IMG/VR virus record: IMGVR_UViG_3300027736_000132 | Location: 1-33,953 of that record | DNA: 33,953 nt | From: a virus | Strand: one strand, 5' to 3' | Shown: positions 1-33,953 of the stretch, piece by piece | How the letters are laid out: each line of letters begins with the position of its first letter | How positions within the stretch are numbered: the stretch's first letter is position 1 | The notes under the pieces: model-generated | The model's database searches: none | The model's input: the letters and a program-made list of their open reading frames with translations, nothing else | What the model was told of the DNA's origin: nothing | Translations under genes and position numbers: made by a program

Positions 1-127
1 AATGCCGACTCGCACTTGCATGTTGAGTTTTACACCAACGACCAGAAACCTTACAAGGATCGTCCGACGCCTTTTGTGCGGATAATTGTGCCTGGTGATA
101 AAACAAACGTTGTTGACCAGCCGGTCA
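1..127. repeat. Terminal overlap, copy 1 (identical to 33827-33953)
   Basis: The first 127 bases are repeated without difference at the end of the window. The repeat lies inside a protein-coding gene and restores its frame when the ends are joined. A length of exactly 127 is a common assembler k-mer size, so this is best read as the overlap left when a circular contig is written linearly, not as a biological terminal repeat. Confidence 0.95.
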
Positions 128-510
128 GGGAAGATCATAAAGAACGATTCCCGCGCCAGTGGTTGCATTTTCAAATGCAGAGCGGCGATGGGCCGGTTAT
201 TGGAACGCTGTTGCAGCAATGGAACACGGACGATGAAGAAAACTTCAGCTTGCATCAAATGGCCGAACTTCAGATCCTTAAATTCCAGACAGTCGAGCAA
301 GTGGCAACAGCTTCAGATAGCCAGCTTCAGCGCATCGGCATGGGCGGTGCTGGATTGCGCGAAAGAGCAAAAACGTATTTAACCAGAAAAAACCAATCCG
401 CAAACACTTCCGAACTGGAGATTACTCGCCGCGAGCTTGATGAATTGAAACAGCAAATGGCGATGTTGATGAAAACCAAAAAACTCGGCAGGCCGCGCAA
501 AGAGGCGTAA
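1..510 (+). CDS. Structural-region protein of unknown function (3' part; gene continues from 33803)
   Basis: The reading frame is already open at base 1 and is the continuation of the ATG at 33803. Joined across the circle it is 177 aa, starting MALDSDTL with a GGAG ribosome site. The N-terminal two thirds contain a conserved-looking block (VRIIVPGDKT near residue 35, DQPVREDHKERFPRQW near residues 48-63). The C-terminus (about residues 140-177) is a charged helix, probably coiled coil, ending in a basic tail. Proteins with the PGD...DQPVRE...RFPRQW pattern are known to me from podovirus head-tail regions, but I cannot assign a function. It lies between the decoration-like pair and the adaptor gene, so a head or tail role is inferred from position. 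A TTG at 16 is an internal codon, not the start. Confidence 0.85.
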   Translation, partial: NADSHLHVEFYTNDQKPYKDRPTPFVRIIVPGDKTNVVDQPVREDHKERFPRQWLHFQMQSGDGPVIGTLLQQWNTDDEENFSLHQMAELQILKFQTVEQVATASDSQLQRIGMGGAGLRERAKTYLTRKNQSANTSELEITRRELDELKQQMAMLMKTKKLGRPRKEA

Positions 511-512
511 AT

Positions 513-1424
513 ATGAGCAGCACAATGCTCCAGTTGGTGCAACAAGTCACAAACGAACTAGGTGTCACGGCGCCGGTGTATGTCGCTGGCAATACCAATC
601 AAGATGTGACGCAGATTCTCGCGCTGATGAACGCGACTGGTTACGAGCTGCTGCGCCGGCACAACTGGCGCGCAATGACAAAGCAAAAGGCTTTTTATAC
701 TCAATACCTGACAACCACCGGCAACTGGACGACCGCCGCGCGCACGATCACCGGAATTCCCAGCACTACGGGGCTGGACACGACCTACCAGGTGCAAGGG
801 ACCGGCATCAATCAAAATACGTTTATAGAATCTGTGGACAGTTCGACGCAGGTCACTCTTAATCAAGACTTTGCTGCCGCTGGCGGCGCTTCTGCTACTG
901 CGTATTTCCAGAAAATGAAGTATGACTTGCCGAGCGACTACGAGGCGTTGGTGCCGCGAAGCATGTGGGATAAATCAAAGCACTGGGAAATGCTTGGGCC
1001 AGAGGACGCGCAACAATGGGAGTGGCTGCTCTCCGGCTATATCTCGACCGGACCGCGGATCCGCTGGCGTTTGCTGGGATCTTATTTCCAGATATGGCCT
1101 GGCACCTCTGCCGCTGAATATCTTGGCTATGAATATCGGTCTAACGGCTGGGCTAATTCTGCCGCTGGCGCTGTAAAGACCAGCTTCACGGTGGACACTG
1201 ACACGACGATCTACCCTGACCGCCTGATGGTGCTTTCAACCAAGCTCAAGTATTTTGAGGCAAAGGGCTTTGATACGACCGCTATGTATCGCAATTATTT
1301 GTATGAACTTGAAGCGGCAATGGCGCTAGATATGTCGGCTGCCAATCTGAGCTTTGCACCGCGCCCAGGCACTGTGCTAATCGGATACGACAACATACCT
1401 GACAGCGGATATGGCCCAAATTAA
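513..1424 (+). CDS. Head-tail adaptor-like protein
   Basis: 303 aa. The N-terminus (about 1-60) is helical, with LVQQVTNELG and an NATGYELLRRHNW segment. The middle (about 65-135) is beta-rich and Thr/Gly-rich, and the C-terminal half carries Trp/Tyr-rich strands followed by a long helix (KLKYFEAKGFDTTAMYRNYLYELEAAM). This helix-beta-helix pattern, and its place just before a large stabilisation-type protein, resembles the adaptor (P22 gp4 / tail-tubular A type) that sits under the portal in podoviruses. The family assignment is by general resemblance, not a diagnostic motif. It starts 2 bases after the preceding gene and overlaps the next gene by 14 bases. It could alternatively be another tail-hub component. 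Confidence 0.6.
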   Translation: MSSTMLQLVQQVTNELGVTAPVYVAGNTNQDVTQILALMNATGYELLRRHNWRAMTKQKAFYTQYLTTTGNWTTAARTITGIPSTTGLDTTYQVQGTGINQNTFIESVDSSTQVTLNQDFAAAGGASATAYFQKMKYDLPSDYEALVPRSMWDKSKHWEMLGPEDAQQWEWLLSGYISTGPRIRWRLLGSYFQIWPGTSAAEYLGYEYRSNGWANSAAGAVKTSFTVDTDTTIYPDRLMVLSTKLKYFEAKGFDTTAMYRNYLYELEAAMALDMSAANLSFAPRPGTVLIGYDNIPDSGYGPN

Positions 1425-2982
1425 CCAACTGGTGCAGGGCAATGCGGCGCGTGTAGCGTCTGTTCCAGCTCCTGTTGGCGGCTGGAACGCCCGCGACAGC
1501 ATTGCCAACATGGAGCCGCTGGATGCGGTTCAACTGATTAACTTCTTCCCGACAGTCAGCAACTGCGTGCTTAGAGGTGGTTCGACGAATTGGGCTACCG
1601 GCATGACCGGCCAGGTGCAGACGATCATGGTCTACAACGGCGGGACCAGCAGCAAGATGTTTGCCGCTGTCGGGACTCCTGATCTTAAATTCTACGATGC
1701 CAGCACCGCTGGCGTTGCAACAGCAACTAGCGTCACCGGCTTAACCAACGCAATTTGGGAATACATCAACATTACGACGACCGGCGGCACTTATTTGTAT
1801 GCGGTAAATGGCGTGGACAAGCCGCGGTTGTACGATGGCACAACATGGACCGCCATTGATGCTGCTTCAACGCCAGCTATTACCGGCGTAACGACAACAA
1901 CGTTATCAAATGTGACGCTGTTCAAGAATCGCCTTTGGTTTATTCAGAAAGACACGCTCAAGGCGTGGTACCTGCCGACCAGCGCAGTCGGCGGCGCCGC
2001 GCAGGTTTTGGATCTGTCAGCTATTGCCAAATTTGGCGGGCATCTTGTGGATCTGGATACATGGACGATTGATGCAGGCTATGGCGTAGATGACAATCTG
2101 GTGTTTGTTACCAGCAACGGTGAAGTTATTGTTTATCGAGGCACCGACCCGGCCAGTGATGCTACTTGGGCGCTGACCGGAGTTTGGAAACTTGGCTCGC
2201 CAATCGGCAACCGATCCATGCTGAAGTGGGGCGGCGATCTGCTGATCTTGACGTATGACGGCTTGATGCCGATGGCTCAAAGCTTGCAATCTTCCCGCTT
2301 AGATCCTCGCGTGGCGCTGTCAAACAAGATTCAAGGCGCCATTACGCAGGCCACAACTAACTACGGCGGCACGCACGCCGCGGTTGGGTGGCAGGTCTAC
2401 TACAATGCTCGTCGCAATGCTGTGTGGATCAATGTGCCGATCGCAGAAGGCCAGCAAGAACAGTATGTGATGAACACAATCACAACGAGCTGGGCACAGT
2501 TTCAAGGCTGGCCAGCAAATTGTTGGGAAACCTACAACGATAATCCTTATTACGGCGGCAACGGCGTTGTGGTAAGGGCGTGGGATGACACTTACGTAGA
2601 TAACACATCAAATATTGCAACAAATGTTTTCCAAGCATTTAACTATTTTGACAGCCGCGGCGTGAAAAAGTATTTCACCAGGGCGCGGCCCAGCATATTT
2701 ACAAACGGCGCACCTGCTATTTTTGTCGGCATCAACGTAGATTTTAACGTTGATGACACAACCGCGCCTATTTCCGCATCGGCATCTGCTGTTGGATTAT
2801 GGGATGCAGGAACGTGGGATTCTGCATTGTGGGGATCTGGTTTACAAATTACCAACAACTGGCAAGGTGTCACCGGGCTTGGTTACTGCGGATCCATCCA
2901 GCTCAAAAGCGCAAGCAGCGGGCTGCAAATTGAGTGGGCATCTACTGACGTTGTTTATCAGACCGGATGGGCAGGGATATAG
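1411..2982 (+). CDS. Packaged-DNA stabilisation / tail hub protein (P22 gp10-like)
   Basis: 523 aa, mostly predicted beta strand and almost free of charged helices. It begins with PAPVGGWNARDSIANMEP, an opening seen in a widespread podovirus family annotated as DNA-stabilisation or tail protein. Repeated aromatic/Asp segments across the chain (YAVNGVDKPRLYDG; VTSNGEVIVYRGTDP; GGDLLILTYDGLMP) suggest a beta-propeller-like hub. Near residues 463-476 there is a Trp-rich element, LWDAGTWDSALWGS, that recurs in the gene at 28683. The 14-base overlap with the adaptor gene fits coupled expression of tail-hub parts. Assignment to the gp10 role is inference from size, composition and order. Confidence 0.6.
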   Translation: MAQINQLVQGNAARVASVPAPVGGWNARDSIANMEPLDAVQLINFFPTVSNCVLRGGSTNWATGMTGQVQTIMVYNGGTSSKMFAAVGTPDLKFYDASTAGVATATSVTGLTNAIWEYINITTTGGTYLYAVNGVDKPRLYDGTTWTAIDAASTPAITGVTTTTLSNVTLFKNRLWFIQKDTLKAWYLPTSAVGGAAQVLDLSAIAKFGGHLVDLDTWTIDAGYGVDDNLVFVTSNGEVIVYRGTDPASDATWALTGVWKLGSPIGNRSMLKWGGDLLILTYDGLMPMAQSLQSSRLDPRVALSNKIQGAITQATTNYGGTHAAVGWQVYYNARRNAVWINVPIAEGQQEQYVMNTITTSWAQFQGWPANCWETYNDNPYYGGNGVVVRAWDDTYVDNTSNIATNVFQAFNYFDSRGVKKYFTRARPSIFTNGAPAIFVGINVDFNVDDTTAPISASASAVGLWDAGTWDSALWGSGLQITNNWQGVTGLGYCGSIQLKSASSGLQIEWASTDVVYQTGWAGI

Positions 2983-3401
2983 TATCGGGGCCGGATGTCG
3001 GCCATTGGGTAGCAAAACGTGTGAATTATGGGTTTTTAGAAACCAGAGCCAACGCATTAGGATTAAAACGAAATGATGAACTTATTGCAGGAGTCATTTA
3101 CGAGAATTGGAATCATCAAAGCATATGGTGCCATTTCGCTATTGAAGGCCAATTGACACCGGCTTATTTGGCAGCAATATTTGATTATCCGTATAACATT
3201 TGCCAGGTCGAAAAGATCATTTGCCCGGTTGGAAGCGATAACGAACAAAGTGCCAAAGTGGTAAGGAAAATGGGATTTACCGAAGAAGGCAGAATTAAGG
3301 AAGGGCGACCACACGGCGACATTGTGTTTTACACATTGCGCCGCGATGACTGCCGGTTTTTAAATACACGATACAGCAAAAGGATAGCAAATCATGGGTA
3401 A
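2967..3401 (+). CDS. GNAT-like N-acetyltransferase
   Basis: 144 aa. The C-terminal half has the GNAT layout: a strand (KIICPVGSDNEQSAKVV, residues near 90-106), a helix starting at NEQSAKVVRKMGF, and the typical GFTEEGRIKEGRPHGDIVFYTLRRDDC ending, in which a lengthened side chain or amine would be acetylated using acetyl-CoA. Such short acetyltransferases occur in podovirus structural operons; the substrate is unknown and could be a virion or host protein. The ATG at 2967 overlaps the preceding gene by 16 bases. Conserved sequence begins about residue 11 (GHWVAKRV), so a later start is possible. The gene overlaps the next one by 8 bases. Confidence 0.7.
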   Translation: MGRDIVSGPDVGHWVAKRVNYGFLETRANALGLKRNDELIAGVIYENWNHQSIWCHFAIEGQLTPAYLAAIFDYPYNICQVEKIICPVGSDNEQSAKVVRKMGFTEEGRIKEGRPHGDIVFYTLRRDDCRFLNTRYSKRIANHG

Positions 3402-5775
3402 ATCTTCACCTTCGCCACCTCCAGCACCAGACTACGCGGGCGCAGCTCGTGAGCAAGGCGCAGCAAACGAGGCAACTGCTCGATTGCAGGGACGCATCAG
3501 CAATCCAAATATCATCGGTCCGCTTGGCGGGCAAACTGTTACTTGGGGAACGCCGACTTTTGACCAGGCGAATTACGACAAAGCAATGTCGGCGTATCAA
3601 GCCAGCCCGCGTGGGGCGGTTCCGATGCAGAACGAATTCTACACAGAGGAAGGGTTCGATACCGCTGGCTATCAGAATGCAATGAACAAATGGGCGGCAG
3701 GAACGAACGCGCCGACAAGAGAACAATTCACAACAAACGCAAATGCGGATCAAGCAAACGTAACCCAAACACTGACTCCGCAAGCGCAAGCTACCCTAGA
3801 CGCACAGCAGCGCGTACAGCGGTCGTTGGCTGGGTTGGGAGAGCAAGGCATAAGCACCGCGCAGAATGTGCTTGGGAACGCGTTTAATCCAAACCTTGCG
3901 GGCTTGCAAACTAGTGTCGGCAAAGCTGGGCAAATCCCGCAAACGCCGGATCTGAGCAGATATGGACAAGCCAGCGGGTTGCAGGGACAAAGGTTAGGTG
4001 ATGGCAGAGGCAACAGGCCGCTAACCGTAGAAGAAACCACTTCTATGAATAATCCAGATGTTTTTCGAGGAAAAAACGCACCTCCGCCATCTACCGGAAA
4101 TCTTGGCAATGATGTTTTAATGCCTCAAGAAGTTGCGGCTAAATTTGCTGCTTTAAGAAATATCCCGTTAGGTGGCCCCGGTAGAGAGCTATATACACCA
4201 ACAAATAATCAAGGAAACATAGGACAAGCCCCGAGCGCGCCAGAACTTAGCGCGTATGGCATGGCAGGCGCAAACGTCAACGCTCAACCAGTAAACGCCG
4301 GACCGCAAAGCGGTCAATATGGCATGGCAGGTGCAGGCCCACAAGCGGGACAATATGGCTTTGCGGGCGGTGGTCCTGGCGGTGGGCAATACGGGCTGGC
4401 AGGTGCAAATGTGCAAGCTGGTGCAATTAATCAAGGGCCGCAAACAGGTCAATATGGGCTTGCCAGCGGCGCATTGAACACTAGCAACGTGGCAGCAATG
4501 CCTGTTAATGCAGGCATGACCGGCCAGCAAGCAATTATGAACCGCCTGGCGCCGCAGCTTGAAAGATCAGACGCAGCAACGCGGCAGCGACTGATTAATC
4601 AAGGTCTGGTGCCGGGTGGCGAAGCGTACGAAAACGCAATGATTTCCCAAAACCAGCAAAAGAACGATCTGCTCTCGCAGGCGGCGTTGCAAGGTATTGG
4701 CTTGGATACCGCGGCAAACGCACAAGGGTTTGGCCAGGCGTTGCAAGCGGGGCAATATGGCAATCAAGCGGTAGCGCAAAACTTTAGCCAAGCACAGGCT
4801 GCACAAGCTGCACAAAATGCCGCACAGCAGCAAGGATTTGCACAACAATTTGGGTTGGCTGGATTACAAAATCAAGCGGTTGGCCAGAACTTTGGTCAAG
4901 GCGTTACTGCCCAGCAATTGCAGAATGCCGGGATTGGGCAGAATTTCGCTCAAGGTCAAGCCGCAAACGCCGCAGGGAATCAAGCGGTAGGTCAGAATTT
5001 CGGTCAAGGGTTGTCTGCACAGCAAGCGCAGAATGCCGCCTCGCAACAGCTTTACAATCAATATATGGGTGTGCAGGGATTGCAGAATCAGGCCGTAAAC
5101 CAGAATCAACAGGCGGCGCTGGCTCAATATCAAGCGCAGCTCGGTGGTCAGCAGCAAGGGTTTGGTCAAAATGTCACGCAGCGGCAGCTCGGCAATCAAG
5201 CAATTGCACAAAACCAACAAGCAGCATTGCAACAACAGCAAGCTGCCCTGGCCGCGCAAAATCAGCAATACAACCAACTTTTGCAAGGTGCACAGTTTGG
5301 CAATACCGCGCAGCAGCAAAGTTTGCAGCAGCAGCTCGCGTTGCGAAATCAACCGCTAAACGAGATCGCTGGTTTAATGAGTGGCTCGCAGATCCAGATG
5401 CCGCAGTTTCAGGGCTATCAGGGCGCGAACGTGGCGGGGACGCCGATCTTTGCTGGAGCGCAAGCAGCAGGGCAGTCTGCGATGGATCAATACGGTATCC
5501 AGTCGGCCAACGTCAACGCGCAGAATGCAGGGCTGTATGGGATGTTAGGGACTGCTGGCGGGTTGGCTGGGAAAGCGTTTTTTTCAGATCGTCGTTTAAA
5601 GTCGAATATTGAGAGAATTGGTACGCACCCGCTTGGAATTGGAGTTTACGAATACAACATTTTTGACCGCAAAGAGCGCGGCGTGATGGCTGATGAAGTC
5701 GAAGCCGTGATGCCGGAAGCCGTTGTGTTGCATTCTAGTGGATACAAAATGGTCAATTATGGAATGCTGACATGA
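3394..5775 (+). CDS. Large Gln/Ala-rich virion protein with C-terminal S74 (intramolecular chaperone) motif
   Basis: 793 aa. The N-terminus is Pro/Ser-rich (SSPSPPPAPDYAGAA). Residues about 280-370 carry a repeated GQYGxAG unit (five or so copies), and about 430-660 is a low-complexity Gln/Ala/Asn region with repeated NQAVGQNFGQG. At residue 731 comes SDRRLKSN, followed by about 60 residues ending in a GVMADEVEAVMPEAV block and a GYKMVNYGML end. SDxRLK is the signature of Peptidase S74 chaperone domains, where the Ser and the Lys five residues later (S731, K736) form the self-cleavage dyad. Unlike the tail fibre at 9791 it has no long helix after the domain. Position among ejection proteins suggests a tail-tip, needle or internal virion protein; which one is unclear. 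Confidence 0.75.
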   Translation: MGKSSPSPPPAPDYAGAAREQGAANEATARLQGRISNPNIIGPLGGQTVTWGTPTFDQANYDKAMSAYQASPRGAVPMQNEFYTEEGFDTAGYQNAMNKWAAGTNAPTREQFTTNANADQANVTQTLTPQAQATLDAQQRVQRSLAGLGEQGISTAQNVLGNAFNPNLAGLQTSVGKAGQIPQTPDLSRYGQASGLQGQRLGDGRGNRPLTVEETTSMNNPDVFRGKNAPPPSTGNLGNDVLMPQEVAAKFAALRNIPLGGPGRELYTPTNNQGNIGQAPSAPELSAYGMAGANVNAQPVNAGPQSGQYGMAGAGPQAGQYGFAGGGPGGGQYGLAGANVQAGAINQGPQTGQYGLASGALNTSNVAAMPVNAGMTGQQAIMNRLAPQLERSDAATRQRLINQGLVPGGEAYENAMISQNQQKNDLLSQAALQGIGLDTAANAQGFGQALQAGQYGNQAVAQNFSQAQAAQAAQNAAQQQGFAQQFGLAGLQNQAVGQNFGQGVTAQQLQNAGIGQNFAQGQAANAAGNQAVGQNFGQGLSAQQAQNAASQQLYNQYMGVQGLQNQAVNQNQQAALAQYQAQLGGQQQGFGQNVTQRQLGNQAIAQNQQAALQQQQAALAAQNQQYNQLLQGAQFGNTAQQQSLQQQLALRNQPLNEIAGLMSGSQIQMPQFQGYQGANVAGTPIFAGAQAAGQSAMDQYGIQSANVNAQNAGLYGMLGTAGGLAGKAFFSDRRLKSNIERIGTHPLGIGVYEYNIFDRKERGVMADEVEAVMPEAVVLHSSGYKMVNYGMLT

Positions 5776-6023
5776 ACTCAACCTACAATTTCAATCCTAA
5801 CGACAAGCGGATGCAGCTTGCCGCGTTGCTGCAAGACCCGACGCAGCCTTACAAAAGGTATAGCGGGCCTATGGGCGCGCCTAAATCAGGCGGCGGCGGC
5901 ATGGGATCTTTCAACGACATGATGATGAAGCTGATTATGCAGACGCAGCCCGGTGCTCCGGTTGTTGAGAAATCAACACAATACGACCCGAATTCTCAGA
6001 ACTTTACACCGTCAAATTACTAA
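5772..6023 (+). CDS. Small hypothetical protein in ejection cluster
   Basis: 83 aa, overlapping the preceding stop as ATGA. It starts MNSTYNFNPNDKRMQLAALL and has a Gly-rich centre and a Met-rich segment (FNDMMMKLIMQ). The YNFN opening resembles the YNFNLPGPYQ opening of the next gene, so the two may share a short virion-incorporation element. No known domain recognised; a structural or ejection role is inferred only from neighbours. Confidence 0.7.
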   Translation: MNSTYNFNPNDKRMQLAALLQDPTQPYKRYSGPMGAPKSGGGGMGSFNDMMMKLIMQTQPGAPVVEKSTQYDPNSQNFTPSNY

Positions 6024-6032
6024 AGGCTCAAA

Positions 6033-7583
6033 ATGGCCGAAAACAAGTTATATAACTTTAACCTTCCAGGACCATACCAGGCAGAGTTGGCAAGGATTGC
6101 TGACCAGCAGCGCATGGCAGAGATGCTCCAGGCGCAGTCACAAGCACCGTCAGAACGTTTTAGCTACAAAGGCATAGAAGCGCGCACGCCGGTCACGGCA
6201 GGGCTGGCAAAGCTGCTACAGGGCTTTGGTGGGGCATACTTTCAAAATCAGGCGCGGGAGCAGGAGAAGGCTCTTGGTGAAAAGTATCGCGGAGAGAAAA
6301 TGGCAGATTTGACCGCTCTTGGAACTGCTATTAACGCGCCAGCTATAGCTGGATCTGCTGAAATTCCGGCAAGGTCTGAAATACAAATGCCTTCAGAAGA
6401 ATTGGGCGGTGGCCCCGGTAGGGAGGCTGCGCCTGCAATACCTGCTGTCACGGCTCGCCAGGCTGGATACATTGGGCCGGAAATGATAGCAAAAATGAAA
6501 ACTACGGAAGGCGCTAATCAGGTATTAGCGTTGAGTTTGGCGCAAAGGCAGGCGCAGATAGACGCGGAAAGGCGTGCAAACGAACCTTATACGCTGGCAG
6601 AAGGCGCTGGACGTTATCAACCTATGCCCGGCGGTCAACCAGCTAAATTGATTGCTGGCGGTGTGCCTAAAACGCCATTTGCACCTATTGACGTATCAAA
6701 ATTTACGCCAGCCAGTGTGCAGGCAGCGATGAATCCTGATGGCACAGTTGATAGAACTAAGCTCGTTGCTATTCCTGAACGCGCTACTGGCGATCTTGCT
6801 GTTTATAACTTATATGCTGAACAACAAAAAGCCGCTGGCAAAGTGCCGATTGGCATTGACCAATTTATAATAAATCAAAAAATTGCGGGGAGAACTCCTG
6901 CTTCTACAACTGTAACTTATGGATCGCCAGTTGCGGCACAAAATTTAGCAGGCAATCCAGTATTTATACAGCCCGGAAGGGGCGGCGGCGCTCCTGCTGT
7001 AATTGAAGGATACTCGCCACCAGGTGAGAAATTGCGGCCAATACCGGCAACTGTAAATACGGCAATTCTTGGAAATCAAAAAGCAAACAATCAACTGGAT
7101 CGAGCAATTACATTGATTTCCGGTAAGGATTTGCCAGGGATGGCTGGTGATGTGTCAGCGACTGGCTTCAAAGGAGTTTTGCCGAATGCAATCCTTAATA
7201 GGGTTGATCCGCAAGGCGTTGCAGCTAGAGCTGAAATTGCTGATATTGGATCGTTAATATTGCATGATAGAAGCGGTGCAGCAGTTACGGCGAGCGAATC
7301 ACCGAGATTGATGCCTTTTATCCCATCTTCAACAGATGACAACGCTACTGTATTAAAGAAATTAGGACGGCTTAAATTAGAGCTTGCAAACGAAACAGCA
7401 GCAATGAAAGAAATTTACAGCAAAGATCAGGGGTATAAAGAAAGTCCTATACTTAATAAGCCATCTGTTGCGGAAAAAATAACCACAAGAAATGAGATTA
7501 TTGAAACCGCAACTAAAACAGGAAAAACTGTCGCAGAGGTAACAAAAGACGCGATAGCTAAAGGCTATAAGGTGAATCCATAA
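6033..7583 (+). CDS. Probable internal virion / DNA ejection protein
   Basis: 516 aa. The first ~100 residues are helical and charged (YQAELARIADQQRMAEMLQAQ; NQAREQEKALGEKYRGEKMADL), the middle is Pro/Ala-rich with little regular structure, and the C-terminus (about 345-510) is again helical, with LGRLKLELANETAAMKEIYSKDQGYK. Helical ends and a flexible Ala/Pro middle are usual in podovirus ejection proteins. There is no enzyme motif. The gene has an AAAGG ribosome site and its stop overlaps the next start (TAATG). A GGPGRE hexapeptide near residue 128 is also found in the upstream Gln-rich protein, encoded by nearly the same 18 bases. Confidence 0.6.
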   Translation: MAENKLYNFNLPGPYQAELARIADQQRMAEMLQAQSQAPSERFSYKGIEARTPVTAGLAKLLQGFGGAYFQNQAREQEKALGEKYRGEKMADLTALGTAINAPAIAGSAEIPARSEIQMPSEELGGGPGREAAPAIPAVTARQAGYIGPEMIAKMKTTEGANQVLALSLAQRQAQIDAERRANEPYTLAEGAGRYQPMPGGQPAKLIAGGVPKTPFAPIDVSKFTPASVQAAMNPDGTVDRTKLVAIPERATGDLAVYNLYAEQQKAAGKVPIGIDQFIINQKIAGRTPASTTVTYGSPVAAQNLAGNPVFIQPGRGGGAPAVIEGYSPPGEKLRPIPATVNTAILGNQKANNQLDRAITLISGKDLPGMAGDVSATGFKGVLPNAILNRVDPQGVAARAEIADIGSLILHDRSGAAVTASESPRLMPFIPSSTDDNATVLKKLGRLKLELANETAAMKEIYSKDQGYKESPILNKPSVAEKITTRNEIIETATKTGKTVAEVTKDAIAKGYKVNP

Positions 7584-9172
7584 TGGCTCTTATTGATGAC
7601 TTATATGGCGGGCCATCTAACGCGCCATCTGGCGGGTTGGCGGCAGATTTGTATGGGGCTGTTAACGCAAAAAAACCATTGTCGTGGGCAGACGTTCCCG
7701 GCCAAGCCGTAAGAAATTTGCCGTCAAGCGCAGGTAATTTTGTAAGCGGTATAGCGCAAGCCGTTGCACATCCTATAGATACAACTTCTTCATTATTAGA
7801 TATTGGTTCTGGAACAATATTAAATATTGCGCCTAAATCAATTTCAAATTTTTTCCAACAATTAAATCCTACAGATTTTGATCGTGTAGTAAATGCAGCA
7901 AATTCTGCAGGAGGTCATTTTAAAGAACGATACGGAAGCATTGAAGGAATAAAAAAATCATTAGCAACTGATCCAGTGGGCGTTGCCGGGGATTTATCTA
8001 CTTTGTTCACTGGCGGCGCTTCTATAGCTCCGCGAGCTGGCGGTATAGCTGCTGGATTAACAAAAGCGGCAAATGTTACAAATCCCGTAAACGCTTTGGT
8101 AAAAGGATTGGAATTAGCTGCTCCAGCAGTAACCGGCACTACAAAACAGGTTTTAGGAATGGCAACCGGCGTTGGCGCTGAAAATATTGCAACAGCGGCT
8201 AAATCAGGTTTTGAGGGAACAAAAACATATTTAGAAAATATGCGGAGCCAAGTTTCAAAAACTGATGTTTTGGATCAAGCAAAACAAGCTCTTGCAAACA
8301 TGAGAGCAGATAGAGCAGCAGAATACAAAACAAATATAGCTACAACTGCCGCTGATACAACACCGTTAAAGTTTAATGAAATTGATAACGCATTAACAAA
8401 AGTAACTGATAGTTTGCAACAAGGCGGTCATTCAAAAATTGGAAAAACTGAAGCCACAAAAGTTGAAGAAGTAAAAGATATTGTAAAAGAATGGCGCGAT
8501 GATCCTTCAGCTCATACGGCCATCGGCTTAGATGCTTTAAAACAACGTTTGGACGCCGTTTATCCAGACAGCCCAATCCATAACCAAGCACAACGAGTTA
8601 TAACAACGGTAAGAAATGCAGTAAAAGATACGATTGTGAAACAATCGCCGGAATATGCGGCAACAATGAAATTGTACGAAGAAGCCATTACTCTTGAAAA
8701 AGAAATAGCTAGAACGTTATCTTTAGGTGATAAAGCCTCTGCTGATACGGCTTTACGCAAATTGACTTCGTTGGGACGTAATAACGTAAATACAAATTAC
8801 GGTTATAGACTTGATCTTGCAAAAGCATTAGAGCAACAAGGCGGGAAAGACTTGATGCCTGCTATTGCCGGTCAGACTATGAGTTCTTGGACGCCAAGAG
8901 GTCTAACGGGGCAGCTAGGTGCACCAGCAACCGCAGGTGCTGCTTTGTTGGGTAATCCTGCAATGGCAATGGCACTTCCTTTTATGTCACCAAGACTTGT
9001 TGGTGAAGCAGCATACAAAACTGGACAATTGGCAAAACTTTTAGAACCTGCAAAAAGCACTGCATCAAATTTAATAAGTAAAATTCCAATAACAAATGAA
9101 CAAGCAAGACTTGCTGCTTTGCTTGCATCTCAAGCTGGAACAATGCAACAACCCGCAAGAAACGACCGGTAG
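7583..9172 (+). CDS. Probable internal virion / DNA ejection protein with hydrophobic segments
   Basis: 529 aa. It starts MALIDDLYGG, then a Pro/Ser-rich stretch. Several Ala/Gly-rich hydrophobic segments follow (FVSGIAQAVAHP near 50; LSTLFTGGASIAPRAGGIAAGL near 140; ATAGAALLGNPAMAMALPF near 460). The centre is a long charged helical region (about 225-390). Alternating membrane-active and helical regions suit a protein that leaves the virion and crosses the cell envelope. Base composition is visibly more AT-rich than in the head genes. The stop at 9170-9172 is one base from the end of the convergent HNH gene, so the insertion may have set or altered the original C-terminus. Confidence 0.6.
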   Translation: MALIDDLYGGPSNAPSGGLAADLYGAVNAKKPLSWADVPGQAVRNLPSSAGNFVSGIAQAVAHPIDTTSSLLDIGSGTILNIAPKSISNFFQQLNPTDFDRVVNAANSAGGHFKERYGSIEGIKKSLATDPVGVAGDLSTLFTGGASIAPRAGGIAAGLTKAANVTNPVNALVKGLELAAPAVTGTTKQVLGMATGVGAENIATAAKSGFEGTKTYLENMRSQVSKTDVLDQAKQALANMRADRAAEYKTNIATTAADTTPLKFNEIDNALTKVTDSLQQGGHSKIGKTEATKVEEVKDIVKEWRDDPSAHTAIGLDALKQRLDAVYPDSPIHNQAQRVITTVRNAVKDTIVKQSPEYAATMKLYEEAITLEKEIARTLSLGDKASADTALRKLTSLGRNNVNTNYGYRLDLAKALEQQGGKDLMPAIAGQTMSSWTPRGLTGQLGAPATAGAALLGNPAMAMALPFMSPRLVGEAAYKTGQLAKLLEPAKSTASNLISKIPITNEQARLAALLASQAGTMQQPARNDR

Positions 9173-9173
9173 G

Positions 9174-9737
9174 TTATTTTCTATAATTGCCACTTTTTAT
9201 TCTGGAAACATAAGATTGACTTATTTTAAAATAAATCGCTATTTCTTTTTGCGTTTTATTGCTAATGCGAATATTGGTAATATCTGCATTAGTCAATCTA
9301 CCGTTCCAATGGTGAATGCCGTAATGATGGCGGTGCTTTATCGATGTATCGGCGTTATTTTCCGCTTTTGTTCCTACTCGCAAATGTGCTGGATTAACAC
9401 ACGGAGGATTGTCGCAAGTGTGCATAATTATTTTACCAAATGGTATTTTATTTCCAGTAAAAAATTCATAAGCATATCTATGCGCTCGCACTGGGATTTC
9501 ACCAGGCAACAAAAAAATTCCATATCCGTAATCATTTATTGTTCCAATCCAAAGCCAGCAAGTTTTTGTTTTTTTTATTCTAGATTCAAAAACATCATTT
9601 GGGCCAAGCTGGTCAAATTGATGCAAAGTCCCATTATTTCGTGCTCGGTTGTAACATGGTCTGCAAAGTTTACGTCCAATGGATGGGGCTGTATTACAAA
9701 TAACGCAAATAATTGTTCCTCTGGATTGATAGGTCAT
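9174..9737 (-). CDS. HNH homing-type endonuclease
   Basis: 187 aa on the opposite strand to all its neighbours. An N-terminal four-cysteine zinc site (C11-x2-C14, C25-x2-C28) is followed by the HNH core: RAHRYAYEFFTG near 84-95, IMHTCDN with H106, then CVNPAHL with N115 and H118, and GTKAENNAD. The last ~40 residues (LTNADI...KEIAIYFKISQSYVSRIKSG) look like a helix-turn-helix DNA-binding tail. This is the architecture of free-standing phage HNH endonucleases that cut DNA lacking the insertion and spread by repair. It has its own AAGGAGA ribosome site and is AT-rich. It fills the gap between the ejection gene and the tail fibre gene, with 53 bases left before the fibre start. Confidence 0.9.
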   Translation of the reverse strand: MTYQSRGTIICVICNTAPSIGRKLCRPCYNRARNNGTLHQFDQLGPNDVFESRIKKTKTCWLWIGTINDYGYGIFLLPGEIPVRAHRYAYEFFTGNKIPFGKIIMHTCDNPPCVNPAHLRVGTKAENNADTSIKHRHHYGIHHWNGRLTNADITNIRISNKTQKEIAIYFKISQSYVSRIKSGNYRK

Positions 9738-9790
9738 TTTTATCTCCTTAGTGGAACTTCAAGTATATACCATATCAATGGAGGTGGCTA

Positions 9791-11140
9791 GTGTCTTACA
9801 ACGGTTCAGGAACTTTCAACATCAACAGCGCGGGCCAGCCGGTCGTCACCGGCACCGTCATTTCATCAACAGCTTTCAACGCCTTAACTGCGGATCTGGG
9901 CACCGGCCTGTCTACGGCAATCACAAAGGATGGCCAGACGGTTGCGACAGCCAGGATACCGTTTGCCGCAGGCATCAACAGCAGCCTGGTTACAGATTCC
10001 ACGAGCACAACAACCGGCTCGATAATCACGGCGGGCGGTGTAGGTGTTGCAAAGGCGTTGTTTGTTGGAACGACTGCAAATATTGCAGGCACCACTACGC
10101 TGGCTGGAGTAACTGCAACCAGCATCACAGACTCAGGTTTAACCGCAGGCCGCGTGACATTTGCCAGCACCGCTGGATTGCTTGCGGATGCGGCGGCGTT
10201 AGCATGGGATGGCACTTCCCTTTCAGCAACTAAATTTGCTGGCGCTCTTAACGGCACAGTAGGCGCTACGACTCCTGCTGCGGGTGCGTTTACTACGCTG
10301 AGTGCTACAGGCATAACAACTGTCGCAGCAGGTAGCGCAGCACTTCCTGCCATCGTATCTACGACCGGCACAGCCGATACCGGACTGTGGTTCCCTGCTG
10401 CTGATACGGTTGCTGCTAGTACGGCTGGCACAGAGAGACTGCGCCTCGACTCCTCAGGCAACTTGGGGATTGGGACGACGAGTCCGAGTGCTACCCTTGA
10501 CATAAAACATGCAGACCAAACAACCGGTTATTGGGAAAGCAAAGGGTTGCTCATTAGAGATGTTACAACTGCAAATGTTGGTATAGGCATCTATTCGCGT
10601 GGCCCTACCGAGCATTACATAACTTCGCTTGATGATGATGTCAACAGTTATTTGATACTTGGAGTGCGAAAATCCTCATCCGTCAATCAGGTTGATGCCA
10701 TAACTATCCGAGGCAGTGGCAACGTCGGCATCGGGAAGGCAGACCCAAATTACAAACTGGAGATAGTCACAGACTCCGCAGGCAAGCCCGGTGTTGGTGG
10801 ATTGTGGACAGTCGTATCAGATGAGCGCATTAAATCCAATATTGTTCCCGCAAACCTAAACCGCTGCTATGAAATCGTAAAGTCAGTCCCGCTAAAGCAC
10901 TTCGGCTTTGCTCCCGGCGTTTACACCGACGACCAGATTCAAGACAAACACAACCTCGGCTGGATAGCACAAGACGTTCAAAAGGTATTCAAAAACGCGG
11001 TATCTGTTAAGCCGTTTACCCCGGCTATTGGTGATGTAATCGAAGATTGCCTAGACCTGAATGGCGGGCAGATGATTGCTGCGCTTTATGGTTGCGTTCA
11101 GGCTTTGATGGCAAAAGTGGAAGCACTGGAAAACAAATGA
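9791..11140 (+). CDS. Tail fibre / spike protein with S74 chaperone domain
   Basis: 449 aa, GTG start with GGAGGT five bases upstream. The N-terminus (MSYNGSGTFNINSAGQPVV, ending near residue 40) looks like a virion-attachment domain. A Thr/Ala/Gly-rich beta-repeat shaft follows (about 40-240), then a possible receptor-binding part. At residue 343 stands SDERIKSN, the S74 dyad (S343, K348). After it come HNLGWIAQDVQKVF and a final helix (MIAALYGCVQALMAKVEALENK) that would form the trimeric coiled coil. In known S74 proteins this domain trimerises the fibre and then cuts itself off. This is the best candidate for host recognition, lying just upstream of the lysis cassette. Confidence 0.85.
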   Translation: MSYNGSGTFNINSAGQPVVTGTVISSTAFNALTADLGTGLSTAITKDGQTVATARIPFAAGINSSLVTDSTSTTTGSIITAGGVGVAKALFVGTTANIAGTTTLAGVTATSITDSGLTAGRVTFASTAGLLADAAALAWDGTSLSATKFAGALNGTVGATTPAAGAFTTLSATGITTVAAGSAALPAIVSTTGTADTGLWFPAADTVAASTAGTERLRLDSSGNLGIGTTSPSATLDIKHADQTTGYWESKGLLIRDVTTANVGIGIYSRGPTEHYITSLDDDVNSYLILGVRKSSSVNQVDAITIRGSGNVGIGKADPNYKLEIVTDSAGKPGVGGLWTVVSDERIKSNIVPANLNRCYEIVKSVPLKHFGFAPGVYTDDQIQDKHNLGWIAQDVQKVFKNAVSVKPFTPAIGDVIEDCLDLNGGQMIAALYGCVQALMAKVEALENK

Positions 11141-11319
11141 ACCTGCTTAAAAGCAAAACCGTCTGGTATGCGATTCTAATTGCAGTCTTGTCCATCGTTC
11201 AGGGCTATATAGGTTTGCTGCCGATGACGCCGGTAGCACAAATGGTTATCGGGATAGGTATCTCGGTGGGCATCGTTATTTTGCGTCTACTCACCACTCA
11301 ACCGATAGGGGATAAGTAA
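11137..11319 (+). CDS. Small membrane protein, lysis cassette
   Basis: 60 aa starting MNLLKSKTVWYAILIAVLS, with an ATGA overlap on the fibre stop. Two hydrophobic segments (about 9-28 and 33-53) separated by a short LLPMTP turn predict a two-pass inner-membrane protein with short polar ends. A longer in-frame opening from 11047 lies inside the fibre gene and is rejected in favour of the coupled start. Position suggests a holin-like or accessory lysis role, but no family is recognised with confidence. Confidence 0.75.
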   Translation: MNLLKSKTVWYAILIAVLSIVQGYIGLLPMTPVAQMVIGIGISVGIVILRLLTTQPIGDK

Positions 11320-11483
11320 TGATTAACTTAGAACTCGATGTAAATGAAGTGAACGGTATCCTGCAAGCACTGGGTACCCTGCCTTTTGCTCAAGTCGCCC
11401 CGCTGATACAGAAAATACAATTACAAGCGCAGCCGCAGGTGAAAACCAATGGCGCAGACGGTATCGAAGCTCCGGTTCAATAA
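11319..11483 (+). CDS. Small hypothetical protein
   Basis: 54 aa, starting MINLELDVNEVNGILQALG. The start overlaps the preceding stop (TAATG). Residues 1-40 look like two short helices (LDVNEVNGILQALGTLPFAQVAPLIQKIQLQA), followed by a polar tail. It is too short for most gene callers but lies tightly packed between two cassette genes. Short proteins with an NxILxALxxLPxxxVxxLIxKI pattern are familiar from many phage tail-fibre/lysis regions; no function known. Confidence 0.7.
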   Translation: MINLELDVNEVNGILQALGTLPFAQVAPLIQKIQLQAQPQVKTNGADGIEAPVQ

Positions 11484-11492
11484 GGAATTACA

Positions 11493-11726
11493 GTGGAAAA
11501 CCAGCATCTGATAAACATGTTTCTTGGCATTGGCATGACGGTTGGCGGCTGGTTTGCAAGAGAGATGTGGGGCGCGGTCAAAGAACTACGAGCCGACCTT
11601 GTAAAACTACGCGAGGACTTGCCGAAAGAATACGTTGCAAAAAATGACTACCGCGAGGACATCAGGGAAATCAAAGCAATGCTGGCAAAGATATTTGAGA
11701 AACTTGAAAACAAGGCCGACAAATGA
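11493..11726 (+). CDS. Membrane-anchored coiled-coil protein, lysis cassette
   Basis: 77 aa, GTG start nine bases after the previous stop with a GGAAT ribosome site. Residues 6-26 form a moderately hydrophobic N-terminal segment (INMFLGIGMTVGGWFAREMW). The rest is a charged heptad-like helix (ELRADLVKLREDL; DIREIKAMLAKIFEKLENK). A membrane anchor plus coiled coil resembles inner-membrane spanins or holin partners, but a matching outer-membrane lipoprotein was not found. Its stop overlaps the next start (ATGA). Confidence 0.75.
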   Translation: MENQHLINMFLGIGMTVGGWFAREMWGAVKELRADLVKLREDLPKEYVAKNDYREDIREIKAMLAKIFEKLENKADK

Positions 11727-12244
11727 AAAAGATATTTCTCCTCGCTCTGCTGCCAGTAAGCGTGTCTGCTGCTGACCTGATGATGTGCAACGGTGAGTAT
11801 GCACTGTGCGCCGCCAGTGGCTCTACGCCTACAGGCAAGACAATAACGGTCAAGGGTAAAGTGTTTCAAGAGGGCATGGCGGTCTGCCCCATCCTGAAAG
11901 GCCGAAGCGTAGCCAACGGTGCGCTGATGAATAACTCATGCGACGCTCCTGCCGGTAAAGTGTGGAGCCTGTTTTCCACTGTGAGCGAAGCGCCACAAGC
12001 GCCCTCGTGGGCAGTTGCTCCGTTGGTGAGTCGATCATTTACCCTCGGCAAAGATTCCGGTATGTCGAACCAGTGGTCATTCCTTTGCGACAAGCAAGCC
12101 AAACCAGTAAACGGTGTGATGCTTGCATCCTGCTACGGCCCAATCAACGAATCACCAGCAACCAACGGTCATATCAAGCCGGGTGCTAAAATTGTTACTG
12201 ACGCGCCGGTAGGTGTGTTGAACCCCGTAGGCGGTAACTTTTGA
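11723..12244 (+). CDS. Secreted six-cysteine protein of unknown function
   Basis: 173 aa with a clear Sec signal peptide: MKK, a hydrophobic core, and an SVSA-AD cleavage site after residue 16. The mature part has six cysteines (C22, C29, C55, C73, C122, C137), so up to three disulfides are possible in the periplasm. It is Gly/Pro/Ser-rich, with no transmembrane segment and no lipobox, so it is not a classical o-spanin. It sits between the coiled-coil membrane protein and the holin with 4-base overlaps, and so is expressed with the lysis genes. Roles in envelope disruption, superinfection exclusion or lysis timing are open. I do not recognise a family. Confidence 0.8.
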   Translation: MKKIFLLALLPVSVSAADLMMCNGEYALCAASGSTPTGKTITVKGKVFQEGMAVCPILKGRSVANGALMNNSCDAPAGKVWSLFSTVSEAPQAPSWAVAPLVSRSFTLGKDSGMSNQWSFLCDKQAKPVNGVMLASCYGPINESPATNGHIKPGAKIVTDAPVGVLNPVGGNF

Positions 12245-12675
12245 ACCCTTTACTGATTTCAGGTCTGTTCTCTGCTGCTGAGTCGTTGATAGAACGGTTC
12301 TTCCCTGACCCTGAAAAGAAGGCCGCTGCTCAGTTAGAACTGCTGAAGATGCAGCAAAATGGCGACCTTGCGAAACTTGCGTCTGAGACTGACTTAGCTA
12401 AACTTCAACTTCAGGTAAACGTCGAAGAAGCTAAGTCAACGAATTGGTTTGTAGCAGGGTGGCGACCCGGTATTGGCTGGGTGTGCGGAGCAGGGCTGGC
12501 CTACGCCGCGCTGATTGAACCGTTTGCTAGGTTTATCGCCAAAGTCGGGTTTGCGTATACGGGCGAGTTTCCGGTCATCAGCACTGATTTAACGCTTCAG
12601 ATTTTGATGGGTATGTTGGGTCTAGGGGCAATGCGGTCAGTTGAGAAAATAAAAAGTTCTGAGAGCAACAGATGA
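12241..12675 (+). CDS. Holin, 3TM family-like
   Basis: 144 aa, TTG start overlapping the previous stop. The N-terminus (MNPLLISGLFSAAESLIERFFPDPEKKAAAQLELLKMQ) is an amphipathic helix followed by a DPEKKAAAQLEL element typical of the Holin_3TM family. A charged coiled region (about 40-72) then leads to NWFVAGWRPGIGWVCGAGLAYAALIEPF and a last hydrophobic helix near 115-135. This family makes the membrane lesions that release endolysin. The lysin gene is the next but one. Confidence 0.85.
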   Translation: MNPLLISGLFSAAESLIERFFPDPEKKAAAQLELLKMQQNGDLAKLASETDLAKLQLQVNVEEAKSTNWFVAGWRPGIGWVCGAGLAYAALIEPFARFIAKVGFAYTGEFPVISTDLTLQILMGMLGLGAMRSVEKIKSSESNR

Positions 12676-12893
12676 ACGACAAATTAACTTTTGTGGTTAC
12701 AACGATGGTAAGTTTTACACTGTGCATAGTTATCGCGGGGATGGTGTTTGCCCTGTGCTTTGGCTTGTTTGACAAAGAAGTTAACAACGAAGATATATTT
12801 AAGTTGCTTGGGCCAGCGTTTCAGACAATCATCGGCGGCTTTATAGGACTTCTGGCGGGTATAAAATTTTCTAAGGAAGATGATGCAAAATAA
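12672..12893 (+). CDS. Small two-pass membrane protein, possible holin partner
   Basis: 73 aa, ATGA overlap with the holin gene. Hydrophobic segments at about 9-33 (VTTMVSFTLCIVIAGMVFALCFGLF) and 45-65 (LGPAFQTIIGGFIGLLAGIKF) flank an acidic loop (DKEVNNEDIF). The lysin start lies inside its last codons. Its place between holin and endolysin suggests a second holin or antiholin, but this is positional inference only. Confidence 0.75.
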   Translation: MNDKLTFVVTTMVSFTLCIVIAGMVFALCFGLFDKEVNNEDIFKLLGPAFQTIIGGFIGLLAGIKFSKEDDAK

Positions 12894-13395
12894 CTTTGAG
12901 AAGTCTCTTGCGTTAGTTTTGCAGCACGAAGGCGGGTATGTCAATCATCCATCAGACCCCGGTGGAAGAACGAATCTTGGCGTAACCCAAAGAGTCTGGG
13001 AGGAATATGTTGGACACCCAGTTGATGAAGCAGAGATGCGTAGCCTCACAAAAGAGATGGTTTCGCCACTCTACCGGAAAGAATATTGGGATGCTGTCCG
13101 TGGTGACCAGCTTCCTAGCGGCGCTGACTATCTTGCATTTGATTTTGCTGTCAATGCTGGTGCGTTTCGTAGCATCAAAACTATTCAACGTGCATTAAAA
13201 ATAACAGCCGATGGTGTCATTGGCCCCGTAACCGTAAAGGCGATTCAAGATACAAATGCAGAAGATTTTATTAACAATTTCTCGGCAGCTAAAGAAAGTT
13301 TTTATCGCAGCCTTACTAATTTTCCTACGTTCGGCAAGGGCTGGCTTAATCGGGTTGCAGAAGGTAAGAAAGCTGCCGAGGGAATGTTAGGGTAA
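12880..13395 (+). CDS. Endolysin, glycoside hydrolase family 108
   Basis: 171 aa. The N-terminus holds the GH108 catalytic signature HEGGYVNHPSDPGGRTNLGVT, with E17 the expected catalytic glutamate of this muramidase family. A conserved YWDAVRGDQLPSG-ADYLAFDFAVNAG block follows near 67-93. Residues about 100-171 form the C-terminal peptidoglycan-binding-3 part (ALKITADGVIGPVTVKAI). It cleaves the glycan backbone of the cell wall at the end of infection. The length is usual for the family. There is no signal peptide, so release depends on the holin. ATGATG allows starts at 12880 or 12883, after AAGGAAG. Confidence 0.95.
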   Translation: MMQNNFEKSLALVLQHEGGYVNHPSDPGGRTNLGVTQRVWEEYVGHPVDEAEMRSLTKEMVSPLYRKEYWDAVRGDQLPSGADYLAFDFAVNAGAFRSIKTIQRALKITADGVIGPVTVKAIQDTNAEDFINNFSAAKESFYRSLTNFPTFGKGWLNRVAEGKKAAEGMLG

Positions 13396-13396
13396 T

Positions 13397-13430
13397 TTAT
13401 AGAACTGTAAAGACTGCGAAGGTTCTATAA
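13397..13430. terminator. Hairpin between the two converging operons (weak terminator candidate)
   Basis: TTATAGAAC (13397-13405) pairs perfectly with GTTCTATAA (13422-13430), giving a 9-bp stem and a 16-base loop exactly where the plus-strand late operon and minus-strand early operon meet. The stem is AT-rich and no clear U-tract follows on either strand, so intrinsic termination would be weak. It overlaps the last codons of the 57-aa minus gene. Confidence 0.3.
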
Positions 13431-13570
13431 CTATCTTGTTTTGCTTTTCTGAAATACCACCACACCAACGCACTGTACCGCGACCTCCACTGAGATTCGG
13501 TAAGAACTGGTTTGTATATGCTCTGGCTCTTCCTGACCGGCGCGGTTGACATCAGCCTGACGATCCGCAT
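13397..13570 (-). CDS. Small basic hypothetical protein (last gene of leftward operon)
   Basis: 57 aa starting MRIVRLMSTAPVRK. The start codon overlaps the TGA of the upstream gene (TGATG) and has AAGGAG eight bases upstream, inside that gene. The sequence is basic and aromatic (WRSRYSALVWWYFRKAKQDSYR). A longer opening to 13717 reads against the 63-aa gene in another frame and is rejected. Its stop is one base from the endolysin stop. No family recognised. Confidence 0.6.
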   Translation of the reverse strand: MRIVRLMSTAPVRKSQSIYKPVLTESQWRSRYSALVWWYFRKAKQDSYRTFAVFTVL

Positions 13571-13761
13571 CACAAACGCTCCTTCAGCGCAATTTTCAGC
13601 CTCTCGATTCGCTGAACGTTGTATAACACCATACTTTCCGCATAGTCTTTCGCTGTCTCTGCCAGCAACAAATCCCTTCTCGATGCATCCAATTCCCTCG
13701 CCATCAATTCTTCGCAAGTTGCGGGGACGTATAATTTTTTTAGCCAGTTTAAGAATTTCAT
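13570..13761 (-). CDS. Small hypothetical protein
   Basis: 63 aa, MKFLNWLKKLYVPATCEELMARELDASRR at the N-terminus and mostly helical and charged afterwards. The pattern ...LYVPATxEELxARELxxARRxLLxAETxxxYAxxxVxYNxxRIxRL is familiar from small phage proteins of unknown role. The ribosome site GAGGAAAT lies in the end of the preceding 31-aa gene, so translation is probably coupled. Confidence 0.8.
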   Translation of the reverse strand: MKFLNWLKKLYVPATCEELMARELDASRRDLLLAETAKDYAESMVLYNVQRIERLKIALKERL

Positions 13762-13762
13762 T

Positions 13763-13858
13763 TTATTTCCTCAGTGTTGTAAATATTGCCCACACCATAA
13801 CAGCGCCAATAATCAGTATGGCGATTGCGGGTGAAAACTCTACGAGAAGGTCAATCAT
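13763..13858 (-). CDS. Single-pass membrane micro-protein
   Basis: 31 aa, starting MIDLLVEFSPAIAI; the body is one hydrophobic helix (SPAIAILIIGAVMVWAIF) with a short basic end (TLRK). The start overlaps the upstream gene's last codons by 8 bases, and the stop is one base from the next ATG. Fitting this precisely between two real genes makes chance unlikely. Function unknown; possibly a membrane-located early regulator. Confidence 0.6.
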   Translation of the reverse strand: MIDLLVEFSPAIAILIIGAVMVWAIFTTLRK

Positions 13859-14066
13859 TTTTCTTCTCTTCAATTTCTACTGACTCAAGAAACTGCGTTA
13901 GCAAATAGACGCAAGGCAGAATCAGGTCGCGGCAAATATCGTCGTTTACCTGTCGCTCCGTCATGCCCTGCGCTAACAGTTTAAGCGCCCCGATACGCTC
14001 GCTTACCAGCATGTCAAGGTGGTCAAAATCAAGACGTTTTACCGTTTCAATGTTTTTGAATTTCAT
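13851..14066 (-). CDS. Small hypothetical protein
   Basis: 71 aa, starting MKFKNIETVKRLDFDHLDMLVSERIGALKLLAQG. Helical and charged, with no motif I recognise. ATGA overlap with the upstream gene and an 8-base overlap with the micro-protein downstream. Part of the leftward early-type operon. Confidence 0.75.
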   Translation of the reverse strand: MKFKNIETVKRLDFDHLDMLVSERIGALKLLAQGMTERQVNDDICRDLILPCVYLLTQFLESVEIEEKKND

Positions 14067-14491
14067 ACATCCTCCGCTATTCGTAGTTTCACTTCTTCAG
14101 CTTTCTTCAATATTTCTTTAATCTCAATACCTTCGGCATCGTTCTGTTTTGCCCAACAGTTCAAGCCGCGTTTTAAACAAGCTATGACTGCCGGTGTTAA
14201 TTTAATTTCCATTCCATCTCCTTTGTTTGCTCCCGCGCCGCCACTCGGCGGCAACACATTAGCGCCCTGCGTAACCAATTGCTCAAGAAGGCTTATGGCG
14301 TCAAAAAGCGTTTCTCTAATGCCGCCATAATGCGCATCGTCGGTTTCTGATATATACCGCAAGCGTTCCACCATGAAAGCCGTTTTATCATGGGCTCGGA
14401 TTGGCGCGCCCCGTTCTTCAGCGCGGCTGGCTAGATAATCTTCGCGCTCGGTGTAGTCGCGGTCCAGTTTGTTAAATTCGTTGCTGCTCAT
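14063..14491 (-). CDS. Hypothetical protein with a possible second internal start
   Basis: 142 aa. The N-terminal 75 residues are charged and helical (EREDYLASRAEERGAPIRAHDKTAFMVERLRYI). A Gly/Pro linker (PPSGGAGANKGDG, near 81-93) leads to a second helical module. At M94 (base 14212) the mRNA has AAAGGAG five bases before an in-frame ATG, stronger than the site of the first start, so a separate 49-aa protein (14063-14212) may be made from the same gene. Overlaps both neighbours by ATGA. No family recognised. Confidence 0.7.
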   Translation of the reverse strand: MSSNEFNKLDRDYTEREDYLASRAEERGAPIRAHDKTAFMVERLRYISETDDAHYGGIRETLFDAISLLEQLVTQGANVLPPSGGAGANKGDGMEIKLTPAVIACLKRGLNCWAKQNDAEGIEIKEILKKAEEVKLRIAEDV

Positions 14492-14682
14492 TTTTTGGCT
14501 CCTGTAACAGAATGATTTATCTCGTCGGCGGTTATCAGGCCGCCCGGTCGTAAACTCACTACAATTTGCGAGCTGTAGCTTTGAATGATAACGGTGTCAG
14601 GAATGCCACCGTTGGCCGCGCAGAAATCCCGCAACGCTTGCTGTAATTCTTTAGTCGATATAGTGGCTGTTTGAATCCTCAT
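14488..14682 (-). CDS. Small hypothetical protein
   Basis: 64 aa starting MRIQTATISTKELQQALRDFCAANGG. The start is placed at the ATGA overlap with the nuclease gene (base 14682), not at 14727, because the latter lies in the nuclease coding sequence without a good ribosome site. An alternating strand/helix pattern is seen (TVIIQSYSSQIVVSL), but no known domain. Confidence 0.75.
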   Translation of the reverse strand: MRIQTATISTKELQQALRDFCAANGGIPDTVIIQSYSSQIVVSLRPGGLITADEINHSVTGAKK

Positions 14683-15800
14683 TTCGTTACCTTTTTGGCA
14701 CGTTTCGGCGCGGCGGCTTTTTCCCAAGGCAAATCATCAATCAAGTCGGCAAACGGTGCCGGCGCCGGCGGTTTAATGTCGCAGTCAAACTCCGTCTTAA
14801 AATTGGTCAGGCCAGCATCACCAAGCAAGCTCTTGTCGGCCAGGTTGGTAATGTCCTGGCTGCTAAATATCGGCTGCTGGAACTCGGTGCCGGTTATCTT
14901 GTTGCGGTAGGTCAGCAGGTTATTGTTGCTAGCGTCCATCAGCTCGGCAAAACGCCCCAGCAGGGTTGGTATGTGCCGGTGCTCACCGCAGCCTGCACGT
15001 TGCGCTGATACATCCATGTCAGGTTTAGCCTGCGCGCAGCTCCAGCGCCCGTCACCGTCAGTCTCAGGGGTGCTGTGGGCGCAGGTGCGGCAGCTCACCG
15101 CGGGCGCCTCTGTGCCGTAGCATTGCGATTTGAACCGGCAGAATTTGCAGGTAAAGTTTGTAGCATCGTCGGCCAGCGTGACCGCGGGTTCCGGCGCCGT
15201 GATAATCCGCTCGGCTCGCTGGATCGCCCGGTTGAATGCGTCCTGGTCAAACTCGACGCGCTCGGCGTGAATGTCGTCGGTGTCTTTATTGACCACCAAA
15301 TACATGGCGCGGGTGAGCGTTGCCCAGCCCATGTATACTTGCATTTGCACGTAATGCTGCGGCTTGGACTTCTTTACCCCATTTTTCACCATCGCGGCAA
15401 AAGACTTGGCGTTCGCTGTCTTAAACTCCAGCAAATGCGGCGTTTTGGGCGCCTCCGGCAGGCCGAGGCCAACACTGTCGAGACTGCCGGCAAAGTGCCC
15501 GCCTACAGCTTTGTAGCGCCACTGGTTGCCATCCTGATCCTTGTCCCACACCTCAACACCAATATTCCGCAGATCCGCAATCAGGCGCGGCTCCTGGTGG
15601 TTGCCGCTGTCAAACAGGCGCAGCATCCTGCCGTCAAAGTCGGCCGGTTTTGCCCATCTAAAACTAAGCCACAAGTAGCGGTCGCATTCGTGGCCAATCT
15701 CGCTGGCGCCGAGGTGGGCCCGGCCCTGCCGGTCGGCAGCTTTCTCGTAGCTCTTAAAAATGGCGGTTCTAGTGCTGTTTTGCGGTTCTGGCAGTTCCAT
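14679..15800 (-). CDS. Cas4/AddB-like PD-(D/E)XK exonuclease with predicted 4Fe-4S cluster
   Basis: 373 aa. The nuclease core shows ASEIGHECDRYLW (31-44), GSLDSVG with D108, LLEFKTA with E125 and K127, and QHYVQMQVYMG (148-158). These are the four motifs of RecB/Cas4-type PD-(D/E)XK enzymes. C39 together with C218-x2-C221-x5-C227 gives one cysteine before the core and three after it, with the same spacing as in Cas4 and AddB iron-sulfur nucleases. A second cysteine group (C237-x2-C240, C255, C271, then H274/H276) may bind zinc. The family degrades DNA ends to make single strands. The neighbouring SSB-like protein and RecA-type ATPase suggest a phage recombination or end-processing set. Ribosome site AAGGAGG, six bases from ATG. 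Confidence 0.85.
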   Translation of the reverse strand: MELPEPQNSTRTAIFKSYEKAADRQGRAHLGASEIGHECDRYLWLSFRWAKPADFDGRMLRLFDSGNHQEPRLIADLRNIGVEVWDKDQDGNQWRYKAVGGHFAGSLDSVGLGLPEAPKTPHLLEFKTANAKSFAAMVKNGVKKSKPQHYVQMQVYMGWATLTRAMYLVVNKDTDDIHAERVEFDQDAFNRAIQRAERIITAPEPAVTLADDATNFTCKFCRFKSQCYGTEAPAVSCRTCAHSTPETDGDGRWSCAQAKPDMDVSAQRAGCGEHRHIPTLLGRFAELMDASNNNLLTYRNKITGTEFQQPIFSSQDITNLADKSLLGDAGLTNFKTEFDCDIKPPAPAPFADLIDDLPWEKAAAPKRAKKVTK

Positions 15801-15814
15801 ACATCCTCCTTAAC

Positions 15815-15836
15815 GCCGGGGCGTTGCCGCCCCAGC
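15815..15836 (-). other. mRNA hairpin with GNRA loop upstream of the nuclease gene
   Basis: On the minus-strand transcript a 9-bp stem (one G-U pair) closes a GCAA tetraloop, with the strongest part GGGGCG/CGCCCC at 15818-15823 and 15828-15833. It lies in the 43-base gap before the nuclease gene, seven bases ahead of the AAGGAGG ribosome site. No U-tract follows, so it is more likely an RNA-stability or translation-control element than a terminator. Confidence 0.6.
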
Positions 15837-15843
15837 GGGTTAA

Positions 15844-16296
15844 TTACTTACGAGCTGCCCAGGGCGCTGCCGGTGCCGCGGGTTTGGCTTTCGGCGCCGG
15901 TGCGCTGGCCTGGCTGTAACCTTTGATCCGATTGGTTTGCTGGCCGGACATAGGGTTGAGTTCCTGGATCACATCAACAATAAGCAGGCGGTCGTGCAGC
16001 TCCTCGCTGTCCTGCGGCACAAGGATGCCGACACAGTGACAGATGGCACTCAACTCGCGCTCGGCAATGCTTACCGCCGTGGCGTTGGGGTTGACCAGGT
16101 TCAGCCTGGACCAGAGCTTGCGCCCTTCGTGCTGGCCACCGACAACGGTGAAGGTCAGTTGCAAATACTGGCCGGTCCCTGCTTTAGTGTCTTTCATCTC
16201 TGATTCCGAAATGATGGCTTCGTAACGACCCGGCGGCAGGGCGTCAAACGACTGTTGCGGTTCTACTTCTGCTGCGTTGAAATTTAAAGCGGCCAT
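15844..16296 (-). CDS. DUF669-type single-stranded-DNA-binding-like protein
   Basis: 150 aa. FNAAEVEPQQSFDALPPGRYEAIISESEMKDTKAGTGQYLQLTFTVVGGQHEGRKLWSRLNL is the DUF669 pattern: a five-strand barrel-like fold found in phage replication and recombination operons. The C-terminus is a flexible Ala/Pro/Lys linker ending APWAARK, reminiscent of protein-interaction tails of SSBs. It probably binds single strands made by the adjacent nuclease and helps the ATPase encoded upstream. Its ribosome site lies in the final codons of the ATPase gene. Confidence 0.8.
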   Translation of the reverse strand: MAALNFNAAEVEPQQSFDALPPGRYEAIISESEMKDTKAGTGQYLQLTFTVVGGQHEGRKLWSRLNLVNPNATAVSIAERELSAICHCVGILVPQDSEELHDRLLIVDVIQELNPMSGQQTNRIKGYSQASAPAPKAKPAAPAAPWAARK

Positions 16297-16299
16297 GAT

Positions 16300-17058
16300 T
16301 TATTTCCCTTTAGGTTGGTTGGTTGTTTCGTTTGTGGTCGTCATTGCTTCTGCCAGAGTTGACCATTCCAGAGGCAGTGTATCGGGTAGGCTGTAGCGGT
16401 TCTTGGCAAGATATGCCGGTTTCTCAGACGTATGCAGCAGGCGCTCGCCGGTGCTTATCCCGCGGCTTACTTTGTTATTAAAGCCCACATCGGCTGATTT
16501 AACGATGGTTTTGTAATTTGCAAATCCAACGATGTCGCACCATTCTTGCACCAATGCCGATGACCTGGCTTGCAGCTTGGGCTGGTAACGCTCATACGGC
16601 TCCACTTCAGGGCTGTCAAACCGCTTGATCTCGCAGTGCGCCAGCAGGATGCTGGCCATGCCCATCGCGCGCAAGGCGTTCAAATCTTCAAGCACCTTGC
16701 GCCAGAGATCCGCGGCTATTACGGCGCCCTTGCCGTAGGCCAGATCCTTTGCTTCATACTGGCCGTTGATCTGCTCCCATATCAGGTTGTCGAGCCAGTC
16801 CAGGCTGTCGATCACCACGGTCGAGAAGTCGTGCTCGCCTTTGAGTGACGCCAGCGCCTCCTGAACATCTTTAAGACTTCTGGCCACCGGGAAGTGATCG
16901 ACCTCCAGCCGGCCCAAACCATCCTCAGTCAGGATGAAGATCGGTGCCGGTGCGCTAGCGCCGAAGGTCGTCTTGCCCAGCCCATGCGGGCCGTAAACCA
17001 TGATGCGCGGTGGCTGGATGCTGGTGTTTCTGCTGATTGCTTGCAAGTTTATAGCCAT
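16300..17058 (-). CDS. RecA-fold AAA ATPase of phage recombination cassette
   Basis: 252 aa from the ATG at 17058, preceded by GGAGGAT. The opening at 17130 adds 24 residues lacking a ribosome site and overlapping the 30-aa gene, so it is rejected. Walker A is GPHGLGKTT (23-31) and Walker B VVIDSLDW (81-88, D84). A sensor-like ILLAHCEIKRF follows near 160. This matches the AAA_24-type ATP-binding proteins common in phage early operons beside DUF669 and exonuclease genes. Role inferred: ATP-dependent strand pairing or loading. The C-terminus is a polar Thr/Asn tail. Confidence 0.85.
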   Translation of the reverse strand: MAINLQAISRNTSIQPPRIMVYGPHGLGKTTFGASAPAPIFILTEDGLGRLEVDHFPVARSLKDVQEALASLKGEHDFSTVVIDSLDWLDNLIWEQINGQYEAKDLAYGKGAVIAADLWRKVLEDLNALRAMGMASILLAHCEIKRFDSPEVEPYERYQPKLQARSSALVQEWCDIVGFANYKTIVKSADVGFNNKVSRGISTGERLLHTSEKPAYLAKNRYSLPDTLPLEWSTLAEAMTTTNETTNQPKGK

Positions 17059-17069
17059 AAATCCTCCGG

Positions 17070-17162
17070 TTAAAAGCTGAAAAGTAATACGATGAAAATC
17101 CAACCTCCTACGACTGTTGCAACGGCGCACGCGGCGGCACCTACTATTTCAAAAGTATTCAT
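17070..17162 (-). CDS. Single-pass membrane micro-protein
   Basis: 30 aa starting MNTFEIVGAAACAVATVV; one hydrophobic helix spans nearly the whole protein (IVGAAACAVATVVGGWIFIV) and it ends LLFSF. The ATG overlaps the upstream stop (ATGA) and the gene fills most of the gap before the ATPase ribosome site. A second membrane micro-protein of the same operon lies at 13763-13858. Function unknown. Confidence 0.55.
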   Translation of the reverse strand: MNTFEIVGAAACAVATVVGGWIFIVLLFSF

Positions 17163-17536
17163 TCTGACCTCTCGTTGGCTATGTCTTGCGCGTATTCCAT
17201 AACCATGTCGGTGTCGGCATAATGAGACTTGAGCATCTGTTCGACTTGGGTATACAGGCGCTCGATACGGTGGCCTAATGCCTGATTGTTTTTTCCAAGA
17301 GCGGCGACCACTAGTTCAAAGGCGTAGCTGGTATCCAGATGGTCGGCAATGAACTCGTATAGATCGACTTGCGCGCGACCGCGGCTAGGGTAGCGACCGT
17401 AGTCCATCGTTGCTTCAACGATTTCTGTAAGTGCGTCGGCGCGGTCGCGCTCGGTGACTGTTGCTTGCTTGCGGTTTAGGGGGTAGCAACGCGGGCAATC
17501 TTCTGCTCCGCAGTTGCAGCGTTCAGGGGCGCTCAT
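17159..17536 (-). CDS. Hypothetical protein with N-terminal cysteine cluster
   Basis: 125 aa. It starts MSAPERCNCGAEDCPRCYP: four cysteines (C7, C9, C14, C17) within 11 residues suggest a small metal site. The remainder is helical and acidic (LYEFIADHLDTSYAFELVVAALGKNNQALGHRIERLYTQVEQML). Both ends overlap neighbours by four bases. Proteins opening with CNCGxxxCPxCxP are seen in several phage early regions; the role is not known to me. Confidence 0.75.
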   Translation of the reverse strand: MSAPERCNCGAEDCPRCYPLNRKQATVTERDRADALTEIVEATMDYGRYPSRGRAQVDLYEFIADHLDTSYAFELVVAALGKNNQALGHRIERLYTQVEQMLKSHYADTDMVMEYAQDIANERSE

Positions 17537-17712
17537 GCTGCCACCTGCTCAGCTGCATCACGAATTTCGTAGAACTTCGCAAGTGCCAATTCAAAAGACT
17601 TTGGCTTTGCCAAAATCTTACCAGTCCTGCGATCTTGTATTTCGTAGCTGTAGTGGTCGCGTTGCCAGAGGACCAGCGATTTGTAAGACTGTATGAAGTG
17701 AACGGTTTGCAT
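17533..17712 (-). CDS. First gene of leftward operon, small hypothetical protein
   Basis: 59 aa starting MQTVHFIQSYKSLVLWQRDHYSYEIQDRRTGKI. The ATG at 17712 has AAAGGAAAC upstream; an ATG at 17775 falls on the promoter -10 element and is rejected. Residues 1-40 look like beta strands, the rest a helix (FELALAKFYEIRDAAEQVAA). Being first after the strong leftward promoter, it should be an abundant early product. No family recognised. Confidence 0.7.
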   Translation of the reverse strand: MQTVHFIQSYKSLVLWQRDHYSYEIQDRRTGKILAKPKSFELALAKFYEIRDAAEQVAA

Positions 17713-17775
17713 TTTGTTTCCTTTAGGTCGGTTGGTTGGTAGGTTGTTACGGGGTTGCGCTTGCGTATGAATCAC

Positions 17776-17804
17776 ACTATAATTGCATCAACTTGGGTTG
17801 TCAA
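17776..17804 (-). promoter_or_regulatory. Leftward sigma70-type promoter
   Basis: On the minus strand, TTGACA (17804-17799) and TATAGT (17781-17776) are separated by exactly 17 bases, a near-consensus housekeeping promoter. Transcription would start about 17769 and give a leader of roughly 55 bases before the 59-aa gene. The -35 box is covered by the CAAC/GTTG inverted repeats, so repressor binding there would block it. Confidence 0.8.
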
Positions 17805-17827
17805 CACATTACTGCAACTATTTTATA
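17789..17827 (+). promoter_or_regulatory. Operator region and probable rightward promoter
   Basis: CAAC-4-GTTG (17789-17800) and GTTG-1-CAAC (17797-17805) are overlapping inverted repeats, with another CAAC at 17815. For the rightward direction TTGTCA (17798-17803) and TTTATA (17822-17827) with an 18-base gap form a weaker promoter. The two opposing -35 boxes overlap by five bases, so one bound regulator, likely the Cro-like protein encoded just downstream, could control both operons. Confidence 0.5.
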
Positions 17828-17844
17828 TGAAGGGTAAAAATAAC

Positions 17845-18051
17845 ATGCTCACTATTGATGCAGTGCAATATTTTGATGGGCGCCGGGCGTTGGCCGAACG
17901 ATTGGGAATCACTACTCAAGCGGTGGCCAAATGGGGCGAGGCGGTTCCTGAGGGTTCTGCTTACAAATTGCAGGCGGTTACTAACGGTCGCTTGCGGGTA
18001 GATCCTTCGGTTTATCCTGGTCGGCGAGCAATTAAAAAGGGGAGGAAATAA
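17845..18051 (+). CDS. Cro-like DNA-binding repressor (P22-Cro / YdaS type)
   Basis: 68 aa starting MLTIDAVQYFDGRRALAERLG. Residues 12-45 contain a helix-turn-helix of the P22-Cro type: RRALAERLGITTQAVAKWGEAVPEGSAYKLQAVTNG, with the recognition helix near TTQAVAKW. It ends in a basic RRAIKKGRK tail. The ATG at 17845 follows GAAGGG; an ATG at 17827 has no ribosome site. It is the first rightward gene beside the divergent promoters, the classic place for a Cro protein that turns down early transcription. No CI-like partner was found. Confidence 0.85.
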   Translation: MLTIDAVQYFDGRRALAERLGITTQAVAKWGEAVPEGSAYKLQAVTNGRLRVDPSVYPGRRAIKKGRK

Positions 18052-18052
18052 C

Positions 18053-18295
18053 ATGCCAATATTTATTGCGACAGAAAATGATGTCGATACGCTTGGCAGT
18101 ACGTTGATTTGTCCAAACTGCAAGTGCAATAATTTGCATCAAAAACGCTTAGATGCAGAGGACGATCCCGAAACCGTAGATTTGTTGCAGATTAGATTTT
18201 GGTGTGAGAATTGCCCATCTGAGCCAGTGTTGTCTATTCAGCAACACAAGGGCACCACGTATATAGGTTGGCATTCCATGCGTGTCATCCTATGA
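18053..18295 (+). CDS. Small zinc-ribbon protein
   Basis: 80 aa. It starts MPIFIATENDVDTLGSTLICPNCKCNN and has CPNC (20-23) and CENC (51-54), a four-cysteine zinc ribbon. The ribosome site GGGGAGGAAA lies in the end of the Cro-like gene, and the stop overlaps the next start (ATGA). Similar small zinc-ribbon proteins follow Cro genes in several proteobacterial phages; function unknown, perhaps nucleic-acid binding. Confidence 0.8.
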   Translation: MPIFIATENDVDTLGSTLICPNCKCNNLHQKRLDAEDDPETVDLLQIRFWCENCPSEPVLSIQQHKGTTYIGWHSMRVIL

Positions 18296-20385
18296 CCATG
18301 ACAGACACAGACAAAGGTGCTGACAAGATCGTTGTCAAGAACAGTGAATTCCTGCAACTGCTTTATGCCGGCATTCCAGAGAAGTCTAGCTTGTGGGTGA
18401 CTTCGTTCTTTGGCAATCCTGACCTGACGGACAGCGGCAATTGGTTTGGGCGTCCTTACAGACCGGACCGGCACGCGCTGGTTGATTCGATGGTGACGGT
18501 CAATGCCTATTTTTCTGTTGCCGCGCTCTCGCCTACCGCTGACGGTGCGGTGCGGCGCCGGAAAGCGAACTTTGAGCAGATCCTGGTGCTGGTTGCCGAC
18601 GATGCGCTAATCGACGACATCAAAGGCACCGTGTCTTACGTGCTAAACACTTCACCCGGCAAAGCGCAGATTGGGATCTTTATCGATAAGGATGACCCCG
18701 ACGCCAAGAACCGCAACCTGGTTGACTCGATTGTCACGCGCATGGCCGAGAACGGTTTGCTGCGAGCTGACGCCAGCGGGAACAATTCGGTGCGCTACGT
18801 GCGATTGCCGGTGGGCCAGAATCAGAAGCCGCGGGATAGTGGGCCGTGGGACCATCAGTTAGCCGTGTGGAACGCCGACTGCGTGATGTCACTGGTTGAC
18901 GCAGCCAGTGTGTTTGGGATCGACGTTGACGAGCTGCGGAAGATGGAGAAGGCAAAACCAGCCGATGCCAAAAATTCTATATACGAAGGGCAAGCGGATC
19001 TGTTGCGCCTTACGGCCAGCAACATAGTGCGGGGAGAACGGCTGCACGAATCGATTAACGAGATGGCGTTTAGTTTGGTTGCCAGCGGCGCTCACGCTGG
19101 CACCGTGGTCAGCACGCTGCGCGGGTTGATGGAATCTTCACTAGTTGCAAAAGACGACCGCTGGAAGGCACGCTACGACGACATACCGCGATCGGTGACG
19201 ACGGCGGTAGACAAGCTCAAAGAGAATCAAACAAACGATCCTGACGCGCCTACGGCAGCTGGGAAGGGCAAATCAGAGATCATTGAGCGGTTGAAATCAT
19301 GGAAACCGGCAGATGCGGCGCAGGTGACCGAGATCCGCGAGATTAAATATTATGTTGAGGGACTAATTCAATCCCATTTGGCAGGCAGTTTGGTTTCTCA
19401 GGGCGGCACCGGCAAAACGTCTATTTTGATGCTGCTGGGCATTGAAACGGCACTCGGCGGCACCTGGTTCGGCATGGCGGTTACACAAGGAGCTTTTGTT
19501 TTACTTAGTCTGGACGACGCGCAGGAGGATCTCGACGCCTGCTTCGCCATGATATTGCTGGAAAAACAGTTTAAACCGTCACAGGTTGAGATCATTCGGG
19601 TCAATGTGCGGCTGATTTCTTTGCGGTCCATGAAAATGACCATTAAATTTGCTAAAAAAGATGGTCAGAGCTTCATGTCTACCGGCTTAGACCAGGCATT
19701 GATTGAGGGATTATCGGAAATTCCAAACCTTCGCTGCGTGGCGCTCGATACCTTGCGGCAGTTTGCTGGCGGCACGACCAACGACGACCAGCTTGTTACG
19801 GTGGCCACAAAAGCCATCACCAGCGTTGCAGACGCCTGCGGCTGCGCGGCGATCGTCAACCACCACGGCACGAAGCAGGGCGCCAGAGAGGGCGTGGTTG
19901 ACCAATACAGCGGCGCCGGCAGCGGGGCCCTGGCCGACAATCTGCGTTTCGTTCTGAATCTGAGCACCGTAAAAACCGAGGATGCGCGGAAAATGCTTAA
20001 TTTTTCTGTTTTGGACGATTTTGCGCTTGATCACGGATCTGTGGTGCTTGAGTTGGTAGACACCCGCGGCAGTCTGTTACGCCGCACCATTGATCCGGTT
20101 TATATCATGCGTGAAGGGTATCGATTCACAACGTTGGAAACGTCGAAAAAAACACCGGCGCAGCGCAATATGGAGAAATTCAAGCAAGTGGCCAGGATTA
20201 TTAAGGACAAGGGGCCGCAGTCTCGGAATGGGTTATTTGCGGTTTTGAAGGGCAAAAAGCAGGACTTTTTGGAAATGATTAACGGCTGGCAAAACGACGG
20301 GTTGCTGGTGCCAGTGGGAACCGGCAGCAGCTCGGTAATTGATCTGACTGAGGCCGGAAAAGCCTTTGTAAAAGGGGCGTTTTGA
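18292..20385 (+). CDS. Replication protein: AEP-type primase-like N-terminus fused to RepA/DnaB-fold helicase
   Basis: 697 aa from the coupled ATG at 18292 (18298 is also possible; the TTG at 18268 is inside the upstream gene). Residues about 50-200 resemble RepB-type archaeo-eukaryotic primase domains (NWFGRPYRP; ILVLVADDALID with D103/D104; YVRLPVGQNQK). Residues 355-600 are a hexameric RecA-fold ATPase: Walker A SQGGTGKTS (369-377), LLSLDD (404-409), Walker B RCVALDTL (D486) and IVNHHGTKQG (521-530). A winged-helix-like C-terminus ends in the last 100 residues. It probably melts and primes the phage origin and recruits the host polymerase. Catalytic competence of the primase part is uncertain. 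Confidence 0.8.
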   Translation: MTMTDTDKGADKIVVKNSEFLQLLYAGIPEKSSLWVTSFFGNPDLTDSGNWFGRPYRPDRHALVDSMVTVNAYFSVAALSPTADGAVRRRKANFEQILVLVADDALIDDIKGTVSYVLNTSPGKAQIGIFIDKDDPDAKNRNLVDSIVTRMAENGLLRADASGNNSVRYVRLPVGQNQKPRDSGPWDHQLAVWNADCVMSLVDAASVFGIDVDELRKMEKAKPADAKNSIYEGQADLLRLTASNIVRGERLHESINEMAFSLVASGAHAGTVVSTLRGLMESSLVAKDDRWKARYDDIPRSVTTAVDKLKENQTNDPDAPTAAGKGKSEIIERLKSWKPADAAQVTEIREIKYYVEGLIQSHLAGSLVSQGGTGKTSILMLLGIETALGGTWFGMAVTQGAFVLLSLDDAQEDLDACFAMILLEKQFKPSQVEIIRVNVRLISLRSMKMTIKFAKKDGQSFMSTGLDQALIEGLSEIPNLRCVALDTLRQFAGGTTNDDQLVTVATKAITSVADACGCAAIVNHHGTKQGAREGVVDQYSGAGSGALADNLRFVLNLSTVKTEDARKMLNFSVLDDFALDHGSVVLELVDTRGSLLRRTIDPVYIMREGYRFTTLETSKKTPAQRNMEKFKQVARIIKDKGPQSRNGLFAVLKGKKQDFLEMINGWQNDGLLVPVGTGSSSVIDLTEAGKAFVKGAF

Positions 20386-20570
20386 TGACCGTCGCTGGTT
20401 CTAAAACTGCCGGTTCCCCCTTAAGCATAGGGAACCGGGAACCGGCAGTAGAACAGGGGGGTGTGTGTTACACACAACACACCCCACCCCCGTTACTGGT
20501 TCTCGGTTCGGGAACCGAAGGGAACTGGGAACCGAGAGAAGTATTTTATTATGATAAAGGCAGAAAATGA
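20385..20570 (+). CDS. Uncertain small ORF across the repeat region
   Basis: 61 codons starting MTVAGSKTAGSPLSIGNREPAV. The ATG overlaps the helicase stop (TGATG) and its own stop overlaps the next ATG, the same packing as real genes here. But its sequence is dictated by the GGGAACCG and GTGTGT repeats beneath it, it is Pro/Gly/Thr-rich, and no fold is apparent. It may be translated only to keep ribosomes moving through the element, or not be a gene at all. Confidence 0.4.
   Translation: MTVAGSKTAGSPLSIGNREPAVEQGGVCYTQHTPPPLLVLGSGTEGNWEPREVFYYDKGRK
20407..20537. repeat. Iteron-like GGGAACCG cluster with three hairpins (candidate replication origin)
   Basis: GGGAACCG occurs exactly at 20430, 20437, 20510 and 20527, with a one-base variant at 20520 and one inverted copy at 20411. 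Three inverted repeats overlie them: CTGCCGGTTCCC (20407-20418) with its complement at 20437-20448; GGGGTGTGT (20458-20466) with 20477-20485; TCTCGGTTC (20501-20509) with 20529-20537. The last encloses a tighter palindrome at 20503-20518. Directly following the helicase gene, this fits binding sites for the replication protein, but an origin role is inference. Confidence 0.7.
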
Positions 20571-20629
20571 CACCAACCCAGCGCAGCATCTGGCGTGCCG
20601 AATGTCTGTGCCGAATGTCGTATTATTAA
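20567..20629 (+). pseudogene. 20-codon ORF, likely frameshifted remnant duplicating the next gene's start
   Basis: It starts MTPTQRSIW, almost the same as MTPTQRSLA of the gene at 20639, with a matching ribosome-site context (32 bases at 20555-20586 and 20627-20658, 28 identical). A 13-base tandem repeat (20595-20607 and 20608-20620, 12 of 13 identical) throws the frame to a TAA at 20627. Removing one repeat unit would let the frame run to an ATGA overlap with the next gene. Confidence 0.45.
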
Positions 20630-20638
20630 AGGTAAAAA

Positions 20639-20947
20639 ATGACACCAACGCAACGCAGTCTTGCAGCTTTACGGGAACTAGGGTATCTAGTTGAGGTTGT
20701 AGAGAAATGGAACTCATTTACCCGAACTCGTAAGGATTTATGGGGTTGGGCTGACTTGCTGGCTATCAAGCGCGGCGAGGTGCTGGCGGTTCAGGTTACC
20801 GCCCAGGCCGTTGCTAACCGGGTTGCAAAGGTTACGGAATCGGAAACCATTGGCCGGGTGCGGGAAGCTGGCATTCGGATCGAAATTCACGGTTGGCGAA
20901 AAAATGCAAAAGGCAGATATATTCAACGAATTGTTGATTTATCCTGA
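20639..20947 (+). CDS. Small PD-(D/E)XK-fold protein (resolvase- or VRR-nuclease-like)
   Basis: 102 aa. MTPTQRSLAALRELGYLVEVVEKWN, then TRKDLWGWADLLAIKRGEVLAVQVTA: a helix, a strand, a conserved Asp (WADLL, near residue 40) and a strand where the usual E-x-K is Q-V-T. This is the layout of the compact nuclease fold of Holliday-junction resolvases and VRR nucleases. With Gln and Thr in place of Glu and Lys, activity may be altered or lost; phage relatives with this pattern are familiar to me but not functionally defined. It lies between the helicase and terminase genes. Confidence 0.7.
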   Translation: MTPTQRSLAALRELGYLVEVVEKWNSFTRTRKDLWGWADLLAIKRGEVLAVQVTAQAVANRVAKVTESETIGRVREAGIRIEIHGWRKNAKGRYIQRIVDLS

Positions 20948-21035
20948 TTTTTGCGCTTGCGTGCAGAATTATTGAGGGATAAGATAGTGTTGCGCGAGTC
21001 TCCTTTCAAACAGCGCAAACCCGCGTGGCGGTGGC

Positions 21036-21104
21036 AAGAGCGATGCGGGCGCTCTTTAAACGACCACCGTCATTTGTGCGTAAGTAAGCGACCACTTACA
21101 AATG
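21036..21104. other. Inverted repeats upstream of terminase genes (possible packaging or regulatory site)
   Basis: The 183-base gap 20948-21130 has no gene. AAGAGCG (21036-21042) pairs with CGCTCTT (21050-21056), followed only by T-AAA. Next, CATTT-4-GTAAGT (21071-21085) pairs with ACTTAC-AAATG (21094-21104) around an 8-base loop, and CGACCAC is repeated at 21061 and 21089. Such structure just ahead of the small terminase gene is where packaging start sites or late promoters commonly lie. A weak promoter (TTGCGT, 17 bases, TAAGAT) is present near 20960-20990. Confidence 0.4.
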
Positions 21105-21130
21105 TTAGTGTCCACTTCAGACGGAAATAG

Positions 21131-21391
21131 ATGGCAAAAGGGATAAAAACAGGAGGGCGCAAGGCCGGGGTCGGTAACAAGACGACGGTTGATGTGCGCG
21201 AGGCAATTGCCGCATTTGCGTCTGCGAACGTTGGGCAAATGACTACGTGGCTTTCAAGTATTGACGATCCGGCCAAGAAGCTCGACTTGTACCTGCGCGC
21301 TATCGAATATCATATCCCTAAGCTAGCAAGGTCAGAGCAAACCGGGCCAGATGGCGGGCCGCAAGAGCATACCTTCAGGTGGCTTGAGTAA
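21131..21391 (+). CDS. Terminase small subunit-like protein
   Basis: 86 aa, MAKGIKTGGRKAGVGNKTTVDVREAIAAF at the N-terminus. A Gly/Lys-rich DNA-contact opening (GGRKAGVGNKTT) and a helical core (DPAKKLDLYLRAIEYHIPKLAR) are typical of short proteins encoded directly before large terminase genes in proteobacterial podoviruses. It would recognise the packaging site. The stop overlaps the large subunit start by one base (TAATG). The assignment rests on pattern and position. Confidence 0.7.
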   Translation: MAKGIKTGGRKAGVGNKTTVDVREAIAAFASANVGQMTTWLSSIDDPAKKLDLYLRAIEYHIPKLARSEQTGPDGGPQEHTFRWLE

Positions 21392-22719
21392 TGCTCCACG
21401 TTATCCCCTACAAGCCGCGTGCCGCTTTCCTGCCGTTCCACCAGCGCACCAAGCGTTGGTCATGCCTGGTGGCTCACCGGAGGGCTGGTAAGACCGTGGC
21501 GGCGATCAACGACCTGATTAGAGCCGCGGTAACGAGCAAAAGCCCGATGCCGCAGTTTGCTTACATCGCGCCGTTTCGCAGCCAGGCTAAATCGGTGGCG
21601 TGGGATTATCTTAAGCACTTCTCTGCTACCTCGGCTGCCAGCACCAATGAGTCAGAGCTGACCGTGGACATGATCAACGGCAGCAAAGTCAGGCTGTTTG
21701 GCGCCGACAATGCAGATTCGATGCGCGGGCTGGGCTTTGACGGTATCTTCATGGACGAGTATGGCGACTTCAAACCGTCGGTATGGGGCAACGTCATCCG
21801 GCCAGCGCTCTCCGACCGGCAAGGCTGGGCGGTGTTCGGTGGAACTCCAAAAGGCAAGAATCAGTTTTGGGAAATAAAGCAGACTGCCGAACGGTTGCGG
21901 GATGAATGGTTCCTGTTGCAGCTGCCGGCCAGCAAGTCAGGGCTGCTGCCTGATGGCGAGCTTGCGGCGGCAAGGGCGCAGCTTTCAAAAGATCAATACG
22001 ATCAAGAATACGAAATTTCATTTGAAGCGAGCATTTTAGGGGCGTTTTACGGCACAGAGATGCGCGAGGCCACCGAGCAAGGCCGGATCTGTCAGGTTGA
22101 CTACCAGCTCGATGTGCCTGTGCACACCGCGTTTGATTTGGGCTATCGTGACGACACGGCGATCTGGTTCTACCAGGTCATCCGCGGCGAGATTCACGTT
22201 ATCGATTACTACGCGGTGTCCGGCGCCAACATTGCAGAGCTGGCCGCGGTGATCACCGGCAAGCCGTACAAGTACGGCAAGCACTACCTGCCGCATGATG
22301 CTAAAGCCAAAACGCTGGCCGCGCAGGGCAAAAGCATTATTGAGCAGCTCGCTGACTACCTGGGCATCAACAACCTAGCCATCGTGCCAGACCTGAGCGT
22401 GCAGGACGGCATCCAGGCGGTGCGGCAGATGCTGCCGAATACATGGTTTCACGTGGAACATTGCGCCGAAGGCATCGAGGCGCTGCGCCAATACCAGCGC
22501 GAATACGACGAGGACAAGAAGGCATTTAGGCAGACGCCGCGGCATGACTGGTGCTCGCATCCGGCAGACGCAATGCGAATGCTGGCGATAGCCTGGCGCG
22601 CCGAACCGACCGTCAAGCCGCCAGACAGGATAAAACCGTTGATGGTCGGACCGGAAAACACCGTAACACTTAACGACATGTGGGCAACTATGAAAACTAA
22701 CAGGAGTGGCAGATTATGA
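21391..22719 (+). CDS. Terminase large subunit
   Basis: 442 aa. The ATPase domain carries a Walker A variant HRRAGKT (29-35), Walker B GIFMDEYGDF (118-127, D122/E123) and the coupling motif GGTPKGKN (150-157). The RNase H-like nuclease domain has its acidic residues at AFDLGYRDDTAIW (D249), LPHDAKA (D303) and HPADAMRML (D393). It is the packaging motor that pumps and cuts DNA at the portal. The length and complete motif set indicate an intact enzyme. Confidence 0.95.
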   Translation: MLHVIPYKPRAAFLPFHQRTKRWSCLVAHRRAGKTVAAINDLIRAAVTSKSPMPQFAYIAPFRSQAKSVAWDYLKHFSATSAASTNESELTVDMINGSKVRLFGADNADSMRGLGFDGIFMDEYGDFKPSVWGNVIRPALSDRQGWAVFGGTPKGKNQFWEIKQTAERLRDEWFLLQLPASKSGLLPDGELAAARAQLSKDQYDQEYEISFEASILGAFYGTEMREATEQGRICQVDYQLDVPVHTAFDLGYRDDTAIWFYQVIRGEIHVIDYYAVSGANIAELAAVITGKPYKYGKHYLPHDAKAKTLAAQGKSIIEQLADYLGINNLAIVPDLSVQDGIQAVRQMLPNTWFHVEHCAEGIEALRQYQREYDEDKKAFRQTPRHDWCSHPADAMRMLAIAWRAEPTVKPPDRIKPLMVGPENTVTLNDMWATMKTNRSGRL

Positions 22720-23039
22720 GCGGCGTAAACAATCCGTACAGGTATCAGTATGAGCACGTTGCGGCAAGTTCTACCGCGCAAGTCTTGGGTGGCACAGGCG
22801 CAAAAGGCGACTATTTGCACCGTATTGTTTGCACCGTTAGCACATCTGCCACCGGCAACGTGCAAATCGTTGATGGTTCGGGAACAGGCATCCTGACGCA
22901 TACCATCCTTCCAGCGCTTGCAGGTACTGGCGTGAACGTCTACAACGTCGAGCTGAACGCGGTTTCCGCTGACGGCGCATGGAAGATTACAACCGGCGCA
23001 GGTGTCGAAGTAATGGCGGTCGGGATCTTCAGCGCATGA
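22716..23039 (+). CDS. Small beta-rich virion-type protein
   Basis: 107 aa starting MSGVNNPYRYQYEHVAASSTAQVLGG. Thr/Ser/Val/Gly-rich, predicted as a beta sandwich (GDYLHRIVCTVSTSATGNVQIVDGSGTGILTH; NVYNVELNAVSADGAWKITTGAGVEV). Such short proteins are usually head decoration or head-fibre parts, though none is certain here. It overlaps both neighbours by four bases, linking terminase to the glycosyltransferase gene. Confidence 0.75.
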   Translation: MSGVNNPYRYQYEHVAASSTAQVLGGTGAKGDYLHRIVCTVSTSATGNVQIVDGSGTGILTHTILPALAGTGVNVYNVELNAVSADGAWKITTGAGVEVMAVGIFSA

Positions 23040-23632
23040 TCGCTTGCGTCCTAAAGTCGGGCGGTGACTTCCTGCCGAAGCACGTTTATGCTTTGCAGGA
23101 GATGTGCGACCGCTACCTGCCAGACGAAGATTTCATTTGCCTGACCGACTTAGACTTGGACTGTCAGATATTGCCGCTGGCGCACGACTGGCCGGGCTGG
23201 TGGTCGAAGGTTGAGTTGTTCCGGCTACCGAGCGCCTTGTACATGGATTTGGACACCGTTCTAGTCGGCGACTGCACCGAGCTGCTGGAGGCGGCCCGAC
23301 CGCACGACTTTGTGATCATGCGCGATGTTTACCGCGGCGCCGCCGATCCGCGGTCGATGCAATCCAGCCTGATGTGGTGGTCGAGGCCGCATCAGTTCAT
23401 CTATGACGCATTCAAGGCGGGCGACCGCTACTGCGAAGGGGGTGATCAGGTCTATCTGGAATGGGCGTTAAGTGGCCGCCTGGTCAAATACTGGCAGGAC
23501 ATTACGCCCGGCATCAAGTCGTTCAAGGCCGACATACTGCCGAACGGGGTGCAGGCCGAGGACCGCCTGATCGCGTTCCACGGCAAGCCGCGGCCGTGGG
23601 AACAGACTAGGGTGGCTTATGCGTCAGCATAG
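23036..23632 (+). CDS. Glycosyltransferase, GT8-like
   Basis: 198 aa from the coupled ATG at 23036. MIACVLKSGGDFLPKHVYALQEM is the nucleotide-sugar-binding strand and helix; YLPDEDFICLTD follows. LPSALYMDLDTVLVGD (64-79) carries the DxD metal motif (D71, D73) of retaining GT-A enzymes. GGDQVYLEWAL near 140 and IAFHGKPRPW near the end match the GT8 pattern of an Asp and a final His-Gly-Lys. The acceptor is unknown: a virion protein, or host surface sugar. The neighbouring methyltransferase overlaps it by 14 bases. Confidence 0.8.
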   Translation: MIACVLKSGGDFLPKHVYALQEMCDRYLPDEDFICLTDLDLDCQILPLAHDWPGWWSKVELFRLPSALYMDLDTVLVGDCTELLEAARPHDFVIMRDVYRGAADPRSMQSSLMWWSRPHQFIYDAFKAGDRYCEGGDQVYLEWALSGRLVKYWQDITPGIKSFKADILPNGVQAEDRLIAFHGKPRPWEQTRVAYASA

Positions 23633-24227
23633 CGGCTGGGCGGTCCCTGACGCTGACCAGTGCTGCATTCAAGCGGCGCTGGCCGAGGTGTGCGATCTTG
23701 GCGCTAGTCTGGATCTGTGCCGGCAGTTCAGGACCGCAATACAGGCCGGTGGCAATGTCGGCGTTTACCCGATGGCGATGGCGCAGAAGTTTGAGCGTGT
23801 CTACACCGTCGAGCCGGACGCAGCCAATTACGAGGCGCTGGCCATCAATACCGCCAGCCAGCCGCGGGTGATCATCCGCTGGGCTGCGTTTGGGCAGGAC
23901 CACAGCAAGGCGGCGATTGACCAGATTTATCCCGACAACATTGGCGCCCACCAGATCAAGGAGGGCAACGAGTTTGACGTTCTGCCGATTGACAGCCTGG
24001 GCGTAACCGACTGCGACCTGTTGCAGCTTGATGTTGAGGGATCCGAGCACCAGGCTATTTTGGGCGCCATTGCAACGATAGAGGCGAGCTGGCCGGTCAT
24101 CACTTTGGAACTTAAAGGCCACGGCGAGCGATACGGTTACACCGACGAGGACACGATCAACCTACTGGCCGACATGGGTTACAAGATTGCCGACCGGGTA
24201 AACAGGGATGTGATATTCACAAAATGA
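23619..24227 (+). CDS. FkbM-family methyltransferase
   Basis: 202 aa. AdoMet-binding motif I is QAGGNVGVYP (42-51), followed by VYTVEPDAANYEAL (61-74, acidic ribose contact E65). The family signature CDLLQLDVEGSEHQAILGA spans 132-150. FkbM enzymes O-methylate hydroxyls, often of sugars. With the overlapping glycosyltransferase it forms a two-step glycan-modifying pair. The start at 23619 lies inside the glycosyltransferase gene. The target is unknown. Confidence 0.85.
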   Translation: MRQHSGWAVPDADQCCIQAALAEVCDLGASLDLCRQFRTAIQAGGNVGVYPMAMAQKFERVYTVEPDAANYEALAINTASQPRVIIRWAAFGQDHSKAAIDQIYPDNIGAHQIKEGNEFDVLPIDSLGVTDCDLLQLDVEGSEHQAILGAIATIEASWPVITLELKGHGERYGYTDEDTINLLADMGYKIADRVNRDVIFTK

Positions 24228-24511
24228 CTGCAGCCTGGACACGCAAAGAAGGAAAGAATCCTGCTGGTGGGCTGAACGCCGCCGGACGAGCCAGTTACAA
24301 GGCCGAGACAGGTGGCGAACTTAAACCGCCGGTCAAAGCAGGTGACAATCCGCGCCGAGCTAGTTTCCTTGCAAGAATGGGCAGTATGCCGGGTCCGATG
24401 GAAAAAAACGGCGAGCCGACGCGATTGGCACTTGCGCTGAAAGCGTGGGGCGCATCCAGCAAAGCTGACGCTAAGAGCAAAGCTGCGGCAATATCGAACA
24501 GGAATAAATAA
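24224..24511 (+). CDS. Small basic protein of the DUF6321-like family
   Basis: 95 aa, AWTRKEGKNPAGGLNAAGRASY near the start, then ETGGELKPPVKAG and DNPRRASFLARMGSMPGPM, ending with ALALKAWGASSKADA. This nearly invariant pattern is found in phage and giant-virus proteins of unknown role. It is strongly basic and Gly-rich, suggesting contact with nucleic acid. Coupled to both neighbours by ATGA/TAATG overlap. Confidence 0.8.
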   Translation: MTAAWTRKEGKNPAGGLNAAGRASYKAETGGELKPPVKAGDNPRRASFLARMGSMPGPMEKNGEPTRLALALKAWGASSKADAKSKAAAISNRNK

Positions 24512-25761
24512 TGGCCGAAGCTGACAGAATTGCGGCTGCGCTGCGCTACCAGCAAGAACTGGATGCGGCACAACGCCCTGCTACCATGAACCCGAACATA
24601 GCCGCGCAGGGGTTAAAATCACGCAATCGAATTGCTGCCGAATTAGCTAGTCAACCGCAATCATGGTCTGGTGAAGAATTACCAATGGAAGGCCGGGCAA
24701 CCTTTTTGCCGTTTCAAGACACGCTGCCGGGGTCAGTGATGAACAAGCGCAGCTTGGCATTGCCGGGCATTGTTGCCGGTGCCGTTAATGCGTTTACTGC
24801 GCCAGGCCGAGCCTTAAGCGGCAGCGATCCGAACTTTAATCCGCAGGAAGAAGCCGCAAACTTTGCCATGAATGTGATGGGTGGTGGTATCGGCGCGTCC
24901 AGGCTTGCGCCAGCGCCTGCTGGGTCGTTGGGGATGTTTATTGGAAAAACAGCTAAAAACTGGAATGCAGCAGCAGAAGCAAAAGCATTAGAAATGGAAA
25001 AGTCAGGCGCAACTCCGCAAACAATATGGCAAGAAACCGGCAACTGGAAAGCACCGGATGCGGCATGGCGGCAAGAAATAAATGATGCAGGTTCTCGAAT
25101 GACAGAAAAAGTGCATAGCGACATAATGTCTAAGCATTTTTTTAACGATCCTTTAAGTGAAGCATTGACCCATGAACCGTTGTATCGAGCCTATCCCGAA
25201 TTAGGCAGGATTAAAACAACTGTTACAGCATGGGAGCAACCAAAAGGATCATTTAGCCCATTAAGAAACGAACTAGAGGCGTCCGGCCCTAGTTCAATGA
25301 CGCAACGTAGCACCGCCTTGCATGAGTTGCAGCACGCAATCCAACAGAAAGAAGGATTTGCAAGGGGCGGCAGTCCTGAGATGTTTCGGCAATCAACAGA
25401 CTTTAGTTCCAAAGCATTACAAGATGCTGCAATTCTTGATAAAACAATGCGGGCATCAAACCTTAGCCAACTTGAAGCGTTAAAAAGATTTGAAGTATTG
25501 TTTGGCAGAAAGCCCGAAGCGGGTGCGTTTGCTGCATTGGAAAGAGTAGGAACAGGTAAAGAATTGGACATTGCAAGGGATGCGGCTAGAGAAGCAGAAA
25601 AATTAGCAAAAAATCCTTTGGAATCTTACCGCCGCCTTGCCGGTGAAGCCGAAGCTAGAGCTACCCAAAAGCGCAGAAACCTAACAGACGAACAACGCCG
25701 CGCAGAGTTTCCTGAACGCTCTTATGACGTGCCAATTAACAAACTAATCATTAGGCGATAA
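24511..25761 (+). CDS. Predicted zinc metalloprotease with polyvalent-protein (LPD23-like) region
   Basis: 416 aa. Residues 1-140 are a less ordered lead. From GMFIGKTAKNWNAAAEAKALEMEKSG (141-166) through TIWQETGNWKAPDAAWRQEI it matches the pattern of large-polyvalent-protein-associated domain 23. STALHELQHAIQQKEGFARGGSP (267-289) contains a HExxH zinc site (H271, E272, H275), and YRRLAGEAEARATQKRRN (373-390) offers E379 as third ligand. LPD proteins are usually long multi-domain proteins injected with viral or conjugative DNA; here one stands alone before the portal gene. It may act in virion maturation or in the host after entry. Confidence 0.75.
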   Translation: MAEADRIAAALRYQQELDAAQRPATMNPNIAAQGLKSRNRIAAELASQPQSWSGEELPMEGRATFLPFQDTLPGSVMNKRSLALPGIVAGAVNAFTAPGRALSGSDPNFNPQEEAANFAMNVMGGGIGASRLAPAPAGSLGMFIGKTAKNWNAAAEAKALEMEKSGATPQTIWQETGNWKAPDAAWRQEINDAGSRMTEKVHSDIMSKHFFNDPLSEALTHEPLYRAYPELGRIKTTVTAWEQPKGSFSPLRNELEASGPSSMTQRSTALHELQHAIQQKEGFARGGSPEMFRQSTDFSSKALQDAAILDKTMRASNLSQLEALKRFEVLFGRKPEAGAFAALERVGTGKELDIARDAAREAEKLAKNPLESYRRLAGEAEARATQKRRNLTDEQRRAEFPERSYDVPINKLIIRR

Positions 25762-25763
25762 AC

Positions 25764-28037
25764 ATGGATGAGCAAAGCACCGGCGTCGATAAATGGCTGC
25801 ACGTTATTAGCCAGTACGACAACGAATTTAAAAAGTGGGAAGCCCGCAGCGCGAAGATCGTCAAACGCTACCGCGACGACAACCGCAGTCAGCACACGAA
25901 CGAAACCGCGAAATTCAACATCCTTTGGTCAAACGTGCAGACGCTGATACCGGCGGTTTACGCCAAGTTGCCCAAAGCGGTGGCCGAGCGCCGGTTCGGG
26001 GACAATGATCCTGTTGGCCGGGTTGCTGGTTCGCTTATCGAGCGCGCACTGGACTTTGAGATCGAGCACTATCCAGATTTCCGCGCAACGATGAAACACG
26101 CTGTTGAGGACAGGTTTCTCGGTGGCCGCGGCACCGCTTGGGTGCGCTACGAGCCGCATGTAAGGCAAATGGACATGCCAGAGGACGGGTTGCAAATCAC
26201 TGAGGATGTTGAGAATGAAGCAGCCGAAGGCCAGACGCCAGAAGGCGCGCCAAAGCCCGAAAATCAAGACTACACCGCAGGCGAAACCGAGCCGCAGGAA
26301 GAAATTGAGTATGAGTGCGCCCCGACCGACTATGTTCATTGGAAGGATTTTGGGCATTCTGTTGCTCGCACTTGGGAAGAAGTGACTTGCGTATGGCGCT
26401 GGGTGTACATGACAAAAGAAGCTCTAACCGAGCGGTTTGGCGCAAAGATGGCCAAATCAATTCCGCTGGACTCTGGCGCCGAAACGCTGGCGTCCTACGG
26501 GCAAAGCAATAAAGAGCGCACCAGGGCGAAGATATGCGAACTGTGGGACAAGGAATCGGGCAAGGTGTATTGGCTGTCAAAGAACTGCCCGAATCTGATA
26601 GACGAGCGTGACGATCCGCTGGAGCTTGACCAGTTCTTCCCCTGTGCTCGACCGCTTTACAGCACCACCACAAGCGACAGCTTAATTCCGGTGCCTGACT
26701 TTGTGATCTACCAGGACCAAGCCAACGAACTGGATATTCTGTCAGACAGAATTGACGGACTGGTCAAGGCATTGCGGATCCGTGGTGTTTACGATGCCAG
26801 CCAGCCTGCGCTGCAACGGCTGTTAACCGAGGGCGACAACAACTCGTTGATTCCGGTCGATAAATGGATGGCATTTAGCGAGAAAGGCGGGCTGAAGGGC
26901 AGTATCGACATCTTGCCGATCGACATGCTGGCCAACGCGCTGCTTAACTGCTACAGGGCGCGGGAGGACATAAAAGGCCAGATTTACGAGATTACAGGCA
27001 TTAGCGACATTATCAGAGGCCAAACGTCGGCCAGCGAAACCGCTACCGCCCAGCAGATCAAAGGCCAGTATGCCGGGCTGCGGTTGCGGAGTATGCAGGA
27101 AGAAGTGGCGCTGTTTGCCAGCGAACTGATCCGCTTAAAAGCGCAGGTTATTTGCACTAAATTCCAGCCGCAGACGATTTTGCTATACGCCGCGGCAGGG
27201 CAGATGAGTCAAGAAGATCAGCAAATGATTCCGCAAGCCATCCAGCTTATGCAAGACAATCCGCTGCGGAACTTTCGTATTGAGGTTGATGCTGACAGCT
27301 TGGTTCAAATCGATGAACAACAAACTAAAAAGGACCGCGTTGAATTCCTGACCGCATTCGGTGGTTTTATGCGCGAGTCGTTGCCGGTCGGCCAGCAATC
27401 GCCTGAACTGGTGCCAATGCTAGTTGAGCTGATTAAATTCGGCATTGGCGGTTTTAAACAAGCCAAACCGATTGAGGGCGTGCTTGATGTCGCGCTTGAA
27501 CAGATGAAACAGAAACAGGCCGGACCACAAGAACAAAAGCCAGATCCAGAAATGATGAAGATGCAAGCGCAACAGCAATCCGAGCAGATGCGAGTGCAGG
27601 CCGACACGCAAGCTGCCCAGGCTAAGATGCAAGCAGAGATGCAAATAACGCAAGCCAAAGCGCAGGCCGATATGCAAGTTGAGCAGATGAAAATGCAACA
27701 CGCTGCACAATTGGAACAACAAAAGCTGCAATTTGAAAAAGAACGCACCGAGCTGGAAGCCGCAACTAAGCTTATGGTGGCGCGTATCGGCGCTAACCCC
27801 GGCTTAGATATACCAATGATTGAAGCGCAGCAGGCAGCAAGCGAGAAAGTCAGCGCCGAGCTGGGCGAGAACGTAAAAATGGCAATTGACCACATGGCGC
27901 AAATGCACGAAAACATGGCAAACATGCATGGGGAAACCATGAACCGCATCGGTGGTGTCATGCAGACACTGGCGGCGCCCAAGCGCATCGTGCGCGGGCC
28001 AGATGGCAAGGCAGTCGGCGTCGAGGTTGCGGCATGA
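25764..28037 (+). CDS. Portal protein (P22 type)
   Basis: 757 aa, close to P22 portal length. The N-terminus (WLHVISQYDNEFKKWEARSAKIVKRYRDD) is a helical clip/wing start. The body has conserved portal features: ILWSNVQTLIPAVYAKLP near 51-68, DYVHWKDFGH near 190, LDILSDRIDGLVKALRIRGVYD near 325-346, and ITGISDIIRGQTSASETATAQQIKGQYAGLRLRSMQEEV near 410-448. Residues 580-690 are a long Gln/Met-rich helix with MQ repeats, the barrel region lining the DNA channel. Twelve copies are expected at one capsid vertex. Confidence 0.9.
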   Translation: MDEQSTGVDKWLHVISQYDNEFKKWEARSAKIVKRYRDDNRSQHTNETAKFNILWSNVQTLIPAVYAKLPKAVAERRFGDNDPVGRVAGSLIERALDFEIEHYPDFRATMKHAVEDRFLGGRGTAWVRYEPHVRQMDMPEDGLQITEDVENEAAEGQTPEGAPKPENQDYTAGETEPQEEIEYECAPTDYVHWKDFGHSVARTWEEVTCVWRWVYMTKEALTERFGAKMAKSIPLDSGAETLASYGQSNKERTRAKICELWDKESGKVYWLSKNCPNLIDERDDPLELDQFFPCARPLYSTTTSDSLIPVPDFVIYQDQANELDILSDRIDGLVKALRIRGVYDASQPALQRLLTEGDNNSLIPVDKWMAFSEKGGLKGSIDILPIDMLANALLNCYRAREDIKGQIYEITGISDIIRGQTSASETATAQQIKGQYAGLRLRSMQEEVALFASELIRLKAQVICTKFQPQTILLYAAAGQMSQEDQQMIPQAIQLMQDNPLRNFRIEVDADSLVQIDEQQTKKDRVEFLTAFGGFMRESLPVGQQSPELVPMLVELIKFGIGGFKQAKPIEGVLDVALEQMKQKQAGPQEQKPDPEMMKMQAQQQSEQMRVQADTQAAQAKMQAEMQITQAKAQADMQVEQMKMQHAAQLEQQKLQFEKERTELEAATKLMVARIGANPGLDIPMIEAQQAASEKVSAELGENVKMAIDHMAQMHENMANMHGETMNRIGGVMQTLAAPKRIVRGPDGKAVGVEVAA

Positions 28038-28231
28038 TCGTTACCACAACTAAAGGCAAAATGGACGATTCATTGCTTGAAAAGCGGGAAGGATCGGTCG
28101 ATAACGACAACGAAAACACAACGTGGGTTGAGTATTGGCTTGCCGACGAGCTGGTGCACAGATCAGCTCACGTTAGGTTGAAAAAAGCGATGGTTTCAAC
28201 ATCCGAGGCAGGGAGTTTTAAAAATGGCTAA
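28034..28231 (+). CDS. Small hypothetical protein
   Basis: 65 aa starting MIVTTTKGKMDDSLLEKREG. ATGA overlap with the portal gene; the stop overlaps the next start by eight bases. Acidic with a WVEYWLADELVHRSAHV strand-helix segment. A similar short gene often follows podovirus portal genes. Function unknown. Confidence 0.75.
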   Translation: MIVTTTKGKMDDSLLEKREGSVDNDNENTTWVEYWLADELVHRSAHVRLKKAMVSTSEAGSFKNG

Positions 28232-28679
28232 TACGCAAGCAATGTGCACCAGTTTCAAAGCCGAAATTCTTAGCGGCATTCACGCGCTGGGGACAACCGT
28301 TATTCGGGCAGGGACCGGCGCCGACACAATCAAGGCCGCGCTGTATCTGGCGAGCGCCACCGTAAACGCTGCCACAACTGTTTATAGCGCCACTGGCGAG
28401 GTTTCAGGCACTGGCTATAGCGCAGGCGGGATAACGGCCACGAACGCCACAGCGCCCACATCCAGCGGCACTACGGCCTATTGGACGCCGAGCGCCAGCT
28501 TTACCTACACAACCGTAACACTGACCACATCATTTGATTGTGTGCTGGTTTACAACTCGACGCAAAGCAATAAAGCAATCAGCGCTCACACTTTCGGCGC
28601 TCAGACGATCACCGCAGGCACGTTTGTGCTATCCATGCCGACGAATGACAGCACCAATGCACTTATCCGCATTGCCTAA
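28224..28679 (+). CDS. Small Thr/Ala-rich head protein
   Basis: 151 aa starting MANTQAMCTSFKAEILSGIHAL. After a short helix the chain is almost entirely Thr/Ser/Ala/Gly beta strand (IKAALYLASATVNAATTVYSATGEV; GTTAYWTPSASFTYTTVTLTTSFDCVLVYNS). The opening SFKAEILSGIH...DTIKAALY resembles small phage head proteins whose first helix is followed by a beta barrel. Likely decoration or structural; exact role unknown. Confidence 0.75.
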   Translation: MANTQAMCTSFKAEILSGIHALGTTVIRAGTGADTIKAALYLASATVNAATTVYSATGEVSGTGYSAGGITATNATAPTSSGTTAYWTPSASFTYTTVTLTTSFDCVLVYNSTQSNKAISAHTFGAQTITAGTFVLSMPTNDSTNALIRIA

Positions 28680-28682
28680 AAC

Positions 28683-29333
28683 ATGGCACAAGGCGCATGG
28701 GACACCGGCACCTGGGATGCTGCCCTGTGGGACAGTTTGCCTGTCACCGGCAATTCTGCAACAGGATCGCCAGGTAATGTCGGCGCTGCCGCAACTGTTT
28801 TACTTACCGGGAACTCAGCAACCGGAGCGCCCGGCACCGTTGGCGCCACCGTCACCATCGCGCTATCGGGCGTGCAGGCTACGGGGCAGGTTGGGACAGA
28901 GGGTGTCAGCGCGACGGTACCGATCACAGGCACTGAGGCAACCGGCGCCGCGGGATCTGTTGGCCTGGTCATCACGGTTTCATTGTCTGGAAACAGCGCA
29001 ATCGGCGAGGTTGGGACGGTCACGGTTATGCCGGAGCCGGTCATCGTTATTGATGACACGCACGACGGGAAAAGATTTAAAGAGCAACTCAAACGCGAGC
29101 GCAAGCTCAGAGAAAAGAAAAAACAGGCAATTCTTGACGCATTTGAGCGAATTGTTGAAGGCAGGCCAGAGATCGCCGAGGAAATTGCCGCGCCGTTTAT
29201 CGTGCAGCCAAAAGCTAAATCAACGGTTCTGGCCATCAATTACGACGCGCTGTTTGCCGATCTGGACCGCGTGCAGCGGATCTGGGATACCCACCTTGAA
29301 ATGGATGATGAGGACGTTTTGACGCTGCTATGA
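28683..29333 (+). CDS. Virion protein with five 20-residue repeats and a charged helical tail
   Basis: 216 aa. Residues 5-18 are AWDTGTWDAALWDS. Residues 21-115 hold five repeats with an exact 20-residue period and core T-G-x-x-A-T-G-x-x-G-x-V-G, suggesting a regular beta solenoid or fibre. The C-terminal half is very different: a highly charged helix (RFKEQLKRERKLREKKKQAIL) and an acidic end. The Trp element also occurs in the tail-hub protein at 1411. This organisation suggests a head or tail fibre with an anchoring domain. No firm family. Confidence 0.75.
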   Translation: MAQGAWDTGTWDAALWDSLPVTGNSATGSPGNVGAAATVLLTGNSATGAPGTVGATVTIALSGVQATGQVGTEGVSATVPITGTEATGAAGSVGLVITVSLSGNSAIGEVGTVTVMPEPVIVIDDTHDGKRFKEQLKRERKLREKKKQAILDAFERIVEGRPEIAEEIAAPFIVQPKAKSTVLAINYDALFADLDRVQRIWDTHLEMDDEDVLTLL

Positions 29334-29659
29334 AAAAAATTTACATACAAATTGATGGCCAATTAATTGAGAAATCAACGCATTACAGTGAGCCTGTGGC
29401 GCCAATCATTATGCCCGACATCCAGCCTTATCAGTCGATGGCAGATGGATCAATGATTACCAGTCGCAGCCATCACCGCGAGCACCTGAAGCAACACAAT
29501 TGCATCGAGATCGGCAACGAAACTATGGAAACCAAACCAGTGCCGGTAAAAGACAACCGCAAACAAGTGTTGCGGGAACAACTGGCAAATATGACGCACA
29601 GCCAAGCAAATAAAATGCTGGCCAAGCTGCGTGACGATCTTCGTTTTATCCGCAGGTAA
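29330..29659 (+). CDS. Hypothetical protein preceding the scaffold gene
   Basis: 109 aa starting MKKIYIQIDGQLIEKSTHY, ATGA overlap. The middle has an IMPDIQPYQSMADGSMITSRSHHREHLKQHNCIEIGNE pattern that I recognise from many phage genes lying before scaffold or coat genes; its role is unknown. The C-terminus is helical and charged (NRKQVLREQLANMTHSQANKMLAKLRDDLRF). Confidence 0.8.
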   Translation: MKKIYIQIDGQLIEKSTHYSEPVAPIIMPDIQPYQSMADGSMITSRSHHREHLKQHNCIEIGNETMETKPVPVKDNRKQVLREQLANMTHSQANKMLAKLRDDLRFIRR

Positions 29660-29678
29660 ACCCCCACAGGGAGCAACA

Positions 29679-30674
29679 ATGTCCGACTTAAATGAAATCG
29701 TCCCAGTAGATAACGCAGACAACCGCCGCGATCTGTTATCCCAGCAATTTGATGATGTTGCTGAAGCGGCGCCAGAACCTGCAAAGGTTGAACCGGCAAA
29801 ATATGAAAAGCAGCGGGATGAATCCGGCAAGTATGCGAAGCAGGTAAAAGCAGAACCTACCGAGCCAATTGAAGAACCGTTGTGGAAACGCCCACCGGCA
29901 AGCTGGAAGAAGGATTACCACGAGGATTGGAAAGCCGCCCCAGCTCGAATGCAGGAGTATGCCTGGCAACGTGAAAATGAAATGAAAGCCGGTGTTGAGC
30001 CGCTTATCTCCAAAGCACAGTTTGCCGACCAAATGCAAGAAGTGCTCAATCCGTACATGAACACGATCCAAGGGCTTGGCATAGATGCGCCAAAGGCTGT
30101 AAAAGCGTTGATGGAAGCAGATCATGCCTTGCGCTATAGTAATCCGCAGGAAAAGCACCAGTATTTTGCTAGACTTGCACAAAGTTATGGAGTAGATTTA
30201 AATAATATGGGTAATCTGCCACAACAGATGCCCGTTGATCCAACCATTTTTGCATTGCAAAACGAACTAAACAACGTTCGAGGAGAAGTGCAAGGATGGA
30301 AGCAGGCACAGGAACAACAACAGAATCAGGCTCTCTTAGGTGAAATAAACATCTTCAGCCAGAAAGCCGAGTATTTCGAGGAAGCAAGGCCGGTAATGAT
30401 CCAGCTCCTACAGAGCGGTGTGGCCAAAGACCTTGATGATGCGTATCAAAAAGCATTGCGCTTAGATCCGACCCTGTTTGAAAGTGTGCAAGCCAGCAAA
30501 CAAGCTGAACTTGATACCTCAAAAAGAGCAGCAGCAAATAAAGCTGCTAAGTCGGCAAGAGCGGCAGCGGTGAGCGTGCGTGGATCCACACCCGGAACCG
30601 TGACAAATACCAAAGCACAAGATCGTCGGGCTTTACTTGCCGAGCAATTCGACAACATAAGCGACCGACTTTAA
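29679..30674 (+). CDS. Capsid scaffold protein
   Basis: 331 aa from the ATG at 29679, after GGGAGC; an upstream frame opening at 29631 is rejected because it lies in the preceding gene. The protein is charged, Gln/Glu/Lys-rich and predicted helical, with a Pro-rich N-terminal third containing LWKRPPASWKKDYHEDW, typical of podovirus scaffolds encoded before the coat gene. Residues 16-25 (RRDLLSQQFD) and 316-325 (RRALLAEQFD) repeat the same motif at both ends. It should guide capsid assembly and then leave. Confidence 0.8.
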   Translation: MSDLNEIVPVDNADNRRDLLSQQFDDVAEAAPEPAKVEPAKYEKQRDESGKYAKQVKAEPTEPIEEPLWKRPPASWKKDYHEDWKAAPARMQEYAWQRENEMKAGVEPLISKAQFADQMQEVLNPYMNTIQGLGIDAPKAVKALMEADHALRYSNPQEKHQYFARLAQSYGVDLNNMGNLPQQMPVDPTIFALQNELNNVRGEVQGWKQAQEQQQNQALLGEINIFSQKAEYFEEARPVMIQLLQSGVAKDLDDAYQKALRLDPTLFESVQASKQAELDTSKRAAANKAAKSARAAAVSVRGSTPGTVTNTKAQDRRALLAEQFDNISDRL

Positions 30675-30696
30675 TAACTTTTAAGGAGCTTTCATC

Positions 30697-31698
30697 ATGG
30701 CTTTTGCCAATAGCTCGATCAGCGACATCATTGCGACCAACATTCAAAGTCGTACTGGTGAGCTGGCCGACAACGTAACAAACAACAATGCGCTTCTGCG
30801 CCGACTCAAAGAACGCGGTAACGTGAAAACGTTTTCCGGTGGTAACGTAATCTTGCAAGAGGTTATGTATAACGACAGCACGACTAACAACACGAATTCT
30901 TATTCGGGTTACGAAGTGTTGAACGTCAGCCAAAACAGCCCGATCAGTGCGGCGCAGTTTGGTATCACTCAATACGCTGCTGCGGTATCAATCAGCGGTC
31001 TGGAAATGATCCAGAACACCGGCAAGGAAGCGATTATCGACCTGCTGGACGGTCGTATGAACGTTGCCGAAGCGCAACTGGCTAACCGTATCGGTTCGGA
31101 TATTTATCTTGATGGTACGGGTAACAGCGGTAAGAACATCACCGGACTTGGTGCTGCTGTGCCAGATGCTCCGACCTCTGGAACGTATGGCGGTATCAAC
31201 CGCGCGACGTATTCGTTTTGGCAATCGGTTGCTTATTCTGGTTTGACGAACGGCGGCGCGGCTACGACTGCATCCAACATCCAGCAGTACATGGATTCGG
31301 TAGCGGTTCAGTTGATTCGCGGAACGGATAAACCGGATCTGATCGTTGCAGACAATGTTTACTATCGTCTGTACCTTCAATCGTTGCAATCCATTCAGCG
31401 TATTTCTGATTCGGGTAGCTCGATGGCCGGTGCTGGTTTTGCCTCGCTGAAATACTACGGCGCAGGTATGGCATCGGATGTGGTGCTCGACGGCGGTATT
31501 GGGTCGGCGGCTACTGCATCGCACATGTGGTTCCTAAATACGAAATACATAATGTTCCGTCCGCACGTTGATCGGAATTTCGTACCGATTGGCGGCGAAC
31601 GGCAAGCCGTAAACCAAGACGCGATCGTGAAATTAATCGGTTGGGCTGGCAATCTTACGTCCTCCGGTCCGCAATTTTGCGGCGTGTTGATCGCTTAA
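30697..31698 (+). CDS. Major capsid protein
   Basis: 333 aa, with AAGGAG eight bases ahead of the ATG. It starts MAFANSSISDIIATNIQSRTGELADNVTNNNALLRRLKERG (helix) and continues with GGNVILQEVMYND, an A-domain-like helix GKEAIIDLLDGRMNVAEAQLANRIGSDIYLDGTGN, and KPDLIVADNVYYRLYLQSLQ, ending with MFRPHVDRNFVPI. This is the pattern of the podovirus HK97-fold coat protein group whose size is about 330 aa, the same as the Bordetella phage BPP-1 coat. Codon use is cleaner and more uniform than in its neighbours, as expected for the most abundant product. Confidence 0.85.
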   Translation: MAFANSSISDIIATNIQSRTGELADNVTNNNALLRRLKERGNVKTFSGGNVILQEVMYNDSTTNNTNSYSGYEVLNVSQNSPISAAQFGITQYAAAVSISGLEMIQNTGKEAIIDLLDGRMNVAEAQLANRIGSDIYLDGTGNSGKNITGLGAAVPDAPTSGTYGGINRATYSFWQSVAYSGLTNGGAATTASNIQQYMDSVAVQLIRGTDKPDLIVADNVYYRLYLQSLQSIQRISDSGSSMAGAGFASLKYYGAGMASDVVLDGGIGSAATASHMWFLNTKYIMFRPHVDRNFVPIGGERQAVNQDAIVKLIGWAGNLTSSGPQFCGVLIA

Positions 31699-31710
31699 GG
31701 AGAATAAATC

Positions 31711-32262
31711 ATGGCTTATACTTTTGCTGAAAATCAAAGCGGTCTGCTTCAGATCGCAAACATCGACACCGGGGTGACTTCACCTAGCGGCGTTTCGTCT
31801 GGCAGCTCGTCTGTCATTCCGACGCCGCCTAATGTCCTGGGCAAGATCGTGCGCGCTGACGATCCGACCTATGGCGAAGGCGAGTTCATTCTGCTGGTAG
31901 GGGTGGCTTCCACGGTGGTCGGTTCGTTGGTCAGTTACAACGCAACGACTTATCAAACGGTGTTGGTGCCGAATACTGCTGTCCAGGCTTGCCCGGTAGC
32001 AGTTGCGATGTCGGCTAACCTGGCTGGCACGTTTGGCTGGTATCAAATCGCTGGAAATGCGGTAATCAAGAAAACGGCAGTTGCGGTATCTCCGCAAGTG
32101 ACTGTATTCCTGTCCGCTACTGCCGGTCGCGTTAAGGTTCTTGCCTCTGCGGGTCTGCAAGTTGTCGCAGCTCGTTCGGCAAACCTGGCTACGATTGCCG
32201 CAACCGTTTCGACGGTCACGGTAACAATTAACCGTCCGCACCTGCAAAGCCAAATCACCTAA
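31711..32262 (+). CDS. Probable capsid decoration / cementing protein
   Basis: 183 aa starting MAYTFAENQSGLLQIANIDTG, with AAGGAGAAT 12 bases after the coat stop. It is Val/Thr/Ala-rich beta sequence with conserved-looking LGKIVRADDPTYGEGEFILLVG and GTFGWYQIAGNAVIKK segments. Small beta proteins encoded directly after the coat gene commonly cement the shell. The assignment is positional plus composition. The stop overlaps the next start (TAATG). Confidence 0.7.
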   Translation: MAYTFAENQSGLLQIANIDTGVTSPSGVSSGSSSVIPTPPNVLGKIVRADDPTYGEGEFILLVGVASTVVGSLVSYNATTYQTVLVPNTAVQACPVAVAMSANLAGTFGWYQIAGNAVIKKTAVAVSPQVTVFLSATAGRVKVLASAGLQVVAARSANLATIAATVSTVTVTINRPHLQSQIT

Positions 32263-33056
32263 TGGTTGATGCAGTTTTAGATGTTGTTGGAAACACACTC
32301 CCCAGCGTAATGCTGGGGAATGTGGAGCTGTCTTGCAAAAGGCAGCTTTCCTGGTTTGATTTTAATGATGAGTCAAACGAGGAAAGCATCTGCATTGTCG
32401 GTGGTGCTCCAAGTCTAAATGAGTCGGTGCATCAGCTAATAATTCGGCATCAGAACGGCGCCAGACTTTGGTCGGTAAACGGCACTTATGATTGGCTGCT
32501 TGCCCGCGGCATCGTTCCTGATGGGCATGTCATGCTTGATGCCAGGCCGGAGAATGTGCGGTTTGTAAAGAATCCCAAACTGGAAACGCAGTTTTACGTG
32601 GCCAGCCAGTGTGACCCCTGCGTATTTGACGCTTTAGAGGGCTTTAAAGTGGACCTGGTGCATGTCCAAACCGAGGGGGTCTACGAGTATCTTGAAAGCG
32701 AGCGCAAGCGCCCTGTGCATCTTATGGGCGGGTTTACGACGGTTGGCATGTTGGCGATGATTCTGGCCAAGCTAAAAGGCTATCGGCAGATTTACTTGTT
32801 TGGGATGGATTCCAGTTATTCAGAAGGCGAACACCATGTTTACAAACAAGAATCCAACGACGGTGAAAACGTAATTACGGCTACAATCCACGAAACAAAA
32901 TACAAGGCTGCGCCGTGGATGTGCCAGCAAGTGCGTGACTTTCAAACGCTTGCGCGTAAATTTGCCGAAGATGATGTAACAATTGAAGTTTGCGGTCCCG
33001 GTTTATTGTACGCAATGGCGAAAGCCATGACTTTTCCATTAACTCAAAGGATTTAA
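32262..33056 (+). CDS. DUF115 (MAF/MptE-like) protein
   Basis: 264 aa. ICIVGGAPSLNES (about 43-55) is the nucleotide-binding-like loop, followed by LWSVNGTYDWLLARGIVPDGHVMLDARPEN, the hallmark of the DUF115 group that includes Maf flagellin-sugar transferases and MptE. Later LMGGFTTVGMLAMILAKLKGYRQIYLFGMDSSYSEGEHH completes the pattern. Phage copies are often annotated only as 'norphogenetic'. A sugar-transfer role is possible and would match the glycosyltransferase and methyltransferase at 23036-24227. Substrate unknown. Confidence 0.75.
   Translation: MVDAVLDVVGNTLPSVMLGNVELSCKRQLSWFDFNDESNEESICIVGGAPSLNESVHQLIIRHQNGARLWSVNGTYDWLLARGIVPDGHVMLDARPENVRFVKNPKLETQFYVASQCDPCVFDALEGFKVDLVHVQTEGVYEYLESERKRPVHLMGGFTTVGMLAMILAKLKGYRQIYLFGMDSSYSEGEHHVYKQESNDGENVITATIHETKYKAAPWMCQQVRDFQTLARKFAEDDVTIEVCGPGLLYAMAKAMTFPLTQRI
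32299..32319 (+). other. Strong mRNA hairpin at the start of the DUF115 gene
   Basis: TCCCCAGC (32299-32306) and GCTGGGGA (32312-32319) form a perfect 8-bp stem with a 5-base loop, 37 bases after the DUF115 ATG. No U-tract follows. It may slow ribosomes or protect the upstream coat/decoration mRNA from 3' decay and so lower expression of downstream genes. Confidence 0.55.
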
Positions 33057-33057
33057 A

Positions 33058-33417
33058 ATGGCTATTCCCTCACGTGTTCAAGCATCTGGTAATTCAGGAC
33101 TTTCTACAACTAGCATTTGTGGCGATGGCGCCACCGGCCTAGTTGCCGTTGGCAGCACCATTGCTGACGCGCTGCAATTGTCTGCGGTATGGAACACGAT
33201 CACCACCAGCTCGGCGTCAACTGGCGTAATTCTGCCGCCGACCGAGGTTGGCGCTATGATCGGCATTCGTAATGATTCTGGCCAAACGGTTACTGTCTAT
33301 CCGAAATCTGGATCTACGATCAATGCTGCCGCGTCAACATTATCTGTTGCAACAGCGAAAACCGTCATTTTGTTTGCTACTAGCGCCACGACTTGGGCAT
33401 CTGTTCTGACTGCGTAA
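33058..33417 (+). CDS. Small beta-rich virion protein, copy 1 of a tandem pair
   Basis: 119 aa starting MAIPSRVQASGNSGLSTTSICGDG, then GSTIADALQL and GVILPPTEVGAMIGIRNDSGQTVTVYP. By hand alignment 45 of the first 82 positions are identical to the next gene, so they are tandem paralogues. The fold looks like a compact beta barrel. Ribosome site AAAGGA lies in the end of the DUF115 gene. Decoration or fibre subunit is the likely role. Confidence 0.8.
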   Translation: MAIPSRVQASGNSGLSTTSICGDGATGLVAVGSTIADALQLSAVWNTITTSSASTGVILPPTEVGAMIGIRNDSGQTVTVYPKSGSTINAAASTLSVATAKTVILFATSATTWASVLTA

Positions 33418-33782
33418 TGACAATTCCCTCACGGGTTTTGGGTGCGGGTGCGTCATCATTAATGACCGTTGCCATCTGTGGCGACGGCGTGGATGGTTTG
33501 ACTGCGACTGGTTCCACCCGCGCTGATGCGTTGCAACTGACTAAGATTTACAACTCGGTTGATACTGCAACTTCTGGCAGTGGCGTTTTGTTGCCGCCTA
33601 CACAAATGGGCGCAACAATTTACATTGCCAATTCAAGTGCGCACACGATCAAAGTTTATCCGTACGAAACCGCAACAACGGTGAACCAAACTACATCGGC
33701 ATCCATCGCACAAAATCACACAAGTATACTTTTTGCTGTGTCTAATGCCATGTGGTACAGCATCAACGGCACTAAAACTTAA
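33417..33782 (+). CDS. Small beta-rich virion protein, copy 2 of a tandem pair
   Basis: 121 aa from the ATG at 33417, which shares its A with the TAA of copy 1 (TAATG). It starts MTIPSRVLGAGASSLMTVAICGDG, then GSTRADALQL and GVLLPPTQMGATIYIANSS. The strongest conservation with copy 1 is in the IPSRV, ICGDG, ADALQL and LPPT segments, probably the structural core; the loops differ. The upstream in-frame opening at 33393 is inside copy 1. Confidence 0.8.
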   Translation: MTIPSRVLGAGASSLMTVAICGDGVDGLTATGSTRADALQLTKIYNSVDTATSGSGVLLPPTQMGATIYIANSSAHTIKVYPYETATTVNQTTSASIAQNHTSILFAVSNAMWYSINGTKT

Positions 33783-33802
33783 TCCCCACAGGAGAACACA
33801 AA

Positions 33803-33953
33803 ATGGCTTTAGACAGCGACACCCTTAATGCCGACTCGCACTTGCATGTTGAGTTTTACACCAACGACCAGAAACCTTACAAGGATCGTCCGACGCCTTT
33901 TGTGCGGATAATTGTGCCTGGTGATAAAACAAACGTTGTTGACCAGCCGGTCA
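33803..33953 (+). CDS. 5' part of the gene that continues at base 1
   Basis: The ATG at 33803 follows GGAGAACACAA; eight codons (MALDSDTL) precede the repeat and the frame then matches bases 1-127 exactly. The complete protein of 177 aa is described at 1-510. Only the first 24 bases are unique to this end of the window. Confidence 0.9.
   Translation, partial: MALDSDTLNADSHLHVEFYTNDQKPYKDRPTPFVRIIVPGDKTNVVDQPV
33827..33953. repeat. Terminal overlap, copy 2 (identical to 1-127)
   Basis: Exact copy of the first 127 bases; evidence that the sequence closes to a circle of 33,826 bp. See the entry at base 1. Confidence 0.95.

Follow-up and report, generated by a model that had tools for sequence, protein, structure and literature searches.

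Gene order and identity of the candidate scaffold

The window, meaning the whole stretch of DNA analyzed here, comprises the 33,953 bases of a virus record, whose genes follow the order terminase, portal, several small open reading frames (ORFs), candidate scaffold, and coat. The genes that matter for this analysis are as follows:

21391-22719, terminase gene
25764-28037, plus strand, portal protein gene, 757 aa (PHROG 12082 portal protein, E = 1.6e-183)
29330-29659, plus strand, small ORF of 109 aa directly 5' of the scaffold gene
29679-30674, plus strand, candidate scaffold gene, 331 aa, between portal and coat, with a middle part related to Mx8 p47
30697-31698, plus strand, major capsid (coat) protein gene, 333 aa (PHROG 9953 major head protein, E = 1e-102)

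A profile built from 10 related coats, including that of the window, matched the phage major capsid protein structures 6j3q and 7f38. The ORF adjoining the portal gene on its 5' side (24511-25761) contains a large polyvalent protein-associated domain (Pfam LPD23, E = 1.3e-10). Lying among the structural genes of the window are a glycosyltransferase-like gene (22979-23632), an FkbM methyltransferase-like gene (23619-24227), and an MptE-like (pterin diphosphokinase-like) gene (32262-33056). In L086, a gut phage whose coat is related, a short ORF directly before the portal gene (935-1195) looks by eye like a GroES-type co-chaperonin.

The candidate scaffold protein had no family match at E ≤ 0.001 in PHROG or Pfam. 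PHROG 25516, a "virion structural protein" family, matches 5 of the 64 members of one of our alignments (A6), and the window protein is not among them. The middle part of the protein (query residues 53-266) is homologous to p47 of Myxococcus phage Mx8 (30% identity, E = 3e-16, tblastn) and is also related to the Mx9 homologue (31% identity) and to an environmental phage protein (26%). In Mx8 and Mx9, the p47 gene has the same placement as in the window, after p46 and before the coat gene. Scaffolding proteins of tailed phages are expected to bind coat, to be required for procapsid assembly, and to be missing from mature virions, and also to be encoded between the portal and major capsid genes and to be mostly helical with flexible or variable stretches; the window gene lies in this position, and its product is predicted by AlphaFold to have this architecture (mean pLDDT, 79.3). 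From gene order and these relatives, we infer that the window protein is a scaffold. The start codon, ATG at 29679, is backed by relatives, many of which begin with MSDLNEIVPV or nearly so.

The motif pair at the ends of the candidate scaffold

The original prediction held that the scaffold carries the same motif at both ends and that both copies could be binding sites. The translation of positions 29679-30671 (331 residues) indeed contains both copies, which are identical at 7 of 10 positions. These copies, together with the predicted structural elements around them, are listed here:

29715-29768, plus strand, predicted N-terminal helix, residues 13-30 (AlphaFold, block pLDDT 65 and 74)
29724-29753, plus strand, N-terminal motif copy RRDLLSQQFD, residues 16-25
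29913-30581, plus strand, helical core, residues 79-301 (AlphaFold)
30624-30653, plus strand, C-terminal motif copy RRALLAEQFD, residues 316-325
30624-30668, plus strand, predicted C-terminal helix, residues 316-330 (AlphaFold, block pLDDT 59 and 73)

The two copies form the best-matching pair of 10-mers within the window protein, and an equal or better pair arose in 1 of 60 whole-protein shuffles, so the repeat in this single sequence is only moderately surprising. When the whole window was scanned in six frames with a regular expression, three matches were found, namely both scaffold copies and one in the small upstream ORF. We accept the repeat as real because of its conservation across relatives and not because of single-sequence statistics. 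A scaffold-based search with six search peptides yielded 80 loci which, after incomplete and duplicate proteins were dropped, gave 57 proteins in addition to that of the window; one of the six peptides overlapped the C-terminal copy, and this set of 58 distinct complete proteins could thus favor that copy. All 58 keep both copies. Positions R16, L20, Q23, and F24 of the N-terminal end, and K312, A313, R316, R317, L320, and F324 of the C-terminal end, are invariant throughout, and three of these share a register (16/316, 20/320, and 24/324). The part of the protein around the N-terminal copy (residues 1-70) is more variable than average. As whole 10-mers, the N-terminal and C-terminal copies rank an unexceptional 119th and 58th in conservation among 322 windows, indicating that the fixed part is the set of face positions rather than the entire stretch.

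In the AlphaFold model of the scaffold (61 sequences; pTM, 0.37), the two end helices are separated from the core by stretches with pLDDT under 50. With modest confidence, each motif copy is predicted to form a helix apart from the helical core. Hydrophobic moments are low (the N-terminal copy ranks 258th and the C-terminal copy last of 320 windows), and hence the end helices do not resemble a classic amphipathic helix. A fold search of the PDB with the scaffold model gave 14 rows, none named scaffold and none at E ≤ 0.001, a result with which a shared fold is still compatible. A second structure comparison against the PDB aligned 27 chains (best Z, 5.2), again with none named scaffold and none at E ≤ 0.001. 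Among the best 50 of 62 matches in a viral structure library, E ≤ 0.001 was reached by six unnamed or uncharacterized phage proteins; two entries bearing the name scaffolding protein matched weakly (E = 0.095 and 3.3). A scaffold profile searched against the sequences of solved structures returned three rows (best E, 0.047), and phage proteins were absent from them.

So that the motif itself would play no part in the choice of relatives, we also fetched loci by their coat protein, leaving the scaffold sequence unused, and treated the ORF lying upstream of the coat gene at each locus as the scaffold. A coat match was found at 390 of the 402 loci; an upstream candidate was present at 361 of these and absent at 28, and 1 lacked an ATG. 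After 68 scaffold-fetched, 15 cut, and 4 odd-length candidates were left out, 274 scaffolds remained, and together with the window these 275 complete proteins formed 111 clusters at 50% identity. The most upstream ATG was used as the start, which is probably wrong in some cases (e.g., L164 and L397). A matrix learned from the last 28 residues alone gave the consensus S-[LIV]-R-[DE]-x-[LI]-E-x-A-[FMW]. Using its 11-residue core, we found the best second match within the first 110 residues, at a score of at least 8, in 69 of the 111 clusters versus 2.0% of local shuffles, compared with 12 of 111 clusters versus 6.5% of shuffles elsewhere in the scaffold. Matches scoring at least 10 occurred at a density per 10,000 positions of 51.6 in scaffold N-termini, 4.1 in middles, and 262 in C-termini (the training region), against 5.2 in the small ORFs and 1.6 in the remaining ORFs at these loci, which is an approximately 33-fold enrichment of the N-termini over other ORFs. 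Simple 12-mer BLOSUM matching was noisier; in 47 of 111 clusters, the segment most similar to the C-terminus fell within the first tenth of the sequence, with 22.0 expected from shuffled C-termini. The wider set thus has the same two-ended design in other dialects, such as SLRDxLExAF. Judged from these sequences, the window protein is one case of an apparently widespread two-ended design that recurs across a large phage group. The matrix additionally matches a large upstream ORF, probably the portal, in L178, L360, L361, L396, and L397 (e.g., TLEETLERAFD and SLEGALEQAFM), and these matches may be a portal look-alike site or chance.

The two ends also change together. The window clade has RRxLLxxQF at both ends, Mx9 pairs LRGSLEAA with LRGTIEAA, L136 pairs TRRELLSEAFD with SRREMLSEAWD, and L262 pairs SAREALEKAFA with TSRQALERAFA. 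Among the 80 of 111 clusters with an N-terminal score of at least 6, to which this test was limited, ends from the same protein scored 19.5 by BLOSUM62, compared with 11.5 for mismatched pairs and 12.7 for composition-nearest mismatched pairs (permutation z = 10.3). A protein's own C-terminal copy was the top partner in 8 of these 80 clusters and among the top five in 25, with a median of 9 others scoring higher. The correlation between N-terminal and C-terminal distances persisted after coat, portal, and core distances were removed (r = 0.127; 6 of 400 permutations). Gene conversion or recent duplication was rejected as the cause of the likeness, as codon agreement at identical residues is not above chance (the same codon at 128 of 325 positions versus 130.6 expected from gene codon usage, in clusters with an N-terminal score of at least 8). 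Ends that are alike without excess codon identity indicate that selection on the protein, and not DNA copying, maintains the likeness; selection at this level would keep both ends alike, which fits both facing the same partner surface. The part of the original prediction that treats the two copies as one functional motif is therefore strongly supported, given this co-variation and codon usage.

Alternatively, the likeness could be a generic helix-start pattern that arose by chance or composition and has no shared function. The shuffle that equaled the window pair and the slight advantage of composition-nearest over other mismatched pairs are in line with this explanation, which is nevertheless rejected at the family level by the invariance of the face positions in 58 of 58 proteins, the enrichment over other ORFs, and the lineage-by-lineage matching of the ends. 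We assign it next to no probability.

Relatives without a visible N-terminal copy, and a third copy in the small upstream protein

By its own terms, the original prediction would be refuted by related scaffolds that lack one copy and are otherwise alike. Such cases occur among a few distant relatives, whereas both copies are kept in every window-type protein. The N-terminus scored below 6 in 31 of the 111 clusters, a count that includes low scorers with an off-consensus copy or with a wrong or cut start. An off-consensus copy is visible by eye in several of them (L086, L190, L213, and L216; TRRxLExx-like). The start is probably wrong in L164, L397, and L399, the last of which has DDIRSAIAAA in frame just upstream. 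A cluster of 11 (L088) is also among the low scorers. In L334, L342, and L191, no N-terminal copy is visible and the C-terminal copy is kept. The start codons of these three lie 2, 2, and 10 codons past an in-frame stop, and the other frames just upstream are without the motif (81 bases covered in L334). L334 and L342 are 47% identical to each other. Since at least three distant relatives are without a visible N-terminal copy, this copy is probably not needed everywhere and is probably auxiliary, with the C-terminal copy being the more constant of the two. These three scaffolds constitute natural N-motif deletions.

The third match of the six-frame scan lies in the small ORF directly upstream of the scaffold gene:

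29558-29587, plus strand, third, weaker motif copy RKQVLREQLA, residues 77-86 of the small ORF (six-frame scan; AlphaFold helix 77-86)

Window-type relatives have 61 distinct small ORFs, and a pattern composed after inspecting these same sequences detected the third copy in 60 of them compared with 0.9% of shuffled tails; the sole ORF missing it (L069) apparently has an insertion. In the coat-guided set, small ORFs were found at 247 of 294 loci, many of them spurious or of another type by eye, and 34 of 96 small ORFs scored at least 4 versus 11.7 expected. The likeness of the small ORFs to the motif of their own locus was reached by 13 (C-terminal copy) and 1 (N-terminal copy) of 20,000 permuted pairings. 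By eye, no third copy was seen in small ORFs of a gut/rumen clade (e.g., L185), and in other lineages it sits nearer the protein end. These comparisons suggest that the third copy is supported, more weakly so across the wide set. The AlphaFold model of the small protein (mean pLDDT, 81.7; pTM, 0.36) has a helix-turn-helix tail consisting of helix 77-86, a turn, and helix 90-107. A comparison of this model with PDB folds gave 42 rows, none at E ≤ 0.001. Several relatives of the small ORF (e.g., L354, L088, and L289) have Cys and His residues near the N-terminus that look by eye like a zinc ribbon; the window-type small proteins lack these residues and keep a PYxSMxDG...GNE block.

Probable partner of the end helices and comparison with known scaffolds

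The flexibility of scaffolds has mostly kept from view how they hold coat subunits in register. That the two-ended design recurs and that its tips change together suggests that one scaffold molecule can clip two shell parts together. From its N-terminus, the protein would consist of a helix (13-30), a variable linker, the helical core (79-301), a short linker, and a second helix (316-330). Both end helices would present R, L, and F at positions i, i+4, and i+8 to one partner site, most likely on the coat, so that one scaffold chain could grip two coat subunits simultaneously and act as a staple. The C-terminal copy, close to the core, would be the main dock, and the N-terminal copy, on a longer leash, would be a second arm that is missing in a few lineages. 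The small upstream protein, with its weaker third copy, probably binds a similar site.

We used partial Mantel tests on 52 clusters to compare candidate partners, with portals found for 77 of the 111 clusters and some of these portals cut. N-terminal motif distance was correlated with coat distance when core and portal were removed (r = 0.168; 3 of 400 permutations), and gave lower values with core (r = 0.083; 35 of 400) and portal (r = 0.071; 54 of 400). C-terminal motif distance tracked the scaffold core (r = 0.167; 0 of 400), with a weak correlation with coat (r = 0.103; 37 of 400) and none of note with portal (r = -0.025; 251 of 400). These tests lean weakly to the coat, and not the portal, as the partner. 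The original prediction suggested that the C-terminus may bind coat and that the N-terminal copy could bind either coat again or the portal, thereby bridging two subunits. Coat binding at both ends with bridging of two coat subunits is the version we favor, and we put its probability slightly above even; coat as the target and the bridging itself are read from the patterns above. A broader proposal, for which we see some possibility and which we would hold to be rather unlikely in full, is that, in a large group of Mx8-like phages, one coat site is addressed three times by a single docking code specific to the lineage, at both scaffold ends as a two-armed staple and in the tail of the small protein as an in-house competitor or nucleator.

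Other partners must be weighed against docking of both ends on the coat. In one alternative, the scaffold would link the portal vertex to the shell, with its C-terminal copy docked on coat and its N-terminal copy on a corresponding site in the portal or in an ejection protein. The P22 scaffold does contact both portal and coat (PMC12005531; here and below, statements cited by PMC number refer to the available parts of those articles), and the gene that encodes the third copy lies after the portal gene and before the scaffold gene. However, if the ends bound two different receptors, they would not be likely to stay alike across lineages, and the N-terminal motif did not clearly track the portal in the 52 clusters once coat and core were removed, leaving this arrangement improbable. 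We give the same low probability to homotypic contacts, in which the end helices would bind each other or their own kind and build a scaffold lattice without contacting coat. Such contacts would likewise make the ends co-vary, tethered helices are compatible with them, and scaffold-core distance is what the C-terminal motif tracks best. A shared outside receptor nevertheless fits better with the presence of a third copy in another protein, and also with the terminal position of the motif, which has been interpreted as coat contact in 80alpha, P22, and phi29 (PMC12749128). The N-terminal copy might instead compete with the C-terminal copy for one coat site, keeping free scaffold or early complexes loose until it is displaced during assembly or release. 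The same motif on both ends and the absence of the N-terminal copy in a few lineages agree with this idea, as does the competition for coat between SaPI1 CpmB and the 80alpha scaffold, which have the same motif (PMC5644958); the present data do not separate competition from bridging, and we regard competition as quite unlikely.

With docking of both ends on the coat as the favored reading, the family-wide pair of co-varying end helices would offer a sequence-level handle on the scaffold-coat contact. The pair is also a way to recognize unannotated scaffolds, such as the window protein with its lack of a family match, and the motif links capsid assembly to a small, unstudied gene.

The closest known relatives have the same design. 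The Mx9 homologue of p47 likewise has a matched end pair in its own dialect, ESLRGSLEAAMEKHS and ESLRGTIEAAWANSS. The Mx8/Mx9 end motif is LRxxLEAA as opposed to RRxLLxxQF in the window, and the N-terminal linker of the Mx8 type is longer. We propose a matched motif at both ends as a feature of the Mx8 p47-like family, and the window protein has it. An evolutionary study linking Mx8-like phages to P22 mentions the scaffold gene, and the parts of it seen do not describe the end motif (PMC10386132). Consistent with that link, the portal of one relative (L086) matches Pfam P22_portal (E = 4.4e-7). Among the matches listed in our search of a literature library with few subscription journals, no title or abstract opening described a phage scaffold with like motifs at its two ends.

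Several well-studied scaffolds resemble the window protein in part. The 80alpha scaffold and its SaPI1 rival CpmB both bind a cleft in the coat through a C-terminal helix-and-hook that contains an RIIK motif (PMC5644958). The likeness to the window is a short terminal helix motif common to the scaffold and a second small protein. In 80alpha and CpmB, however, there is one C-terminal copy per chain of a different motif, with coat binding shown there (PMC5644958) and proposed here for the window; RIIK does not occur in the translation of the window protein. P22 gp8, with its N-loop, base, column, C-loop, and hook, has a helical body with flexible ends like that of the window protein. Only its C-terminus is described as having a coat hook, and the P22 authors place the coat-binding regions of the scaffolds they compared at the C-terminus as well (PMC12005531), whereas the window motif is at both ends. 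Dimers of the SPP1 scaffold gp11 have been proposed to act as double hooks (PMC6813328), with the two hooks coming from the two chains of the dimer, while in the window both are on one chain. In the available accounts, the scaffolds of 80alpha, P22, SPP1, and D3 have one coat-binding end per chain (PMC5644958, PMC6813328, PMC12005531, and PMC12749128). A scaffold with a terminal coat-docking helix is thus known, and the new element is a matched pair of ends on one chain.
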